Part shown: positions 1-64,000 of the stretch, piece after piece
Position numbering within the stretch: position 1 is the stretch's first letter
Layout: the number at the start of each line of letters is the position of its first letter
Source: Alphaproteobacteria bacterium
GTDB lineage: Bacteria; Pseudomonadota; Alphaproteobacteria; Sphingomonadales; Sphingomonadaceae
Assembly: GCA_019239415.1 (NCBI GenBank)
Contig: JAFAZW010000019.1
Span: forward strand, 1-64,000
Direction: 5' to 3'
Length of the DNA: 64,000 nt
Made by a program: the position numbers and the translations under genes
The notes under the pieces: generated by a model
Told to the model about the DNA's origin: nothing
What the model saw: the letters and a program-made list of their open reading frames with translations, nothing else
Database searches by the model: none

Positions 1-1004
1 GTGACGATGAAACGGCAGCGCACGAAGTCGACGTGCCGCCCGTCCCCGGTATCGGCGACCATGCCGCAGCCGAAAGTATTCGAGAATTCGCAATCCTCGA
101 ACCTGAGGTTGCGGATCGGCTTCGTCTCGGCCTCGATGTCGAACCCCGCCGCCGGCGCGCTCGCGAAGGCGACCTGGCCGGTATTGTTGAAGCTCGACTT
201 GCGAAAGAGCCAGTCCCGGCCGCCGATGAAGCTGCAGCCCTGCCGGGCATTGTAATCGCAATGCACGTCCTCGACCCGCCGCTCCAGGCCGGGGGCGAGC
301 GGCGCATCCGGGCTGTCGATCATCAGGCCGTCGAGGCCATGGTGATGCGAGCGTACCCGCTCGACCACCTGCGAGCCGCGATTGTCGCGCAGGAAGATGC
401 CCGCCGCGGCGATCTGGCGGCCGGTGTCGCCATAGGATCCTCCGAGCCGGAGCTTCGCGACATTGCCGTCGAGCTCGAGATCGGAGATGCGGATCGGCCC
501 GGCGCACCCGCCCGCATAGATCATATATTCGTAGGGCGTCGCCCGCGCGGTCTCGTTGATATAGGGCATGCGCGGCTGCATCGGCTCGCCGGTGACGGGG
601 TCGAAGGCGCCGTAGCGCAAGCCCGGCGCGCAACGCAGGGTCGCACCGTTGCCCTGGATGGTGAGCGGACCCTTGAGCTTCTCGAAGAACAGGATCGGCG
701 ACGGCGCATAGGCATAGCCGGATCCGGCCGGCATGCGCTGCTGGCTCCCGACCAGATAGGTGGTGCGCCGCAGTGCGATCGTGCCGGCGCCGAGGGCGTT
801 CACCGCCTTGGACAGCGCGAGGAAGGCGGCGGTGTCGTTGGTCGTGCCGTCGCCCTTGGCGCCGAATTGCTCCGGCGTCAGCGTGCGGAACTGCGCCCGC
901 GCGGTCGAGACCGGCACCGCGCCCGCGACGGCGGATCCGGCGACCGCGGCGAGCAGCTCCCGCCGCTTCCAGGGGCGTACGTCAGGCGGGGAGGTAGCCG
1001 GCAT
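1..1004 (-). CDS. Tat-exported right-handed beta-helix (pectate-lyase-like) protein, 3' end cut by window
   Basis: This is the last gene seen in the minus-strand polysaccharide operon, and its C-terminus lies beyond the left edge (at least 334 residues here). The start is an ATG inside the 3' end of the upstream RmlD-like gene, a 23-nt overlap. The N-terminus has a twin-arginine leader (KRRELLAAVAGSAVAGA, about residues 14-30) ending at an AxA-like site, so it is probably exported folded. The motif FGAKGDGTTNDTAAF follows directly and is typical of the N-terminus of the pectate-lyase-3/GH28-type beta-helix superfamily. Many short Gly/Asp/Asn-rich strands with alternating hydrophobics follow, as expected for beta-helix coils. 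By position it may cleave, trim or bind the exopolysaccharide made by its neighbours. The fold is fairly sure; the activity is inferred. Confidence 0.75.
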   Translation of the reverse strand, partial: MPATSPPDVRPWKRRELLAAVAGSAVAGAVPVSTARAQFRTLTPEQFGAKGDGTTNDTAAFLALSKAVNALGAGTIALRRTTYLVGSQQRMPAGSGYAYAPSPILFFEKLKGPLTIQGNGATLRCAPGLRYGAFDPVTGEPMQPRMPYINETARATPYEYMIYAGGCAGPIRISDLELDGNVAKLRLGGSYGDTGRQIAAAGIFLRDNRGSQVVERVRSHHHGLDGLMIDSPDAPLAPGLERRVEDVHCDYNARQGCSFIGGRDWLFRKSSFNNTGQVAFASAPAAGFDIEAETKPIRNLRFEDCEFSNTFGCGMVADTGDGRHVDFVRCRFIV

Positions 1005-1893
1005 AATATTCCGCCAGATACTCGTCGAGGCAGGTCCGCCAATCGCGCATGACGTTGAGGCCCCTGAGGTCGAGCTTCCTGGTGATCAGCCGCTCCGAAG
1101 GCGGCCGCGGCGAGAAATATTCCGCCGCGAAATAATCCGAGGTGACCGGCGTGATCGTCACCGCCTCCGCCAGCCCCAGGGTACCGACGAGATATTCGGC
1201 CACTTCGAGGCGGCTGGTGACGCCGGAGCAGACCATGTTGTAGATGCCCCAGACTTCCTTCTCGAGCAGCAAGGCGACGTTGCGGGCGAAGTCGCGGGTG
1301 TAGGTGGGCGTGCCGAGCTTGTCGTCGACGACGAACAGCTCCTTCCGCCCCTCCTTGAGCTGCTTCATCAGCTTCTGGATGAACTTCTTGTCCTTGCGCG
1401 GGCCCGCGCCCATCATCCAGCCGGCGCGGCAGACGAGGTGGCGGCGGACGTTCTGCGCGACGAACCTCTCGCCCATATACTTGCTGCGGGCATAATGGCC
1501 GAGCGGGTTCGGCTCGTCCCAGTCGTCATACGTTTCCTGGCGGCCGTCGAAGATGCCGGCGGTGCTGATGTAGAGGAGCGGGATGTCCAGCGCGTTGGCG
1601 ATATGGACGGCGTTCTCCACCGCCAGCGTGTTGGTCGCGTAGGCGTCGTCGGGATGCTCGTCGCAATATTCGAGGCTGGTGTGGGCGCCGAGGTGGAAGA
1701 GATAGTCCGGCCGGAAGCCGGCGACGTCGGCGCGATAGGCGTCGAAATCCCGGAAATCGAGGTACGAAAGCCAATCCTCGTTGACGTCGATGTCGGTGCA
1801 GCGCAGCTCCGCCGTCTCGCCGAACACCCGGTGGAAGGCCTCCCCGAGCATGCCGCCGCAGCCGGCGATATAGATCCTGCGTCTGTCGTTCAT
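982..1893 (-). CDS. RmlD-like NAD(P)-dependent sugar-nucleotide reductase (SDR)
   Basis: The 303-residue protein is an extended short-chain dehydrogenase. It has an N-terminal Rossmann motif (IAGCGGMLGEAF, residues about 8-19), a DxD-like acidic residue after beta-2, and the catalytic YxxxK as YARSKYMGE. It most resembles dTDP-4-dehydrorhamnose reductase (RmlD) and sugar-nucleotide epimerase/reductase relatives, which make activated deoxysugars for surface glycans. The ATG start overlaps the stop of the upstream glycosyltransferase as ATGA. A longer in-frame extension upstream would run over that gene and was rejected. No rmlA, rmlB or rmlC lies nearby, so the actual nucleotide-sugar substrate is open. 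Confidence 0.8.
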   Translation of the reverse strand: MNDRRRIYIAGCGGMLGEAFHRVFGETAELRCTDIDVNEDWLSYLDFRDFDAYRADVAGFRPDYLFHLGAHTSLEYCDEHPDDAYATNTLAVENAVHIANALDIPLLYISTAGIFDGRQETYDDWDEPNPLGHYARSKYMGERFVAQNVRRHLVCRAGWMMGAGPRKDKKFIQKLMKQLKEGRKELFVVDDKLGTPTYTRDFARNVALLLEKEVWGIYNMVCSGVTSRLEVAEYLVGTLGLAEAVTITPVTSDYFAAEYFSPRPPSERLITRKLDLRGLNVMRDWRTCLDEYLAEYYAGYLPA

Positions 1894-3002
1894 ATCCCTT
1901 GATGTCCCAAAGCTTCCGCCAGCACCCGGCGGTATTCGGCTGCTACGGCCTTGACGGAGTAGTTGGCAACCGCGTCGCGCCGCGCCTGCTCGCCGAGGCG
2001 GCGGCGGAGCGCGGGCTCTCGCACCAGCCGCTCCAGCGCATCGACCCACTCGTCCTCGGTCTGCACCAGCAGCCCATTCTCTTCGTGGCGGATCAGCCGC
2101 GGCGTGGTGCCGACGTTCGTCGCCACGGTCGGCAGCGCGAAGGCCATGTACTGGATGGCCTTGAGCCCGCTCTTGCCGATCACCCAGTCGTCGAAGGGCA
2201 GCGGGTAGACGCCGATGTCGAGGGTCTGGAGATCCTCGACCTCCCGCTCCGCGCTCCAGCGCACCACCTCGAGGTCGACGCCGTCGAGCGACCAGTCGAA
2301 ATTGCCGATCACCTTCAGCCGGAAGTCGACCCGCTGCGCCAGCCGCTGGAAGACCGGGCGGAGCAGGTCGAGATAGGCGCTGGTACTGAACGTGCCGGTC
2401 CAGCCGATCGTGACGGCGCGGCTGTTGTCGTAGGGCGTCGCCGGCAGGAACCGGTCGGTGTCGACCGACGATGAGATGTAGGTGCAGGCGTGCCGCACGT
2501 TGAGCGGCCGGCAGCGCTCGGCCAGTTGCGGCGAGCTGGCGATCACATGGTCGGCGGTCCGCACCAGGTAGCGCGGCTTGCCGCTGCCCTTGAGGAAGCG
2601 GAGCAGGGGATTCGGATGACGGCCCGCGCTGCCATGGCCGGCGATGACATTGTCCTCGAGATCGTAGACCAGTCGCCGGGCCAGGCGCCGCACGAGCCGC
2701 TCGAAGAAGCTGGTGCCGATCGGCGTCACGTTCATGTGCAGGTAGACAAGGTCATAGCGCGCCACGCGGAACAGGTCGCGCAGCCGCCGGACGTACCCCT
2801 TGGCCACGCCCAGCGCCTTGCGGGCGTAAAAGCCCTTCTCATACAGCCGCGTCCACAGCGCCATGTCCATGAACGGCGCGACGTCGATGTCGAACCCGGC
2901 GGCGCGCCAGTCGTCGAAATATTGCTCATATTTGAGCCGCTGCCCCGCCGCCACGCCTTGCGGGAAAGGGCAGATCACCAGGATGCGACGGCGGTCGGTC
3001 AC
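1890..3002 (-). CDS. GT4-family glycosyltransferase
   Basis: A 370-residue GT-B glycosyltransferase. The N-terminus (RRILVICPFPQGVAAGQRLK) fits the first Rossmann strand and acceptor loop. The central GWTGTFSTSAYLDLL segment fits the start of the donor-binding domain. KSGLKAIQYMAFALPTVAT sits where the nucleotide-sugar-binding motif of GT4 enzymes lies, but without a clear EX7E pair. It presumably adds one sugar to the undecaprenyl-linked repeat unit on the cytoplasmic face. It overlaps both neighbours by 4 nt (ATGA), so translation is probably coupled. Donor and acceptor cannot be read from sequence. Confidence 0.8.
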   Translation of the reverse strand: MTDRRRILVICPFPQGVAAGQRLKYEQYFDDWRAAGFDIDVAPFMDMALWTRLYEKGFYARKALGVAKGYVRRLRDLFRVARYDLVYLHMNVTPIGTSFFERLVRRLARRLVYDLEDNVIAGHGSAGRHPNPLLRFLKGSGKPRYLVRTADHVIASSPQLAERCRPLNVRHACTYISSSVDTDRFLPATPYDNSRAVTIGWTGTFSTSAYLDLLRPVFQRLAQRVDFRLKVIGNFDWSLDGVDLEVVRWSAEREVEDLQTLDIGVYPLPFDDWVIGKSGLKAIQYMAFALPTVATNVGTTPRLIRHEENGLLVQTEDEWVDALERLVREPALRRRLGEQARRDAVANYSVKAVAAEYRRVLAEALGHQGI

Positions 3003-4204
3003 GGCGCGGCCCCGACCCCGCAGAGGCGGCGATAGAGGCCGGCATAACGCGAGACGCCGTCTTCGAGCGAGAAGAGACGCCGGGCCGCGGCGACGCAGCG
3101 CTCCCGGATGCCGGGCTCACCGACGAGCGCGAGGAGCCTCGCCGCGGCGGTGCGCCGCGCCTCGTCGGTAAAGCCGTCGAGCATCACCCCGACGCGCTCG
3201 GCTTCGACCACATCGACGTCGCCGATGCCGGCATTGACGAGGCACGGCACGCCGCAGCCGAGATATTCGGCGATCTTGGTGGGCGCGCAGGCGAGCTGCG
3301 AGAAGGCCGGCTTGCGCACCGCAGCGGCCGCGCTCATCCGTGACACCAGAGCCGGCACGTCGCGGTGCTCGGCCGCGACCAGCTCGACCCGGCTCGCGTC
3401 GATGCCGGATGCGGCGAGCCGGGTGCGGATATGCTCGTGCTCGTTGCGGTTGACGATGAGCAGGCGCGCGTCCGGCACGCGCTCGGCGAGGAGGCGATAG
3501 ACGGCGAACACCTCGTCGATCAGCGACCATGTCGTCGCGGCGCCGACGAAGCCGAAGGTAAAGGGCGCGGCTCCCCAGTCGCCCGCCGGGACGAAGCGGT
3601 CGAGATCCGCGCAGGTCGGAATGACGACGATCGGCGTCTCCCGCCCTGCCATGTAGGGGAAGGCGCGAATGGCCCGCTGGGACGCGTGCGTCAGCGTCAC
3701 CACCGCATCGGCGGCGAGGAGGTAGCGCCGCTCCATCCGCTTGGCGAAGCGATAGAGGCCGCCGTCCGGCGGCCAGATGCCCGCGTCGACCCGCTCGTCG
3801 GCCCAGAAGCCGCGCATGTCGAAGAGGAATTTCGCGCGCGTCAGGCGGCGGACCGCCAACGCGATCATCGCCGCCACATAGCTTCGCGCGTGGACGATGC
3901 GGACGCGGTGGCGCCACGCCTGCCACAAGGCGACGAGGGTGCCCACGGCGATGTCGTAGGCGGTGGCGGGCGCGCTCGGGCGCTTGTGGTAGCGCAGGGG
4001 GATCCAGGCGATGCCGGCGGCGCCGATCCGCGCCTCCACCGCCGAGCGTTTCGCGGGCGAGTCCCAATCGCCTTTCTTCTCGAAGCTGATCAGGCGGATC
4101 GCATAGTCGGCCGCCAGGTGCTCGAGATACGCGAGCACCTGCGACTGGCCGAGCGGCTCCAGCATGCCGTCATAGCTGATGTAGAGGATCGTCGGACGTG
4201 GCAC
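2999..4204 (-). CDS. GT4-family glycosyltransferase
   Basis: A 401-residue GT-B glycosyltransferase. The N-terminal ILYISYDGMLEPLGQSQVL is a characteristic opening of GT4 enzymes in bacterial exopolysaccharide clusters, with a QSQ in the first Gly-rich loop. The C-terminal half has FTFGFVGAATTWSLIDE (donor-domain start) and KIAEYLGCGVPCLVNAG, the conserved nucleotide-binding segment. It is separated by about 70 nt from the EpsG-like gene upstream and overlaps the next glycosyltransferase by 4 nt. It is probably the second of three sugar-adding steps encoded here. The sugar specificity is unknown. Confidence 0.8.
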   Translation of the reverse strand: MPRPTILYISYDGMLEPLGQSQVLAYLEHLAADYAIRLISFEKKGDWDSPAKRSAVEARIGAAGIAWIPLRYHKRPSAPATAYDIAVGTLVALWQAWRHRVRIVHARSYVAAMIALAVRRLTRAKFLFDMRGFWADERVDAGIWPPDGGLYRFAKRMERRYLLAADAVVTLTHASQRAIRAFPYMAGRETPIVVIPTCADLDRFVPAGDWGAAPFTFGFVGAATTWSLIDEVFAVYRLLAERVPDARLLIVNRNEHEHIRTRLAASGIDASRVELVAAEHRDVPALVSRMSAAAAVRKPAFSQLACAPTKIAEYLGCGVPCLVNAGIGDVDVVEAERVGVMLDGFTDEARRTAAARLLALVGEPGIRERCVAAARRLFSLEDGVSRYAGLYRRLCGVGAAP

Positions 4205-4273
4205 GGAGAGCTCGGGATCCGGCTCAGTGCACGCGGTGCGGGAGCGAGGAACGGGGCGGCATCGATCCTCCGT

Positions 4274-5383
4274 TCACTGCCCGGGCGCGGCGTTGGACCG
4301 CGAGCCGAGGATCGACTTGTCGGCGGTCGGATAGAATTTGTAGGGAAGCCAGGCATTGGCATTCACCGCATAATTCAACCAAACATATTGGATCGCCGCC
4401 GAATAGGCGATGATCAGCACCGTGAGCCCGGCATTCTCCCGCGCCTTGGCGCCAAGGACGAGCGGCACGCGGCCGAGGACGAACATCTGCAGGGGGATGA
4501 TGTAGAGGGCCAGTCGGTCGACGGCCGTGGTCGAGCTCGTCACCAGCAGCGCGCCGAGGCAGGCGAGGGCGGCATAGGAGAAGTTGCGCCACAGCCGGCG
4601 CTCCTGCTCGTTGGTCGTGAACCGTCGCGCCATGATGAGGTAGAGGATCGCCGGCGGGATGTTCATCGCGACGCGGACGCCGGCGCCCTGCGACGCATAG
4701 TCGGTCTGGACGTAGTTGATGAGCAGCCGGTCGACCGAGGCCTGGACGAAGGCATAATAGAGCGCGAGCGCCGACACGATGACGATCAGGATGGTGACGC
4801 CGCGATTGTGGGTGACCGAGAGCGCGACGAATGGCAGAACGACCACCGCCGATTTGTGGAACGCCGTCGCGACGGCGAGGTGGATGAGGAAGCGCAGCAT
4901 CCCGCGCTCCGATCCAAGCCCCGCGATGCCGGCGAGGATTAGGCCGATGGCGACGGCCTGGCGCGTATAGCCCATTGCCACCACGATCACGAGGTAGGGG
5001 GTCGAGACGACGAGCACCGTCCACGGATTGGGCTGCCGGCGGGCGAACTTGACGAGACCCCAGACGAACACGCCGGCCGCGGCGAGGTTGACGGCCCACA
5101 CGCCGAGGCCGAGGCGCCCCAGCGTCCAGTTCATCAGGCTGTAGCCGGGATCCGAATTCTGGTTCCAGACGCCTTCCCAGAAGCTGCTCTCGGTGATCGC
5201 CTGGAGGATGAGGACATACTGACCCCAGTCCGCGCCCACCTGGTAGCGGAGCCCGACCATCAGCCAGATGATCAGCGCGCCGAACAGGAGCAGGATGCCG
5301 CCTTGGGTCGGCTTGCGGGGGTCGAAGCGATATTGCAGGGCGCCCACTGCGGAAGTCGCGAAGAGGAGCCAGTAGGGGAACAC
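4274..5383 (-). CDS. EpsG-family polysaccharide polymerase (integral membrane)
   Basis: A 369-residue polytopic membrane protein with about ten hydrophobic segments. The N-terminal GLRYQVGADWGQYVLIL matches the conserved RYxVGxDY-like motif of the EpsG family, Wzy-like proteins thought to polymerise repeat units at the periplasmic face. A second conserved block (AMGYTRQAVAIGLILAG) matches the family's R-Q-x3-I loop. The size agrees with EpsG proteins. It lies at the head of the 4274-1 run and is divergent from the plus-strand glycosyltransferase. A separate O-antigen-ligase-type protein in the same locus (6617-7990) means two polymerase/ligase candidates coexist. Confidence 0.8.
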   Translation of the reverse strand: MFPYWLLFATSAVGALQYRFDPRKPTQGGILLLFGALIIWLMVGLRYQVGADWGQYVLILQAITESSFWEGVWNQNSDPGYSLMNWTLGRLGLGVWAVNLAAAGVFVWGLVKFARRQPNPWTVLVVSTPYLVIVVAMGYTRQAVAIGLILAGIAGLGSERGMLRFLIHLAVATAFHKSAVVVLPFVALSVTHNRGVTILIVIVSALALYYAFVQASVDRLLINYVQTDYASQGAGVRVAMNIPPAILYLIMARRFTTNEQERRLWRNFSYAALACLGALLVTSSTTAVDRLALYIIPLQMFVLGRVPLVLGAKARENAGLTVLIIAYSAAIQYVWLNYAVNANAWLPYKFYPTADKSILGSRSNAAPGQ

Positions 5384-5422
5384 GACGTAAGACCTTCGCG
5401 ACAGGGGGGATGCGGCGCCAGA

Positions 5423-5450
5423 TGGACGGCAACGGCCGCAGCGCTATAGA
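5423..5450 (+). promoter_or_regulatory. Possible sigma-70 promoter for the plus-strand glycosyltransferase
   Basis: TGGACG and TATAGA are separated by 16 nt in the 121-bp divergent space between the EpsG-like gene and the plus-strand glycosyltransferase. The -10 is good and the -35 is one base off TTGACG. Prediction only. Confidence 0.35.
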
Positions 5451-5504
5451 GCCTCCCAGCGCCGCTCGTCCAGACGTGCGCCCGTCCGTTCCGGTGCCAA
5501 GGCC

Positions 5505-6635
5505 ATGTCGGCAAGGAAGATTGTGATCTCGATCAACGCCGCGTGGAACGTGGTCAACTTCCGCGCCCGGCTGGTCCGCGGCCTCGTCGCGGCCGGCTAT
5601 GAGGTGATCGCGGTCGCGCCGCCGGACGAGCATGTCGAACGGTTGCGGGCGCTCGGCATCGACTACGTGCCCATCGCCATGGACAAGCAGGGCGTATCGC
5701 CGCTGCGCGACCTCGGACTCTTCTGGTCCTACTGGCGAATCCTGCGGCGGCTCGGGGCGGGCGTGTTCCTCGGCTACACGGCCAAGCCCAACATCTACGG
5801 CTCGCTCGCCGCGCGGGCCGCCGGCATGGAGGTGATCAACAACGTCTCGGGGCTCGGCACCGCGTTCATCCGCGGCGGCTGGCTGCGCCGGGTCGTGGAA
5901 ACGCTCTACCGTCTCGCCTTCCGCGCCTCCGCGACGATCTTCTTCCAGAATGCGGACGACCGGGCGCTCTTTCTCTCCCGCCGCATCGTGGGCCCCGAAC
6001 GGGCGCGGCTGCTGCCGGGCTCCGGCATCGACCTCGCGCATTTTCAGCCCGCGCCGCCGCCGACGGGAAGCGGGCCGTTTCGGTTCCTGCTGGTGGCGCG
6101 GATGCTGCGCGACAAGGGCGTGCTCGAATATGTCGAGGCGGCGCGCAGACTGCGGCCGCGCTGGCCGGATGTCCGGTTCCAGCTGCTCGGCCCGGTCGAC
6201 GCGGCGAACCGGACGGCGATCTCCCGGGCGATGGTCGAAGAGTGGGTGCGCGAGGGAAGCGTCGAGTGGCTCGGCGCGGTGGACGACGTCCGCCCACTGC
6301 TGGCGGCGGCGGACTGCGTCGTGCTGCCTTCCTATCGCGAGGGGCTGCCGCGCACTTTGCTCGAAGCGGCGGCGACGGCGCGGCCGCTCATTGCCACCGA
6401 CGTGCCCGGCTGCCGGGACATCGTGCGCGACGGCGTCAACGGCCTGCTCTGCGCGGTCGCCGATGCCGGATCCCTGGCCGCCGCGATGGAACGGATGCTC
6501 GAGGCGGGTCCGGACCAGCGCGCCGCCTGGGGCGCGTCGGCCCGCGCCATCGCCGAGGCCGAATATTCGGACGAGGTCGTCCTCGCCCGCTACCTCGCCG
6601 CGATCGAGGAGGCGCTTCAGTCGGCGGAAAGGTGA
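5505..6635 (+). CDS. GT4 glycosyltransferase of the PglA-like type
   Basis: A 376-residue GT-B enzyme and the only plus-strand member of the exopolysaccharide locus. The N-terminus (ISINAAWNVVNFRARLV) and the internal GYTAKPNIYGSLAAR and NNVSGLGTAFI blocks are characteristic of PglA-like enzymes, which add an N-acetylhexosamine to an undecaprenyl-diphosphate-linked sugar. The donor domain begins at FRFLLVARMLRDKGVLEY. The EX7E signature is visible in SYREGLPRTLLEAAATA (about residue 275). It may act early in repeat-unit assembly. Its 3' end overlaps the convergent ligase-like gene by 19 nt. The exact sugar is inferred from similarity only. Confidence 0.82.
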   Translation: MSARKIVISINAAWNVVNFRARLVRGLVAAGYEVIAVAPPDEHVERLRALGIDYVPIAMDKQGVSPLRDLGLFWSYWRILRRLGAGVFLGYTAKPNIYGSLAARAAGMEVINNVSGLGTAFIRGGWLRRVVETLYRLAFRASATIFFQNADDRALFLSRRIVGPERARLLPGSGIDLAHFQPAPPPTGSGPFRFLLVARMLRDKGVLEYVEAARRLRPRWPDVRFQLLGPVDAANRTAISRAMVEEWVREGSVEWLGAVDDVRPLLAAADCVVLPSYREGLPRTLLEAAATARPLIATDVPGCRDIVRDGVNGLLCAVADAGSLAAAMERMLEAGPDQRAAWGASARAIAEAEYSDEVVLARYLAAIEEALQSAER

Positions 6636-7990
6636 CGCGCGGCCGATGTCCCGTCGCGCCGCGTCCGCGCCTGCACCTTGGCGCGCGGGTCGGCGATGAG
6701 GCCGCAGCACATGGCGAACACCGCGCCGAGCGCGGCCGTGCGCAGCGGATAGTCGACCATCGAATGGGCGAGCATCGCGCCGATCGCGATCGTCGCCGCG
6801 CGCGCGAACGGATCGCCCTCCTCGCGGGTCCACAGGACGAAGGTCCGCCGCAGCCACCACAGGACGAAGGCGAGCACCAGGAGCAGCCCGGGGAGGCCCG
6901 TCTCCAGCGCCAGCTCGAGATAGTCGCCATGGGCGTGGTTCATGAAGAAGCGGCCGACGGCGGCGGGGCTCTCATGCTCGCGATAGACCTGCTGGAAGGT
7001 GCCGATGCCGCTGCCGAAGGGGAGATATTCGCGGGCGGCGCGGGCGGTGATCGCGAAGCTGGTCCGGCGGGAATCCTCGCTGGTGTGCGACCGCTCCCCG
7101 GTGAGGTTGTTGTTGAACGGCGCGGCGAAGGCGCCGGCCACCGACGCCGCCAGCAGCACAGCGAGCAGCGCCGCGCTCCACGCCGGCACCCGCCGCTTGC
7201 GGGACAGCACGAGCAGGATGCTGGCCGCGGTGACCGGCACGGCGAGGCCGGCCCCCGCGATCGACGTCGCGCCGGCGAGGCCGACGACGATCACGGCGCC
7301 GGTGCCGGCGAGCACCACGAGCAGGCCCGACGACTTCTTGAGCGACCGGCCCTTGTTCAGCGCGTTGAGGTGGAGCGCGGCGAGGAAGGGCAGCGTGACC
7401 AGCAGCAGGGTCGCCAGGTGGTTGGCATTCGCGAAGAAGCCGGTCATCGCGCCGGTGTTGGTGATCTGGTAGAAATAGGCGCTGCCATTCTCGCCGCCGG
7501 CGAGCTGCAGCGCGCCGATCGCCACCGATACGATCGTCACGCCGGCCAGCACCCAGGCGAGCCAGCTCGACCGGTAGGCGCCGAGGATGACGATACCCGC
7601 GAGCACCGCCGCGGCCGGCAGCAGCCACAGCGCCGAACCGATCGTCTTGTACGGCTCGAGCGACAGCGGCAGCCACGGCAGGGGCAGGCCGAGCAGGCGG
7701 AAGCCGTCCGCGACCGGAACCCGGCCGGGGAGGTGCGTCCACAGCGCGGGCGGCAGCGGCACGAGCTGGACGGCGAACAGGAGCAGGACGAGCGAGGCAA
7801 GGCCCAGCGCCTGGCGCGACGCGCCGGACAGCGGCGTCGCCCGCCGGCTCGCCGCGGCGACGAACAGCAGCACGAGCGCGGCGAGCTCAAGGCTGAGGTT
7901 GGCCCACCAGCCGGCGGCGCTGGCACCGCCGAGCAGCAGGCAGAGCAGCAGGAAGGCGGGAACGAAGGCGAGGCGGAGGCGGTGGGTCAT
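6617..7990 (-). CDS. O-antigen ligase/polymerase-like (Wzy_C) membrane protein
   Basis: The 457-residue protein has about eleven transmembrane segments and a long periplasmic loop holding SRRTSFAITARAAREYLP and FGSGIGTFQQVYREHES. It carries the family's catalytic-loop landmark as MNHAHGDYLELALETGLPG. This is the O-antigen ligase/Wzy_C superfamily, which either polymerises lipid-linked repeats or transfers the chain to an acceptor. In sphingomonad exopolysaccharide operons such a gene commonly sits beside the Wzc-like kinase. The start ATG overlaps the stop of the upstream gene by 4 nt. It could be the polymerase, a ligase, or an O-glycosylation ligase; sequence alone does not decide. Confidence 0.8.
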   Translation of the reverse strand: MTHRLRLAFVPAFLLLCLLLGGASAAGWWANLSLELAALVLLFVAAASRRATPLSGASRQALGLASLVLLLFAVQLVPLPPALWTHLPGRVPVADGFRLLGLPLPWLPLSLEPYKTIGSALWLLPAAAVLAGIVILGAYRSSWLAWVLAGVTIVSVAIGALQLAGGENGSAYFYQITNTGAMTGFFANANHLATLLLVTLPFLAALHLNALNKGRSLKKSSGLLVVLAGTGAVIVVGLAGATSIAGAGLAVPVTAASILLVLSRKRRVPAWSAALLAVLLAASVAGAFAAPFNNNLTGERSHTSEDSRRTSFAITARAAREYLPFGSGIGTFQQVYREHESPAAVGRFFMNHAHGDYLELALETGLPGLLLVLAFVLWWLRRTFVLWTREEGDPFARAATIAIGAMLAHSMVDYPLRTAALGAVFAMCCGLIADPRAKVQARTRRDGTSAARHLSAD

Positions 7991-9225
7991 CGGCCGCCGC
8001 CCGCGGGCACGATCTGCAGCTTCGAGATCGTCGCACTCTGCTCGGCGGCGACGTCGCCGGGCAGCCCGTCCAGCCGCAGCCACTGCGCCCGGCACCCCGC
8101 GGGCACGGTGAAGGCGGCCCCCAGCGCCCGCGGCGCCGAGGCGATCTCGGTCAGCGCCAGCTGGACGAGGGGAGCCTTGCCGTCCACGCACGCCACCGAC
8201 CAGACGAGCCTGGTGCCCTCGCCCTTGGCGGCGCCCTCGGCCCGCATCTGCAGGCGGTAGGCGCCGGGCTTCAGGATCAGCAGCTGACGCGCGAGCATCC
8301 GCTCGGCGCGGCCGTAATAATCGACCTGCAGCGCATGGTGGGCGCGCTCGGCGACGCCTTCGCTGTCGCTCGCCAGCTCCCAGTTGAACGGCGGGGCGCC
8401 CGGCGCTCCGGCGAAGTCGGCGTCGTAAAGCCCCTTCGCGGCCTCGTCGCCCGGCAGCCTGGTCGCGCTCCGCCACAGCGTGTAGGCGCGCGCCACCTCG
8501 CCGCCCGCGATCAGCTTGCCGAGCAGCACGCTTTGCCATTGCGGCGGGTGGGCCGGGTCGCCGCCGCTGCCGGCGGTGGCGGCGAGCCACAGCACGAGGT
8601 CGGTGTCGCCGCCGCCCGCGAGGGCGGCGAGGGTGAGGTCGCGCAGCTCCGGGTTGCGACGCAGCATCGTTGCGGTACCGGCGCGCGTCTTCGGGTCGCG
8701 CACCAGGCGGGCGATCTCGGGCACGAGCGCTCCCGCGGAATCGGGAATGAGGCGGCTGAGCGCCGCGAGCTCGCCGCCCGCTTCCTCGGCGCGCCCTTGC
8801 CCCAGGTAAAGGTTGAGCAGCAGCAGCCGGGTGAAGCGCCCCCGCGGATTGCGCCGGCGCGCCTCGGTGAGAAGCTGTTCGCTCCGTGCCTCGTCATGCG
8901 CCACCGCGGCCGATACCCCGGCGAGGAGGAAGGGTTCGTCGGCGAGTGCCGCGCGCGCCAAGGCCAATCGCGCCGCCTGCTCCGCGGCGGGACCGACCCG
9001 GCCGTTGCGCAGCGCGAACTCCGTCATGGCCAGTCCCATCGCCGTGCGCGGATCGGACGGGGCGACCCTCGCCACCGCGAACGGATTGTCGCGCGTGAGG
9101 GCGTTGACGACGGCGATCTTCACCGCCCACCAGGCGACGAACAGGATCGCGGCAGCGGCGGCCGCGACGCGGACGGCGCGCGCCGCGCCGAACGCGGGAC
9201 GGCGCCGCCTATGCCTGCTCTTCAC
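7987..9225 (-). CDS. Membrane-anchored helical-repeat (TPR-like) protein of the exopolysaccharide operon
   Basis: About 412 residues starting from a GTG whose codon lies inside the 3' end of the Wzc-like gene (17-nt overlap). The longer open frame upstream only re-reads the Tyr-Gly repeat region of that gene in another frame and was rejected. A basic stretch (KSRHRRRR) precedes one transmembrane helix (about residues 18-37), followed by Ala/Leu/Glu-rich helices typical of TPR-like solenoids. The final 110 residues look like a beta-sandwich (PGAYRLQMRAEG... AQWLRLDGLPG), possibly carbohydrate-binding. It probably sits in the periplasm anchored in the inner membrane and helps assembly or export. 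No enzymatic motif is seen. Confidence 0.65.
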   Translation of the reverse strand: MKSRHRRRRPAFGAARAVRVAAAAAAILFVAWWAVKIAVVNALTRDNPFAVARVAPSDPRTAMGLAMTEFALRNGRVGPAAEQAARLALARAALADEPFLLAGVSAAVAHDEARSEQLLTEARRRNPRGRFTRLLLLNLYLGQGRAEEAGGELAALSRLIPDSAGALVPEIARLVRDPKTRAGTATMLRRNPELRDLTLAALAGGGDTDLVLWLAATAGSGGDPAHPPQWQSVLLGKLIAGGEVARAYTLWRSATRLPGDEAAKGLYDADFAGAPGAPPFNWELASDSEGVAERAHHALQVDYYGRAERMLARQLLILKPGAYRLQMRAEGAAKGEGTRLVWSVACVDGKAPLVQLALTEIASAPRALGAAFTVPAGCRAQWLRLDGLPGDVAAEQSATISKLQIVPAGGGR

Positions 9226-11455
9226 GCTGCGCGATGAGCTTGATTTCGCGCTCGCGGCTGCCGACGCCGCCATAGCGGTACGGCTCGTAGCCATAGCCGT
9301 AGCCATAGCCGTAGCCGTGGGCGCGCGCGTGGAACTTGGTCAGCACCGCGCCGACGATGTTGCCGCCGGCATTCTTGAGCCGCGTGATCGCGTCGAGGGC
9401 GGCGCGGGTGCGGGTCTTGCCGCTCTCGACCACCAGCAGGGTCGCGCGGCAGACGCCGGCGAGCAGCGGCGCGTCGGCGAGGCCGAGCACCGGCGGGCCG
9501 TCGACGATGACCATGTCGTACTGGTTGAGCGCTTCGGCGATGATCGTCTTCAGCCGCGACGAGGCGAGCAGCTCGGCGGGGTTGGGCGGCAGCGGGCCGC
9601 ACGGCAGCAGCGACAGATTCTCGAACTGGGTCTTCAGGACATGCTTGGCGAGCGGCTCGGAATTGGTGAGCAGCTTCGACAGGCCCTCGTCCGGGTCGCT
9701 GCCGGTGACGAAGGCGGGCTTGCGCAGATCGCCGTCGATCAGCAGCACCTTGTTGCCGAGCCGCGCGAAATTCTGGGCGAGCGCGAGCGTGGTGCTCGAC
9801 TTGCCCTCGGCCGCGCGGGTCGAGGTGATGAGCAGGGTCTTGGGCGCCCCTGTCTCGGTGGTGAACTGGAGCGAGGTCCTCAGCGAATAATAGGCCTCCG
9901 AGATCGGCGACGACTGGTCCTTGAGCTCGTCGGCGAGCGGGTCGTTGCCCTTCTTGCGCGGGATGACGCCCAGCGACGGCAGGCCGAGCTTGTTGCGCAC
10001 GTCCTCCGGCGTCTTGATCGTGTCGTTGAGGAACTCCAGCGCCAGCGCCGCGCCGAGGCCGGCGACGAGGCCGAGGGCGAGGCCGATGAGGAGGTTCATC
10101 ATCAGGTTCGGCTTGTAGGCGCCGCCCGGCGGATCCGCCCGGTCGACGACCGAGACGGTGTTCGTGCCGACGCCGCCGGCGACGCCGATCTCCTTGTAGC
10201 GCTGCAGCAGCGCGTCGTAGAGCGAGCGGTTGGTGTCCACCTCGCGCTGGAGGATGTTGTACTGGATGCCGGCGCCGCGCAGGTTCAGCACCTCGCCCTT
10301 CAGCTGGTTGACCCGCGCCTGGATGCCGCGCTCGGCGGCCGCCGCGGCCTGATATTCGGAAAGCAGGGTGGCGGCACGGCTGCCGGAGACGGTGCCCTGC
10401 TCGCGCTTCAGCTGCGCGGTGAGCGAGTCGATCCGGGCCCGCAGGCGCACCATGTCCGGATATTCGGGCCGGAAGGTGTTGAGCTTCTCCTGATACTGGC
10501 TTTCCATCTCCCCGATCTGGGCGCGCAGCGGCGCGGTGCTGGCGACGACGTCGGTGGTCGAGACGTTCGCCTGCTTGCGATAGGCCTCCTCGGCCTGGAT
10601 GCGGCGGGTCTGCGCCTGGGCGAGGGCGTTGTTGAGCTGGGCGAGCTCGGCGCCCTGCAGCGACGAGGCGTCGCTCGGGCTGCCGCCCTTCGACAGGTCG
10701 CCGCCGGCGCCGATGTTGATCAGGCTGCGCGCCTGGGCATAGGCGACGAGGTCGCGCTCCGACCGCTCGAGCTCCGCCTTGGTCTTGGCGATCTGCTTCT
10801 CGAGGAAGTTCCGCGCATAAGCGGTCGCCTGATAGCGGCGCTCGAGGTTCGAGTTGATGAAATTATCGGCGTAGCTGTTGGTGATCTGCGCCGCCAGCGT
10901 CGGCGACGGCGAGGAATAGAAGATCTTGACGACCCGGCTGCCCTCGATCGGCTTCACCGTGAAATTGCCGGCGAGGATCGCGGTGGCGATCTTGAGGCGG
11001 GTGTTGCGGTCGTACTTCTGCGGGACGAAGTCCTTGTTGGACGCGAGGTTGAGATCCTGCGCGACCCGCTGGGCGAGGTTCTGGCTCGCCAGCAGGTTGT
11101 ACTGGGTGGCGAGGAAGGCGCGCTCGTCGCCGCCCATCGTCATGTGGCCGCCCTTGGTCGGATCCATCACCTCGACCGTCGGCGGGTTCATCTCGAGCGT
11201 CGCCACCGCCCGGTAGAGCGGCGTGGTCAGGAAGGTCGCGACGATCGCGCCGGCGAGGCCGACGGCGACCGCGCCGAGGATCAGCCAGCGCCATTCGGAG
11301 ACGACGCGCCACAGGGTGGCGATGTTGAGCTCGCCGGCGGCGAGGCCGGCCGGGCGCGGCGCCCATTCCTGCGGCAGCGCGAGCGCGCCGCCCGGCTGCG
11401 GCGCCAGCGGCCAGATCGGCTGCGCGCCGGCGGGTTCGATGTTGTTGTTGCTCAT
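9209..11455 (-). CDS. Wzc/ExoP-like polysaccharide co-polymerase and tyrosine autokinase
   Basis: The 748-residue protein has three parts. An N-terminal Wzz domain carries the first transmembrane helix (about residues 55-78). A long periplasmic coiled-coil region (about 200-420) leads to the second transmembrane helix near residue 455. The cytoplasmic BY-kinase domain has Walker A in TRAAEGKSSTTLALAQ, Walker A' in KVLLIDGDLRKP and Walker B in YDMVIVDGPPVLG. The C-terminal tail is a Tyr-Gly run (GYGYGYGYGYEPYRYGG) that should be the autophosphorylated cluster. It controls chain length and links polymerisation to export through the Wza-like protein encoded 49 nt upstream. Both domains are fused in one chain, as usual in proteobacteria. 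Confidence 0.92.
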   Translation of the reverse strand: MSNNNIEPAGAQPIWPLAPQPGGALALPQEWAPRPAGLAAGELNIATLWRVVSEWRWLILGAVAVGLAGAIVATFLTTPLYRAVATLEMNPPTVEVMDPTKGGHMTMGGDERAFLATQYNLLASQNLAQRVAQDLNLASNKDFVPQKYDRNTRLKIATAILAGNFTVKPIEGSRVVKIFYSSPSPTLAAQITNSYADNFINSNLERRYQATAYARNFLEKQIAKTKAELERSERDLVAYAQARSLINIGAGGDLSKGGSPSDASSLQGAELAQLNNALAQAQTRRIQAEEAYRKQANVSTTDVVASTAPLRAQIGEMESQYQEKLNTFRPEYPDMVRLRARIDSLTAQLKREQGTVSGSRAATLLSEYQAAAAAERGIQARVNQLKGEVLNLRGAGIQYNILQREVDTNRSLYDALLQRYKEIGVAGGVGTNTVSVVDRADPPGGAYKPNLMMNLLIGLALGLVAGLGAALALEFLNDTIKTPEDVRNKLGLPSLGVIPRKKGNDPLADELKDQSSPISEAYYSLRTSLQFTTETGAPKTLLITSTRAAEGKSSTTLALAQNFARLGNKVLLIDGDLRKPAFVTGSDPDEGLSKLLTNSEPLAKHVLKTQFENLSLLPCGPLPPNPAELLASSRLKTIIAEALNQYDMVIVDGPPVLGLADAPLLAGVCRATLLVVESGKTRTRAALDAITRLKNAGGNIVGAVLTKFHARAHGYGYGYGYGYEPYRYGGVGSREREIKLIAQREEQA
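9286..9319 (-). repeat. Tandem Tyr-Gly codon repeat in the Wzc-like tail
   Basis: A near-perfect 12-bp unit (TAGCCATAGCCG on the plus strand) repeats about three times and encodes five consecutive Gly-Tyr pairs in the kinase tail. Units are multiples of 3, so slippage would change the number of Tyr residues without shifting the frame. Confidence 0.8.
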
Positions 11456-11504
11456 GGGGTGCCGAGCTGCCTTTCCGGTGGCGCCGTTCGCCTGAATGTC
11501 GTGA

Positions 11505-12263
11505 TCAGAGGCCGAAGCGGATGAAGCTGAGGAAGGGCAGGGTCGACAGGACCGTCTGCCACACGCCCTTCACCTTCGATCCGTCGACGACGACGATGTC
11601 GCCCGCATAGATGCGCGGGTCCTCCGCCTGGCCGCGGCGGATCGCCGTCAGGTCGAAGGCGGCGGCCATGCGCTCGCCCTTGATCGTGCGGAAGATCGCG
11701 ACGCGGTGCGGGTTGGCGTTCTCGTCGGTGCCGTGGGCCAGTGCAATCACCTGAATCAGGGTGAGCGGGCCCGTCACCGGGAAGACGCCGCCCTGGCGGA
11801 CCGAACCGTCGACCGTGACGACGCGGGTGCTGGAGGTCTTCACGCCGACGTTGACGTCGGGATGCTGGAGATATTTTGCGCCCAGCATCTGGGCCAGCTT
11901 CTGGTTGAGCTGGCTGGTCGTCATGTCGACGACCTTGACGTTGCCGAGCAGCGGCATGGTGATGTCGCCGGTCAGGTCGACGGTGAAGTCGCCGGAAAGG
12001 TCGGGCACCTGGAACACGCTGATGTGCAGCGTGTCGAGCGGGGCGATCCGGTAATCCTCCTCGAGCACCTTGCTGGCCGGCGAATCCGGCTGCGCGAAGA
12101 CGGTGGGAGAGACGTTATACGGAATCGGCCCGCCGCGCGTGCCGGCGCAACCGCCCAGGGCGGCGGCCGCGAGGAGCGCGGCGAGGACGCGACGGCGGCG
12201 CGTCGCGGACGCGGCGGCGGAGAGGGCGAGGCCTAGGCCCCCCCGACCAGTTTCCAGATGCAT
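11505..12263 (-). CDS. Wza-like polysaccharide export lipoprotein
   Basis: About 252 residues. A basic n-region and hydrophobic stretch (RRRRVLAALLAAAALGGC) end in the lipobox LGGC, so it is an outer-membrane lipoprotein. The Poly_export domain follows (YRIAPLDTLHISVFQVPDLSG...), then SLBB-like repeats (VTVDGSVRQGGVFPV; AGDIVVVDG). It should form the outer-membrane exit channel working with the Wzc-like kinase. The ATG is chosen because it fits the signal peptide. A GTG two codons upstream (12269) has a better-spaced AGGA and could be the real start. It is the first gene of this minus-strand run. Confidence 0.88.
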   Translation of the reverse strand: MHLETGRGGLGLALSAAASATRRRRVLAALLAAAALGGCAGTRGGPIPYNVSPTVFAQPDSPASKVLEEDYRIAPLDTLHISVFQVPDLSGDFTVDLTGDITMPLLGNVKVVDMTTSQLNQKLAQMLGAKYLQHPDVNVGVKTSSTRVVTVDGSVRQGGVFPVTGPLTLIQVIALAHGTDENANPHRVAIFRTIKGERMAAAFDLTAIRRGQAEDPRIYAGDIVVVDGSKVKGVWQTVLSTLPFLSFIRFGL

Positions 12264-12377
12264 TGACACGGACAGTCCTGATTCTGCCAATTTTCGCCCA
12301 TGCCCTGACCCATTGCGCCCGCGAGGTCAAGGCAAAACGGGCGCCCCGCGCCGGGAGAAACGAGCGAAGATCTTGAT

Positions 12378-12397
12378 AAACAAGGGCTTCTTAGCCC
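12378..12397 (-). terminator. Rho-independent terminator of the phosphatase gene
   Basis: On the minus strand GGGCT-AAGA-AGCCC is followed by TTGTTT. The hairpin overlaps the TAA stop codon of the phosphatase gene and separates it from the Wza-like gene. Confidence 0.65.
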
Positions 12398-13176
12398 CGA
12401 TGAAGTTCCCGTGCAGGCGTCGTGCCGGTCGCGAGGAACCAGCGGCGCTCGCCCTCGACGGCCAGGGCGGTCAGGATGCCGCTCTTGTAGGCGCCGGTGT
12501 CGATGCCGATCCGGTTGGTCCGCTCGTCGACCGCCTTCGAGATGGTATGGCCGTGGACGACGACGCAGCCGTGATCCTGCGTGTCGCGCAGGAACGGGTC
12601 GCGGATCCAGCGCAGGTCGGTGCGGTCCTGCTCCTCGATGGCGATGCCGGGCCGGATGCCGGCGTGGACGAACAGATAGTCGCCGAACGCGAAGGTGTCG
12701 GCGAAGCCCTCGAGGAATTCGCGGTGCCGGCGCGGCACCCTGGCCCGCAGCATCGCCACCGCCTCGTCCTCGTCGACGCGGCGCAGCAGGTCGGGATCGA
12801 CGCCGTAGCTCGCCGCGCACTCGGCTCCGCCGAATTTCAGCCAGTTGGCGAGGAACTTCGGGTCGCCGCCGAGGATGGTGAGGAACACCTCCTCGTGATT
12901 GCCGGCGAGGAAGACGGGGCGGATATGCTCGGGCCGCCAGGTGCGCAGCCGCTCGATGACGCCGGCCGAATCCGGCCCGCGGTCGATGAGGTCGCCGAGG
13001 AAGATCGCCCAGGTCTTGCGCGCGCGGCGGTGCGCGGCGTCGTCCTCGATCCTGGCGAGCACCTCGTCGAGCAGGTCGAGCCGGCCGTGGATGTCGCCGA
13101 CGGCATAGGCGCGCGCGCCCGCCTTGCCGCGCGGCGAGCCGCCGCCCCCACCGATGATCCGCTTCCAGAAGCTCAT
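12391..13176 (-). CDS. PPP-family metallophosphatase (serine/threonine phosphatase-like)
   Basis: A 261-residue calcineurin-like phosphoesterase with the three signature metal-binding blocks in order: GDIHGR (about residue 28), GDLIDRG (about residue 61) and GNHE (about residue 90). Conserved histidines follow in FVHAGIRPG and VVHGHT. This pattern is that of bacterial PPP phosphatases such as PrpA or diadenosine-tetraphosphatase relatives. It could dephosphorylate proteins or cleave Ap4A. The start MSFWKR is preceded by GAGGAG about 13 nt upstream; an earlier in-frame ATG is less likely. It lies just upstream of the exopolysaccharide run but has its own terminator, so a link with the kinase is only a guess. 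Confidence 0.83.
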   Translation of the reverse strand: MSFWKRIIGGGGGSPRGKAGARAYAVGDIHGRLDLLDEVLARIEDDAAHRRARKTWAIFLGDLIDRGPDSAGVIERLRTWRPEHIRPVFLAGNHEEVFLTILGGDPKFLANWLKFGGAECAASYGVDPDLLRRVDEDEAVAMLRARVPRRHREFLEGFADTFAFGDYLFVHAGIRPGIAIEEQDRTDLRWIRDPFLRDTQDHGCVVVHGHTISKAVDERTNRIGIDTGAYKSGILTALAVEGERRWFLATGTTPARELHRG

Positions 13177-13258
13177 GCCGTCAACGTCGCTCCTCGGGCG
13201 CGCCACCGCCGCGCCCGCTCACACCCTGTCTGCGAAGATGCCCCCGGCGCGCCATAAC

Positions 13259-14692
13259 TCACGACGGGGCAAAAAGCTTCCCCGGGTTCATGATCCCGCC
13301 CGGATCGAGCGCGCGCTTCACGGCGTGCAGCGCCGCGAGGCGGGCCGGGGGATCGGTGCGGGCCAGGGTCGCGGCCTTCATCTGGCCGATGCCGTGCTCG
13401 GCGGAGATCGAGCCTCTGGCCGCGATTACGAGCTCGTAGACGAAGCCGCTTGCCTCCTCGCCGCGGGCGGCGAGCCAGGCCGCCGCGTCCGGCCCGGTCG
13501 GCGGCTGGACGTTGAAATGGACGTTGCCGTCGCCGAGATGGCCGAAGGCGATGGCGCGGGTGCCCGGATAGCGGTCCTCGACGGCGCGCGCCGCCTCGAC
13601 GACGAATTCGGGCATGGCCGACACCGGCACCGAGATGTCGTGCTTGAGCGCCGGCCCTTCGGCGCGCTCGGCCTCCGAGATCGTGTCGCGCAGCTTCCAG
13701 AACGACTCCGCCTGCGCCTCGCTCGCCGCCACGACGGCGTCGGCGGCGGCGCCGTCCGCGAGGGCATCGGCGAGCGCGGCCTCGAGGGCTCCGCAGGGAT
13801 CGGCCGCACCGACCGGCGCCACGGCCTCGATCAGCACGTTCCACGGCTGCGGCCGCGCCAGCGGCGCGCGGGTGCCGGGGACGTGGCGGAGCACCAGCGC
13901 GAGCGCGTTCGCCGGCACCAGCTCGAAGCTCTCCACCGCGTCGCCGAGCCGCGCCTCGAGCCGCCGCAGCAAGGCGAGGGCGGCGCGCGGGCTGTCGACG
14001 CCGATCCACGCGACCGCGCGCGTCCCGACCGCCGGCACCAGCCGCAAGGTCGCGGCGGTGACCACGCCGAGCGTCCCTTCCGCGCCGATCAGCAGCTGCT
14101 TCAGGTCGTAGCCGCGATTGTCCTTGCGCAGCGGCGCGAGGCTCGAGAAGACCGAGCCGTCGGGCAGGACCGCTTCCAGTCCGAGCACCAGCGAGCGCAT
14201 CGGCCCGAAGCGCAGCACCTGCGTGCCGCCGGCATTGGTCGAGACGAGGCCGCCGATCGTCGCGCTGCCCTTGGCGCCGAGGCTGAGGGGGAAGCGGCGG
14301 CCGATCGTCGCCGCCGCGTCGTGGACATGGGCGAGGATCGCGCCAGCCTCGGCGGTCAGCGCATTGTCCTCGGCCGAAAGGCCGCGAACATGGTTCATGC
14401 GGCGCAGCGACAGCAGCAGTGCGCCGCCGTCCGCGCCTGGAGTCGCGCCGCCGACCATCGAAGTGTTGCCCCCCTGCGGCACCACGGCGACACCCTCTGC
14501 GGCGCAGCGCCCGACGACCGCCGCGACCTCCTCGGTCGACGCGGGCGACACGAGGGCCGCGGCCGCGCCGTGGTAGCGGCCGCGCCAGTCGCTGAGCCAC
14601 GGCGCCATCTCGTCCGGCGCGCGGGTGAAGCCGCGCGGGCCCAGCCGGTCGCGGAGGTTCGCCAGCAGCGCTTCGGTGGGCGGGTTCGGCAT
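13259..14692 (-). CDS. FAD-linked D-2-hydroxyacid dehydrogenase (GlcD/D-lactate or D-2-hydroxyglutarate type)
   Basis: A 477-residue flavoprotein with a PCMH-type FAD-binding domain (about residues 40-215). Visible landmarks are PQGGNTSMVGGATPG, SLGAKGSATIGGLVSTNAGG and LIGAEGTLGVVT. A C-terminal FAD-oxidase domain ends in SAEHGIGQMKA, carrying the conserved metal/substrate His. Such enzymes oxidise D-lactate, glycolate or D-2-hydroxyglutarate and pass electrons to quinone or ETF. The ATG has AGGA 6 nt upstream. It is transcribed alone, divergent from tamA. Substrate is not decided by sequence; D-2-hydroxyglutarate is plausible given the etfBA genes further along. Confidence 0.85.
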   Translation of the reverse strand: MPNPPTEALLANLRDRLGPRGFTRAPDEMAPWLSDWRGRYHGAAAALVSPASTEEVAAVVGRCAAEGVAVVPQGGNTSMVGGATPGADGGALLLSLRRMNHVRGLSAEDNALTAEAGAILAHVHDAAATIGRRFPLSLGAKGSATIGGLVSTNAGGTQVLRFGPMRSLVLGLEAVLPDGSVFSSLAPLRKDNRGYDLKQLLIGAEGTLGVVTAATLRLVPAVGTRAVAWIGVDSPRAALALLRRLEARLGDAVESFELVPANALALVLRHVPGTRAPLARPQPWNVLIEAVAPVGAADPCGALEAALADALADGAAADAVVAASEAQAESFWKLRDTISEAERAEGPALKHDISVPVSAMPEFVVEAARAVEDRYPGTRAIAFGHLGDGNVHFNVQPPTGPDAAAWLAARGEEASGFVYELVIAARGSISAEHGIGQMKAATLARTDPPARLAALHAVKRALDPGGIMNPGKLFAPS

Positions 14693-14866
14693 CCCTGTTC
14701 CTGTGGGCAAGCCGAGCGGCCGTTGCAATGCTTTCTCCCGTTGCGCCGCGGCAACAGCGCTGAGGCTGATCTACATCAATCCCCTTTCGGCACCGGAACA
14801 AAGGCCAAGCTTCTGGTGTTTATCGCGTTTCCCATAAAGCCGATACGAGGGGAGCGTCGGCGTAAG

Positions 14867-16984
14867 TTGAACAAGGCCGGTTTTCTCCTCTCCGCCGCCT
14901 CGGGCGCCCTGCTGCTTGCCAGCGCGGCGGCCGCGCAGACTCCTGCACCCCCGTCGCCCGCGCCGCCCGCGCCGCCGGCGCCCGAGCAGCCGATCGTTCC
15001 GGACAGCCAGTTCGAAAAGGCGCTGCCGCCGCTCGATCCGGACCTCACCAAACCGCTCGAGCCGCTCCCGGCTGCTCCGGTGCCCGCACCGGGGAAGGCC
15101 GGGTCCCCGCCGGCGCCGCCGGTGACTCCCGCCGGAAACTTTCCGCCGGTCACCGAGCCGGTCGACCCGGGGCTCAGCGAGCCGCTGACCCCGCTCGACC
15201 GGTTCGAGCTCGCGACGCCGGCGCCCGACGCCAAGGACGCGAAGGAGGCGCCGGCCCCCACGATCCGTTACAGCCTCGCCGTCGAGGGCCTGAAGGCGAT
15301 CGGTCTCGAAGGCCGCTTCCGCAGCCTCTCCGCCCTCGAAGACGGCGATGGCAAGGCGACCAACGCGGCGATGGTCTCCGCCCGCACCAAGGAAGACGAG
15401 CTGCTCGCCGTCCGCCTGCTCCGCTCCGAAGGCTATTACGACGCGACGGTAAGCTCCAGCATCGCCCAGGTCCCGAACGAGCCGGCTCGCCTCGCCGTCA
15501 CCCTCACCACCCTCCCCGGCCACCGCTACGATTTCGGCCAGATCCGCATCCAGGGTCCCGACACGGTCCCGACGGGCATTGCCCGGGAGGCCCTGAAGCT
15601 GAAGAGCGGCGATCCCATCGTCGCGGCGGACGTCGAGGCCGCCGAGGCGAACGTCCGCCTCCGCCTGCCGCAGCAGGGCTATCCGTTCGCCGACATCGGC
15701 CAGCGCGACGTGCTGCTCGACCCCGACACCCATCTCGGCGACTACACGCTGCCGCTCGATCCGGGGCCCCGCTCGACCTTCGCCGGCTTCACCACCGACG
15801 GCAAGCTCGCCTTCGACGCCCACCATGTCGGCGTCCTCGCCCGCTTCAAGCGCGGCGAGCTCTACGACAGCCGCAAGGTCGACGACTTGCGCGAGGCGAT
15901 GGTCGCGACCGGCCTGTTCCGCACCGTCGCCGCGCGGCCGGAGCGTACCGGCGAGACGGCGCCGGACGGGACGGAATATGTCAACATCCGCGTCCACCAG
16001 GTGGCGGGACCCGCCCGGACCCTGGCGGGAACCGCCGGCTACAATACGGGGCAAGGCTTCCGGGCCGAGGCGACCTGGGAGCACCGCAACCTGTTCCCGC
16101 CGGAAGGCGCGCTGCGCGTCACCGGCATCCTCGGGACCCAGGAGCAGTCGCTGGTCGTCCAGTTCCAGCGCAACAATGCCGGCCAGCGCGACCGCACCCT
16201 GCTCCTCCAGGCCGAGGCGGGGCGGCAGAATTACGCCGCCTATCACGGCTATGTCGCCCGCCTCTACGGCCTCGTCTCGCGCACCTCGACGCCGATCTGG
16301 CAGAAGAAATGGACCTACGCCTACGGCGGCGAACTCGTCGCCTCCAACGAGGACGAGAAGCGCTTCCCGCCCATCTCGTTGAAGACGGCGCACTTCATCG
16401 CCGGCCTGATCGGCCAGATCGGCTACGACACGTCGAACAGCCTGCTCGATCCGACCAAGGGCTTCCGCCTCGGCCTGCGCTCCAACCCCGAAGTGTCGCT
16501 GCGCGAGCCGACCAAGCCCTACATCCGCAACATCGTCGATGGCAGCGTCTACTACCCGGCCACGGACAGCCTGACCGTGGCGGGCCGGGTGCGGGTCGGG
16601 TCGATCTTCGGCGCCAACCTCGCCGACTTGCCGCCCTCGCGGCGCATCTACGGCGGCGGCGGCGGTTCGGTGAGGGGCTTCGGTTATCAGCAGTTGGGAC
16701 CCAAAGACGCCAAGGGCGTACCGACCGGCGGCCGCAGCCAGGTCGAATTCTCCCTCGAGGCGCGCTACCGCTTCGGCAATTACGGTATCGTGCCCTTCAT
16801 CGACGCCGGCCAAGTCTACAAAACCCAATATCCCAAGCTCTCGGGTCTGCGCTACGGCGCCGGCATCGGCGGGCGCTTCTACACCAATTTCGGGCCGCTG
16901 CGCGCCGACGTGGCGGTGCCGATCGGCCGCAAGAAGGGCGAGTCGCGCTTCGCCGTCTACGTGTCGCTCGGACAGGCCTTCTAG
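14867..16984 (+). CDS. tamA: TamA-like Omp85 outer-membrane protein
   Basis: A 705-residue Omp85 protein starting at TTG with the signal peptide KAGFLLSAASGALLLASAAAAQ. A Pro-rich, low-complexity periplasmic stretch of about 100 residues follows (PAPPSPAPPAPPAPEQP). POTRA domains occupy roughly 125-370 and a 16-strand barrel runs to the C-terminal Phe. The Omp85 lid-lock motif is visible as GSVRGFGYQQLGP near residue 600. With TamB directly downstream (adjacent stop and start) it should form the translocation and assembly module that moves lipids or autotransporters to the outer membrane. The Pro-rich insert is longer than in enterobacterial TamA. The TTG start is inferred from the leader. 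Confidence 0.88.
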   Translation: MNKAGFLLSAASGALLLASAAAAQTPAPPSPAPPAPPAPEQPIVPDSQFEKALPPLDPDLTKPLEPLPAAPVPAPGKAGSPPAPPVTPAGNFPPVTEPVDPGLSEPLTPLDRFELATPAPDAKDAKEAPAPTIRYSLAVEGLKAIGLEGRFRSLSALEDGDGKATNAAMVSARTKEDELLAVRLLRSEGYYDATVSSSIAQVPNEPARLAVTLTTLPGHRYDFGQIRIQGPDTVPTGIAREALKLKSGDPIVAADVEAAEANVRLRLPQQGYPFADIGQRDVLLDPDTHLGDYTLPLDPGPRSTFAGFTTDGKLAFDAHHVGVLARFKRGELYDSRKVDDLREAMVATGLFRTVAARPERTGETAPDGTEYVNIRVHQVAGPARTLAGTAGYNTGQGFRAEATWEHRNLFPPEGALRVTGILGTQEQSLVVQFQRNNAGQRDRTLLLQAEAGRQNYAAYHGYVARLYGLVSRTSTPIWQKKWTYAYGGELVASNEDEKRFPPISLKTAHFIAGLIGQIGYDTSNSLLDPTKGFRLGLRSNPEVSLREPTKPYIRNIVDGSVYYPATDSLTVAGRVRVGSIFGANLADLPPSRRIYGGGGGSVRGFGYQQLGPKDAKGVPTGGRSQVEFSLEARYRFGNYGIVPFIDAGQVYKTQYPKLSGLRYGAGIGGRFYTNFGPLRADVAVPIGRKKGESRFAVYVSLGQAF

Positions 16985-19900
16985 GTGGCGACCGAGCCCC
17001 CACCCCCGCCCGCCGAGGCGCCGGAGCCGGGACCGGAGCGGGTGCGCGTCGTCCACGTCCACCGCCGCGCCCGCACCGTCGGCAAATGGGCCGGCCTCAC
17101 CGTGGCCGCGCTGCTCGCGCTCGTCCTTGTCTTCGTCGTCTGGCTGAACAGCGACTTCGGCCGCCGGTTCGTCGTCAAGCAGATCAACGGCCTGGAGATG
17201 GCCTCCGGGCTGAAAATCAACGTCGGCCGGATCGACGGGTCGCTGTGGGGTACGCTCACCCTCCACGACCTGACGCTCGCCGACGCGAAGGGCCGCTTCT
17301 TCGCCGCCAACGAGGCGAAGATGGACTGGCGGCCGCTCGCTTACTTCGGCAACCACGTCGATATCCGCAGCCTCGACGTGCCGCGGGCGCGGCTGTGGCG
17401 GCTGCCGCAGTTCAAGCCGAGCAGCACCAACCCGAACGCGCCGCTGCTCCCCGACATCGACATCGACATCGGCCATCTCGCCGTCGGCCGCATCTATGTC
17501 GACCCGGCGGTGACCGGTTACCGACACCTGCTGAGCCTCGACGGGACGGCGAAGATCGCCAGCGGCCGCGCCCAGGTCGGCCTGCGCGCCAACGCCCTCG
17601 CCGGCGCGGGCCTGCCCGGCGGCGACCGGCTCGTCCTCCGCCTCGACGCAGTGCCGGACCGCAACCGCCTCGATATCGGGCTGGCCGTGGACGCGCCGGG
17701 CAACGGCTTCGTCGCCGGCCTCACCGGCCTTCGCCAACCGCTCTCCGCGCGGGTCAACGGCAAGGGCGACTGGGCGAACTGGAACGGCAGGGCCCAGGCC
17801 TTGCTCGGCGGCAAGGGCTTCGCCAACCTCGCGCTCGGCGCGAAGAACGGCACCTTCACCGCCACCGGCCCGGCCGATCCCGGGCTCATGCTGTCCGACG
17901 GCATCGTCAAGCGGCTGCTCGCCCCGCACGTCCAGGTCGCGCTCGTCACGACGCTGAGCCAGCGCAAGGCGGACACGCGGCTGCGCCTGAGCTCGAAGGC
18001 CGTGTCGGTCGGCGCGGACGGGCTGATCGACCTGGGCAGGAGCGAGCTCCACGACCTGAAGCTCGCCGTCCGCATGCCGGAGCCGGGCGCGGTGATGCCG
18101 AACCTTTCGGCGCGCAACCTCCAGCTCGCCGCCGTCCTCAACGGCCCGTTCCGCACCCCCGTCGTCGCCTACGACCTCAAGGCCGATGCGCTCGGATTCA
18201 ACAAGACGAGCCTCGAAGGCTTCCGCGCCATCGGACGCGCCCAGGTGGCGGCGGACCGGATCCGCGTCCCCATCCACGCCACCGCCCGGCACATCGCCGG
18301 GCTCGACCCCTCCCTCGGCGGCCTGCTGACCAACGTGTCGCTGAACGGCGTGCTCAACATCAGCGGCACCCACCTCGTCTCCGACAACCTCAAGATCCGG
18401 TCGGACAAGCTCAATGCGACGACGGTCGTGGTCGCCGACTTCGCGACCGGCCTCTATCGCGCGGGCATCCAAGGCACCGCGAACGGCTATCATCTGAACG
18501 GTGTCGGGCTGCTCGACATCACCACCGACATGAACGTCACGAGCTCGGGCGGCGGCTTCGGCATCAAGGGCCGGGTGGCGGTGAAGACGCGGCGGATCGA
18601 CAACAGCTCCGCGCGCGGCTTCCTCGGCGGCAACGCGACGGCCGCGGCGAACGTGGAAATGCTGCCGAGCGGGATCATCCGCCTCGCCGACATCCGCCTG
18701 AGCTCGCCGGGCCTGCGCATCACCTCCGGCGACGGCACCTATGCGCCGGGGGGCGCGATCAACTTCCGCCTCGCCGGGATCAGCAAGGCCTATGGGCCGC
18801 TGGCGGTCGTCCTTACCGGCACGGCGACGCGGCCGAACGTCCAGCTCCGCGCCGCGTCGCCGGGCTTCGGCATCGGTCTCCGCAACGTCCGCGCGACGGT
18901 GCGCGCCACCGGCGCCGGCTACGCCATCCAGGCGAGCGGCGAATCGGATTACGGGCCGTTCGTCGCCGACCTGACCGTGCTCTCCGGCCGGGGGCCGCTG
19001 ACGCTCGACATCCGCCGTCTCGTCTTCGCCGGCATCACCTTCTCCGGCCGCGTGACGCAGACCGCGGCCGGCCCCTTCGCGGGCACGCTGGCGATGAACG
19101 GCCGCGGCCTCTCGGGCACCATCGAGCTCGCGGCGGCCGGCAAGTACCAGCAGGTGGCGGTGAACGCCCGGGCCAACGACGCGACGATCCCCGGCGCGAC
19201 ACCGATCACCATCCAGCAGGGCTTCGTCCAGGCGACGGCCGTGCTCGTGCCGGGCATGCCGCAGGTGGTCGGCGACGCCCAGCTCGCCGGCGTCCATTCG
19301 GGCAATTTCGCCCTGACCCGCGCCCGCGTCCACGCCGATTACCGTGGCGGCCGCGGCACCGCCCAGGCCTATGCGGAGGGCTCGAGCGGGGTGCCGTTCC
19401 AGGTCGGGCTCAACGCCGCCATGGAGCCCGACCACATCCGTGCCGCCGCGCAGGGCACGGCGAACGGCATCCCCTTCCGCTTCGCCCAGCCCGCGGACAT
19501 CCGCCAGACCGCCGCCGGCTGGCAACTCGCGCCGACCCAGATCGTGCTGCCGCAGGGCAACGTCTATCTCGCCGGCCGGTGGGGCGACCGGCTCGAAGTG
19601 CAGGCGCGGATGCAGAATCTCGACCTCGCCGTCGCCAACACCTTTTCGCCCGGTCTCGGCCTCGGCGGCCGGCTAAGCGGCAGCCTCGACTTCGTCCAGG
19701 CGGGAAGCGCCTTCCCGCAGGCCGAGGCGCGGCTCAGCATCGCCGGCTTCACCCGCACCGGCATCGCGATGCGCTCGGACCCGGTCGACGTCGCCCTGCT
19801 CGGCACGCTGCGGCCGGAGGGCGCCAACGTGAATGCGGTCATCCGCCGCGGCGGCGCCCTGATCGGCCGCGCCCAGGTGCGGCTGCAGCCGGTCGGCGCC

Positions 19901-21241
19901 GGCGGGTCGTGGATGAGCCGGGTGATGGCCGCGCCGCTCGCCGGCGGCATCCGCTATAACGGGCCGGCGGAAGTGCTCTGGTCGCTCGCCGGCCAGGCGA
20001 ACCGGCAGCTCTGGGGCCCCATCGGGGTCGCCGCCGACTTCTCCGGCCGGGTCGACAATCCGCAGCTGACCGGCGTCGTGCGCGCCGCCAACCTCGCCTT
20101 CACCGACGAGCAATACGGCACCCACGTCACCAACATCGCGCTGGAGGGCCGCTTCACCAGCTCGACGCTGCAGATCACCCAGTTCAGCGGCCGCGCCGGC
20201 CGCGGCACGATCAGCGGCACCGGCACCGTCGGCTTCGCCTCGGCCGCCGGCTATCCGATCGACATCCGCCTGACGATGAAGGATGCGCAGCTCGCGCGCA
20301 GCGACAATCTCGGCGCCACCGTCACCGGCGACCTCACCGTCGTCAACAACAAGGCCAGCGGCGCCCTCATCTCCGGCGACCTCATTTTGCCGAACGTCCG
20401 CTACGAGATCATCCGCCAGGGCGCCGCCCAGGTGGTCGAGCTCACCGGCGTCCGCCGCAAGGGCGAGCCGCTGCCCGACCCGGCGAAGATCAGGCAGGCG
20501 GCCGAGGACGGCGTGCCGAGCGTCTGGAAGCTCGACCTCGGCCTCCACGCCCAAAACCAGCTCTACATCGCCGGCATGGGCCTCGAGTCCGAATGGTCCG
20601 CCGACCTGCGCGTCCGCGGGACCACCGCGACGCCGGCGCTGGTCGGCCAGGCCGAGCTGATCCGCGGCACCTACAGTTTCTCCGGCCAGCGCTTCGACGT
20701 GACCCGCGGCCTCATCACCTTCACCGGCGCACGCCCCCCCAATCCGCGGATCGACCTCGTCGCCTCCGCGGACATCAAGGACGTGACCGTCAACATCAAC
20801 GTCAGCGGCACGGCGACCAATCCGCAGATCGCCTTCACCTCGAGCCCCGGCCTGCCGCAGGACGAGATCATGGCCCGCATCCTGTTCGGCGGCTCGGTCA
20901 ACGAGATTTCGGCGCTGCAGGCGATCCAGCTCGCCTCCTCGCTGAACGCCCTGAGAGGCGGCGGCGGCGGCCTCAACCCGCTCGGCAAGCTCCGGTCGGC
21001 GACCGGCCTCAGCCGCTTGAGAATCCTCGGCGCCGACAAGACCACGGGCCGCGGCACCGCGCTCGCCGCCGGCTTCTACGTCAGCCGCAACATCTATGTT
21101 GAGATCGTCACCGATGCCCGCGGCTACACCGCGACGCAGATCGAGGTCGCCCTTTCCAAGGCGCTTTCGGTCTTGAGCTCGGTGAGCGCGCAGGGGAATA
21201 ACGGCAACAACCTCAACGTCCGCTACCGGAAGCAATATTGA
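16985..21241 (+). CDS. tamB: TamB-like translocation and assembly module / intermembrane lipid-transfer protein
   Basis: A 1418-residue protein. A Pro-rich cytosolic start (TEPPPPPAEAPEPGPE) and basic stretch precede one inner-membrane helix (about residues 33-52). About 950 residues of beta-rich repeats follow, as expected for the long hydrophobic groove of the AsmA/TamB superfamily. The C-terminal TamB (DUF490) domain contains GLPQDEIMARILFGGSVNE near residue 1300. The GTG start immediately follows the tamA stop, so the two are co-translated. It spans the periplasm and works with TamA, probably in phospholipid transport and outer-membrane biogenesis. Length is close to E. coli TamB (about 1260) but somewhat longer. 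Confidence 0.92.
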   Translation: MATEPPPPPAEAPEPGPERVRVVHVHRRARTVGKWAGLTVAALLALVLVFVVWLNSDFGRRFVVKQINGLEMASGLKINVGRIDGSLWGTLTLHDLTLADAKGRFFAANEAKMDWRPLAYFGNHVDIRSLDVPRARLWRLPQFKPSSTNPNAPLLPDIDIDIGHLAVGRIYVDPAVTGYRHLLSLDGTAKIASGRAQVGLRANALAGAGLPGGDRLVLRLDAVPDRNRLDIGLAVDAPGNGFVAGLTGLRQPLSARVNGKGDWANWNGRAQALLGGKGFANLALGAKNGTFTATGPADPGLMLSDGIVKRLLAPHVQVALVTTLSQRKADTRLRLSSKAVSVGADGLIDLGRSELHDLKLAVRMPEPGAVMPNLSARNLQLAAVLNGPFRTPVVAYDLKADALGFNKTSLEGFRAIGRAQVAADRIRVPIHATARHIAGLDPSLGGLLTNVSLNGVLNISGTHLVSDNLKIRSDKLNATTVVVADFATGLYRAGIQGTANGYHLNGVGLLDITTDMNVTSSGGGFGIKGRVAVKTRRIDNSSARGFLGGNATAAANVEMLPSGIIRLADIRLSSPGLRITSGDGTYAPGGAINFRLAGISKAYGPLAVVLTGTATRPNVQLRAASPGFGIGLRNVRATVRATGAGYAIQASGESDYGPFVADLTVLSGRGPLTLDIRRLVFAGITFSGRVTQTAAGPFAGTLAMNGRGLSGTIELAAAGKYQQVAVNARANDATIPGATPITIQQGFVQATAVLVPGMPQVVGDAQLAGVHSGNFALTRARVHADYRGGRGTAQAYAEGSSGVPFQVGLNAAMEPDHIRAAAQGTANGIPFRFAQPADIRQTAAGWQLAPTQIVLPQGNVYLAGRWGDRLEVQARMQNLDLAVANTFSPGLGLGGRLSGSLDFVQAGSAFPQAEARLSIAGFTRTGIAMRSDPVDVALLGTLRPEGANVNAVIRRGGALIGRAQVRLQPVGAGGSWMSRVMAAPLAGGIRYNGPAEVLWSLAGQANRQLWGPIGVAADFSGRVDNPQLTGVVRAANLAFTDEQYGTHVTNIALEGRFTSSTLQITQFSGRAGRGTISGTGTVGFASAAGYPIDIRLTMKDAQLARSDNLGATVTGDLTVVNNKASGALISGDLILPNVRYEIIRQGAAQVVELTGVRRKGEPLPDPAKIRQAAEDGVPSVWKLDLGLHAQNQLYIAGMGLESEWSADLRVRGTTATPALVGQAELIRGTYSFSGQRFDVTRGLITFTGARPPNPRIDLVASADIKDVTVNINVSGTATNPQIAFTSSPGLPQDEIMARILFGGSVNEISALQAIQLASSLNALRGGGGGLNPLGKLRSATGLSRLRILGADKTTGRGTALAAGFYVSRNIYVEIVTDARGYTATQIEVALSKALSVLSSVSAQGNNGNNLNVRYRKQY

Positions 21242-21642
21242 ACCAGGCCGCGCCGCCGGCGCCTCACGACTGGCACCAGCTGAAAGAGTGGCTGGAGCAC
21301 GCCATCGGCCTCAACATGGACGCGCTCCACGTCTATTTCGGCGTGGCGATCCTGGTGCTCGCAGCGCTCATCCTGCGCCGGCCGCTGCGCAGCCCGATCC
21401 CCTGGCTGGTGCTGCTCGCGCTCGAACTTGCCAACGAATATTACGACTGGACGTACGAGGTCTGGCCGGGCCCCGACCGCGCCATCCAGGCCGCCGAGGG
21501 GCTGCGCGACATCTGGAACACGATGGCGCTGCCGACCTTCCTGCTCGTGGTCAGCCGCTGGTTTCCCGGGCTCTACACCGGCTGGCGGCGGCGGCGCGGC
21601 TCAGGTGCCGACGCGGGTGAGGCGGGCGGCGAAGCGCGGTAG
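21238..21642 (+). CDS. Small inner-membrane protein coupled to tamB, unknown function
   Basis: A 134-residue protein starting at a TTG that overlaps the tamB stop (TTGA). Two clear hydrophobic segments are seen (VYFGVAILVLAALIL and PIPWLVLLALELANEYYDW), then MALPTFLLVVSRWFPGLY and a basic tail. The motif LELANEYYDW is acidic within a membrane context. I do not recognise a named family. The coupling to tamA-tamB suggests a role in envelope biogenesis, but nothing more can be said. Its 3' end overlaps the convergent flavoprotein gene by 42 nt. Confidence 0.7.
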   Translation: MNQAAPPAPHDWHQLKEWLEHAIGLNMDALHVYFGVAILVLAALILRRPLRSPIPWLVLLALELANEYYDWTYEVWPGPDRAIQAAEGLRDIWNTMALPTFLLVVSRWFPGLYTGWRRRRGSGADAGEAGGEAR

Positions 21643-22695
21643 CGCGGGAACAGCCGCGACAAGCCCCATCAGCAGGTCGCGCGGCACCGGCCGCTCGGCC
21701 GCCCAGCGCAGACCCTCGGCAACCGTCAACGGAAGGGCGGTGCGGCGGCCGAGCCGGCCCTGATAGGCCTCGGCACCGTCCCCCGCGAGGATCGCGGCGG
21801 CCGCCTCGGCGGCGCTCTCCAGCGCGATGGCGATGCCGTCGCCGGCGAGCGAGGCAATCACCGCCCCCTGGTCGCCGAGCCGGTAGAGGCCGGGCGCGGT
21901 CTCGCGCGCGTACCAGCCGTAGGGGACGCCCGACACGGCGCTCCACCCCACCGGGTCGCCGTGCGCCAGCCGCGCGCGGAACGCGGGCAGCGCGTCGGCG
22001 AGGGCACGGACGAGGTTGGGGATGCCGCCGGCACCCTTCAGCCGCCACCTCTGCACCGAGAGGCACAGGTTGGCGCAGCCGTCCTCCTGGAGCAGCAACC
22101 CGGCATAGCCGCCGTCGAACAGGTGCAGCTCGATGACGCCGTCCAGCACGGCGTCGAGCTGCTTCGAGGGTGAAAGGGCGGTGCGCAGGCCGATCGGGTC
22201 GCGCGACGTGTCGCGCGGCCGGACGGCGCCGCGCAGCTCGTGCTTGCCGGTGGCGAGCAGCAGAGCGTCGGCGCCGATCTCCTCGCCGTCGTCGGTGCGG
22301 ATGGTGCGGGCGCCGACGTCGGCGGCGCGGACCGAACGGCCGCGGTCGACGAAGGCGCCGGCTTGGCGCGCGGCGGCGAGCAGGGTTTCGTCGAGGCAGC
22401 GGCGCGAGAGACCGGCGGCGGTGCGCGGCAGGCGAGTCTCGACCTCGCGCCCGCTGCCGAACAGGCGCAGGCGATGGATCGGATGGGCACCGAGCGCGAA
22501 GGGGTCGATCCCGAGCCGGCGCAGCGCCGCGATCGCATCCCAGCCGACGAAGGCGCCGCAGACCGTGTCGTGCGCCCCCGACGTCCGCTCGAGCAGGCGC
22601 GGCGGCCGACCGGCACGCGCCAGGGCGATGGCCGCGGCAGCGCCCGCCGGTCCGCCGCCGACGATCAACGCGGGGGCGCGGGCCGGCAGCGCCAT
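21601..22695 (-). CDS. FAD-dependent oxidoreductase (geranylgeranyl-reductase/monooxygenase-like)
   Basis: A 364-residue class-A flavoprotein. It has an N-terminal FAD Rossmann motif (ALIVGGGPAGAAAAIALARA), a mid-protein ADALLLATGKHELRG block and the conserved flavin-ribityl motif in YRLGDQGAVIASLAGDGIAIALES. It resembles the FAD monooxygenase/geranylgeranyl-reductase group found beside bacterial type III polyketide synthases. There it probably oxidises or reduces the aromatic or alkyl product. It starts 4 nt after the upstream synthase stop, so the two form one transcription unit. Substrate is inferred from context. Confidence 0.82.
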   Translation of the reverse strand: MALPARAPALIVGGGPAGAAAAIALARAGRPPRLLERTSGAHDTVCGAFVGWDAIAALRRLGIDPFALGAHPIHRLRLFGSGREVETRLPRTAAGLSRRCLDETLLAAARQAGAFVDRGRSVRAADVGARTIRTDDGEEIGADALLLATGKHELRGAVRPRDTSRDPIGLRTALSPSKQLDAVLDGVIELHLFDGGYAGLLLQEDGCANLCLSVQRWRLKGAGGIPNLVRALADALPAFRARLAHGDPVGWSAVSGVPYGWYARETAPGLYRLGDQGAVIASLAGDGIAIALESAAEAAAAILAGDGAEAYQGRLGRRTALPLTVAEGLRWAAERPVPRDLLMGLVAAVPALPRFAARLTRVGT

Positions 22696-22699
22696 CGCG

Positions 22700-23731
22700 T
22701 CAGGCGGCGCGGCGGAAGTGGAAGCCCTCGGCGGCGAGGCCGGGGCCGAAGGCGAGAGCGACGCCGCGGCGGCGCTCGGGCCGCTCCAGCTGCTCGGCGA
22801 GCACGAAGGGCAGGGTCGAGGACGACATGTTGCCGAAGCGGGCAAGCACGTCGCGCGAGTCGGCGAGCGCGCCCTGCGGCAGCGCCAGGCCGTGCTCGAC
22901 GGCGTCGAGCACCGATCGGCCGCCGGCGTGGACCGCCCAGCTGTCGATCTCGGCCACGTCGGCGCCGGCGAGCAGCCGGTCCCGAAAAGCCTCGTCCCGC
23001 AGCGCCTCGGCGATGCGACCCGGCACCTCCCCGGACAGGGTCATGGCGAAACCGTGGTCGCCGACGCGCCAGCGGATAAGATCCTCAGAATCGGGCAATG
23101 TCGCGGCGAACGGGTCGGCCATGCCGAAGCCCGCCGCCTCGGCGGTGACGAGGGCGGCGGCCGCGCCGTCGCCGAACTGGAGCATGGCGAGCAGCGGTTC
23201 GATCTCATGCGCGTCCTGCAGATGGAGCGTCGACAGCTCGACCGTCACCACCAGCACCCGGGCGTCGGGCCGCGAGCGGACGATGTGGTGGGCGAGGCGG
23301 AGCGACGAGACGGCGGCGTAGCAGCCCATGAAGCCGACGAGGGTGCGCTCGACGTCGCCCGGCAGCCCGAGCGCCGCGGCGATGATCTGGTCGACGCCCG
23401 GCGCGACGAAGCCGGTGCAGCTGGCGACGACGAGATGGGTGATGCTGTCCAGCTCCGCCCGCGCGCCAAGGCCGTCGATCGCCTTCAGCGCCAGCTTCGG
23501 CGCCGCCTCGGCGTAGAGCGCCATCCGTGCCGCCGTTGCGGGCAGCACGCCGTAATAGAAGCCGCCCGCCTCGACCGGCGATCCGCCGCCCTCGCCCGGC
23601 GGCAGCACCGACCAGCGGTGGCGGATCCCCGAGCGCTCCGCCATGCGGGCGAACAGCGCGCGCGCGCGCGGCTCCGCGACCTGGCGCTCGGCCCAGTCGA
23701 TGAACGCGCCATGGACGTCGTGCTCCGGCAC
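22700..23731 (-). CDS. Type III polyketide synthase (chalcone/stilbene-synthase family)
   Basis: A thiolase-fold enzyme with the full triad: Cys in VGFMGCYAAVSSLRLAHH, His in SWAVHAGGRSVLDAVE and Asn in FGNMSSSTLPFVL. The C-terminal loop is ALAFGPGLAAEGF, equivalent to the GFGPG motif. It should condense a fatty acyl-CoA starter with malonyl-CoA to make alkylresorcinols or alkylpyrones. From the first standard start (GTG 23731) the protein is 343 residues. However, the in-frame codons upstream encode INAIGTAVPEHDVH, a conserved N-terminal segment, so translation probably begins further upstream at CTG 23767 or another non-standard codon. It pairs with the flavoprotein downstream. Confidence 0.88.
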   Translation of the reverse strand: MPEHDVHGAFIDWAERQVAEPRARALFARMAERSGIRHRWSVLPPGEGGGSPVEAGGFYYGVLPATAARMALYAEAAPKLALKAIDGLGARAELDSITHLVVASCTGFVAPGVDQIIAAALGLPGDVERTLVGFMGCYAAVSSLRLAHHIVRSRPDARVLVVTVELSTLHLQDAHEIEPLLAMLQFGDGAAAALVTAEAAGFGMADPFAATLPDSEDLIRWRVGDHGFAMTLSGEVPGRIAEALRDEAFRDRLLAGADVAEIDSWAVHAGGRSVLDAVEHGLALPQGALADSRDVLARFGNMSSSTLPFVLAEQLERPERRRGVALAFGPGLAAEGFHFRRAA

Positions 23732-23883
23732 GGCGGTCCCGATGGCATTGATGAACGCGGTGGTCAGGGCGCGTAACTCCCTTGCGGGGAGAGGAGCTTA
23801 GGCCCGCTTGGATGAACGGGCGATGAGGGAGGTTCCTGCCCGAGCGCGCGGGCGAAGGCGAGACCCTATTTCGGCGGGGGTGA

Positions 23884-23959
23884 TGGTGCCCAGGGGCGGG
23901 ATCGAACCACCGACACCGTGATTTTCAGTCACGTGCTCTACCAACTGAGCTACCTGGGC
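23884..23959 (-). tRNA. tRNA-Phe (anticodon GAA)
   Basis: A 76-nt cloverleaf on the minus strand. The 7-bp acceptor stem is GCCCAGG/CCTGGGC with discriminator A and an encoded CCA end. The D arm contains AGCTCAGTTGGTAGAGC. The anticodon loop is CTGAAAA with GAA at 34-36, and the T arm is GGTGGTTCGATCCCGCC. It lies downstream of yacG and reads in the same direction. Confidence 0.97.
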
Positions 23960-23987
23960 ATTTCCGGCACGGAGGCGGGAAGCGGGG

Positions 23988-24017
23988 CCTATAGAGGCCG
24001 TCAGCCGCCGCTGTCCA
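23988..24017 (-). promoter_or_regulatory. Likely promoter of tRNA-Phe
   Basis: On the minus strand TGGACA and TATAGG are 18 nt apart, placed about 30 nt before the tRNA 5' end. The -35 element lies within the last codons of yacG, so the tRNA can be made independently of the infA-maf operon. Confidence 0.5.
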
Positions 24018-24198
24018 GCCTGTCCGCCTCGCTTTCTTGCGCCGGCGGGCCGGCGACCCGATAGCCTTCGCCGAGCCATTGCAGGAGGTCGCGGTCGCGG
24101 CAGCCCTGGCCGCAGAACGGGCGTTGGGCGCCGCTCGCCGGCTTGCCGCAGAGCGGACAGCCGCCGCGCGCGCTACGAGGCTGGGGAGGCGTGGACAT
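24001..24198 (-). CDS. yacG: DNA gyrase inhibitor YacG (zinc protein)
   Basis: A 65-residue protein with the YacG zinc-binding pattern C-x2-C...C-x3-C seen as CPLCGKPA, then RPFCGQGCRDRDLLQWL. This matches the usual length (about 60-70). YacG binds the GyrB subunit and blocks DNA binding. The start ATG lies 26 nt inside the end of the RNase E/G-like gene, so it is probably co-translated with it. Placement after infA, maf and the RNase is a recurring alphaproteobacterial arrangement. Confidence 0.88.
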   Translation of the reverse strand: MSTPPQPRSARGGCPLCGKPASGAQRPFCGQGCRDRDLLQWLGEGYRVAGPPAQESEADRLDSGG

Positions 24199-25153
24199 GC
24201 CCGGCCGATATGGCGAGCCGCGGGTCCGGCCGCAAGGTGACGCTTGCCCCGGTGCGGCGGCCAAGTGCCTCCAGCCATTCGCGATTCGCTTCGATCCGCG
24301 CGACCACGGCCGGCGCGGCGGTGATCAGGCGGACGCCGGCGCCGGACGTCCGTTCGGCCCGCCGCAGCAGCGCCCGCGCCGCCGCCCCCACCGGGTCGGC
24401 CTGCAGCAGCTCCGGCAGCGACGCGCGCTCGCGGCGGCGGACGATCTGAAGGAAGCCGAAGCCGTTCACCGCGGTCCGCTCGAACGGCTGCGGCAGCACC
24501 GCGTCGAGCGCGGCGGCGGCCGCCTGGCGCTCGCTCCGCCCCGCGAGCGTCGGCAGGTCGAGGCCGATCGAGCCGCCGATGCCGAACCGGCGAATCGCCT
24601 GCGCCGCGGCCCGGGCGCCGGCGACGGCGAGCTCGGCCGGCGGCAGGGCGCCGTCGACGTCGAACAGGGTCATGGCGGGAGTGAGGCTCATCCGGAGGGT
24701 ACCGCCCGGGAACCCGATCTCGCCGGAAGCGGCTTCCTCGAGCAGCTCGGACCAGCCGGCCGCCTCCAGCCGGTCCGGTCCCGGGTGCGCGCCACCGGCG
24801 CGCAGACCGAGACGCTCCGTCAAAGCGGGCCCGGGACCCTCCGGTGCGTCGGTGACCTTCCCGCGCGGGAGCTTCGGGCGGCCCGGTTCGGGTACCGCCT
24901 CCCGCACGATCGCCACCCGGACGGCTTGCCCCTGGGTCAGGGCCGGGGGCAGCGGCTCGACCAGCACCTCGCCCACCTCCGTCGCGACCAGCCCGCGCCG
25001 CCCGGGGACATGGATCGAGACGAGCCGTCCCGCCGCGACGGTGCCGAGCCGAAGCGGGTCCGGCAGCTCGATGTGCGCTTCGACGATCTCGCCGCCCTCG
25101 ACAAGAGCGGCCCGGTTCTCGCCGATGCCGGCCTCGTAGAGCCACTCAGCCAA
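24173..25153 (-). CDS. Short RNase E/G-family protein
   Basis: A 326-residue member of the RNase E/G family, much shorter than RNase G (about 490) or RNase E. Blocks equivalent to the two catalytic aspartates can be seen: LFDVDGALPPAELA and GSIGLDLPTLAGRSE. The zinc-link CPxCxG motif of RNase E/G is absent; the matching region reads ALLRRAERTSGAG. No clear S1 domain is seen either. It may be a monomeric or degenerate nuclease, or an RNA-binding remnant. It overlaps maf by 8 nt and yacG by 26 nt. Calling it rng would overstate the evidence. Confidence 0.8.
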   Translation of the reverse strand: MAEWLYEAGIGENRAALVEGGEIVEAHIELPDPLRLGTVAAGRLVSIHVPGRRGLVATEVGEVLVEPLPPALTQGQAVRVAIVREAVPEPGRPKLPRGKVTDAPEGPGPALTERLGLRAGGAHPGPDRLEAAGWSELLEEAASGEIGFPGGTLRMSLTPAMTLFDVDGALPPAELAVAGARAAAQAIRRFGIGGSIGLDLPTLAGRSERQAAAAALDAVLPQPFERTAVNGFGFLQIVRRRERASLPELLQADPVGAAARALLRRAERTSGAGVRLITAAPAVVARIEANREWLEALGRRTGASVTLRPDPRLAISAGHVHASPAS

Positions 25154-25712
25154 GCGGGTAGCCGGCGGCGCGCAGGAGGGCGCGGGTCTCGTAGAGCGGC
25201 AGGCCCATCACCCCCGAATGGCTGCCGGCGAGGAAGCGCACCAGCGCCTCGGCGCGGCCCTGGATCGCGTAGCCGCCGGCCTTGCCGCGCCACTCGCCCG
25301 CCGCGAGATAGGCGGCGAGCTCCTCGTCCGACAGCCGCTTGAACGCGACGATGCTCGTCGACAGCCGATGCCGCGCGCGCCCCGCCGCGTCGATCAGCGT
25401 CACCGCCGAATGGACGCGGTGGCGGCGCCCGGAAAGCAGGGTCAGCGCAGCGCGCGCGTCGGCTTCCGTCTCGGCCTTCGGAAGGATGCGCCGTCCCGCC
25501 GCGACCACCGTGTCGGCGGCGAGGACGAGGCTTGCCGGCGCGGCGACGGCGGCGGCCTTCTCGGCCGCGACCCGCGCCGCATAGGCGGGGGGCAGCTCGC
25601 CCCGGCGCGGCGTCTCGTCGATCGCCGCCGGCACCACCGCATCGGGGACCACGCCGAGCCGCGCCAGCAGCTCGAGCCGGCGCGGCGAGGCGGAAGCGAG
25701 GATCAGCCGCAC
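25146..25712 (-). CDS. maf: Maf-family nucleoside-triphosphate pyrophosphatase
   Basis: A 188-residue protein beginning RLILASASPRRLELLARLG, the Maf N-terminal signature with the S-x-S-x-R-R-x2-L phosphate-binding motif. AAIDETPRRGELP, AARVAAEKAAAVA and VLAADTVVAAG carry the DE, K and ADT active-site residues. Maf proteins hydrolyse non-canonical or modified NTPs and inhibit septation when overproduced. It lies 17 nt downstream of infA. The length is normal for the YhdE/YceF group. Confidence 0.92.
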   Translation of the reverse strand: MRLILASASPRRLELLARLGVVPDAVVPAAIDETPRRGELPPAYAARVAAEKAAAVAAPASLVLAADTVVAAGRRILPKAETEADARAALTLLSGRRHRVHSAVTLIDAAGRARHRLSTSIVAFKRLSDEELAAYLAAGEWRGKAGGYAIQGRAEALVRFLAGSHSGVMGLPLYETRALLRAAGYPLG

Positions 25713-25729
25713 GGGCGCCGCCCGCGCGC

Positions 25730-25948
25730 TTACTTGAACCGGTAGGTGATCCGACCCTTGGTCAGGTCGTAGGGCGTCAGCTCGACGAGCACCTCGTCGC
25801 CGACGAGCACCCGGATGCGGTTCTTGCGCATCTTGCCCGCGGTGTGGCCGAGGATCTCGTGATTGTTCTCGAGGCGGACGCGGAACATGGCGTTGGGCAG
25901 CAGCTCGACCACCTGCCCGCGCATTTCGAGAAGCTCTTCCTTGGCCAT
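25730..25948 (-). CDS. infA: Translation initiation factor IF-1
   Basis: A 72-residue single-S1-domain protein of the standard length. It contains the family blocks [37 protein letters not shown] and [21 protein letters not shown]-1 binds the 30S A site during initiation. A strong AAGAGGA lies 5-6 nt before the ATG. It heads the infA-maf-RNase-yacG run that ends near tRNA-Phe. Confidence 0.98.
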
Positions 25949-26018
25949 TTATCCTCTTGGGTCCGCCGCAAAAACGCGGGCTCCTTAGCTGGTCGCCTCC
26001 GAAAAGGGAAGGCGAGGC

Positions 26019-27167
26019 TCAGCCGCGGATGCTGAAGCCGACGCTCGGCAGCTTCATCCACAGCCAGGGTGTGGGCCGCGGTCCGGGCAAGTCGACGGCG
26101 GCGGGGGTGCGGCGGGCGACGAGACGCCGCACGGCCTCGACGAGCAGCGGCGGCTGGTCCGCCGTCGCCGGCACCAGCGCGACGACGCGTCCGGCGGGAT
26201 TGATGAGCGCTCGCAGCCTGACGACCCCCTGCGTCTCCGCGCGGAGGGCAGCCGGGGGATAGTCTTCCGGACCGATGTCGACTTTCATCGCCGGCACCGC
26301 CTCGACCTCGGCCGGGTCGCGACCGCCATTCTCCCGCCGGAGCGCCGCCGTCAGCGCGCCGACCGCGTCCGGCTGGCCGCCGACCGCGGCGGCGCCGAGC
26401 AGCGCGATCGCGGCGGCGCGTTCGCCAGGCGTCGGCGCGGCCTGCAGCCGCTTCGTGCCGAGCGAGAGGGTCTCGGCGCGACTCGCGGCGTCGAACTGCA
26501 AGGCGGAAGGGGCGCGGACCAGGAGCGCGGCTGCCGCCGCTTCCCGCGCCGGCGAGGGCGTGCCCGCGAGCAACTTGTGCGCGATCTGCAGCCGCAGCCG
26601 CTGCGCTTCGATCGTCTCGTCGCCGCCGGCGAGCGTCGCCGCCTCGTCGATATCGCCGGGCGCATGGCGCAGGATGAGCGCTGCCGCGAGGCGCAGCTGC
26701 TCGCCCGCCGGACTGCCGCGGCGGAGGCGGTCGCGCAGCATCGCGATCGCCTCGTCGCTCGCGAGATAGGCGTCGCGCCGCGCCTGCGGGATGGCGGCGG
26801 GAATGAACGTCACCCCGTCCAGCGCGTAGGCGCGAAGGTACCAGGATTCGGACGCGGCGGCATCGCGCGGCATTCCCCGCCCCTCCGCGCTCGCTTCGCC
26901 GAGGAAGCGCATCGCCGCCGCGCTCGAGCCGCTCGGCGCCTCCGCAAGCGCCCGCGCCGCGCGGAGCGCGAGAGCGCGGTCGGCCCGGCAGCCGACCGTG
27001 CGGCCGCCTTCGGGGGGCGAGAGGAGGATCAGCGCGAAGGCGAGGTCGGCCTCGGTGCGGATCGGCGCCCCCGCCGCGCAAACCTTTCCCACCTCGCGGA
27101 TGATGGGGACGAGCGCGGGGTCAGGCGGCGGAGGCGCCGCCAGCAAGGCAGCGAAAAGCTGAATCAT
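26019..27167 (-). CDS. Sel1-like repeat / TonB C-terminal domain protein
   Basis: A 382-residue protein. A short N-terminal signal-like stretch (IQLFAALLAAPPPP) precedes Ala-rich helices with a Sel1/TPR-like unit around 85-125 (AAAMRFLGEASAEGRGMPRDAAASESWYLRAYAL). The last 100 residues match a TonB C-terminal fold (DYPPAALRAETQGVVRLRALINPAGRV). Full TonB proteins have an N-terminal anchor and Pro-rich span; here the anchor is weak, so it is more likely a periplasmic TonB-like partner than a classical energy transducer. It stands alone between infA and the S9 peptidase. Confidence 0.7.
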   Translation of the reverse strand: MIQLFAALLAAPPPPDPALVPIIREVGKVCAAGAPIRTEADLAFALILLSPPEGGRTVGCRADRALALRAARALAEAPSGSSAAAMRFLGEASAEGRGMPRDAAASESWYLRAYALDGVTFIPAAIPQARRDAYLASDEAIAMLRDRLRRGSPAGEQLRLAAALILRHAPGDIDEAATLAGGDETIEAQRLRLQIAHKLLAGTPSPAREAAAAALLVRAPSALQFDAASRAETLSLGTKRLQAAPTPGERAAAIALLGAAAVGGQPDAVGALTAALRRENGGRDPAEVEAVPAMKVDIGPEDYPPAALRAETQGVVRLRALINPAGRVVALVPATADQPPLLVEAVRRLVARRTPAAVDLPGPRPTPWLWMKLPSVGFSIRG

Positions 27168-27228
27168 GTTTCAACTTGCCGCCATGAAAGACCGGAAATC
27201 ATCGATACCGCTCCGACCTCGCGACGGT

Positions 27229-29274
27229 CTACCGTCCGCGCGCGGCCGTCCCCGCCGGCTCGGCCGCCGCCGCCTTGCGCTCCCCGGGCAGATAGGCCGG
27301 ATTCCACTTTGCGAGCCAGGCATTGGCCTCCTCCAGCCACTGCGCCGCGACATCCTCATAGGGAAGGTTGTGGGTGCCCTGCTTCTGCTCGACGTAACGG
27401 AAATCCTGGTCCTCGACCTTGCCCGCCGCTTTCAGGCGGGAGACGAGGGTATGCGGCTGCTCGATCGGGATGCGCTGGTCGCGCAGGCCGGCAACGATCA
27501 GGATCGGCGCCCATTTGCCGTTGACGTGCCGCGCCGGCGAAATGTCTTCCGGGTTCGCCGCGGTCGCCTGGAACTTGGCGTTGAACTTGCCGAGGTTGCG
27601 CGTGTCCCACGCCGTCATCATCGGGAAGTCGTAGACGCCCGCCCCGGCGATGGCGCAGCGCCACACGTCCGGATCGCGCTGCGCGCCCCGCGCCGTCGCA
27701 TAGCCGCCGTACGACCAGCCCATGATGCAGGCACGCTTCGCGTCGATGGTGCCGTCCTTGGCAAACCAGGCGACGGCGTCATTCAGGTCGTCCTGCATGC
27801 GGTTGCCGTAGCCGTCCGGACGGCGGCCGAGCAAGACGAACTGCTTCCCATAGCCCCCGGAGCCGCGATAATTGGGTTCGATGACCACATAGCCCTGCTC
27901 GGCCAGCGCCTGGTGCCAGGGAAACGCGCCGAATTCCTCCTTCTGGCGGACACCGAACGGGCCGCCATGGACGAGCACCACGACCGGCAGGTTCTTCTCG
28001 CCCGGCCGGTGGCGCGGCATCGTCACGACCGCCGGGATCTTGATGCCGTCGCGGGCGGTGTAGACCACGGTGCTCATCGGATTGAGCGTCGCGTCCTTGA
28101 AGGTCGGATGGACATAGCCGACCAGCGCCAGCGAACCCTTGCGCGTGTCGTAGAGATAGAATGCGCCCGGCTGGCTCGGGCTGCCGACATGGAAGATCAG
28201 CCTTTCATCCTTGCGGTCGCGCGACACGATGTGCGCGTTGCCGGCGCCGAACCGCTCGTCCATGTTGCGCTGGATCAGCTTCCAGTCCGGGTCGAACCAA
28301 TATTCGCGGTCGCCCGTCTCCTCGACGCTGACGCCGATCAGCTTGTTGCGCTCGAAGTTGGTGATGACGCCGCCCTCGATGTCGTAGCCGGGCCGCTCGA
28401 AGACGGGTGCCCCGACCGTCATCGTTTTCATGTTGACCTTGTAGAGCTTGCGGTAGCCGTCCTTGTTGCTGAGCGCGAGCACCATGTCCGGCTCGTCGAG
28501 GAAGACCCGGGGCACGATCTGCCCTTCGGTGAAGGTCGGATCGGCGCTGTTGGCGACGGTGTGGAGCTGCTCGTTGGGTCCCGAGCGGTACATCAGCCGC
28601 TGCTTGCCGCTGTCCTCGTTGTTGCCGACGGCGGCGCGGATGACGCCGTTGCCGTCGGCGATCCAGTCATCGACCACCGGGTTCGGGCGCTGCACGACCT
28701 CGAACTTCCCGGTGTGGACGTCGACGAGCACGACCTCGTAGCGCTGCCACATCTCGGTCCCGTAGGCGTTGCTCATCCGCGCCAGCAGGATCTTGCCCTT
28801 GTCGTGGTCGATGTGAAGGATGCTGGAGGCGTCGCCGGTGGCGCCGTCCCAGGCGAGCGGCGTCAGCTGCTTCGTCTTGAGGTTGTAGGCGGCGAGGCGC
28901 CAGATGTCCGCGCGTTGCCCGTAGACGTCCTCGCGCGAGCGCATCGTCACCACGACGTCGTCGTTGCCGACCCACCGCCAGGCGATGACGTCGCGGTCGC
29001 CGAGGTCGCGGAACTCGTTGGTGGCAAGGAAGAAATCGGGCGCCGACCCCGGCTTCTCGAGGTCGATGATGCCGAGGAAGCCCTTGCCGGAGCGCGACAT
29101 CTGGACGACGATCTTGGTGCCGTCGGGGGAGATGCGCGGCTGCGCCATGAACGGCCGCCGGCCGAATTCCGCGATCGGCAGGATCGCATTTGCGCCCGTT
29201 GCCGGCACCGGCGCCGCCGAGGCCGTACCTGTCAGCGCCGCCCCGAGGAGCAGCGCGCCCACAATCGCCTTCAT
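27229..29274 (-). CDS. Secreted S9-family (prolyl-oligopeptidase-like) serine peptidase
   Basis: A 681-residue protein with a signal peptide (KAIVGALLLGAALTGTASA). A seven-bladed beta-propeller region reaches about residue 410 and a C-terminal alpha/beta-hydrolase follows. The catalytic Ser is in GWSYGGYATARG, the Asp in VAGLRDQRIPIEQP and the His in QGTHNLPYED. The oxyanion region reads VVVLVHGGPFGV. This is the dipeptidyl-peptidase/acylaminoacyl-peptidase type, often several per sphingomonad genome, which degrades peptides in the periplasm or outside. The start was set at the ATG giving the leader; an upstream extension lacks coding character. Confidence 0.9.
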   Translation of the reverse strand: MKAIVGALLLGAALTGTASAAPVPATGANAILPIAEFGRRPFMAQPRISPDGTKIVVQMSRSGKGFLGIIDLEKPGSAPDFFLATNEFRDLGDRDVIAWRWVGNDDVVVTMRSREDVYGQRADIWRLAAYNLKTKQLTPLAWDGATGDASSILHIDHDKGKILLARMSNAYGTEMWQRYEVVLVDVHTGKFEVVQRPNPVVDDWIADGNGVIRAAVGNNEDSGKQRLMYRSGPNEQLHTVANSADPTFTEGQIVPRVFLDEPDMVLALSNKDGYRKLYKVNMKTMTVGAPVFERPGYDIEGGVITNFERNKLIGVSVEETGDREYWFDPDWKLIQRNMDERFGAGNAHIVSRDRKDERLIFHVGSPSQPGAFYLYDTRKGSLALVGYVHPTFKDATLNPMSTVVYTARDGIKIPAVVTMPRHRPGEKNLPVVVLVHGGPFGVRQKEEFGAFPWHQALAEQGYVVIEPNYRGSGGYGKQFVLLGRRPDGYGNRMQDDLNDAVAWFAKDGTIDAKRACIMGWSYGGYATARGAQRDPDVWRCAIAGAGVYDFPMMTAWDTRNLGKFNAKFQATAANPEDISPARHVNGKWAPILIVAGLRDQRIPIEQPHTLVSRLKAAGKVEDQDFRYVEQKQGTHNLPYEDVAAQWLEEANAWLAKWNPAYLPGERKAAAAEPAGTAARGR

Positions 29275-29340
29275 TTCAACCCCCACCGAAAAAGCCTTGG
29301 ATTCGAGTAGTCTAGTCCCGGCGGCGCGGCATGCAAGCGG

Positions 29341-29376
29341 CAAGAGAAACCCGCCCCGGCCAGGGGCCGGAGCGGG
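29341..29376 (-). terminator. Rho-independent terminator of hppA
   Basis: A 12-bp GC stem with a 3-nt loop is followed on the minus strand by TTTCTCTT. It lies 35 nt after the hppA stop and before the S9 peptidase start. Confidence 0.75.
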
Positions 29377-29410
29377 CTCTCTCATCCGCCGGGGCGAACC
29401 GCGGCGCGGC

Positions 29411-31543
29411 TCAGCCGCCCTTCGCCGCGAGTGCCGCGAGCAGCAGCAGAGCGACGATGTTGGTGATCTTGATCATCGGGTTGACCGCCGGGCCGGCGGT
29501 ATCCTTGTACGGATCACCCACCGTGTCGCCGGTGACCGCGGCCTTGTGGGCCTCAGAGCCCTTGCCGCCGAAATTGCCGTCCTCGATATATTTCTTGGCA
29601 TTGTCCCACGCGCCGCCGCCCGACGTCATCGAGATGGCGACGAACAGGCCGGAGACGATCACGCCGAGGAGCAAGGCGCCGAGCGCCGCGAAGCCCGATT
29701 CGCGGCCGGCGACGGCGCTGATCGCGAAATAGACGACGATCGGCGCGAGCACCGGCAGCAGCGACGGCAGGATCATCTCCTTGATCGCGGCGCGGGTGAC
29801 GAGGTCGACGGTGCGGCCGTAATTGGGCCGGCTCGTCCCCTCCATGATCCCCGGATTGTCGCGGAACTGGGCGCGGACGTCCTCGACCACCGAGCCCGCC
29901 GCCCGGCCGACCGCGGTCATTCCGAAGGCGCCGAAGCTGTAGGGGAGCAAGGCGCCGAGAAGCAGGCCGACGATCACGTACGGGTTGCTGAGCGAGAAAT
30001 CGACGGTGAGGCCGCCGAAGAACTCGTGGAGGTCGGTCGTGTAGGCGCCGAACAGCACGAGCGCGGCAAGCGCGGCCGAGCCGATCGCATAGCCCTTGGT
30101 CACCGCCTTGGTCGTGTTGCCGACCGCGTCGAGGGCGTCGGTGCGCTCGCGCACCTCGTCCGGCAGGCCGGCCATCTCGGCGATGCCGCCGGCATTGTCG
30201 GTGACCGGGCCGTAGGCGTCGAGCGCCACCACCATGCCGGCCAGCGCCAGCATCGCGGTCGCACCGAAGGCGACGCCGATCACGCCGGCGAGCTGGTAGG
30301 CGGCGATCACCGCGACGACGATGACGAGCGTCGGCAGCGCCGTCGATTCGAGGCTCACCGCCAGGCCCTGGATGACGTTGGTGCCGTGACCGGTCTGCGA
30401 TGCGATCGCGATCGACTTCACCGGGCGGAAGTTGGTGCCGGTATAATATTCGGTGATCCACACGAGCGCGCCGGTCAGCGCGAGGCCGATCAGCATGCAG
30501 TAGAACAGCTTCATGCCGGTCAGGGCGATCATGCCGCCGCCGACGCCGCCGATGGTGGCGAGCGTCGCGTTCATGTCGCCCAGCGCATATTGGGTGGCGA
30601 AATAGACGGCGACGGCGCCGAGGATGGCGGCGGTCCAGAAGCCCTTGTAGAGGGCGCCCATGATCGAGCCGCCCTTGCCGAGGCGGACCATGTAGGTGCC
30701 GAGGATCGAGGTGACGATGCAGGCGCCGCCGATCAGCAGCGGCAGCGCCATCAGCTTGGTGAGGAGCTCGGTCGAGACGCCGCGGATGGTGAGGGCGATC
30801 GAGACCATGGTGACGCCGAGCGTGACCACATAGGTCTCGAACAGGTCGGCGGCCATGCCGGCGCAGTCGCCGACATTGTCGCCGACATTGTCGGCGATGG
30901 TGGCCGGATTACGGGGGTCGTCCTCCGGGATCCCTGCCTCGACCTTGCCGACGAGGTCGGCGCCGACGTCGGCGGCCTTGGTGAAGATGCCGCCGCCGAG
31001 ACGCGCGAAGATGGAGATGAGCGACGCGCCGAAGGAGAGGGCGACGAGCGCGTTGACGATGGTGCGGTCGCTGAGGTCGCCCGGCACGTGGCGGGCGGGT
31101 CCGATCAGGTACCAGAAGAAGCCGGAGATGGCGAGGAGACCGAGGCCGGCGACGAGCAGGCCGGTGATGGCGCCGGAGCGGAAGGCCATGGTGAGGCCGC
31201 CCTGCAGGCTGGTCCGCGCCGCCTCGGCGGTGCGCACGTTCGCCTTCACCGACACGTTCATGCCGACGAACCCGGTGGCGCCGGAGAGGAGGGCGCCGAT
31301 CAGGAAGCCGATCGCCGAAACGATGCCGAGGAAATAGCCGACCAGCAGTACGACGACGACGCCGACGATGGCGATGGTCATGTACTGGCGGGCGAGATAG
31401 GCGCGGGCGCCTTCCTGGACGGCGCTCGCGATGTCCTGCATGCGCTCGCTGCCGGCCGGCGCGCGCAGCACCTGCATCGAGGTGAAGAGGCCGTAGAGCA
31501 CGGCGAGCACGCCGCACGCTATGGCGATGAAGACGACAGTCAT
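29411..31543 (-). CDS. hppA: K+-independent membrane H+-translocating pyrophosphatase
   Basis: A 710-residue protein with about sixteen membrane helices. The pyrophosphate-binding motifs are intact: [18 protein letters not shown] ([11 protein letters not shown]) and [19 protein letters not shown], with [11 protein letters not shown] and [17 protein letters not shown] near the C-terminus. [18 protein letters not shown] has Lys where K+-dependent enzymes have Ala, marking the K+-independent class. It pumps protons by hydrolysing PPi in the cytoplasmic membrane. It is monocistronic with its own terminator. Confidence 0.97.
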
Positions 31544-31640
31544 GACGGTCCTTCCCTGTTGAACCGGGCGGGGCGGCGCCGCCCCCGCGGCGAACGCGCC
31601 CGGATATGCGGCGGCGTTCTAAGGGCGGCGCGGCGCTCTT

Positions 31641-32570
31641 TCAACCATGCTCCCAGCCGAGTCGCGGCGGGAGGGGGAGAGGCTCGCCGTCGTCGGTGAG
31701 AACGAGCCCGGCGCCGTCGGCGAAAAGGCCGATCGGGGTCAGCGGGATGGCGAGCCTCTCACCGAGCGCGAGGACATCGCGCGTCCGGTCCGGACGGGCG
31801 GCGAAGAGGAGCTCATAATCGTCGCCCGCCGTCGCGGCGTCGATCCGTGCGGCGCGGCCGTCGCCCACGGCGGCGAGATAGGCATCGGAGAGCGGGATCG
31901 CTTCCAGCGCGATCTCCACGGCCGCCGCGCTCGCCGCCGCCATCCGCTTCGCATCGATCAGCAGCCCGTCCGACACGTCCATCATCGCCGAGACGAGCGG
32001 CGCCAGCGCCTGACCGAGCGCGAGCCGCGCGCGGGGCGTGCGGTAGCGCTCGACGAGGGCCGGCGCGGGTCCGAGCTCCCCCTTCAGCACCCGGAGCCCG
32101 GCGCCCGCATCCCCGATCGCGCCGCTCACCCACAGCCGGTCACCCGGCCGGGCGCCGGTCCGCGAGGGGACCGGCCCCGACGCCTCGCCGATCGCCGTCA
32201 GGCCCAGCACGCGCGGCCCGGTGACGGTGTCGCCGCCGAGCAGCGGGAGGTGGAAGGCGGCGAGGGCGCCGGCCAATCCCTCGACGAAGCTGCGGTCCCA
32301 GGCCTCGTCGCCGAGCGGAAAACCGAGGAGCGCACCCAGCGGCCGCGCGCCCTTGGCCGCCAGGTCGGAGAGGTTCACCGCGACCAGCTTCCAGGCCACA
32401 TCCTGCGGCGGATCGTCGGGAAGGAAGTGAACGCCCTCGACGAGCATGTCGTGGGTGAGCACGAGGGTCGTGCCGCCGACCTCAAGCACGGCGGCATCGT
32501 CGAGCAGCCCCCGCGCGGCGGGATGCGAGGCGAGGCGACGGAGGCATTCGATGAAGGCGGATTCGGTCAC
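31641..32570 (-). CDS. thiL: Thiamine-monophosphate kinase
   Basis: A 309-residue AIR-synthase-like ATP-dependent kinase. Landmarks are DDAAVLEVGG and LTHDMLVEGVHFLP (metal-binding Asp), VAVNLSDLAAKGARPLG, LLGGDTVTGP and SAMMDVSDGLLIDAKRM. It phosphorylates thiamine monophosphate to thiamine diphosphate. The GTG start has GGAGGAG a few nt upstream, provided by the outer arm of the palindromic element between nusB and thiL. The order nusB-thiL is common in proteobacteria. Confidence 0.95.
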   Translation of the reverse strand: MTESAFIECLRRLASHPAARGLLDDAAVLEVGGTTLVLTHDMLVEGVHFLPDDPPQDVAWKLVAVNLSDLAAKGARPLGALLGFPLGDEAWDRSFVEGLAGALAAFHLPLLGGDTVTGPRVLGLTAIGEASGPVPSRTGARPGDRLWVSGAIGDAGAGLRVLKGELGPAPALVERYRTPRARLALGQALAPLVSAMMDVSDGLLIDAKRMAAASAAAVEIALEAIPLSDAYLAAVGDGRAARIDAATAGDDYELLFAARPDRTRDVLALGERLAIPLTPIGLFADGAGLVLTDDGEPLPLPPRLGWEHG

Positions 32571-32705
32571 CGGCTCCTCCCCGGAACGGGGAGGGGGACC
32601 GCCGCCGCCAGGCGGTGGTGGAGGGGGCCCCGCGCCGTCGCTGCTCGCACGCGGGCCCCCTCCACCAGGCTGCGCCTGGTCCCCCTCCCCGTGCCGGGGA
32701 GGAGC
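32571..32705 (-). repeat. Intergenic palindromic element, copy A (nusB-thiL)
   Basis: An imperfect inverted repeat of about 135 bp. The outer arms are CTCCTCCCCGG and CCGGGGAGGAG. Each half carries its own small hairpin (CCGCCGCCAGGCGG on one side, CCAGGCTGCGCCTGG on the other). The loop GGAAC in the outer hairpin is shared with the short copy at 35025. The G-rich outer arm forms the Shine-Dalgarno of thiL. Confidence 0.7.
32574..32580 (-). promoter_or_regulatory. Shine-Dalgarno of thiL within palindrome A
   Basis: GGAGGAG on the minus strand, with the GGAGG core 5 nt before the GTG start. It is also the outer arm of the palindromic element, so folding of the element would sequester it. Confidence 0.6.
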
Positions 32706-32709
32706 GAGG

Positions 32710-33174
32710 TCACCCCCTCAGGTCCTTCCCCACGGCGTCCAGCACCGCGTTCACGAATCCCGCTTCCTTGCGGGCGTAGAAGGCCTTGGCGACGTCGACA
32801 TATTCCGAGATGATGCTCCCCGTCGCGACGTCGATGCGGGCCGCGAGCTCGTAGGTGCCGGCGCGCAGGATCTGGCGCAGCGGCCGGTCGAGCCGGTGGA
32901 GCGGCCAGTCCTCGGGCAGCCGGCTCGCGATCAGCCCGTCCAGCTCGTCCCGCCGGGCATCGACGCCGGCGACCACGTCGTCGAAGAAATCGACCTCGGC
33001 GTCGGCATATTCGACACCCTCGATGGTGGCGCCGAGACGGTGGTGGTGGAATTCGTGAAGCAGCGCCGGGAGCGGCGTCTTCTCCATCTCCTGCTGGTAC
33101 AGCGCCTGCACGGCGGCAAGGCGCGCGGCGGAGCGGGAGCGGGAACGGATATTTCTCTTGCGGCGGGGAGGCAT
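32710..33174 (-). CDS. nusB: Transcription antitermination factor NusB
   Basis: A 154-residue protein with a basic N-terminus (PPRRKRNIRSRSRSAARL) that binds boxA RNA. The NusB helical core follows: RLAAVQALYQQEMEKTP, LHRLDRPLRQILRAGTYEL, SEYVDVAKAFYARKEAGFVNAVLD. It acts in rRNA antitermination with NusA, NusE and NusG. A second ATG four codons upstream (33186) is also possible; neither has a strong Shine-Dalgarno. It is followed by a palindromic element and thiL. Confidence 0.95.
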   Translation of the reverse strand: MPPRRKRNIRSRSRSAARLAAVQALYQQEMEKTPLPALLHEFHHHRLGATIEGVEYADAEVDFFDDVVAGVDARRDELDGLIASRLPEDWPLHRLDRPLRQILRAGTYELAARIDVATGSIISEYVDVAKAFYARKEAGFVNAVLDAVGKDLRG

Positions 33175-33215
33175 CGCCGCGCGCATAGCGGCAGCCGCCG
33201 CGCGAGGGGAACCCC

Positions 33216-34106
33216 CTAATCCGTCTCGGCCAGGAAGTCGCGGATCGCGCTGGTGACGATCTCCGGCTCTTCCCAGGTGACGAAATGGCTCGCGGTGGGG
33301 GAGGTGACGAGGCGCAGGTCGTCGACCAGGCCGTGCAGCCCTTCGAGCTGGACGGGAAGCAGGGCGGTGTCCTTGAGCCCCCACACGACCAGGGTGGGCT
33401 GGGTGACGTGCGGGAAGGGGAGCTTCGTCCACAGCGGCGCCGTCGCCGCCTCCCCGGGCCTGGGCACCTCGATCTTCGCGGCGCGATACCAGTTGAGCAT
33501 GGCGGTGAGCGCGCCCTCCTGCGCCCAGTCGCGGAGATAGGCCTGCCGCTCCTCGGGTTCGAGCCTGGCGGCGTCGGCATGGCTGAGCAGCACCTTGTCG
33601 AGGAAGGTGTCCAGGCCCATGGCGCGGATGCCGGTTTCCGCGAGCGGGCTGCGAAAGACATTGATGTACTGGGACGCCGCGCGCTGGGCCTCGTCCTCGA
33701 TCAGGCTCTTCTGGAAGACGAGCGGATGGGGCGCGTTGACGATGACGAGGCGCCGGATGCGGAGCGGGTGGGCGAGCGCCGCCGCCCAGGCCACGGCGCC
33801 GCCCCAATCGTGCCCGGCGAGGGTGAAATGCTCCACCTCCAGCGCGTCGGCGAGGGCGAGCACGTCCTTGACGATCGTCCCGGTCTCATAGGCTTCGACC
33901 TCCTGCGGCTTGTCCGAGCCCGCGAAACCGCGCTGGTCCGGCGCGATGACCCGGTAGTCGCGCGCCAGCTCGGCGATCTGGTGCCGCCACGTCCGGTGCG
34001 ATTCGGGAAAGCCGTGGAGCAGCATGACCGCGGGCGCGTCGACGGGCCCAGCGAGCATGACGTTCAGCGTAACGCCCGTCGAAAGCGGGATGCGCCGCGT
34101 CTCCAT
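33216..34106 (-). CDS. Alpha/beta hydrolase, epoxide-hydrolase/dehalogenase-like
   Basis: A 296-residue alpha/beta hydrolase. HGFPESHRTW is the oxyanion motif, DQRGFAGSD follows, and the nucleophile elbow AGHDWGGAVAW has Asp, not Ser, which points to epoxide hydrolase or haloalkane/haloacid dehalogenase chemistry. The acid is probably in WGLKDTALLP and the base in SPTASHFVTWEEPE. The ATG overlaps the pirin stop by 1 nt (TGATG). It may detoxify epoxides. The physiological substrate is unknown. Confidence 0.85.
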   Translation of the reverse strand: METRRIPLSTGVTLNVMLAGPVDAPAVMLLHGFPESHRTWRHQIAELARDYRVIAPDQRGFAGSDKPQEVEAYETGTIVKDVLALADALEVEHFTLAGHDWGGAVAWAAALAHPLRIRRLVIVNAPHPLVFQKSLIEDEAQRAASQYINVFRSPLAETGIRAMGLDTFLDKVLLSHADAARLEPEERQAYLRDWAQEGALTAMLNWYRAAKIEVPRPGEAATAPLWTKLPFPHVTQPTLVVWGLKDTALLPVQLEGLHGLVDDLRLVTSPTASHFVTWEEPEIVTSAIRDFLAETD

Positions 34107-35008
34107 CACGGATAGCTGACCGTCAGCGGCTTCGCCTCGGGAAGCGGAATATACTCGGCGCGGTCGTCGGGCGGCAGGACGAACCTGCCCGCCCGCCAGT
34201 CCTCCTTCGCCTGCTGGATCCGCTCGCGGCGCGAGGAGACGAAGTTCCACCACACGTGGCGCGGGCCGTCGAGGGGAGCGCCGCCGCACAGCATGACGTG
34301 GGCGCCGGATCCCGAGCGGAGGGTGGCGCGGATGCCGGGGCGGAGGACGTAGAGGGTGGCCGGCGCCAGCGCGAGCCCGTCGAGGGTCGCCTCGCCTTCC
34401 GCGACATAGAGCGCGCGCTCGTCCGCCTCCGGCTCGATCGGCATCGCTCCGCCCGCCGGCAAAGCGATGTCGGCGTAGATCGTGTCGCTGTGGCAGGTCA
34501 CGGGCGAAGCGGCGCCCCACAGGCTCCCCATCACCACCCGCGCCCGCGCGCCGCCGTCCTCGACCACCGGCAGCCGGTCGCGCGCCACATGCTCGAAGGC
34601 AGGCTCGATCTCCTCCTTGGCGGCAGGGAGCGCCAGCCAGGTCTGGATGCCGGAAAGCGCCGGCCCGGCCGCCCGCTCGTCGGCCGGAGAGCGTTCCGAA
34701 TGGGCGATGCCGCGGCCGGCCGTCATCAGGTTGACGGCCCCGGGCTCGATGCGCGCGAAGGTGCCCAGCGAATCGCGATGCTCGATCGCGCCCGCGAAGA
34801 GGTAGGTGACGGTGGCGAGGTTGATGTGCGGGTGCGGCCGGACGTCGATCCCCTTGCCGACCTCGAGCTGCGCCGGGCCCATCTGGTCGAAGAAGATGAA
34901 CGGCCCCACGGTGGTCCGCGCCCGGTGCGGCAGCGTCCGGTGCACCTTGAACCCGCCAAGGTCGTGGGTCGTGGGGGTGAGGGTCTGGAGGAAGGGTTCG
35001 TCCGTCAT
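34106..35008 (-). CDS. Pirin-family cupin protein
   Basis: A 300-residue two-cupin protein. The N-terminal cupin carries the pirin metal motif: FDQMGPAQLEVGKG, then DVRPHPHINLATVTYLFAGA with the His cluster, and AGRGIAHSERSP. A C-terminal pirin domain ends at WWNFVSSRRERIQQAKEDW. Pirins are iron-dependent, some with quercetinase activity, others regulatory. The gene is coupled to the downstream hydrolase. GGAGG lies 4 nt before its ATG. Confidence 0.9.
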   Translation of the reverse strand: MTDEPFLQTLTPTTHDLGGFKVHRTLPHRARTTVGPFIFFDQMGPAQLEVGKGIDVRPHPHINLATVTYLFAGAIEHRDSLGTFARIEPGAVNLMTAGRGIAHSERSPADERAAGPALSGIQTWLALPAAKEEIEPAFEHVARDRLPVVEDGGARARVVMGSLWGAASPVTCHSDTIYADIALPAGGAMPIEPEADERALYVAEGEATLDGLALAPATLYVLRPGIRATLRSGSGAHVMLCGGAPLDGPRHVWWNFVSSRRERIQQAKEDWRAGRFVLPPDDRAEYIPLPEAKPLTVSYP

Positions 35009-35024
35009 TCGGCCTCCGTACCAG

Positions 35025-35046
35025 TTCCTCTCCGGAACGGGGAGGC
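35025..35046. repeat. Short palindromic element, copy D
   Basis: CCTCTCCG-GAA-CGGGGAGG hairpin between pirin and bolA. It is almost identical to the outer hairpin of copy A and looks like a single-hairpin remnant of the same family. Confidence 0.5.
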
Positions 35047-35047
35047 G

Positions 35048-35332
35048 CTATTCCCCAGGCGCCTTCGCCCTGATCGCAAGCGCATGGATGCGCCCCTGCA
35101 GCAAATCCCCCAGCGCCGCGTTCACCGCCCGCTGGCGCTCGAGCCGGCTCATGCCGGCGAAGGCCGCCGCCACGACTTCCACCGTGAAATGGCTCTCGCC
35201 GCTGCCGTCATGGCCGGCGTGGCCGCGATGTTTGTCGCTGTCGTTCAGCACCTTGAGCGAAACGGGAGAAAGGGCCGCGGTGAGGCGTTGCGCCATTTCG
35301 CGGGCGACGGGGCCGGTGAAAGTGTCGGTCAT
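35048..35332 (-). CDS. bolA: BolA-family protein
   Basis: A 94-residue protein with the BolA fold: MAQRLTAALSPVSLKVLND, the His-containing loop DKHRGHAGHDGSGESHF, then VEVVAAAFAGMSRLERQRAVNAAL. BolA proteins bind [2Fe-2S] clusters with monothiol glutaredoxins and affect iron homeostasis and morphology. The start MTDTF is chosen because the longer frame adds residues without family similarity. It is divergent from the J-domain gene with only 37 nt between, including the palindrome CCTATATAGG. Confidence 0.92.
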   Translation of the reverse strand: MTDTFTGPVAREMAQRLTAALSPVSLKVLNDSDKHRGHAGHDGSGESHFTVEVVAAAFAGMSRLERQRAVNAALGDLLQGRIHALAIRAKAPGE

Positions 35333-35369
35333 CGGGCCTATATAGGATGCTCGCAACGAAGGGAGCAAA

Positions 35370-35975
35370 GTGGCGAGCTCGGGCAACAGGCAGACGCGTT
35401 TTCACGGCCGGGTCGAGCAGGCGGAGGCGCCCTGCGCGCATCCCGGCTGCGCCGCGCCGGGCGAGTTCCGCGCGCCGCCGGCCGACGGCCGCCGCCCCGG
35501 CTTCGACGGCCCCGGCGACTGGCGCTGGCTCTGCCTCGACCATGTCCGGGAATTCAACGCCGGCTACAATTTCTTCGAGGGCATGAGCGCGGACGAAATT
35601 TCGGCGGCGCAGAACCCCTATGGCGGCTGGGATCGGGAGACCCGCGCCTTCGCCACCGGGGGCGCCGACACCCCGCCGCGCTGGGCCGACTTCGCCGACC
35701 CGCTGGACGCGATCGGCGCCCGCTTCGCCCGCCGCGTCGACGAGGCGCGCCGCCCGCGCCAGGACGGCCGCGAGCTCTCCGGCGAGGACCGCAAGTCATT
35801 GCAGGTGCTCGGCCTCGGCATCGACGTCGACCGCCGCACGCTCCGCACCCGCTACGCCGAGCTGCTCCGCCTCTACCACCCGGACCGCAACGGCGGCGAC
35901 CGCGGCCAGGAAGCCAAGCTCCAGGCGGTGATCCAGGCCTACACGCAGCTCAAGTCTCGCCCGGCCTTCGCTTGA
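35370..35975 (+). CDS. J-domain (DnaJ-like) protein with C-terminal J domain
   Basis: A 201-residue protein in which the J domain is at the C-terminus (about 140-201), with HPD visible in LLRLYHPDRNGGDRGQ. The N-terminal half has a conserved Cys/His segment (CAHPGCAAPGEFRAP, then WLCLDHVREFNAGYNFF) that could bind a metal. Such proteins lie beside bolA and cobS in many alphaproteobacteria. It should stimulate DnaK ATPase for a particular client. The GTG start has GGGAG 6-7 nt upstream. Confidence 0.85.
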   Translation: MASSGNRQTRFHGRVEQAEAPCAHPGCAAPGEFRAPPADGRRPGFDGPGDWRWLCLDHVREFNAGYNFFEGMSADEISAAQNPYGGWDRETRAFATGGADTPPRWADFADPLDAIGARFARRVDEARRPRQDGRELSGEDRKSLQVLGLGIDVDRRTLRTRYAELLRLYHPDRNGGDRGQEAKLQAVIQAYTQLKSRPAFA

Positions 35976-36047
35976 TTTGAACCTTTACCCCCTCCGCCGG
36001 TGAAGGCATGGGGGTTTTCCGCCCTCCAGCAGAATGACCGACACGCC

Positions 36048-37052
36048 ATGACCGACCTTCGCAACGCCAACCCCGCCAGCCGCGGCGCCACCGTGATGGA
36101 CGCGCCGGACAAGGTCGTGAAGGTGCGCGACCTGTTCGGCATCGACAGCGACATGGAGGTCCCCGCCTTCTCCGAGGCCGACGAGCGGGTGCCGGACACC
36201 GACCCCGCCTACGTTTTCGACCCGGACACGACCCTCGCCGTCTGTGCCGGCTTCGGCAAGAACCGACGCGTGATGGTCCAGGGCTATCACGGCACCGGCA
36301 AGTCGACTCATATCGAGCAGGTCGCCGCCCGCCTCAACTGGCCGCTGATCCGGATCAACCTCGACGCCCATATCAGCCGCATCGACCTGATCGGCCGCGA
36401 CGCGATCGTGCTCCGGGACGGCCAGCAGGTCACCGAGTTCCGCGAGGGGCTCCTGCCCTGGGCGCTGCAGACGCCGACGGCTCTGGTCTTCGACGAATAT
36501 GATGCGGGCCGGCCCGACGTCATGTTCGTCATCCAGCGCGTGCTGGAGACGGAGGGCAAGCTCACCCTGCTCGACCAGAACCGGGTGATCCGCCCCAACC
36601 CCTGGTTCCGCCTGTTCGCGACGACCAACACCGTCGGACTCGGCGACACGACCGGCCTCTATCACGGCACGCAGCAGATCAACCAGGGCCAGATGGACCG
36701 CTGGAACATCGTCGTGACGCTGAACTACCTCCCGGCCGAGACGGAGGCGCGGATCGTCCTCGCCAAGTCCGGCGAGTACGATCACGAAGGCGGCCGCCAG
36801 GAGGTCGAGCGGATGATCAAGGTCGCCGACCTCACCCGCCAGGGCTTCGTCAACGGCGACATCTCGACCGTGATGAGCCCGCGCACGGTGATCAGCTGGG
36901 CCCAGAACGCGCTCATCTTCGGCGACGTCGGCTTCGCCTTCCGCCTCACCTTCCTCAACAAATGCGACGAGGCCGAGCGGCCGCTCGTGGCGGAATATTA
37001 CCAGCGCGTGTTCGGGAAGGATCTGCCCGAGAGCGTCGCGGGGACGGTGTGA
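36048..37052 (+). CDS. cobS: Cobaltochelatase AAA+ subunit CobS
   Basis: A 334-residue MoxR-type AAA+ ATPase. A CobS N-terminal segment ([20 protein letters not shown]) precedes Walker A ([11 protein letters not shown], about residue 78) and Walker B ([10 protein letters not shown], about residue 145). Sensor residues follow in [11 protein letters not shown]. The C-terminal [20 protein letters not shown] is CobS-type. With CobT it forms the ATPase motor that helps CobN insert cobalt into hydrogenobyrinate diamide. The ATG is chosen by similarity; an upstream GTG would extend it by 16 residues. No cobN is in the window. Confidence 0.93.
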
Positions 37053-37065
37053 GATGAACCCCTCT

Positions 37066-37199
37066 CCCTGGAGGGGAGAGGGAGGGGCCCAGCCGAAGGC
37101 TGGGAGGGTGAGGGCCTATGCCTTCGCCGGCGCCCGCTACCCTCACCCCCCCATTGCTGACGCAATGGGTCCCCCCCTCTCCCCTGCAGGGAGAGGGTA
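37066..37199 (+). repeat. Intergenic palindromic element, copy B (cobS-cobT)
   Basis: An element of about 134 bp with outer arms CCCTCTCCCTGGAGGGGAGAGGG on the left (given here only as an arm of 23 bp with a self-hairpin) and a matching arm next to cobT. Each half has a hairpin, CCCAGCCGAAGGCTGGG and CCCATTGCTGACGCAATGGG, placed as in copy A. The right arm serves as the cobT ribosome-binding site. Confidence 0.65.
37188..37197 (+). promoter_or_regulatory. Shine-Dalgarno of cobT within palindrome B
   Basis: AGGGAGAGGG ends 3 nt before the cobT ATG and is the outer arm of the palindromic element, pairing with the element's own left arm or local hairpin. Confidence 0.55.
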
Positions 37200-37200
37200 G

Positions 37201-39030
37201 ATGGCCGACAAGGACAACCCGCTCGAAGCCTTTCGCCAGGTGCTCGCCGGCGCGGCGCGCGCGATCGCGCGGGAGCCGGAGGTGGAGCTGTCCTTCTCGA
37301 CCGAGGCGCCGTCGGCGCAGGGCAAGAGCGTCAAGGTGCCGATGCCGGGCCGGACGCTGCCGGAGCGCGAGGTCGCCGAGGCGCGGGGGTTCGCCGATGC
37401 CGCCGCGCTGCGTCTCCGGCACCACAATCCCGCCCTCCATGCGCGCGGCGCGCCCGCCGAGGACATCGCCCGCGCCATATTCGGTGCCGTCGAGCAGGCG
37501 CGGGTCGAGGCGCTCGGCGCGCGCGCGATGGCGGGGGTTCGCGCCAATCTCGCCCGCGCGACCGAGATGCGGATGCGGACCGACCCGATCACCCGCGCCC
37601 GCAGCCGCGCGGAGGTGCCGCTCGATACGGCGCTCGGCCTCATCGTCCGCGAGCGCCTCACCGGCGAGGCGGCACCCGAAGCGGCGCGCGCCGGGCTCGA
37701 CCTCGTCGCCGACTGGATCGAGGAGAAAGCCGGCACCGACCTCGACGCGCTCGGCCTCGCCGTCGACGACCAGGCCGCCTTCGCCCAGCTCGCCACGAAG
37801 GTGCTGAAGGACCTGGATCTGGTCGAAGGGGACGATCCGGCCGACCGCGACCCGGAAGCGGGCGAGCAGGGCGAAGGCGGCGACGAGTCCGAAGGTGAGG
37901 CCGACGACGAGGACCAGGACGAGTCGGCCGAAGGCGAGGGCGAGGCCGAGATCCGCGTCGAGCAGGGCGACTCGTCCGAGGACGAGCAGGAAGGCCAGTA
38001 CGAGGACCAGGAGCTCGGCGAGAGCGACGACGGGCTCGGCGACGAGGGCGAGGAAGGAATGATGCCGGTCCGCCCGAACCGGCCGCTGTCGGACCTGCCG
38101 CCGCAATTCGACTATCGCGTCTTCACCACCCGCTACGACGAGGTGATCCACGCCGCCGAGCTGTGCGACGAGGCCGAGCTGACGCGGCTGAGGGCCTATC
38201 TGGACCAGCAGCTGACCCACCTCCAGGGCGCCGTCACCAAGCTCGCCAACCGGCTGCAGCGGCGGTTGATGGCGCAGCAGTCGCGCAGCTGGGACTTCGA
38301 CCAGGAGGAAGGGCTGCTCGACGCGGCGCGGCTGGCGCGGGTCGTCGTCAATCCCGCCCATTCGCTCTCCTACAAGGTGGAGCGCGACACCGAGTTTCGC
38401 GACACCGTCGTCACCCTCTTGCTCGACAATTCGGGGTCGATGCGCGGCCGGCCGATCTCGATCGCCGCCATCTCCGCCGACATCCTCGCCCGCACGCTCG
38501 AACGGTGCGGCGTCAAGGTCGAGATCCTCGGCTTCACCACCCGCGCCTGGAAGGGCGGCCAGGCGCGCGAGAAATGGCTCGCGGACGGCCGCCCGCCCAA
38601 TCCCGGACGGCTCAACGACCTCCGCCACATCGTCTACAAGCAGGCCGACGAGCCGTGGCGCCGCGCGCGCCGCAACCTAGGCCTGATGATGCGCGAGGGG
38701 CTGCTCAAGGAGAATATTGACGGCGAGGCTTTGCTGTGGGCGCACGGCCGTCTGATCGCGCGGCCGGAGGAACGGCGCATCCTGATGGTCATCTCCGACG
38801 GCGCCCCGGTCGACGATTCGACCTTGTCGGTGAACAGCGGCACCTATCTGGAGCGGCACTTGCGGCAGGTGATCGGCTGGATCGAGGCGCGCTCCCCGGT
38901 CGAGCTGGTCGCGATCGGCATCGGGCACGACGTCACCCGCTATTACGAGCGCGCCGTGACGATCATGGACGCCGAGCAACTGGGCGGCACGATGGTGGAG
39001 CAGCTGGCGAGCCTGTTCGACCAGAATTGA
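37201..39030 (+). CDS. cobT: Cobaltochelatase subunit CobT (VWA)
   Basis: A 609-residue protein with three parts. The N-terminal CobT domain is about residues 1-210. A very acidic spacer (about 215-285) is rich in Glu/Asp/Gly/Gln. The C-terminal VWA domain carries MIDAS motif DNSGSMRG near residue 410 and [10 protein letters not shown] near 530. This architecture matches CobT of the aerobic cobaltochelatase. It hexamerises with CobS. It follows cobS after a 148-nt gap filled by the palindromic element. Confidence 0.93.
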
Positions 39031-39103
39031 AGGACCGGTCGGCGCGCCGGCCTATGCCGCGCGCGCATCTTGTGGCACCGCTCGGTCACTTGGGGGGACA
39101 TGC

Positions 39104-40417
39104 GTGAACGACCTAGCCGGCGATTCGGCCTTTTTCGATCCGCGGCGCCGGCGCTCGCTCGGCTCGCAGCATTTCGAGCATCCGTGGCTGCAGGGCTTTC
39201 GGCGGCGGGTCTGGAGCCGCTTTCCGCGGCCGGTTCGGCAGAAGGTTCTTTCTTTCCTCCTCGGCGACGCGCGCGCGCCGGTCGCCATCGATGCACCGGC
39301 CGCCGAGCCCGTCTCCGTCGTCGGCCTTCTGTCGACCGCCACGGGCATCGGCGAGGGGGCCCGCCTGTCGGGCCGGGCGCTGGCGGCGCTCGGCTACGAC
39401 GTGCGCAGCGTCGACGTCTCGCCGCTGCTGAGCGGGCTGCCACCGCCCCCCGACCGGCCGCCGCTGCTCGAATTCGGCCCGGGCACGGTCATCCTCCACT
39501 TCAATCCCGACCATCTGCCCGCCGTGGTGACCTTGCTCGGGCGGCGGCGCCTGCGGGGCAAGCGGATCGTCGGCTATTGGGCCTGGGAGCTCGCCCGCAT
39601 CCCGGAGCGCTGGCTGCCCGCCTTCCTCGAGGTCGACGAGGTATGGACGCCGAGCCGCTTCGTCGCGGACGCGGTGCGGCCGTTCACCGACAAGCCGGTG
39701 CGGGTCGTGCCGCACCCCGTGGCGCTCGGGCGGACGGGCGTGCGCGCGCCCCAGCGCTTCGGTTTCGCAGGCCGATTCACGGTCCTCACCATGTTCACCT
39801 TCGCCTCCTCCTTCCCGCGCAAAAATCCAGTCGCGGCAGTCCAGGCATTCCGCCGCGCCTTCGGCGATTCGCCCGACCACCTGCTCGTCCTCAAGGTATC
39901 CGACGCGCACGAGGCGCCGGAGGAGATGGCGGAGCTCGCCGCCGCGATCGGCGACGCGCCCAACATCCGGCTCGAGGAGCGGCGGTTCGACGAGCAGGGC
40001 CGCCTCGATCTCATCGCCAGCGCGGACTGCCTGCTGTCGCTGCACCGGTCGGAGGGGTTCGGCCTCGTCATGGCGGAGGCGATGCTGGCGGGGGTTCCGG
40101 TCGTCGCCACCCAATGGTCCGGCAATCTCGATTTCATGGATGCGAGCAGCGCCCTCCTCGTTCCCGCGGCGATGGTCGAGGCGCGCGACGGGAGGGGGGT
40201 CTACGGATCCGGCGAGCAATGGGCCGACCCGAACGTGGACGCGGCGGCGGCGCACCTGCGCACGGTTGCCGACGATCCCGCCCGGTGCCGCGCCATGCGG
40301 GAAGCCGCGCGCGCCATGGCGGTCGAGCGCCTCGGCCTCGCCGCGATGGCCGCGGTCATGGGCGAGGCGATCGGGTCGCCGCGATCGCACCGCCGCTGGC
40401 TGAGGCGACGCGCGTGA
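39104..40417 (+). CDS. GT4-family glycosyltransferase of the second glycan operon
   Basis: A 437-residue GT-B enzyme that begins the operon running to 44152. STATGIGEGARLSGRAL resembles the acceptor-loop of the GT4 group that follows a Gly-rich turn. RVVPHPVAL and TMFTFASSFPRKNP mark the start of the donor domain. SEGFGLVMAEAMLAGVPVV holds the EX7E-like nucleotide-binding motif. It has an N-terminal extension of about 60 residues that is Arg-rich. It starts at GTG preceded by GGGGGGA. It likely builds a glycan exported by the ABC transporter encoded next. Confidence 0.85.
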   Translation: MNDLAGDSAFFDPRRRRSLGSQHFEHPWLQGFRRRVWSRFPRPVRQKVLSFLLGDARAPVAIDAPAAEPVSVVGLLSTATGIGEGARLSGRALAALGYDVRSVDVSPLLSGLPPPPDRPPLLEFGPGTVILHFNPDHLPAVVTLLGRRRLRGKRIVGYWAWELARIPERWLPAFLEVDEVWTPSRFVADAVRPFTDKPVRVVPHPVALGRTGVRAPQRFGFAGRFTVLTMFTFASSFPRKNPVAAVQAFRRAFGDSPDHLLVLKVSDAHEAPEEMAELAAAIGDAPNIRLEERRFDEQGRLDLIASADCLLSLHRSEGFGLVMAEAMLAGVPVVATQWSGNLDFMDASSALLVPAAMVEARDGRGVYGSGEQWADPNVDAAAAHLRTVADDPARCRAMREAARAMAVERLGLAAMAAVMGEAIGSPRSHRRWLRRRA

Positions 40418-41253
40418 ACGCCCCGGCCGCGCGAACTATGGCGCCCCCGAACGCGGCGCCGCCCGTGCCGGGACGCGTGTCGGCGGCGCTTGGCGACCTC
40501 GCCGACGGCGCGCGCCAGTGGCCGCAATGGTTCACGCTCGGCAATCTCGAGATCCGGCTGCGCTTTCGACGGACCGGCCTCGGCCCGCTCTGGACAAGCC
40601 TGTCCTTCGCGGTCCTGCTGGCCGCCCTCGGCTTCGTCTACGCGCGGGTGCTCGCGGTCGACCCGCGCACCTACGTCCCCTATCTGGCGCTCGGGCTGCT
40701 GGCGTGGAATTTCGCGGCCACGATGCTCCAGGAGGCCTGCGAGCTCTACATCCATGCCGCCCACACGCTGAAGCAGCTCTGCGTCCCCAAGACCGTGTTC
40801 CTGTACCGGCTGCTCTGGCGCAATCTCGTCCTGCTCGCGCTCAATGCCGCCGTCGCCGCCGCGGCGCTGGCGCTCTGCCGCGCGCGCATCGGGCCGTCGG
40901 CGCTGCTCGCGCTGCCCGGGCTGGCCTTGCTGTCGCTGAACCTCCTGTGGGTAGGCCTGCTCCTCGCCCTCGCCGGCGCCCGCTTCTGGGCGGCGTCGCG
41001 CGCGGTGCAGGCGGCGCTCCCGATCGCGATGCTGGTGACGCCCGTCATCTGGCGCCCCGGCACCCCCGCCCTCGCCGCGCTCGCCCGCTGGAACCCGCTC
41101 TACTGGGCGGTGGAGCTGGTTCGCGGGCCGCTCACCGGTGCGCCGCCCGCGCCGCTTGCCTGGGCCGGTGCCGCCGGCGCCGCACTGGCCGGGACCGCGG
41201 TCGCCCTCATCCTGTTCGCGCGGCTGCGCGAGCGCCTGCTCTACTGGCTCTGA
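40414..41253 (+). CDS. ABC-2-type polysaccharide export permease (Wzm/KpsM-like)
   Basis: A 279-residue inner-membrane protein with six hydrophobic segments after an amphipathic start. LEIRLRFRRTGLGPLWTSL matches the conserved YRRTxLGPLW-like motif of Wzm/KpsM permeases. The C-terminal LARWNPLYWAVELVRGPL matches the family's NPxxxxxELxR block. The GTG start overlaps the glycosyltransferase stop (GTGA). An ATG eight codons later is also possible. With the ATPase downstream it should export a lipid-linked polysaccharide or O-antigen. Confidence 0.9.
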   Translation: MNAPAARTMAPPNAAPPVPGRVSAALGDLADGARQWPQWFTLGNLEIRLRFRRTGLGPLWTSLSFAVLLAALGFVYARVLAVDPRTYVPYLALGLLAWNFAATMLQEACELYIHAAHTLKQLCVPKTVFLYRLLWRNLVLLALNAAVAAAALALCRARIGPSALLALPGLALLSLNLLWVGLLLALAGARFWAASRAVQAALPIAMLVTPVIWRPGTPALAALARWNPLYWAVELVRGPLTGAPPAPLAWAGAAGAALAGTAVALILFARLRERLLYWL

Positions 41254-41254
41254 C

Positions 41255-42016
41255 ATGGCGTCGGTCGAGCTTCGCGACGTCTCCATCCGCTTTCCGGTCT
41301 ACGGCGCCCGCCCGCGCGGGCTCGGCGGCGCGTTCGCGGCGGTGGGCGGCGCCATCCGCCGCGGCGGCGACGGGATCCTCCTCGTCGAGGCGCTTCGCGG
41401 CCTGTCGCTGAGCCTGACGCGCGGCGATCGCCTCGGCCTCGTCGGCCACAACGGCGCCGGCAAGAGCACCTTGCTGCGCGTCATCGCCGGCATCTACCCG
41501 CCCTCGTCGGGCACGCGCCGCGTCCACGGCCGCGTCCTCTCGCTGTTCGATCCGATGCTCGGCATGGCGCTCGAATGCACGGGGCGGGAGAATGTGGTGC
41601 TGCGCGGCATCTACATGGGCCTGACGCCGCGCCAGGCGCGCGCGCGCATCGACGAGGTCGCCGACTTCTGCGAGCTCGGCCCCTATATGGACCTGCCGCT
41701 CGGCACGTGGTCGACCGGGATGCAGCTCCGCCTCGCCTTTGCCCTCGCGACGGCGCTCGACCCCGACATCCTGCTTCTCGACGAGCAGTTCGGCATGGGA
41801 GACGCCGCGTTCCAGGAGAAAGCGGAGGGACGGCTGCGCGATTTCGTCGCCCGGGCGGGGATCGTCGTCCAGGCCTCGCATTCGGAGCCGCTGATCCGCG
41901 CGAGCTGCTCGAAGGTGCTGCTGCTCGACCATGGCCGCGCCGCGATGATCGGGCCGCCGGACGCGGTCTTCGCCCGCTATCGCGCGGCGGCGCGGGAGGC
42001 CGCGGTTGCGCGCTGA
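41255..42016 (+). CDS. ABC polysaccharide exporter ATPase (Wzt/KpsT-like)
   Basis: A 253-residue ATPase with the export-type N-terminus (VELRDVSIRFPVYGARPRG). Walker A is GHNGAGKST, the signature is WSTGMQLRLAFA (Wzt/KpsT-like, not LSGGQ) and Walker B is ILLLDEQFGMGD, where the usual catalytic Glu is in DEQ. The H-loop is QASHSEPL. No C-terminal carbohydrate-binding domain is present, so it is like KpsT, suggesting export without a terminal modification signal read by this subunit. It starts 1 nt after the permease stop. Confidence 0.92.
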   Translation: MASVELRDVSIRFPVYGARPRGLGGAFAAVGGAIRRGGDGILLVEALRGLSLSLTRGDRLGLVGHNGAGKSTLLRVIAGIYPPSSGTRRVHGRVLSLFDPMLGMALECTGRENVVLRGIYMGLTPRQARARIDEVADFCELGPYMDLPLGTWSTGMQLRLAFALATALDPDILLLDEQFGMGDAAFQEKAEGRLRDFVARAGIVVQASHSEPLIRASCSKVLLLDHGRAAMIGPPDAVFARYRAAAREAAVAR

Positions 42017-42914
42017 CCCCCGCCGCCTCGCCCGCCGCGCCGCCGCGGCGCTGCGCCGCGCCGCGCCCCCCGCCCCGGCGCGGCCGCCGGCGATCCTCTC
42101 GCTCGGCGACATCGCCGCCTTGCCCCGCGACGTCGTCGAAGCGGCGTGCCGCGCCGTCGCCAGCCCGGTCTATCTGGGCGGAGGAGTCGGTCTGTGCCGG
42201 CTGCTCACCCGCTACAAGTTCCACGTCGCGACCGACGATGTCGGCTTCGGCGCCAACGTGCTGCTCGACGGCTATTGGGAGAGCTGGCTGACCCGCTTCA
42301 TCGCCCGCACCGTCCGGCGCGGCCAGACCGTCGTCGATGTCGGCGCCAATTGCGGCTATTATTCGCTCCTCCTTGCGGACCTGGTCGGCCCCGAAGGCCG
42401 GCTCTTCGCGGTCGAGCCCAACCCGGCCATGGCCGATCTCCTCGCCCGCTCCATCTCCCTGAACGGCTTTGCCGGCCGGACGGAGATCTGTCGGGTGGCG
42501 CTCGGGGCCGAGGAAGGCGGCACCGCCCGATTGGCCATTCCGGAGCGGGAGCCGAAGAACGCCTCGATCGTCTCGGCCGACACGGGCGGCGAGGGCTGCG
42601 AGGTCCCGCTTCGCCGGCTCGACGCGCTGGTCGGAGCAGGGACGCAGGTCGGCTTCATCAAGGTCGACGCGGAAGGTGCCGAGGAAGCGATCTTCGAGGG
42701 CATGGCGGGGCTGCTGCCGCAGCGCCCGCCGATGGTGCTGGAATTCAACGCCGCCCGCTACGACCTGCCGGGGCGGTTCCTCGACCGCCTGACCGGCGCC
42801 TACGGGGCGCTGCGCTACGTCGACTATGACGGCCTCTCCGCCGCCGTCACGCCCCATCGGCTGCTCAGCGACAATTTCGGCGAGGATTGGCTCCTCGTTC
42901 TCGGCTGCGAATGA
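42006..42914 (+). CDS. FkbM-family methyltransferase
   Basis: A 302-residue protein with the SAM-binding motif VVDVGANCGYYSLLLADL and acidic loop FAVEPNP. The FkbM landmark GFIKVDAEGAEEAIFEGM follows. FkbM methyltransferases O-methylate sugars or polyketides; in a glycan operon a sugar hydroxyl is the probable target. The likely TTG start overlaps the ATPase stop by 11 nt; the Arg/Ala/Pro-rich first 30 residues are low complexity, so a later start is not excluded. Confidence 0.87.
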   Translation: MRADPRRLARRAAAALRRAAPPAPARPPAILSLGDIAALPRDVVEAACRAVASPVYLGGGVGLCRLLTRYKFHVATDDVGFGANVLLDGYWESWLTRFIARTVRRGQTVVDVGANCGYYSLLLADLVGPEGRLFAVEPNPAMADLLARSISLNGFAGRTEICRVALGAEEGGTARLAIPEREPKNASIVSADTGGEGCEVPLRRLDALVGAGTQVGFIKVDAEGAEEAIFEGMAGLLPQRPPMVLEFNAARYDLPGRFLDRLTGAYGALRYVDYDGLSAAVTPHRLLSDNFGEDWLLVLGCE

Positions 42915-44152
42915 CGACGACCTCCTCCGCAAACGCCGGCGCGTCGGGCTTCCTGCCGAAGCTCGAATCGGTGCGCGGCATCGCCGCCCTCTGCGTCGCC
43001 TACAGCCATTGCGGCATCGTCCTGATCTTCGCCGGCCGCGCGACCCACAGCCATGCCTACGACCTCGCCGCCTCGGCGATCCGCCGCCCGCTCGGCTGGT
43101 TCGCCAATGGCGAGGCGGCGGTGATCGTCTTCTTCGTGCTGAGCGGCCTGGTCCTCAGCCTCACGCTCGACCGCGCCGGCGAGGCGCTCTCGGTGCGCGG
43201 CTTCGTCGACTTCATGCGCCGGCGCGCATTGCGCATCTACCCGGCCCACATCGCCGCGCTGCTGCTGTTCCTGCCGCTGGCCTACTTCGTCATCTACCGG
43301 GTGCCGATGCTCGATCCCGCGGGCGTCCAGGCCGAGGCGCTCGGCGGCCACCGCTGGGTCGACGACACCGTCTACGGCCACCTCAACCGCCGCGAGCTCG
43401 CCAGGTCGGCGCTGCTCCTCTCCAACCACTACAACCCCGTCACCTGGACCCTGCTCGTCGAGCTCATCGGGTCGGTATGCCTGCCTTTCTTCGCCGCCTG
43501 GTCGCGGCCGGGGCGGTGGAGCATCGACGCGGCCGTCCTGGCGGTCCTGGCGGCGGGGGCGGCGGTGACCGCCTGGCACGGCCGCCCGGACCTCGCGACG
43601 CTCTACCTGCCGGCTTTCTACCTCGGCTGCATGGCGCGGACCCACGGCCGCCGACTCGCCGCTGCCTTCGCGCGCCGGCGCGGCGGGGTCGGCGCGGGCA
43701 TCCTCCTCTTCCTGCTGCTGATGCTGGGACCGTGGGCCGACCGCGCACCGATGGACGTGCTGCTGGCGATGGTGCTCGGCATGTCGGCGGCGGCCTTCGG
43801 CCTCGTCTCGCTGGTCGCCTGGGGCGAGAGCGGCGCCGCCGCGCGGTTGCTCCTCCATCCGTGGATGCGCACGGCCGGGCGCCTCTCCTACTCCTTCTAT
43901 TTGTGGCACGACCTCGTCCTCTACGGCTTCGCGCGCCTGCTGTTCGCCGCGGTGCCGCCGCAGATCCTCGCCGATTGGAACCTCACCCTGCTGGCCTGCA
44001 CCTACGCGCTCACCGTCGGGATCAGCCTGGCCATCGCCGCCCTCTCCTACCGCTGGGTCGAGCGCCCCTTCATCGCGCTGGGCCGCCGCCTGGGACCGCA
44101 GCGCGGCGCGGGCGGCATGCCCCTCGCGGCGGAGGTCGCGACGGCGCCCTGA
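42911..44152 (+). CDS. Acyltransferase-3 family membrane protein (OafA-like)
   Basis: A 413-residue integral membrane acyltransferase with about ten helices. ESVRGIAALCVAYSHCGIV holds the catalytic His-containing first helix, and RRRALRIYPAHIAALL is the second conserved block (R-x2-R-x2-P). The C-terminal AGRLSYSFYLWHDLVLYG and YRWVERPFIALGRRL complete the family pattern. It probably O-acetylates or otherwise acylates the exported glycan. The ATG overlaps the methyltransferase stop (ATGA). It ends the operon before a strong hairpin. Confidence 0.92.
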   Translation: MTTTSSANAGASGFLPKLESVRGIAALCVAYSHCGIVLIFAGRATHSHAYDLAASAIRRPLGWFANGEAAVIVFFVLSGLVLSLTLDRAGEALSVRGFVDFMRRRALRIYPAHIAALLLFLPLAYFVIYRVPMLDPAGVQAEALGGHRWVDDTVYGHLNRRELARSALLLSNHYNPVTWTLLVELIGSVCLPFFAAWSRPGRWSIDAAVLAVLAAGAAVTAWHGRPDLATLYLPAFYLGCMARTHGRRLAAAFARRRGGVGAGILLFLLLMLGPWADRAPMDVLLAMVLGMSAAAFGLVSLVAWGESGAAARLLLHPWMRTAGRLSYSFYLWHDLVLYGFARLLFAAVPPQILADWNLTLLACTYALTVGISLAIAALSYRWVERPFIALGRRLGPQRGAGGMPLAAEVATAP

Positions 44153-44155
44153 CCG

Positions 44156-44197
44156 CAAAAGACTTGGGGCCGGCACCCCGATTGGGATGCCGGCCCC
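44156..44197. terminator. Bidirectional terminator hairpin
   Basis: A 14-bp stem with one mismatch and GATT loop spans 44166-44197, preceded by CAAAAG, which gives a U-rich tail in the minus direction. It separates the convergent acyltransferase and Tyr-rich protein genes. Confidence 0.75.
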
Positions 44198-44226
44198 GCC
44201 CTCGTTACGCGACTCGAGGGTTAAGC

Positions 44227-44622
44227 TCAGCGGCGGCAGCTGTCCTTGTCGATGGCGCGGCCCGCGAGCGCGCCGATCGCGCCGCCGAGGATCGTGCCGG
44301 TGGTGCCGCTGTGATAGCCGTCGCGGGTGATGCCGCGGCCGAGCAGGGCACCGGCGACGCCGCCGATGATGGTGCCGGTCGTGCCGCTGCAGCGGCGGCC
44401 GTAGCCGTAATAGCGGTTCGAGCGGGCGCGGTAGCCGTAGCCGTTGTTGTAATAGCCGCGGTTATAGCCCTGGTTGTAATAGCCGTCGTAGCCGCGATTG
44501 TAGTTGCTGTAGCCACGATTGTAGCCGTTGTAATAGCCGTAGCCCTGAGCGTCGGCGGCGGCCGGCAGCGCGGTCAGCGCGGTGGCGGCGGCGACGGAAG
44601 CGATGGCGATCTTCTTGAACAT
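44227..44622 (-). CDS. Secreted Tyr/Gly/Asn-rich glycine-zipper protein
   Basis: A 131-residue protein with signal peptide KKIAIASVAAATALTALPAAADA. A Tyr-rich segment (about residues 26-75) has irregular repeats of the form GYNRGY, then two glycine-zipper helices (GTIIGGVAGALLGRGI, GTILGGAIGALAGRAI). Two Cys flank the zippers (RRCSG and DSCRR) and could form a disulphide. Such glycine-zipper proteins are usually in the outer membrane or periplasm (17-kDa-antigen type), but there is no lipobox here. The Tyr-rich part is unlike ordinary family members. It may be an envelope or matrix protein. Confidence 0.82.
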   Translation of the reverse strand: MFKKIAIASVAAATALTALPAAADAQGYGYYNGYNRGYSNYNRGYDGYYNQGYNRGYYNNGYGYRARSNRYYGYGRRCSGTTGTIIGGVAGALLGRGITRDGYHSGTTGTILGGAIGALAGRAIDKDSCRR

Positions 44623-44730
44623 GACTGAACTCCTGTGCCCGAAGACCGTCGGCGTACGGCGGCCTTTCTCGAATGATGCGCTTTTCGCACGATTCGTTTG
44701 AGCGGGCCCTGAATGGGTCCGTCAGGCGCT

Positions 44731-44746
44731 GTTCAGGAGCCTGAAC
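44731..44746. repeat. 16-bp inverted repeat upstream of the Tyr-rich protein gene
   Basis: GTTCAGG-AG-CCTGAAC has 7-bp perfect arms. It lies between the rpmB terminator and the Tyr-rich gene, 109 nt from its start, and could be an operator or part of a longer terminator. Confidence 0.4.
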
Positions 44747-44749
44747 GCG

Positions 44750-44776
44750 AAAACGCCGCCCCGGACGGAGCGGCGT
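44750..44776 (-). terminator. Rho-independent terminator of rpmB
   Basis: ACGCCGC/GCGGCGT stem followed by TTTT on the minus strand, 28 nt after the rpmB stop. Confidence 0.75.
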
Positions 44777-44804
44777 CTGCGGTGTCTCGAGGAGCGGGAG
44801 ACGC

Positions 44805-45101
44805 TCAGGCGGCGGTTTCGCCGCTCGCTTTCTTGGCGATCTCGCGCTTCAGCCGGCGCGCCTTGAGGCTGAGCTGCTCGTCGGATGCCTTGGCCAGCCA
44901 ATTGTCGAGGCCGCCGACATGCTCGACCGAGCGCAGGCCGTTCATCGACACGCGCAGCTTGACGCCACGCCCGAGCGAATCGCTGATCAGCGTCACGTTC
45001 TGCAGATTGGGCAGGAAGGTGCGCTTGGTCTTGTTGTTGGCGTGGGAAACGTTGTGGCCCACCTGCCGGCCCTTGCCGGTCAGCTCGCAAATGCGCGACA
45101 T
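44805..45101 (-). CDS. rpmB: 50S ribosomal protein L28
   Basis: A 98-residue protein beginning [21 protein letters not shown], the L28 signature, with [13 protein letters not shown] and [17 protein letters not shown]. The length is typical of alphaproteobacterial L28 (about 97). It lacks the paired CxxC zinc motif. It is transcribed alone from the predicted promoter upstream, with a hairpin in the leader, and ends at a rho-independent terminator. Confidence 0.98.
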
Positions 45102-45124
45102 GATCTCTCGTCCTGTAAATGAAG

Positions 45125-45143
45125 CGGGGGCACGCGGCCCCCG
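45125..45143 (-). promoter_or_regulatory. Leader hairpin of rpmB
   Basis: A 6-bp C/G stem with a 7-nt loop lies about 25 nt upstream of the rpmB start, inside the predicted transcript. It could serve feedback control, but this is only a suggestion. Confidence 0.35.
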
Positions 45144-45157
45144 GAAAATCGTGGGCG

Positions 45158-45186
45158 CGGATAGCGGCTGAGGCGCGTCGCGTCAA
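45158..45186 (-). promoter_or_regulatory. Sigma-70-type promoter of rpmB
   Basis: TTGACG and TATCCG are separated by exactly 17 nt, on the minus strand, 57 nt upstream of rpmB. It is one of the best sigma-70-like matches I found in the window. Confidence 0.65.
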
Positions 45187-45273
45187 CCTTCGCGGCTTCG
45201 TTGCGGCTGTGCAACCGCTTGTGCACGCCGCCGTTTCCTGACACAGATCGGGCAATTCTTCCAAGGACCGGCC

Positions 45274-45519
45274 ATGCGCGCACTCCTCCTCCTCGTCGCC
45301 CTCGTCATCCTGATCGGGATCGCACTCGTCTACACCGGCACCATCTCGCTCACCCAGACGCGCGAGGCGCAGGCGCCGGCCTTCGATCTCAAGGTCAAGA
45401 AGGTGGAGGTCGGCACCACCACCGCCAACGTGCAGGTGCCGACCGTCGGCACCAAGACCAAGCAGGTCGACGTGCCGACGATCCGGGTGAGCGACGGGAA
45501 CGCCGCCGCCGGCCACTGA
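45274..45519 (+). CDS. Small membrane-anchored protein, unknown function
   Basis: An 81-residue protein. Residues 1-22 form one hydrophobic helix (RALLLLVALVILIGIALVY), followed by a short polar exterior with a repeated V-x-V-P-T pattern (VEVGTTTANVQVPTVG, KQVDVPTIRV). AAGGA precedes the ATG by 6-7 nt. I do not recognise a family. It lies between rpmB (divergent) and tadA in the same direction as tadA; the 31-nt spacing suggests co-transcription. Confidence 0.72.
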   Translation: MRALLLLVALVILIGIALVYTGTISLTQTREAQAPAFDLKVKKVEVGTTTANVQVPTVGTKTKQVDVPTIRVSDGNAAAGH

Positions 45520-45550
45520 GGCTTTCGCCGGCCGCGCGGGCGGGCTAGCC

Positions 45551-46015
45551 GTGGCCGCCATGCCGGCGTCCTTCACCGACATCATGCGGACCGCGCTCGC
45601 CGAAGCGCGCGCGGCCGGCGAGGCGGGCGAGGTGCCCGTCGGCGCCGTCGTCACCCGAGGCGGGACCGTCCTCGCCCGGGGACGCAACCGCATGCGCGAG
45701 GCACGGGACCCGACCGCGCATGCCGAGATGGTCGCGCTGCGAACGGCCGCGGCGGCGCTCGGCACGGCGCGGCTCGACGATTGCGACCTGTGGGTGACGC
45801 TCGAGCCCTGCGCCATGTGCGCCGGGGCGATCGCCCTCGCCCGCATCCGCCGCCTCTATTTCGCGGCGGCGGACCCGAAAGGCGGAGCGGTCCTCCACGG
45901 GCCGCGCCTCTTCGCCCGGCCGACCTGCCACCACGCCCCCGAAATCTACCCCGGCATCAGCGAGGAAGAGGCCGGTGCGCTGCTGCGCGACTTCTTCCGG
46001 GAGCGGCGGACGTGA
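45551..46015 (+). CDS. tadA: tRNA-adenosine(34)/nucleoside deaminase TadA-like
   Basis: A 154-residue zinc deaminase with the motif HAEM (DPTAHAEMVAL) and PCAMC (LEPCAMCAGAI), the two halves of the cytidine/adenosine-deaminase zinc site. GEVPVGAVV and the C-terminal GISEEEAGALLRDFF fit TadA, which converts A34 to inosine in tRNA-Arg. The GTG at 45551 and ATG at 45560 are both possible starts. The gene overlaps the TPR-sulfotransferase start (GTGA). Confidence 0.92.
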   Translation: MAAMPASFTDIMRTALAEARAAGEAGEVPVGAVVTRGGTVLARGRNRMREARDPTAHAEMVALRTAAAALGTARLDDCDLWVTLEPCAMCAGAIALARIRRLYFAAADPKGGAVLHGPRLFARPTCHHAPEIYPGISEEEAGALLRDFFRERRT

Positions 46016-47880
46016 CCAGTCTCGCGGAAGCGGTCGCCCTGTTCCGGCGGGGCGACGCGAAGGCGGCCCGCAAGCTCGGCGAACGCCTGCTGAAGGCCGC
46101 GCCCCGCGACCGCCGGCTGCTCGAATTCGTCGGGGTGATGCGCTGCCAGACCGGCGACGGCGCCCGGGGAATCGCCGCGTTGCGCGCGGCCGCGAAGGCC
46201 GGCCCCGCCGACCCGGGCGTGCTCCACAACCTCGCCCAGGCGCTCGCCGATCTCGGTCGCGTCGAGGAGGCGGCGGCGGTGTGCGCCGAGGCGGCGGGGC
46301 TTCCCGATCCCGCCGACCGCCGCGCCCGCCTTCACGCCTGGCTGCTTCAGGCGCTCGGCCGCTGGAGCGAGGCCGTGTCGGCCTATGAGAAGATCGTCAG
46401 CCGCACGCCCGCCGACGCGCAAGCCTGGAACAATCTGGGCAACGCACGCCGGTCCATGGGCGACGTGGCGGGCGCCGCCGCCGCGCTCGCCGAGGCGGCG
46501 CGGCTGCGGCCGGACAGCGCCGATATCCTCCTCAACCTCGCCTCCCTCCTCACCGCCGCCGGCGACGAGGAGGGCGCTCGCGCGGCGCTCGACCTGTATC
46601 GCGGCGCGCCGGACGCGCGAATCGAGGTCGAGCGGGCCAACCTGCTCGCCGGGCTGACCCGCCTGGACGAGGCGGAGCGGGCCTTCCGTGCCGCGATCGC
46701 CGCGGATCCGGCAGCGGGCGCCGCCTGGTTCGGACTCGGCCTCATGCTCGAGCATTCCGGGCGCGGCACGGAACTGCCGGCACTGCTCCGGGAGGCCGCC
46801 GCCGTCGGGGTCGCCGATCCGTCGCTCCGGCTTCTCGAGGCCTACCGCCTGCGCCGCGAAGGCAAGCTCGACGAGGCCCTCGCCGCCGCGGAGGCGGCGC
46901 CGGCTGAGGTGGAACCGACTCGCCGTCTCCAGCTGATGGCGGAGCTGAACGACCGGCTTGGGCGGGCCGGTCCCGCCTGGCAGGCGGTCGAGGCGATGAA
47001 CGCGGCCGCCGCCGACGAGACGGTGCGCGCAGGCGCTGCGCATTATCGGGCGGAAGTCGAGCGCACGATCGCGACCGTCACGCCGCAATGGGCGGCGTCA
47101 TGGTCGCGCCCGGCATCGCCGCCGGGCCGGCCCGCCCCGATCTTCCTCGTGGGCTTCCCGCGGTCCGGCACGACCTTGCTCGACACGATGCTGATGGGCG
47201 ACGACCGCCTCTTCGTCCTCGAGGAACGGCCGCTGTGGGAAGCGGTGATCGCGGCGGCGCCGTTGGACCGACTCGCCGCGCTGGACATGGGCGAGATCGA
47301 GCGCCTCCGTGTCCTCTACTTCAGTGCCGTCGACCGCCACGCGCCGACGGGCGGGACCAGCGGTCGCATCCCCGTCGACAAGATGCCGCTCAACCTCGCC
47401 CGCGCGCCCTGGCTGCACCGCCTGTTCCCCGACGCCCGGTTCATCCTCTCGCTCCGCCACCCGGCCGACGCGGTGCTGAGCTGCCTGTTCACGAACTTCC
47501 GGTTGAACTACGCGATGGCGAATTTCCTCGACCTCGGCGACGCCGCCCGCACCTACGACCTCGCGATGACGGCCTGGGAGAAGAGCCGCGCCGCCTTCGG
47601 CCTCGCCGTGCACGAGGTGCGGTACGAAGCGCTGATCGCGGATCCCGAGGGGAGGCTGCGGGAGGCCTTCGCCTTCCTCCACCTCGGCTGGCGGAACGGC
47701 GCCGCCGACCATCGCGAGACGGCGCGCGCCCGCGGCTATGTCGCGTCGGCGAGCTATGCGCAGGTCACCGAACCGATTTACCGGCATGCCGAGGGCCGCT
47801 GGACCCGCTATCGCGACCGGCTGGAGCCGGTCCTGCCGGGGCTGGCGCCGTGGGCGGAACGCTACGGCTATGCGCTCTGA
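46012..47880 (+). CDS. TPR-sulfotransferase fusion protein
   Basis: A 622-residue protein with N-terminal TPR repeats (about residues 1-340; for example DPGVLHNLAQALADLGRVEE and DAQAWNNLGNARRSMGDVAG) and a C-terminal sulfotransferase domain (about 360-620). The PAPS 5'-phosphosulfate loop is FLVGFPRSGTTLLDTML, and the 3'-phosphate region is RFILSLRHPADAVLSC. It could transfer sulfate from PAPS to a glycan or Tyr residue. No signal peptide is seen, so it is probably cytoplasmic. The start overlaps tadA by 4 nt. Confidence 0.88.
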   Translation: MTSLAEAVALFRRGDAKAARKLGERLLKAAPRDRRLLEFVGVMRCQTGDGARGIAALRAAAKAGPADPGVLHNLAQALADLGRVEEAAAVCAEAAGLPDPADRRARLHAWLLQALGRWSEAVSAYEKIVSRTPADAQAWNNLGNARRSMGDVAGAAAALAEAARLRPDSADILLNLASLLTAAGDEEGARAALDLYRGAPDARIEVERANLLAGLTRLDEAERAFRAAIAADPAAGAAWFGLGLMLEHSGRGTELPALLREAAAVGVADPSLRLLEAYRLRREGKLDEALAAAEAAPAEVEPTRRLQLMAELNDRLGRAGPAWQAVEAMNAAAADETVRAGAAHYRAEVERTIATVTPQWAASWSRPASPPGRPAPIFLVGFPRSGTTLLDTMLMGDDRLFVLEERPLWEAVIAAAPLDRLAALDMGEIERLRVLYFSAVDRHAPTGGTSGRIPVDKMPLNLARAPWLHRLFPDARFILSLRHPADAVLSCLFTNFRLNYAMANFLDLGDAARTYDLAMTAWEKSRAAFGLAVHEVRYEALIADPEGRLREAFAFLHLGWRNGAADHRETARARGYVASASYAQVTEPIYRHAEGRWTRYRDRLEPVLPGLAPWAERYGYAL

Positions 47881-47932
47881 CCGCAGCCGCTTGTCGACGG
47901 GAAGGGCGACGCGCTAAAGCCGGAGCGCGCCC

Positions 47933-49255
47933 ATGACGCACGCCCTCCCCCCATTCCCCTGGTACGACGTCGTCGTCCTGCTGCTGCTGATCGGCGTGAA
48001 CGGCCTGTTCGCGATGGCCGAGCTGGCGATCGTCTCGTCGCGCAAGCCGCGGCTCAAGGCGCTGGCGAAGAAGGGACGCGGCGGGGCCCAGACCGCGCTT
48101 GACCTCGCCGCGGATCCGGGCCGCTTCCTGTCGACCGTGCAGATCGGCATCACCGGCATCGCGGTCCTCGCCGGCGCCTTTTCGGGCGCGAGCCTGGGCG
48201 GGCCCGTCGCCGAGCGGCTCGCCCGCCTCGGCCTCAGCGCAAAGACGGCGGAGACCGCGGGCTTCGCGCTCGTCATCGTGCTGACCACTTATGCTTCGCT
48301 GGTCATCGGCGAGCTGGTGCCCAAGCAATTCGCGCTGAGGGCGCCGGAGCCGATCGCGGTCGTGGTCGCGCGGCCGATGCTCTGGATCGCGCGCGGCACG
48401 GCGCCGCTCGTCTGGCTCCTCGACCGGAGCAGCAGCCTGATCTTCCGGCTGCTGAGGCTGACCCGGGAGCGTTCGACCCACGTCACCGCCGAAGAGCTGC
48501 ACCTCGTCGTCGCGGAAGCGCACAGCGCCGGCGTGCTGGAGGACGAGGAGCGGGCGATCATTTCCGGCGTGGTCCGGCTCGCCGACCGGCCGACGCGCGA
48601 AGTGATGACGCCGCGCACCGATGTCGACTGGCTCGACGCGGACGCGCCGGCCGCGGCGGTGCGCGCGAGGCTCAGCGAATCGCCGCACAGCCGCTATCCG
48701 GTCGCCGAGGGCAGTGTCGACCGGCTCATCGGCGTCGTCCAGGCGCGCGACATCGTCCTGGCCCTTCTCGAGGAACGACCGCTCGACCTGCGCGGACTGG
48801 CCCGGCAGGCGGCCGTCGTTCCGGACCAGACCGACGCCATGGACACGCTCGCGGTGCTGCGCGGCGCCGAGGTGCCGATGGTCTTCGTCCATGACGAATA
48901 TGGCCATTTCGAAGGCATCGTCACTCCCGCCGACCTCCTCTCGGCGCTTGCCGGCGTGTTCGCTTCCGACGTCGAGGCGGGCGACGAGCCGCCGCTCGTC
49001 GAGCGCGACGACGGCAGCTGGTGGGTATCCGGCTCGCTCTCGACCGACGGCCTCATCGAGCAGCTCGGCCTGACTCTGCCCCAGGATCGCGACTACGCCA
49101 CCGCCGCCGGCTTCGCCCTCTCGGTGCTCAAGCATATTCCCGAGGTCGGCGAGCGTTTCCGCTACGGCGGCTGGCAGTTCGAGATCGTCGACATGGACGG
49201 GCTGAAGATCGACAAGCTGCTCGCCAGCGAGGTCGTGCGCGGGCGGCGGGGCTGA
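47933..49255 (+). CDS. CNNM/CorC-like transporter-associated membrane protein (hemolysin-family)
   Basis: A 440-residue protein with an N-terminal CNNM (DUF21) membrane domain of four helices (DVVVLLLLIGVNGLFAMAELA; ISS-like VSSRKPRLKAL). Two CBS domains follow (TPRTDVDWLDAD..., PMVFVHDEYGHFEGIVTPADLL). A CorC_HlyC C-terminal domain ends at QFEIVDMDGLKIDKL. Such proteins take part in Mg2+/Co2+ export or related ion handling. It is transcribed plus, with the stop abutting the convergent NfrA-like gene. Confidence 0.92.
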   Translation: MTHALPPFPWYDVVVLLLLIGVNGLFAMAELAIVSSRKPRLKALAKKGRGGAQTALDLAADPGRFLSTVQIGITGIAVLAGAFSGASLGGPVAERLARLGLSAKTAETAGFALVIVLTTYASLVIGELVPKQFALRAPEPIAVVVARPMLWIARGTAPLVWLLDRSSSLIFRLLRLTRERSTHVTAEELHLVVAEAHSAGVLEDEERAIISGVVRLADRPTREVMTPRTDVDWLDADAPAAAVRARLSESPHSRYPVAEGSVDRLIGVVQARDIVLALLEERPLDLRGLARQAAVVPDQTDAMDTLAVLRGAEVPMVFVHDEYGHFEGIVTPADLLSALAGVFASDVEAGDEPPLVERDDGSWWVSGSLSTDGLIEQLGLTLPQDRDYATAAGFALSVLKHIPEVGERFRYGGWQFEIVDMDGLKIDKLLASEVVRGRRG

Positions 49256-50311
49256 TCAGAAGCCCCCGGCAAGAGTGAAGGCGGGACCGGAGCCGGGGCG
49301 GGCATGACCCGCGACGCGGAAGCGCCAGTCGGCCGAGACGGAGAGAGCGAGCGGCCGGAGTTGAAGCGCGGCGTGGGGGCCGACATCGAGTCGCGAAAGG
49401 CCGGGCTGGGCGGCCGCCCAGGCGCCGCCGCCGATGCGTAAGGCGCCGAGCGGCAGCGCCACCCGCGCGGCACCGTCGGCGAAGGCATCGCGTCGCCTCG
49501 CTCCGACGATGCCGGCCTGTGCGTAGCCATCGACCCGCAGCGGCCCGAGTCTCGCCTCCCCGCCGCCGTAGAGCGTGACGCCGAAGGCCGAGCGCGCGTC
49601 GCGGCCGAGCTTCTGGCGCCGCTCGACGAGCAGGTGGATCGCGAGCCGCGACATCGGCTGCAGGTCGACTCCTGCCGCGACCTCGGCGCCCGCGGCCTGC
49701 CCAAGCGGCGTGGAGAAGCGCAGGCTCAGCGCCAGAGGCGAGGCCCGGCCGCCGGGGCGGTACGTCGCCCGGACGCCAGCCTGACTGCCGCCGAGAGACC
49801 CGCCGGGGGCGAGGCTGCGCGCACCGCCCGGCCGGACGAATGCCCAGGCGGAGAGGCTCAGGCGGCTGCGGGCAGGGGTGGGGAGCGGCATCGGAGCGGC
49901 GTCTCCAACGCGTGCGGACGGCGCCCGCGGTGCAACGCCGCCGGCAATCGGCGCGGTCGTGGGAGCGACGGCCCTCGCAGTCGCCACCGCCGCAGCGGGC
50001 GCAGCCGCCGCGCCCGCCAGCCCCGATGCGGGCGGAGGCCGGGCCCGCACCGTTTGGAACGTCCGTCCGGTCGCCGAAGGCACCTTCGCGCGACTGAGAA
50101 AGGACGCGACTGCAGCGGCGCGGGGCGCCTGGAGGGGGGTTGACCCCACGGCCGCTGCAGCCGGCCCGGCGCGCGCGAGGGGGCGCGGCGCCAGGAGGCG
50201 TGGAGGATCGGCGACGGCGCCTGCGGCGAACCACAGGACGCCGGCGCGGGCACAGGTCCAGCCGGCGCAGACGCCGGCCAGGAATCGCAAGGCAGGCGGC
50301 AGCCGGGTCAT
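49256..50311 (-). CDS. Outer-membrane-type beta-barrel protein (NfrA C-terminal-like)
   Basis: A 351-residue protein. The first about 150 residues are Pro/Ala-rich low complexity with a signal-like start (LRFLAGVCAGWTCARAGVLW). The C-terminal about 200 residues have alternating hydrophobic strands and Gly turns (ASPLALSLRFSTPLG, ARLGPLRVDGYAQAGIVG, RLDVGPHAALQLRPLALS), ending in F. This resembles the C-terminal domain of NfrA, the phage N4 adsorption receptor. The ATG overlaps the stop of the NfrB-like gene by 4 nt, which supports the pairing. The TPR part of NfrA is absent, so this is a short version. Function is inferred. Confidence 0.6.
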   Translation of the reverse strand: MTRLPPALRFLAGVCAGWTCARAGVLWFAAGAVADPPRLLAPRPLARAGPAAAAVGSTPLQAPRAAAVASFLSRAKVPSATGRTFQTVRARPPPASGLAGAAAAPAAAVATARAVAPTTAPIAGGVAPRAPSARVGDAAPMPLPTPARSRLSLSAWAFVRPGGARSLAPGGSLGGSQAGVRATYRPGGRASPLALSLRFSTPLGQAAGAEVAAGVDLQPMSRLAIHLLVERRQKLGRDARSAFGVTLYGGGEARLGPLRVDGYAQAGIVGARRRDAFADGAARVALPLGALRIGGGAWAAAQPGLSRLDVGPHAALQLRPLALSVSADWRFRVAGHARPGSGPAFTLAGGF

Positions 50312-51678
50312 CGGCCGCGCCCTTCGGCGGGAAAGCGATGGCGGGTCTTGTCCCATCGGGGATGTCCGCTCCGGCGCTGGCGACGGTAGACGGCGAGCGC
50401 CCGCGCCGCCGCCAGCATCGTCACGAAGTTCCCGACCACGGCGCGCGGCACCGCCCGCAGCCCCTCGCGCCACCCGTAAGCGGAGGAGGTGAAGCCGAAG
50501 CGCATGGCGAGCCGCCAGGCGAGCAACGCCAGGTTGCAGGTCACGAGCCAGCGCAACGCCACGGACAATGGCGCCGGCGGCATGCCCACGACGGCCTGCC
50601 GGCCGCGCAGCAGCAGCCACAAGCCGAAGGCGAGGTAGCCGGCGAACAGGAGCAGGGCGGCGAGCGGGCCCTGCCGGTCGCGCAGGCGCATCCAGCGCTC
50701 GGCGACGCCGCCGCGCCAGCCGAGGCGATCCCAGCCGAGCAGAGCGATGCCCGCCATCCACCGTGACTTCTGGCGGACGGCGGCGGCGAGCGTCGCCGGG
50801 AAATATTCGCGGGTCGCGACGAACGGACCGCCCGTCGCCTCGGCGATGCGCACGAAGCGGGCGCTGCAGCCATGCTCGGCCAGCATCAGCCCCATTTCGT
50901 AATCCTCGGTGAGGCTCTCCGGGTCGAACGGGCGGTCGCGCTCGTAGGCGACCAGATCGAGGGCGAGGCGGTCGAAGGCGCAGCCGACACCGGCGCCGGG
51001 CAACGCCGCGCCGATCGCCTGCCGGACGAGCAGCTCCTTGCCGTGCGCCTCGGCAAACTCGTCGAGATAATGGCCGGCGATCCATTTCGAATCGGGATCG
51101 GGCAGCGGCCGCACCGGTAACTGGACGAAATCCCAGCGCTCGGTGAGCGTGGCGAAGATGCGCAGCGCCAGCGGGTGGACCACGTCTTCCGCGTCGTGGA
51201 GCACGACGCCCCTGACCCGCCGCCCCCCCCGCTCGTCCTCGGCGAGGGCGCGCCACAGCCGGTTGAGGCAGTCCGCCTTGGTGGTCGGGCCGTCGCGGTC
51301 GCCGACGACGAGGCGCACGCGAGGATCGGCTACCGCCCGCACCGCGCCGACCGTCGCCGGATCGTTCGGATAGCAGCCGACGAAGATCCGGACGTCCTCG
51401 TCCGCCCAGGCGGCGAGCGCGTCGCGCAGCATCGCGCCGATCACCGCCGCTTCGTCCCACGCGGGAACCAGCACCGCCATCGGCGCCGGCGCGAGCGGCG
51501 GCGGCAGGTCGGCGACGGTGAGCGGCGGCTCCCCCCGCTCGCGCAACCGCAGGCGGATCCACAAGAGGTCGACAGCGAGGTCGCTGACGCCGAGCAGGAA
51601 GAATCCCGCCGCCGCGAACAGCCCCGCCTCGCGCATGATGATCTCGAGAGCGCCGAACAGCGCCCCAGCCACGTCCAT
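50308..51678 (-). CDS. NfrB-like GT2 glycosyltransferase, membrane-bound
   Basis: A 456-residue processive-type GT2. The N-terminal membrane segment (AAGFFLLGVSDLAVDLLWIRL) precedes the GT-A fold with PMAVLVPAWDEAAVI, DxD-like DAEDVVHP, TEDYEMGLML and RQKSRWMAGI, the Q-x2-R-W of cellulose-synthase-like enzymes. Four more helices follow. It matches the NfrB (phage N4 adsorption protein B) glycosyltransferase group but lacks the C-terminal MshEN domain. It should make an exopolysaccharide with its partner. It is divergent from the S1/P1 nuclease with regulatory palindromes between them. Confidence 0.82.
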   Translation of the reverse strand: MDVAGALFGALEIIMREAGLFAAAGFFLLGVSDLAVDLLWIRLRLRERGEPPLTVADLPPPLAPAPMAVLVPAWDEAAVIGAMLRDALAAWADEDVRIFVGCYPNDPATVGAVRAVADPRVRLVVGDRDGPTTKADCLNRLWRALAEDERGGRRVRGVVLHDAEDVVHPLALRIFATLTERWDFVQLPVRPLPDPDSKWIAGHYLDEFAEAHGKELLVRQAIGAALPGAGVGCAFDRLALDLVAYERDRPFDPESLTEDYEMGLMLAEHGCSARFVRIAEATGGPFVATREYFPATLAAAVRQKSRWMAGIALLGWDRLGWRGGVAERWMRLRDRQGPLAALLLFAGYLAFGLWLLLRGRQAVVGMPPAPLSVALRWLVTCNLALLAWRLAMRFGFTSSAYGWREGLRAVPRAVVGNFVTMLAAARALAVYRRQRRSGHPRWDKTRHRFPAEGRGR

Positions 51679-51707
51679 TCGATTCGCCCCCGAATCGGAG
51701 AGACTAT

Positions 51708-51722
51708 CATCCGTTTTGGATG
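51708..51722. repeat. 15-bp palindrome CATCCGTTTTGGATG
   Basis: The arms CATCC/GGATG are perfect with a GTTTT spacer. A second copy lies 52 bp away (51760-51774), differing at one spacer base. Both sit in the divergent promoter region of the NfrB-like and nuclease genes and are candidate operators. Confidence 0.6.
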
Positions 51723-51759
51723 AACGAAGCGCAAGCTCTTTTCGAAACCGAAGACTCGA

Positions 51760-51774
51760 CATCCGTTTCGGATG
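51760..51774. repeat. 15-bp palindrome CATCCGTTTCGGATG
   Basis: The second copy of the element at 51708, with spacer GTTTC. The centre-to-centre distance is 52 bp, about five helical turns. Confidence 0.6.
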
Positions 51775-51792
51775 AGAAACCGCCAGAAAAGC

Positions 51793-51868
51793 GGGGCCTT
51801 TCCTCCGAAGCGGAGACACCTCCCCACCACCGGGGCCCTGCCGCGGCGCAGCCTCCGTGGGGGAGGGA
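51793..51868. repeat. Intergenic palindromic element, copy C
   Basis: The arms CCTCCCCACCACCGG and CCTCCGTGGGGGAGGG flank the small hairpin CCCTGCCGCGGCGCAGCC. A short hairpin CTCCGAAGCGGAG precedes it. The organisation resembles copies A and B, though it is shorter. The right arm forms the Shine-Dalgarno of the S1/P1 nuclease. Confidence 0.55.
51862..51867 (+). promoter_or_regulatory. Shine-Dalgarno of the S1/P1 nuclease within palindrome C
   Basis: GGAGGG with a 7-nt spacer before the ATG at 51875, formed by the right arm of the palindromic element. Confidence 0.55.
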
Positions 51869-51874
51869 CTCACC

Positions 51875-52789
51875 ATGCGCAAACTCGTTTTTGCCGCGGG
51901 CGCGGCTGCCGCCGCCTTCGCGCCGCTGCCGCTCGCGCCGGCCCAGGCCTGGGGGCCCGACGGCCACCACACCGTCTGCGCGATCGCCTATCGCAACCTG
52001 ACGCAGACGGCGAAGGCGGAGGTCGATCGCCTCATCGCCGCCGACGGCCGCTATCCGAGCTTCGCCGCGTCGTGCACCTGGGCGGACGAGGTCCGCACCA
52101 GCCTCGGCCGCGGCGGCGAGCATTTCGTCAATTATCCCCGCAACCTCGCCAAGGTCAGCGGCCCGGCCTGCCCGGGCGGGGCGCCCTGCGTGATCAGCGC
52201 GATCGCCGCGGACCTCCAGACGCTGCGCGGCGCCGGCCCGGACGCCAAGCGTGCGGAGGCCCTGAAATGGGTCGGCCACTGGTTCGGCGACATCCACCAG
52301 CCGCTCCACATCTCCTTCGCCGACGATCGCGGCGGCAATGAGATCAAGGCCAGCGGGGCCTGCGCGCCCGTCCACAGCAAGAACCTGCACTCGGCCTGGG
52401 ACGGCTGCATCATCCGCGAGCGGATCTTCCCCAAGGGCGGCGACCCGCTTGCCAATGCCGACGCGACGGCCGCCAAGCTCGACGGCGCCGTGACCCTCGC
52501 CCGCCGCAAGGCATGGGTGGCGTCGCAGCCCTGGCAATGGGCGGCCGAATCCTACGCCGTCACCATCGCCCCGCCGACCCACTATTGCGTCATGAAGGGA
52601 GGTACCTGCCGCTATTCGCCCTCCCAGGCGACCTATGGCGGCGGCGCCCAGCGCACCGAGAAGCTGACCGCGGCCTATCTCGACCGCGCCGCACCGATCG
52701 TCCGCGACCGTCTCAGCCGCGGCGGCGTGCGGCTCGCGGACGCGCTCAACCGCGCTCTCGATCCCGCTTACCGGGGAGTGGGAATGTGA
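51875..52789 (+). CDS. Secreted S1/P1 nuclease
   Basis: A 304-residue protein with signal peptide (RKLVFAAGAAAAAFAPLPLAPAQA) and mature N-terminal Trp (WGPDGHHTVC), the first Zn ligand in S1/P1 enzymes. Further ligands are visible in WADEV, then GHWFGDIHQPLHISF and NLHSAWDG. This trinuclear-zinc family cleaves single-stranded DNA and RNA with 3'-nucleotidase activity. It acts outside the cytoplasm, probably for nutrient scavenging. It overlaps the next nuclease gene by 4 nt (GTGA). Confidence 0.93.
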   Translation: MRKLVFAAGAAAAAFAPLPLAPAQAWGPDGHHTVCAIAYRNLTQTAKAEVDRLIAADGRYPSFAASCTWADEVRTSLGRGGEHFVNYPRNLAKVSGPACPGGAPCVISAIAADLQTLRGAGPDAKRAEALKWVGHWFGDIHQPLHISFADDRGGNEIKASGACAPVHSKNLHSAWDGCIIRERIFPKGGDPLANADATAAKLDGAVTLARRKAWVASQPWQWAAESYAVTIAPPTHYCVMKGGTCRYSPSQATYGGGAQRTEKLTAAYLDRAAPIVRDRLSRGGVRLADALNRALDPAYRGVGM

Positions 52790-53784
52790 GGGCGGCCCCG
52801 CTCTTCGCGCGCCTGTTCGTCGCGGCGGCGCTCTGCCTGACGCCGCAGGCGCCGGTCTTCGCCGCACCGCGGGCCCACGCGGCTCAGGCCGCCGAGCGGG
52901 GGGGAAATTGCACCAAGGAGGAGGCGGCGGCCGCCGACAAGGTGCTCCTCGATCTCGCCGGCGATCCCGCCAGGCTCGGCGCGACCGCAGCCCGCCACCT
53001 GCCTTGGGGCGCGCCCGACGCCGGGCCGAACGAGCGGCGGCTCGTCCAGCCCGATTATGTCATCGACTATGACGTCGCGCTGAAGGTGCCGATGTGGACC
53101 TCCGAGCAGGTCGTGGCGTCGAAGTTCAACGAAGGCGTCGGACGCAAGGACTGCTTCCGCAAGGACCCGCGGCTGCAGGGCGACGCCTCTTCCCTCCCTT
53201 CCGACTATAGCGAGCCGGTCTACGACCAGGGGCACATGACGCCCTTCGCCGACCAGCGCTACTCGCCGATCGCCGGCTTCAACTCCTTCGTCATGACCAA
53301 CATGGCACCGCAGAATTGCCAGCTCAATCGGGGCATCTGGCAGATCCTCGAGCAGATCAGCCGCCGCTGGGCCGCCGCGCACGAGCCGCTCTACATCTTC
53401 AACGGGAGCGTCTTCGACCGCGACGGCGACGGGACCCGCGATCCGGACGCCGCCGCGATGCGCATGCAGTCGAACAACCACAAGGCGCGGGTCGCGGTAC
53501 CCTCGGCCTTCTACAAGATCGCGGCCTATGTGCGTCCTGACGGCGGCGTGGAGACCGTCACGGTCCTGCTGCCGCACGACACCTCGAATCCCAACGGTCC
53601 CGCGGCGGTCGACTATCTGAACGCCCACGTCTCCGATCTCGGGACGATACGGAAGCTGACCGGCCTGCGCATCTTCCCGGCGGCGACCAACCTCCACGAG
53701 AGCAAGACGCTGTGGCCGTTCGACGGCTACAAACCCCAGTCGCTCTGCCACGCAAAGGCGCCGGCGGCGGCGGCGAGGCACTGA
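52786..53784 (+). CDS. Secreted DNA/RNA non-specific endonuclease (NucA-like)
   Basis: A 332-residue beta-beta-alpha metal-finger nuclease with a signal peptide (APLFARLFVAAALCLTPQAPVFA). The catalytic His is in YDQGHMTPFADQR, where the family usually has DRGH; here Gln replaces Arg. The Mg ligand Asn is in NMAPQNCQLNRGIW. A C-terminal ATNLHESKTLWPF follows. GTG start overlaps the S1/P1 stop. The pair should degrade extracellular nucleic acids together. The Arg to Gln change might alter activity. Confidence 0.9.
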   Translation: MRAAPLFARLFVAAALCLTPQAPVFAAPRAHAAQAAERGGNCTKEEAAAADKVLLDLAGDPARLGATAARHLPWGAPDAGPNERRLVQPDYVIDYDVALKVPMWTSEQVVASKFNEGVGRKDCFRKDPRLQGDASSLPSDYSEPVYDQGHMTPFADQRYSPIAGFNSFVMTNMAPQNCQLNRGIWQILEQISRRWAAAHEPLYIFNGSVFDRDGDGTRDPDAAAMRMQSNNHKARVAVPSAFYKIAAYVRPDGGVETVTVLLPHDTSNPNGPAAVDYLNAHVSDLGTIRKLTGLRIFPAATNLHESKTLWPFDGYKPQSLCHAKAPAAAARH

Positions 53785-53905
53785 GGGCGCCCGCGCGCCC
53801 CCGCGGGCGGCGCCGTCGGAGCTGGAACGCATGCGAGGGAGCCGTAGGCTGCGCCCGCCACGGCTGACGCTTGCCCGAAAGGGTGCCTGCCCGTAGGCCC
53901 CGGGG

Positions 53906-54910
53906 ATGCGGATCTTCTGGGACGACAGGCAGCGGCTGCACGCGCCGGCGATGGAGTTGCACAATGGCGGCTTCGTGCCGTTCGCCGAGACCCCGGTCCG
54001 CGCCGATGCGATCCTCGCCGTCCTCGGCCCCGCCGAAGCGCCGCCCGACCTCGGCGAGGCGCCGCTGCGGCGAGTCCATAGCGACGATTATCTGCGCTTC
54101 CTGAGGACGGCCCACGCGGCGTGGCGCGCCGCCGGACGCGACGGAGATGCCGCAGGCTATGTCTGGCCGGTGGTCCGGCGGCGGCCGACGCGGCTGGCGC
54201 GGATCGACGCGCTGCTCGGCCGGTACAGCTACGACGCATCGACACCGGTGGCCGCGGGGACGTGGGAGGCGGCCTACTGGTCCACACAGTCGGCGCTCGC
54301 GGCGACGGGCGCGGTGCTGGACGGCGCGCCCACCGCCTTCGCCCTCTGCCGCCCCCCGGGGCACCATTGCGGCGCCGATTACATGGGCGGCTATTGCTAC
54401 CTGAACGCCGGCGCCGTCGCGGCGGAGGCGGCCGTCGCGGCGGGCGTCCGCCGCGTCGCCATCCTCGACATCGACTATCACCACGGCAACGGCACCCAGG
54501 ACATCTTCTACGCGCGGGGCGACGTGCTGTTCGTCTCGATCCATGCCGATCCGGCGACCGACTATCCCTTCTACTGGGGGCATGCCGACGAAACGGGCGA
54601 AGGCGAGGGCGAGGGCGCGACCCTCAACCTGCCGCTGCCGCGCGGTACCGCCATCGCCACCTACGAGCGGGCGCTCGAGACGGCGCTGGAGCGGATCGCG
54701 ACGTTCGGCGCCGAGCTGCTCGTCTGTTCCTACGGCGCCGATACCTTCGTCGGCGATCCGATCAGCTTCTTCGCGCTCGAGACCGCCGACTATGCCGCGA
54801 TCGGCCGCCGCATCGCGGCCGTCGGGCTGCCGACGGCCGTGCTGATGGAAGGCGGCTATGCCGTCGACACGCTCGGCGCCAACGTCGCCGCCCTCCTGTC
54901 AGGCTTCTGA
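53906..54910 (+). CDS. Histone-deacetylase-family / acetylpolyamine amidohydrolase-like protein
   Basis: A 334-residue arginase-fold zinc deacetylase. The active-site blocks are RPPGHHCGADYMGGYCYLN (tandem His), ILDIDYHHGNGTQDIFY (Zn Asp and His), VSIHADPATDYPFYWG and CSYGADTFVGDP (second Zn Asp), and MEGGYAVDTLG (catalytic Tyr). The FYWGHADETGEGEGEG loop is that of acetylpolyamine amidohydrolases. It would deacetylate acetylputrescine, acetylspermidine or similar. Monocistronic; its 3' end overlaps the convergent sterol-desaturase gene by 12 nt. Confidence 0.9.
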   Translation: MRIFWDDRQRLHAPAMELHNGGFVPFAETPVRADAILAVLGPAEAPPDLGEAPLRRVHSDDYLRFLRTAHAAWRAAGRDGDAAGYVWPVVRRRPTRLARIDALLGRYSYDASTPVAAGTWEAAYWSTQSALAATGAVLDGAPTAFALCRPPGHHCGADYMGGYCYLNAGAVAAEAAVAAGVRRVAILDIDYHHGNGTQDIFYARGDVLFVSIHADPATDYPFYWGHADETGEGEGEGATLNLPLPRGTAIATYERALETALERIATFGAELLVCSYGADTFVGDPISFFALETADYAAIGRRIAAVGLPTAVLMEGGYAVDTLGANVAALLSGF

Positions 54911-55735
54911 CGCGAACGACGACGGCGCCGCCTCGCCCGCAAATGGGGCACGCAGCTGGTGGAGGAAGCTGGATGCGCCCACGTCGGCGGCATCGCCGAG
55001 GCCGAAACGGGTCTCGCGCAGCTCCGCCTGCGGCTTCTCGCGATAGGTGCCGAACACGCGATCCCACAGGGTCAGCACCTCCCCGTAATTGCTGTCGGTG
55101 TCGGCGCGGCGACTCGAATGATGGATATGGTGGACGGCGGGGGTGACGAGCAGCCGGCGGAGCAGCCTGTCGGCCGGCTCCGGGACCGCGAGATTGGCGT
55201 GGTCCCACAAGGTGAAGACGATGCCGACGGCCTCGTAGACGGCGAGCACGCGCGGATCGAGCCCGCACGCGACGGTCACCACCGCGTAGAAGGGGGCGAC
55301 GATCGCGAGCTCGAGCGGGTGGTTGCGAAACCCCGTGGAGAGATCGATGCGCGTGTCGCTGTGGTGGACGCGGTGGACCCGCCAAAGCAGCGGCACGGCA
55401 TGGGAGAGGCGATGCATCACATAGGTGGCGAGGCTGCGCACGAGGACGGTGGCCACGGCGGCGGCGAGGAACGGAACGGCGAGATGGTTCATCAGGCCGA
55501 TGCCATGCGCGGCGGCCCATTGCGCCGGCACGACCGTCGAGACCGGCACGGCGGCGCCGATCGCCGCGTTGATGACGCCGAAGCCGACATTGCCGGCAAT
55601 CCGCCCGCCCGGCTCCTCGCCGCCATCGTGGAGCGGACGCCAGAGCTCCGCCGCGGCGAACAGACAGAGGATCGCCCAGAAGCCGAAAAACAGCAGCCAC
55701 GGCGCGCTGCCGCCCCGGATCAGCGCGCTCAGCAT
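54899..55735 (-). CDS. Sterol desaturase/fatty-acid hydroxylase family membrane protein
   Basis: A 278-residue integral membrane di-iron protein with about four helices. Histidine motifs in order are YVMHRLSHAVP (H-x3-H), WRVHRVHHSDTRID (H-x2-HH), and VHHIHHSSRRADTDSNYG (H-x2-HH). These bind the diiron centre of the family. It hydroxylates or desaturates a lipid such as a fatty acid, hopanoid or carotenoid. The ATG choice places the start just before the first helix; upstream in-frame sequence overlaps the exosortase-substrate gene on the other strand. Confidence 0.9.
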   Translation of the reverse strand: MLSALIRGGSAPWLLFFGFWAILCLFAAAELWRPLHDGGEEPGGRIAGNVGFGVINAAIGAAVPVSTVVPAQWAAAHGIGLMNHLAVPFLAAAVATVLVRSLATYVMHRLSHAVPLLWRVHRVHHSDTRIDLSTGFRNHPLELAIVAPFYAVVTVACGLDPRVLAVYEAVGIVFTLWDHANLAVPEPADRLLRRLLVTPAVHHIHHSSRRADTDSNYGEVLTLWDRVFGTYREKPQAELRETRFGLGDAADVGASSFLHQLRAPFAGEAAPSSFASEA

Positions 55736-55826
55736 GGACGCTGCGCCGCACCAGCGGCATTGACAGACGCGGATCGGCTTCGCATCAGCGGTGTCTAGCG
55801 CGCCAAACTCAGGTAAGGGAGCCCTC

Positions 55827-56006
55827 ATGATCTCGAAATTGATCCGCGCCGGCGCGGCTTGCGCCTTCTTCGCTCTCGTCGCCACCGACGCCGCCTCGGC
55901 AGGGATCATCCTCCCGACTCCGGGCCCGATGATCGGCGCCGGAGCACCTGCGCTCGCTCTCTTCGGGGCCGGCTATTGGCTGTTGCGCCGCCGCCGGCGC
56001 GGCTGA
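55827..56006 (+). CDS. 59-residue putative exosortase substrate (PEP-CTERM-like tail)
   Basis: The protein has an N-terminal signal peptide (residues 1-25, cleaved after ASA). A proline motif ILPTPGP (28-34) follows, then one transmembrane helix (36-53) and an Arg cluster RRRRR (54-58). Proline motif, helix and basic end in this order make a classical PEP-CTERM-type sorting tail. After signal and tail removal fewer than ten residues would remain, so it carries almost no cargo. The exosortase gene lies 11 nt downstream. TTGACA at 55760 may be its -35 but the -10 is weak. It may be a peptide signal, a dedicated minimal substrate, or an enzyme partner. Confidence 0.65.
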   Translation: MISKLIRAGAACAFFALVATDAASAGIILPTPGPMIGAGAPALALFGAGYWLLRRRRRG

Positions 56007-56017
56007 CCTCCCGGGAA

Positions 56018-56839
56018 TTGACCGCATCCGCCGCCGCGCCGCTCGCGCGGCCGCAGCTGTTTTTCTGGCTCATCCTCGTCGCGGCGCTGAACGGCTTCGC
56101 GGGCACGGCGATGCGGATCGTTCCGGAGCGGGGCCTCACTTACGCGCTGTTCGAGCTGTTCGGAATCAGCGCGATCGTCTGGGTCGCGCTCGCCGCCTGC
56201 CTCGATGTGCTCCGCAACGCGCCGGCCGAGCCTCTGCGGCCAGGCGATCGGGTGGTCGCCGCTGGTGTCGCGCTCGCCGCCCTTGCGCCGATGGCGACCG
56301 CGAGCGCACTGGCGCTGACCGGTCTCGGCGCCTGGATGATCGCGACCGCGCGGTCCGGATCGTCCATCCGACGGGCCGGCACCATCGCCCTTGCCATGAC
56401 GGCTACTTTACTCTGGGGGCGGCTGCTCCTCGCGCTGTTCAGCGGACCGATGCTCGCCGCCGACAGCTGGCTGGTGGGAACGCTGACCGGCGCACCGCAG
56501 GCGGCCAATCTCATCGCGCTGCCGGTCGCCGACGGGGCGCGCATCGCCGTCGCGCCAGGCTGCTCCTCCTGGCAGGGCATGTCGCTCGCTCTGCTGTTCT
56601 GGGTGACCGTCAACCAATATTTCCGGGTGCCGTTCGGCTGGCGGGCCGCCGCCTGGTGCGCCTTGGCGCTCGCCGCGACCGTCGCAATCAACGTGCTGCG
56701 GATCGCCGCGATGGTCCGCTTTCCCGCCCATATCGCCGAGATCCACCACGGCTATGGCTGGCACCTCGCCATGTGGTCGACCCTCGTCGCGGTAGCGGCG
56801 ATCTGTCTCTGGGGCGCGCGGCGTGAAGTCTTCCGCTAG
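56018..56839 (+). CDS. Exosortase-family transpeptidase/protease
   Basis: A 273-residue polytopic membrane protein (seven or eight helices). The catalytic triad of the exosortase/archaeosortase family is visible: Cys182 in VAPGCSSWQG, Arg228 in INVLRIAAM and His243/244 in EIHHGYGWHLAMW. It should cleave a PEP-CTERM-like tail at the outer face of the inner membrane. The TTG start (56018) is chosen because it precedes the first helix and follows the small substrate gene. The family subtype cannot be named from sequence alone; it is not the standard EpsH/XrtA locus, as no PEP-CTERM/EPS accessory genes are adjacent. Confidence 0.88.
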   Translation: MTASAAAPLARPQLFFWLILVAALNGFAGTAMRIVPERGLTYALFELFGISAIVWVALAACLDVLRNAPAEPLRPGDRVVAAGVALAALAPMATASALALTGLGAWMIATARSGSSIRRAGTIALAMTATLLWGRLLLALFSGPMLAADSWLVGTLTGAPQAANLIALPVADGARIAVAPGCSSWQGMSLALLFWVTVNQYFRVPFGWRAAAWCALALAATVAINVLRIAAMVRFPAHIAEIHHGYGWHLAMWSTLVAVAAICLWGARREVFR

Positions 56840-57299
56840 CCTCGGCTTCGCCGCTCTGCTCGCCGCGAGCCTCGCCGGCAAGCTCGCCGCCAATGTCGCG
56901 CCGCCCGGCCCCGACCCGCGGCTATTCGACGCCGCCGCGGCCGCGATGCTGCGCGAGGCGGGCTTCGCCGTCTCCACGGAGCGGCGCGGATTCGGCACCT
57001 TGCTCATCGCCCGCCGCCCAGCCTGCGCGGTCATCGTCGCCGAATATGATCCGCACGGCACGTTCGCGGAGCGCCATCGGGAACTTGCCGCCGCGCTCGG
57101 GCCATTGCGCTACGCCTGGCGCGGACGCGTGTTCGACGATGTCCCGAAAGTCGCCGCGCTCACGAGCTTCTACGTCTGGCGTGAGCTGCGGCGCGTCGGC
57201 GTCGCCGCACCCCGCGCCCCGCTCGCGGCTTGGGCGGCGGCCCCCCGCTGCGACATCTCCCGAATCGACTGGCGCCGGCTCGCCAGCCTTCCCGCATGA
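56823..57299 (+). CDS. Probable exosortase-associated exported protein, unknown function
   Basis: A 158-residue protein whose GTG start overlaps the exosortase stop by 17 nt. It has an N-terminal hydrophobic helix (ASLGFAALLAASLAGKLAAN) and a soluble domain of about 130 residues with alternating strands (GFGTLLIARRPACAVIVAEYD, LRYAWRGRVFDDVPK) and two Cys. I do not recognise a family; it does not look like EpsI. The operon position suggests a partner of the exosortase. Confidence 0.65.
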   Translation: MKSSASLGFAALLAASLAGKLAANVAPPGPDPRLFDAAAAAMLREAGFAVSTERRGFGTLLIARRPACAVIVAEYDPHGTFAERHRELAAALGPLRYAWRGRVFDDVPKVAALTSFYVWRELRRVGVAAPRAPLAAWAAAPRCDISRIDWRRLASLPA

Positions 57300-57337
57300 G
57301 CCTTGCCGTCCGCGCGGCGGGGACGGATAATTGCGCC

Positions 57338-57901
57338 ATGCTGCGCCCGCCGACTCGGACCCTCTTCGCCCTGCTCGCCGCCGCCTGCTCGTCCTCGGCC
57401 CCGGCCGCCGGCACGCTCGTCGCCGACCGGCCGGAGATGGCGAAGGCGCAGATGCTGCTGGTGTCGAGTCCGGCAATGTCCCCAGGAGCGCCGATCGCGC
57501 TCGGCTACAGCGCTTATGGCAGGAACGAGCTGCCGCCGCTCAGCTGGTCCGCGCTGCCGGCCGGAACGCAGAGCCTGGCGATCGTCGTCGAGGATCCCGA
57601 TGCCTCGTCAGCGCAGCCCTTCGTCCACTGGACCGCCTGGAACATCGCCCCGTCGGCCCACGGCCTCCCGGAAGGCCTCGCCGGCGCGGTCCAGGGCAGG
57701 AACGGCAAGGGGACGAACGGCTGGTGGGGTCCCCACCCCTCCGACGGCAAGCTGCACCATTATCATTTCCAGCTCTTCGCGCTCGACACCAAGCTCGCCG
57801 TCCCCGCCGCGGCCGGCCGCGAGGCGCTGGCCGAGGCGATGGCAGGCCACGTGCTCGGCAAGGGAAAGCTGGTCGGCACGTTCATCAAGCCGAAGGGGTA
57901 G
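57338..57901 (+). CDS. YbhB/YbcL-like (PEBP) exported protein
   Basis: A 187-residue protein with a signal/lipoprotein-like leader (TLFALLAAACSSSAPAAG) and the PEBP fold. Landmarks are LPPLSWSALPAGTQSLAIVVEDPD, VHWTAWNIAP, and NGWWGPHPSDGKLHHYHFQLFALD. This is the Raf-kinase-inhibitor-like family, of uncertain function in bacteria. The start at 57338 gives a good leader; ATG 57296 overlaps the previous stop and is possible. The Cys in LAAACSS may be a lipidation site. Confidence 0.88.
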   Translation: MLRPPTRTLFALLAAACSSSAPAAGTLVADRPEMAKAQMLLVSSPAMSPGAPIALGYSAYGRNELPPLSWSALPAGTQSLAIVVEDPDASSAQPFVHWTAWNIAPSAHGLPEGLAGAVQGRNGKGTNGWWGPHPSDGKLHHYHFQLFALDTKLAVPAAAGREALAEAMAGHVLGKGKLVGTFIKPKG

Positions 57902-57973
57902 CCGGAAGCTCCTGCAACCGGTCCGGTTGCCCCAGCCCGAACGGGTTGACGATCTGGCCAGCTGACGAGCGCG

Positions 57974-58165
57974 CTACGAGTCTCGATCCCCGCGGGCGTC
58001 CTCCTCGCGCTTCACCTTCGTGCCCAGAGCCGCCAGGATCATCGTCAGCAGGGCGGCGACGAAGGTCTTGGTGCCGAAGCCGTGGCGGCCCGCCTCAGCC
58101 AGGAAGGCGATGCCGAAGAGGGCGGCGGCGATGAAGTAGAAGATCGACTGCCGCCGCCGGTCCAT
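57974..58165 (-). CDS. Small two-helix membrane protein, unknown function
   Basis: A 63-residue protein with two hydrophobic helices ([19 protein letters not shown] and [15 protein letters not shown]) and an Arg/Glu/Asp-rich tail ([12 protein letters not shown]). The ATG overlaps the etfA stop by 1 nt (TGATG), so it is coupled to etfBA. No named family is recognised. It may be a minor membrane-associated partner or a passenger gene. Confidence 0.65.
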
Positions 58166-59097
58166 CACAGTTTCTCGGTCAGCTCGGGGACGATCTTGAA
58201 CAGGTCGCCGACCAGGCCGAGGTCCGCGACCTGGAAGATCGGCGCCTCCTCATCCTTGTTGATCGCGACGATGAGCTTGGAATCCTTCATCCCGGCGAGG
58301 TGCTGGATCGCGCCGGATATGCCGATGGCGACGTAGCATTCCGGCGCGACGATCTTGCCGGTCTGGCCGACCTGATAGTCGTTCGGCACATAGCCCGCAT
58401 CCACCGCGGCGCGGCTGGCGCCGACGGCGGCGCCCAGCTTGTCGGCGAGCGGCTCGATATATTGATGGAAGGCGTCGGACGAGCCAAGCGCCCGTCCGCC
58501 CGAAACGATGATCTTGGCGCTGGTCAGCTCGGGCCGCTCCGACGCCGCGATCTCGGCGCCGACGAAGCTCGACAGCCCCGCGTCGCCGCCGCCTGCATAG
58601 GGTTCGACGACGCCGGAGCCGCCCTCGGCCGCCGCCTTCTCGAACGCGGTTCCGCGCACCGTCAGCACCTTCTTGGCGTCGGACGATTTCACGGTCGCGA
58701 TGGCGTTGCCGGCGTAGATGGGCCGCACGAACGTGTCCGGACCCTCGATGGCGATGACGTCGCTCACCTGCATCACGTCGAGCAGCGCCGCGACCCGCGG
58801 CGCCACATTCTTGCCCGTCGTCGTCGCGGCCGCGACGAAATAATCGCAATGGTCGTTGACGATGGCGACGGCGACCGGCGCGACGTTCTCGGCGAGCTGG
58901 TGCGCGTAGGCGCCGCCGTCGGCGACGTGGACGCGGGCGACGCCGGCGATCTTCGCCGCCGCCTCGGCCACGGCGCCGACCCCTTCGCCGGCGACCAGCG
59001 CGTGGACCTCGCCCAGCTTCGCCGCCGCGGTGACGGCGGACAGGGTGGCGTCCTTGAGATGCCCCCCTTCATGTTCGACGAGAACCAGCGCGATCAT
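58165..59097 (-). CDS. etfA: Electron transfer flavoprotein alpha subunit
   Basis: A 310-residue protein. The N-terminus reads [20 protein letters not shown]. The C-terminal FAD domain has the ETF-alpha signature [20 protein letters not shown] and [22 protein letters not shown]. With EtfB it carries electrons from acyl-CoA and other dehydrogenases to ETF-quinone oxidoreductase. The start overlaps the etfB stop by 4 nt (ATGA). Confidence 0.97.
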
Positions 59098-59843
59098 CCG
59101 ACGACTCCTGCGGTGCGAAGGCGGTCGATCAGCTCGTCCACCGAATTGACCTTGATGCCCGCCTCGCGCTTCGACGGCTCCCGGACGCTGAGCGTCTGCA
59201 GCCTGGGAGCCGTCTCGACGCCATAGTCCGCCGGCGTCTTGCTCGCGAGCGGCTTCGACTTGGCCTTCATGATGTTCGGCAGCGAGGCGTAGCGCGGCTC
59301 GTTGAGGCGCAGGTCGGTGGTCACGATCGCCGGCAGCTTCAGCCGCACCGTCTCGAGCCCGCCGTCGACTTCGCGCGTCACGTTCACCTGCTCCCCGTCT
59401 ACCTCGACCTTCGAGGCGAACGTACCCTGCCCCCAGCCGAGCAGCGCGGCGAGCATCTGCCCCGTCTGGTTGGCATCGTCGTCGATCGCCTGCTTGCCGA
59501 GGATCACCATCCCCGGCTGCTCCTCCTTCGCGATCGCGGCGAGGATCTTGGCGACGGCGAGCGGCTCGACCGCGTCCTCGGTCTGCACGAGGATCGCCCG
59601 GTCGGCGCCCATGGCGAGCGCGGTGCGCAGCGTCTCCTGCGCCTTGGCCGGCCCGATCGAGACGGCGACGATCTCGCTCGCCGCGCCCTTCTCCTTCAGC
59701 CTGATCGCCTCCTCGACGGCGATCTCGTCGAAGGGGTTCATGCTCATTTTGACGTTGGCGAGGTCGACGCCCGTGCCGTCCGCCTTGACCCGCGGCTTCA
59801 CGTTGTAATCGATCACCCGCTTCACGGGGACGAGAAGTTTCAT
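59094..59843 (-). CDS. etfB: Electron transfer flavoprotein beta subunit
   Basis: A 249-residue protein with [22 protein letters not shown] and the ETF-beta signature in [21 protein letters not shown] (leucine-rich region). AMP-binding residues are in [16 protein letters not shown]. It pairs with EtfA as a soluble heterodimer. It follows the small coiled-coil gene after 16 nt. Confidence 0.97.
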
Positions 59844-59859
59844 CGGCTTGCCCTTGTTG

Positions 59860-60102
59860 TCAGTGGGTTAGCTCGAGGCGACGCTCGATCCGATCCAGCC
59901 TGGTCGATAGATTATCGGAGGCGAGTTGCTGAGCCGCATCCGCGGCCGCGAGATGCGCCAGATGCTGGACGATCACCGCCTGCCCGCTCTCAAGGCTGGA
60001 GAGGCGCGAGGTATGCTCCCCTAAGATCCGCTCGATGCGGTCGAGGGTCGCCTGAAAACGCTTCACATGCTCAAGCACCAGATTTTCGACCTGCTCAGCC
60101 AT
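59860..60102 (-). CDS. Small coiled-coil protein between sucC and etfB
   Basis: An 80-residue, almost wholly helical protein with heptad-like hydrophobics ([34 protein letters not shown]). The two LDRIER repeats flank a central Ala-rich helix. No named family is recognised. It is tightly spaced with sucC (22 nt) and etfB (16 nt), so it is co-transcribed. It could oligomerise, or act as an adaptor; this is a guess. Confidence 0.75.
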
Positions 60103-60124
60103 AGCGCCTCCTGCCGCGTCGAGC

Positions 60125-61324
60125 TTACGCCGCGTCTTTCACCGCCGCCACGATCTTCTTGGCCGCGTCGCCGAGGTCGTTGGCGGGGACGATGGCGAGG
60201 CCGCTGTCGGCGAGAATGCGCTTGCCTTCCTCGACGTTCGTGCCTTCGAGGCGGACGACGAGCGGCACCTTGAGGTCCACCTCGCGCGCCGCCGCGACGA
60301 TGCCGTCGGCGATGATGTCGCAGCGCATGATGCCGCCGAAGATGTTGACGAGGATGCCCTTCACCGCCGGATCGGAGAGGATGATCTTGAACGCCGCGGT
60401 CACCTTCTCCTTCGACGCGCCGCCGCCGACGTCGAGGAAGTTGGCCGGGAAGGCGCCGTTCAGCTTGATGATGTCCATCGTCGCCATGGCGAGGCCGGCG
60501 CCGTTCACCATGCAGCCGATGTCGCCGTCCAGCTTGATATAGGCGAGGTCGTATTTCGACGCCTCGACCTCCATCGGATCCTCCTCGGTCTCGTCGCGCA
60601 GCGCCTCGACGTCCGGATGGCGGTAGAGCGCGTTGGAGTCGAAGCTCATCTTCGCGTCGAGCACGAGGAGTTTGCCGTCCGCGGTCTCGACGAGCGGATT
60701 GATCTCCAGCATCGCGCAATCGTAGCCGAGGAAGGCGTCGTAAAGCTTGGCCGCGAGGGCCTGGGCCTGCTTGGCCGTATCGCCCGTCAGCTTCAGCGCA
60801 TGCGCCAGCGCCCGGCCGTGGTGCGGCATGAAGCCCTGCGCCGGATCGATGGTGATTGTCGTGATCCGCTCCGGCGTGTCGTGGGCGACCGCCTCGATAT
60901 CCATGCCGCCCTCCGTCGAGGCGACCATGGCGATGCGGCCGGTGCCCCGGTCGACGAGCAGGGCAAGATAATATTCCTTCGCGATGTCGACGCCGTCGGT
61001 GACGTAGAGGCGGTTGACCTGCTTGCCGTCCGGGCCGGTCTGCACGGTGACGAGGGTCTTGCCCAGCATCTCCTCGGCGTTCGCGCGCACCTCCTCGACC
61101 GACCTGGCGAGCCGCACGCCGCCCTTGGCATCGGCGCCCAACTCCTTGAACCGGCCCTTGCCGCGGCCGCCGGCGTGGATCTGCGCCTTGACCACGTAGA
61201 GCGGCCCGGGGAGCTTGCCGGCGGCGGCGACCGCCTCCTCGGCGCTCATCGCGGCAAATCCCGCGGGCACCGGCACGCCTTTCTTCGCGAGCAGCTCCTT
61301 GGCCTGATATTCGTGGATGTTCAT
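60125..61324 (-). CDS. sucC: Succinate-CoA ligase (ADP-forming) beta subunit
   Basis: A 399-residue ATP-grasp protein beginning [21 protein letters not shown]. Active-site blocks are [55 protein letters not shown] and [11 protein letters not shown]. It catalyses the TCA-cycle substrate-level phosphorylation step with SucD. sucD is not adjacent; instead the small coiled-coil gene and etfBA follow. A promoter candidate lies upstream. Confidence 0.97.
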
Positions 61325-61359
61325 GGGCAGCCTTCGCGTCCTCGGCTCGTGTCGCCGGC

Positions 61360-61388
61360 CCTAAAGCACAGCGCCCGGGGGAATCCAA
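61360..61388 (-). promoter_or_regulatory. Possible promoter for sucC
   Basis: TTGGAT and TTTAGG with 17-nt spacing on the minus strand, in the 72-nt gap between the NRPS stop and sucC. Confidence 0.4.
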
Positions 61389-61396
61389 GCCGCGCC

Positions 61397-64000
61397 TCAG
61401 GCGGGCACTGCCTCGCGGCCGAATACCCTGGTCGGGACACCCTGGTAGCGCAGGCCCGGGCGCAGATGCTCGTGCTTCATCACCACGCTGTGGCCGCCGA
61501 CATGGGCGCTCTCGCCGATCGCGGCGCCGTAGAGCGGCACGGTACCGAACGCGACGGTGGCACCGGCGCCGATCGTCACCTTGCCGACCTTCAGGACCCG
61601 GTCCTCGAACGTGTGGGCCTGGAACATCGCGCTGACCGTCGCGCCGGCGCCGATGTCGATCATGTCGGGATCGACGACCTGCGAGAATTGCGGTCCCAGC
61701 AGGGCGCCCTTCCCGATCTTCACCCCCATCAGCCGCAGGTAGGCGACGAGCACGCCCGTCCCCTCGAATTGCTGGAGGATGCGGCTCGCCGAGCGGCCCC
61801 AGGCGACGTAGAGGAAATCCCACCGGCTGCACCAGCAGGACCAGAGCGCGTGCTGGCCCGGCTTCACCCGCCCGATCAGCAGCCATTTCAGCGCCAGCAC
61901 GAACGCGCAGGCGGCGGCGAGCGTCAGCACCGTCGCGCCGGGCACCATCGCGAGGGCGAAGGTCCACGGACCGGACGCGCCTGCGCCGGTCGCCAGCATC
62001 GCGTACCACCAGGTCGTCAGCAGGAGCGGCACGATCGGAAGGGCGAAGCGCAGCGTCTCCCAGAAGAGGCGGTTGCCATAGCGGAGCGGCGAAGGATCGT
62101 GGGTGAGGCGGCGGTCGATCTCGATCACCTCGCGCCGCGGCAGGTCGAAGCTCGGATGGCCGAAGCGCGAATGGCCGGCCGCGATGTGGCGCGAGTCGGC
62201 GACGGTCGCGATGCCGATGAGGATATCGTCGGGCAGGGTCTCGCCGGCCGGAACCACCGCATGGTTGCCGAGGAAGGTGTTGCGCCCGAGCTTCACCGGC
62301 GCCAGCGTCACGGCGCCCGCCGTCACTTCGGCGCCGCCGAGATAGATGCCGTCGGCGAAAAAGGTCTCGGGGCCGATCGTCACCAGCTCCGGCACGACGT
62401 CGATGATCGTGCTGATCTCGCATTTCGACCCGACCCGCATGCCGGCGAGGCGCAGCCATTGCGGCCAGAAGATCGCGCCGCTCAGCCACTCGCCGCAATT
62501 GAAGAGTATGCCGGTCTTGAGCCAGACCCGGATGTAGGCGGGGCTCCAGCGCGAGATCGTGCCCGCCTTCACCGGCCCGAGGGCGCGGAGGAGGAGCGCG
62601 TTGGCGACGAGCGTCAGCGGCAGGCTCACGACGGTGAGCCCGAGGACGATCGCGACGAGGGCGGCGTCGAGCGTCGGCCGGTAAAGCCAGCGCCAGATGT
62701 CGGCGACCCCGACCCCGGCGGCGGCGCAGACGGCGAGGGTGAGGAGCTCGGCCGGGAGGAGGGCCAGAGCGGCCGCTCCGCCCTTCGCCGCCATCGTCAG
62801 CAGGCCGTGAAGCCATGGCGTCAGCTCGGCGCCCCCGGTCGAGGGCGGCGCCTCGGCCGCCCCGGCGGGACCCGCGGGGACGCCGTCCCAGCGCTCGCCG
62901 GGCGGGATCGCCGCGCCGGTGCACAGGATCGAGAGCGGCGCCAGCTCGGCGCCGGCGCCGACGCTGCAACCGCCTTCCACCGCGGCGCGGACCCTGAGCG
63001 ATGCCCCGGCGCCGATCACCACCGGCCCGACGACGATGTCGCCGCGGTCGATCTCGACGAGCCCGAGATGGACGTCCTGGCCGAGCGAGGCGTCGTCGCC
63101 GATCTCGAGCAGGTCCCAGCCGCCGCGCCCGAGATCGACGCCGCGATGGATGTGGACGCGCCGCCCGATCTTCGCGCCGAGCGCCCGAAGCGCCGCCTGC
63201 TGGAAGACGGTGCCTTGCAGCAGCGCCCAGGGAATGAGCCGCGCCGCCTGCATGACGATCCAGTGGCGTGCATAATATGCGCTCCGGTAGGGCGTCCGCA
63301 GGGGCCGGTAGCGGCCGATGACGAGCCGTTTCACCGCCATCGCGAAGCCGAGCGCCGCCGGCACGTAGGTGGCGACGGCGAGGAGGCCGACGAGCGGCGC
63401 CAGCAGGAGCAGGCCGACGAGGCCGAGGTTGCCGAGCAGGAAAGGCAGGAGCCGGAAGGCCACCGCCCAGGCGATCCACGATCCCACGACCAGCTCACCG
63501 GCCAGCCACAGGGTCTGGACCGCCGCGGTGAGCAGCGGCCGCGCCCGCCCTTCGCGATGGAAGGGGATCGCGGCGGCGACGGCTTCGACGCGGGACGCGC
63601 CCGTCTCGGCGAGCTTGCGGACGGTTCGCGCTTCGTAGACGTCGCTGACCGTGATCCAGTCGGTCGCCGGATCCTCGCGCAGCAAGGTCACCAGCATCGC
63701 CGCCGACAGCGAATCGCCGCCGAGCGACTCGAAGAAATCGTCGTCGACCGAAATCTCGCCGCGCCGTTTCAGGATGTCCGCGACCGCCTCGGCGAGCTGC
63801 CGCTCGAGCGGCGTCGCCGGGGCGGCCCCGTGCCGCGGCTCTGCGTGACGCGCGAGGGTCATCGCGGGCAGCGCCTTGCGGTCGAGCTTCCCGCCGACCG
63901 TCGTGGGCAGGCCGCCCAGAACGCCGATCTGGCGCGGGACCATGTGGCGCGGCAGCGTCGCGGCGAGCGCCGCCTTCAACGTCTCGGGATCCGGCGGCCG
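61397..64000 (-). CDS. Pls/PosA-family NRPS, C-terminal part (5' end beyond window)
   Basis: At least 867 residues are visible on the minus strand, with the reading frame open to the right edge. First is the tail of an adenylation domain (DPETLKAALAATLPRHMVP, then GKLDRKALPAM). Next is a carrier domain with the phosphopantetheine site in DDDFFESLGGDSLSAAMLV. A long C-terminal region has three pairs of membrane helices separated by left-handed beta-helix (hexapeptide) segments such as KIGRRVHIHRGVDLG and KIGKGALLGPQF. This layout (A-PCP-terminal domain) is the Pls/PosA group, known for polylysine/ornithine-type peptide polymers. The product here is unknown. Confidence 0.87.
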   Translation of the reverse strand, partial: RPPDPETLKAALAATLPRHMVPRQIGVLGGLPTTVGGKLDRKALPAMTLARHAEPRHGAAPATPLERQLAEAVADILKRRGEISVDDDFFESLGGDSLSAAMLVTLLREDPATDWITVSDVYEARTVRKLAETGASRVEAVAAAIPFHREGRARPLLTAAVQTLWLAGELVVGSWIAWAVAFRLLPFLLGNLGLVGLLLLAPLVGLLAVATYVPAALGFAMAVKRLVIGRYRPLRTPYRSAYYARHWIVMQAARLIPWALLQGTVFQQAALRALGAKIGRRVHIHRGVDLGRGGWDLLEIGDDASLGQDVHLGLVEIDRGDIVVGPVVIGAGASLRVRAAVEGGCSVGAGAELAPLSILCTGAAIPPGERWDGVPAGPAGAAEAPPSTGGAELTPWLHGLLTMAAKGGAAALALLPAELLTLAVCAAAGVGVADIWRWLYRPTLDAALVAIVLGLTVVSLPLTLVANALLLRALGPVKAGTISRWSPAYIRVWLKTGILFNCGEWLSGAIFWPQWLRLAGMRVGSKCEISTIIDVVPELVTIGPETFFADGIYLGGAEVTAGAVTLAPVKLGRNTFLGNHAVVPAGETLPDDILIGIATVADSRHIAAGHSRFGHPSFDLPRREVIEIDRRLTHDPSPLRYGNRLFWETLRFALPIVPLLLTTWWYAMLATGAGASGPWTFALAMVPGATVLTLAAACAFVLALKWLLIGRVKPGQHALWSCWCSRWDFLYVAWGRSASRILQQFEGTGVLVAYLRLMGVKIGKGALLGPQFSQVVDPDMIDIGAGATVSAMFQAHTFEDRVLKVGKVTIGAGATVAFGTVPLYGAAIGESAHVGGHSVVMKHEHLRPGLRYQGVPTRVFGREAVPA

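Follow-up and report, generated by a model that had tools for sequence, protein, structure and literature searches.

A predicted exosortase system with a dedicated, cargo-less substrate, tied to a FA_hydroxylase gene, in sphingomonads

The 64,000-nucleotide stretch of DNA analysed here (the window) encodes, as judged from its sequence, an exosortase system whose dedicated substrate is all but free of cargo and which is tied to a gene of the FA_hydroxylase family. A small protein, an exosortase and an exported partner form a conserved set, which confirms the observation in the preliminary description of a compact three-gene cassette. Comparison of related loci indicates that the divergent FA_hydroxylase gene, missed in that description, is the fourth gene of the set. 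The best explanation that we can offer, held tentatively and at somewhat less than an even chance, is a dedicated mini-exosortase system yielding a lipid-linked stub of 7-9 residues, whose lipid part would be the target of the hydroxylase.

The three genes of the cassette lie on the plus strand, and their open reading frames were found tightly packed at the positions first assigned to them. These are the small protein (59 aa, 55827-56006), the exosortase family enzyme (273 aa, 56018-56839, read from a TTG start of our choosing) and the exported or membrane-anchored partner (158 aa, 56823-57299, GTG start), with a 17-base overlap between the exosortase and partner genes. The small gene and the exosortase gene form one apparent operon. 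The trio is conserved, but the gene list was incomplete: on the minus strand, at 54899-55735, a FA_hydroxylase (PF04116) family membrane enzyme is encoded divergently from the small gene, its start codon (also our choice, in a frame open to 55909) lying 91 bases upstream of the small-protein start. The 91 bases between the divergent start codons (55736-55826) are presumably a shared promoter region; a sigma-70-type match was absent from this stretch, and a promoter and terminator scan gave no convincing result at the divergent starts. Further out from the set lie a histone-deacetylase-family gene (53906-54910), a phosphatidylethanolamine-binding-family gene (57338-57901) and etfA (58165-59097).

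Relatives of the set were compared at 17 sphingomonad loci in 16 genomes (the window, L018, L030-L039, L104-L107 and L109), a label based on those members of the genus and family that carry names. Enzyme, partner and tail-bearing protein occur together at all 17, and the tail-bearing protein is cargo-less at 14 of them. The first of two outcomes named beforehand as refuting the preliminary description, a small gene not conserved beside the exosortase, thus did not arise. Four of these loci (L104-L107) were found by exosortase homology alone and each has a cargo-less protein adjacent; L109, which was flagged by both an exosortase-family match and a weak tail match, also has a cargo-less neighbour. 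One genome, G141, carries four tandem cargo-less copies and a fifth copy on another contig. The three other sphingomonad loci, which belong to one clade, have tail proteins with Gly-rich cargo of 75 (L031), 57 (L032) and 106 (L033) residues, and outside the family the tail proteins of a Microvirga locus (L040) and of genome G530 (L095) carry 32-34 residues. These relatives of the same enzyme thus adjoin tail proteins whose cargo is of low complexity, so that absence of cargo is one variant and is not fixed by the enzyme family. The preliminary interpretation, which favored a peptide signal, an anchor tag or a regulator over ordinary sorting, is thus partly supported: the exosortase appears dedicated to a near-cargo-free substrate, but in L031-L033, L040 and L095 the corresponding protein is not cargo-free.

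Substrates of PEP-CTERM sorting, which is carried out by membrane enzymes of the exosortase/archaeosortase superfamily, are described in Haft 2006 (PMC1569441) as having a signal peptide, a Pro-x-Pro motif, a helix and a basic C-terminus. The small protein of the window follows this layout on the plus strand, with a predicted signal peptide of 25 residues ending D-A-A-S-A (55827-55901), a stub, GIILPT, that comprises its entire remaining cargo (55902-55919), and a sorting tail of PGP plus 25 residues (55920-56003) that forms a helix and then ends in RRRRRG. The 59-residue length, the PTPGP motif, the helix and the basic end had all been noted correctly, and the claim of fewer than ten residues of cargo holds, as the rule-based A-x-A cut is six residues away from P-x-P. 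Signal peptides were assigned throughout by the A-x-A rule alone and not by a trained predictor. On this basis the full layout is present in 18/18 cargo-less proteins, each with A-x-A and each with P-x-P followed by 25-26 residues. The last A-x-A is separated from P-x-P by 4-6 residues in 17 of the 18; the exception, L018, has one residue by the A-x-A rule and six if cleaved at AWA. Both tail prolines are invariant in 20 aligned tails. At the level of profiles, no Pfam or NCBIfam model matched the small protein above cut-off, and the PEP-CTERM model TIGR02595 did not match it at E up to 10; among three of its relatives, one gave 12.3 bits on this model (cut-off 16).

This anatomy could also be read as an unprocessed membrane protein whose N-terminus stays uncleaved. 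Its two hydrophobic segments, with only a short turn containing Pro between them, would then fold as a hairpin that serves the hydroxylase or the exosortase as a subunit. The divergent pairing of small gene and hydroxylase gene even apart from the exosortase would suit such a subunit. We nevertheless consider it very unlikely, as a hairpin has no need of the correctly spaced A-x-A that occurs in 18/18 proteins, and in the relatives with cargo the first segment has the same kind of end, after which comes a long run of hydrophilic residues. The small protein is highly probable as the exosortase's own substrate, a judgement spread over all those readings in which it is processed.

The enzyme is assigned to the exosortase family by TIGR04178 (exo_archaeo), which it matches at 27.4 bits against a cut-off of 23; of the proposed profile check, therefore, the exosortase part succeeded and the PEP-CTERM part, on the small protein, did not. 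No other NCBIfam model matched the enzyme at E up to 10, which leaves it outside the named subfamilies. Among six relatives of the enzyme, five pass TIGR04178 and one (L033) scores 18.6, and all six match named exosortase subfamily models far below cut-off. The residues first singled out in the exosortase were C182, R228 and H243/244. Alignment of 12 exosortases showed C182 (56561-56563), R228 (56699-56701) and H243 (56744-56746) to be invariant, and we take these three to be the active-site residues; H244 was not invariant. The structural model of the enzyme (mean pLDDT 83.9) consists nearly entirely of long helices, so that its polytopic character is read from the model and not from a topology prediction. 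Foldseek returned nothing for this model at E 0.001 or below, and VIA-align gave at best Z 7.3, to helical proteins over 84-96 residues at an rmsd of 3.5-5.8. Sequence searches of solved structures gave nothing useful. Processing of the tail-bearing substrate by the exosortase is likely, and the enzyme would then also transfer the product.

In the 3.49 Mb genome that holds the window, the tail profile gives 57.8 bits at the small protein and at most 13.9 elsewhere (E up to 10), and with this single match the pairing looks dedicated. Across the 11 other cassette genomes (E up to 0.5), true tails occur only beside the exosortase, with the addition of one orphan in G141. Among 27 weaker matches (four in the genome of the window and 23 in the others), one is a true tail, L070, which represents a second cassette of Novosphingobium sp. 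MW5. The other 26 were rejected as tails, as in none does P-x-P precede a helix and basic stretch at the C-terminus. In five of the proteins concerned (L062, L063, L065, L076 and L148) the chain stops no more than 15 residues after a match of 10-18 bits but does not have the tail layout, and for L068, L150 and L151, with open frames of 631, 792 and 660 aa, the original match was not re-found at its score. In the family, the tail is present in 10 of 397 genomes, eight of which are the enzyme-holding genomes; the two other matches lie inside proteins that we read from their sequence as prepilin-peptidase-like. The enzyme and tail surveys are taken to be the same 397-genome draw, being of equal size and agreeing in their listed handles. 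The profiles were trained on exosortase-adjacent tails, so that presence in the genomes concerned is circular and only absence elsewhere is independent evidence. No larger proteins with the same tail, whose existence was the second refuting outcome named for the preliminary description, were found away from the cassettes in the 12 cassette genomes. The set thus looks like a dedicated system with a single kind of target encoded beside the enzyme, G141 being the exception with four adjacent copies and one distant.

A different possibility is that the enzyme performs ordinary sorting of PEP-CTERM proteins with another type of tail, the small protein being a minor client. Candidates for such hidden substrates exist, as the genome of the window encodes three VPAP-type PEP-CTERM proteins above cut-off, two of them with about 20 residues of cargo by our count. 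Their tails are not among the tail-profile matches at E up to 10 in that genome, which is served by a separate, classical XrtA-type exosortase A with an EpsI domain; likewise, each of the 11 other cassette genomes has a stronger exosortase match, in a long frame, elsewhere. Hidden clients of this kind are accordingly given a low probability.

The hydroxylase matches PF04116 at 108.6 bits (cut-off 31), and its histidine boxes (H108, H112, H121, H124, H125, H202, H205 and H206) are invariant in 12/12 sequences. The gene is divergent to the small gene at all 13 cargo-less loci with readable flanks, the fourteenth, L030, stopping at a contig end and being excluded from the count. Within the fetched stretches (4.9-15 kb; L098 only 4.9 kb) it was not found at 3/3 cargo loci or at 12/12 outgroup loci. 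A genome-wide search detected homologues above 200 bits in 10/10 cargo-less genomes tested and none above 200 bits in the three cargo genomes, where the best match, 123 bits, is at the level of background paralogues; this search covered neither G002-G004 nor the outgroup genomes, and in the outgroup absence is a local statement. In G141 the hydroxylase gene is divergent to the orphan small gene, on a different contig from the exosortase. Two close hydroxylase paralogues (L122 and L123) do not have the small gene adjacent.

A tree of 29 enzyme sequences places the 17 sphingomonad rows in one clade (support 98/97) that is cargo-less with the hydroxylase, except for the nested clade of L031-L033 (support 100/99), in which both traits are reversed. 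Cargo and hydroxylase each change twice on this tree, on the same branches as we read the drawing; the root is the midpoint of the drawing, the co-change rests on two branches, and cargo is known for two of the 12 outgroup loci. Within this comparison, the hydroxylase tracks the cargo-less state. The family assignment provides little insight into the substrate, as FA_hydroxylase members act on many substrates. All 12 hydroxylase members match OlsE (NF052566), the window copy at 89.9 bits against an equivalog cut-off of 475, but so do 10/10 other PF04116 proteins used as a control (eight background proteins and two close paralogues). A match common to all other PF04116 proteins tested is uninformative on substrate, and an OlsE-like function as an ornithine lipid hydroxylase was dropped after this control.

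Patterns of codon change separate the parts of the small protein. In the last 34 codons, 11 synonymous and six non-synonymous differences separate the window from G004, the relative closest to it. In the four-copy array of G141 the tail codons show 62 synonymous against 22 non-synonymous differences, the signal peptide codons 33 against 67 and the stub codons four against 18; these counts are sums over six pairwise comparisons that are not independent, and are descriptive. They describe a tail under purifying selection and a stub and signal peptide that are not. A chance open reading frame was rejected, as the small gene is conserved at independent loci and its tail is under selection. In this one array the stub drifts beside a conserved tail. 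Such drift counts against a peptide signal that depends on its sequence, whereas a tag, a stub linked to lipid or a regulator would be in keeping with it, and a sequence-specific role for the product is not indicated.

The same array has a bearing on two further readings of the small protein. In one of them a peptide of 7-9 residues, released by the exosortase, works extracellularly as a secreted signal or effector. The fixed short length would suit this, and divergent stubs in a tandem array recall precursor families with variable cores, but the stub of the array is unconserved, and no recurring receptor or peptide-transport gene was seen by eye in the gene lists (which lack L102, L103 and parts of L101 and L104), leaving aside ABC-ATPase-like proteins (group F8) at three loci. 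A secreted peptide would also leave the FA_hydroxylase unexplained, and we consider it quite unlikely. In the second reading nothing useful is released, and the small protein acts as a pseudo-substrate whose tail sits in the exosortase, or in the hydroxylase, and adjusts how active that enzyme is. This regulator draws on the conservation of the tail and not of the rest of the protein and on the apparent operon with the exosortase. It is countered by the lack, in 12 genomes, of any other substrate with the tail whose processing could be regulated, by the occurrence of the same type of tail on real cargo beside relatives of the same enzyme, and by the four tandem copies and a fifth elsewhere in G141, which resemble a product made in quantity; on balance we regard it as unlikely.

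The conserved gene set, the one-to-one pairing of tail with enzyme, the constant lengths, the selective constraint acting on the tail and the association of the hydroxylase with the cargo-less state can be read directly from the genomes. The lipid-linked stub that we prefer would arise as follows. The small preprotein would be exported by Sec and cleaved after A-x-A by signal peptidase, giving a mature protein of 32-35 residues held in the membrane by its C-terminal helix. The exosortase, through Cys182, Arg228 and His243, would then cut near P-x-P and pass the short Pro-rich stub to an acceptor, these steps being deduced from the anatomy of the proteins and from knowledge of the superfamily. 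The exported partner may assist the exosortase, and the FA_hydroxylase-superfamily enzyme may act on the lipid acceptor or on the conjugate once it is made. Linkage to the hydroxylase and the archaeal precedent of archaeosortase A (ArtA) point to a membrane lipid as the most probable acceptor. What results would be no sorted protein but a lipopeptide or lipid tag of very small size at the cell surface.

Several known systems share part of this arrangement. According to PMC7157517, synteny links artA to pssA and pssD in Methanosarcina. In Haloferax volcanii, lipid attachment is abolished when pssA is lost, and the loss of pssA or pssD blocks cleavage of an ArtA substrate; as in the window, a sorting-enzyme gene adjoins a gene of lipid metabolism. 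ArtA, however, is described there as having several large, lipid-anchored, tail-bearing substrates, whereas the lipid-type gene of the window belongs to the FA_hydroxylase family and lipid anchoring would apply by inference only. Exosortase/PEP-CTERM systems, as presented in PMC1569441, share the enzyme superfamily and the substrate layout. The window set differs from them in its one dedicated cargo-less substrate with a tail unmatched by the PEP_CTERM model, in an enzyme above no named subfamily cut-off, and in the presence within the window of a FA_hydroxylase gene beside it in place of an exopolysaccharide cluster. Dedicated rhombosortase/GlyGly-CTERM pairs resemble the set in that the enzyme and a single target are encoded side by side, but rhombosortase is an unrelated rhomboid serine protease for which the accessible part of PMC3237569 describes no cargo-less target. 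XrtF of Flavobacterium johnsoniae, likened here by description only, is similarly a divergent exosortase with one adjacent associated protein and with substrates predicted to be unlike PEP-CTERM; the sections of PMC10936215 and PMC12188702 drawn upon describe neither a cargo-less substrate nor a hydroxylase for it. A known lipid-amino-acid enzyme linked to an exosortase system is, by the title of its report, of acyltransferase type, in contrast to the hydroxylase of the window. Our literature search found no link between an exosortase and a sterol desaturase or fatty acid hydroxylase, and none on exosortase and PEP-CTERM in Sphingomonas, a 2012 J Bacteriol exosortase paper with a possible mention of cargo-less substrates being outside its scope.

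The pairing of the enzyme with a nearly cargo-free protein, beside a gene of lipid-modifying type, raises the possibility that what it makes is a short peptide bound to lipid, in place of the sorting of ordinary proteins. A bolder and rather doubtful form of this proposal is that an exosortase has been recruited from sorting to small-molecule making, producing, together with the hydroxylase and the partner, a ribosomally encoded lipopeptide of about 7-9 residues. Its C-terminus would be joined to a membrane lipid that carries a hydroxyl group, which in sphingomonads could be a sphingolipid or an aminolipid. The loss of cargo and the gain of the hydroxylase would then be two halves of one switch, undone together in one clade. 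To our knowledge, the acceptor to which bacterial exosortases attach their substrates is still open, and one tiny substrate with a neighboring gene of lipid-modifying type is about the smallest test case for it. A product of fewer than ten residues would be detectable whole by mass spectrometry, adduct included. If the adduct were a lipid altered by the hydroxylase, the acceptor would be named and the use of an exosortase for lipopeptide synthesis demonstrated.

The partner was described at the outset as a protein of unknown family, an assessment with which the absence of any Pfam or NCBIfam match up to E 10 agrees. It lies beside the enzyme at all 17 sphingomonad loci and was detected at seven of the 12 outgroup loci, and two cysteines, C68 and C143, are invariant in 12 aligned sequences. 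In Microvirga (L040) the exosortase and partner profiles match one 479-aa open reading frame, which is likely an exosortase-partner fusion. The structural model of the window partner (mean pLDDT 81.9) returned nothing from Foldseek at E 0.001 or below, and the best VIA-align result, Z 5.3, covers part of the model (spermine synthase, 72-75 residues, rmsd 2.8-3.1). Neither this model nor that of the enzyme led to a solved structure convincing as a relative. At the level of sequence, identity with EpsI/DUF3485 was considered and rejected, as neither profile matched and hhalign against the EpsI domain of the same genome gave 0.1%.

Relatives of the enzyme are sparsely distributed, occurring in 5/26 genomes of the genus, 8/397 of the family (E 0.001), 8/396 of the order and 9/385 of the class (both E 1e-8), counts that each include the genome of the window and come from overlapping draws. 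Named carriers are Sphingomonas parva 17J27-24, Sphingosinicella sp. YJ22, Novosphingobium sp. MW5 and one alphaproteobacterial MAG, and the relatives in Microvirga ossetica, Rhizobium gallicum and Rhizobium sp. WL3 are plasmid-borne. L016 is the locus of S. parva, where the stub reads GVTPT, and L018 belongs to Novosphingobium sp. MW5. A homologue of etfA lies within the fetched stretch at eight of the 17 sphingomonad loci, in three genera (the window, L034, L036-L039, L104 and L107), and others lie elsewhere, L018 by our reading on the dnaX side. The etfA-linked placement and the presence in 8/397 species suggest either an old locus that was often lost or repeated gain. At the distant locus L097, which has no hydroxylase and is unlabelled on the tree, a 57-aa open reading frame on the opposite strand has a weak tail match (18.1 bits) but no clear A-x-A, and a 101-aa Gly/Asn-rich VPGP protein is encoded nearby at L096.

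The four-gene set is flanked in the window by a histone-deacetylase-family gene (53906-54910), which adjoins the hydroxylase gene, and by a gene directly after the set for a phosphatidylethanolamine-binding-family (PF01161) protein with a signal-like N-terminus (57338-57901). A homologue of the former lies inside the fetched stretch at seven of the 17 sphingomonad loci, counting the window. As judged by eye, the PF01161 protein is also present at the nearest relative's locus (L002) and absent after the set of Sphingomonas parva, in which etfA adjoins the third gene directly.

A complete second copy of the set is present in Novosphingobium sp. MW5 (L109 in genome G436, 5734-8024), located ~51 kb from its first and with the tail motif P-T-P-E-P. 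Additional mini-protein copies were seen in genome G141, where one exosortase gene is preceded upstream by four cargo-less mini-proteins in tandem with nearly identical tails and differing stubs (L030 on contig C45, 7811-8574). On contig C19 of this genome, an orphan cargo-less mini-protein gene is divergent to an FA_hydroxylase gene (L108, 3976-5032), and no exosortase gene was called within the 9 kb stretch around it. The window's own genome encodes two more very short PEP-CTERM proteins (L008 on C83 and L010 on C11) with cargo of ~20 residues rich in Cys, Ser and Gly, and these are probably clients of exosortase A.

Outside the sphingomonads, a Microvirga ossetica plasmid (L040, 4201-6317) contains a single 479-aa ORF matched by both the exosortase and partner profiles, a likely exosortase-partner fusion. 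Beside it are two tail proteins, one of 89 aa and the other of up to 97 aa, whose cargo is short and Gly-rich. A substrate was not found adjoining the exosortase relatives at L042 (Rhizobium sp. WL3 plasmid, 4947-6312), L041 and L099, the latter two looking similar to L042 by eye. At L042, the relative of the window exosortase is annotated merely as a hypothetical protein and sits amid annotated glycosyltransferase genes.
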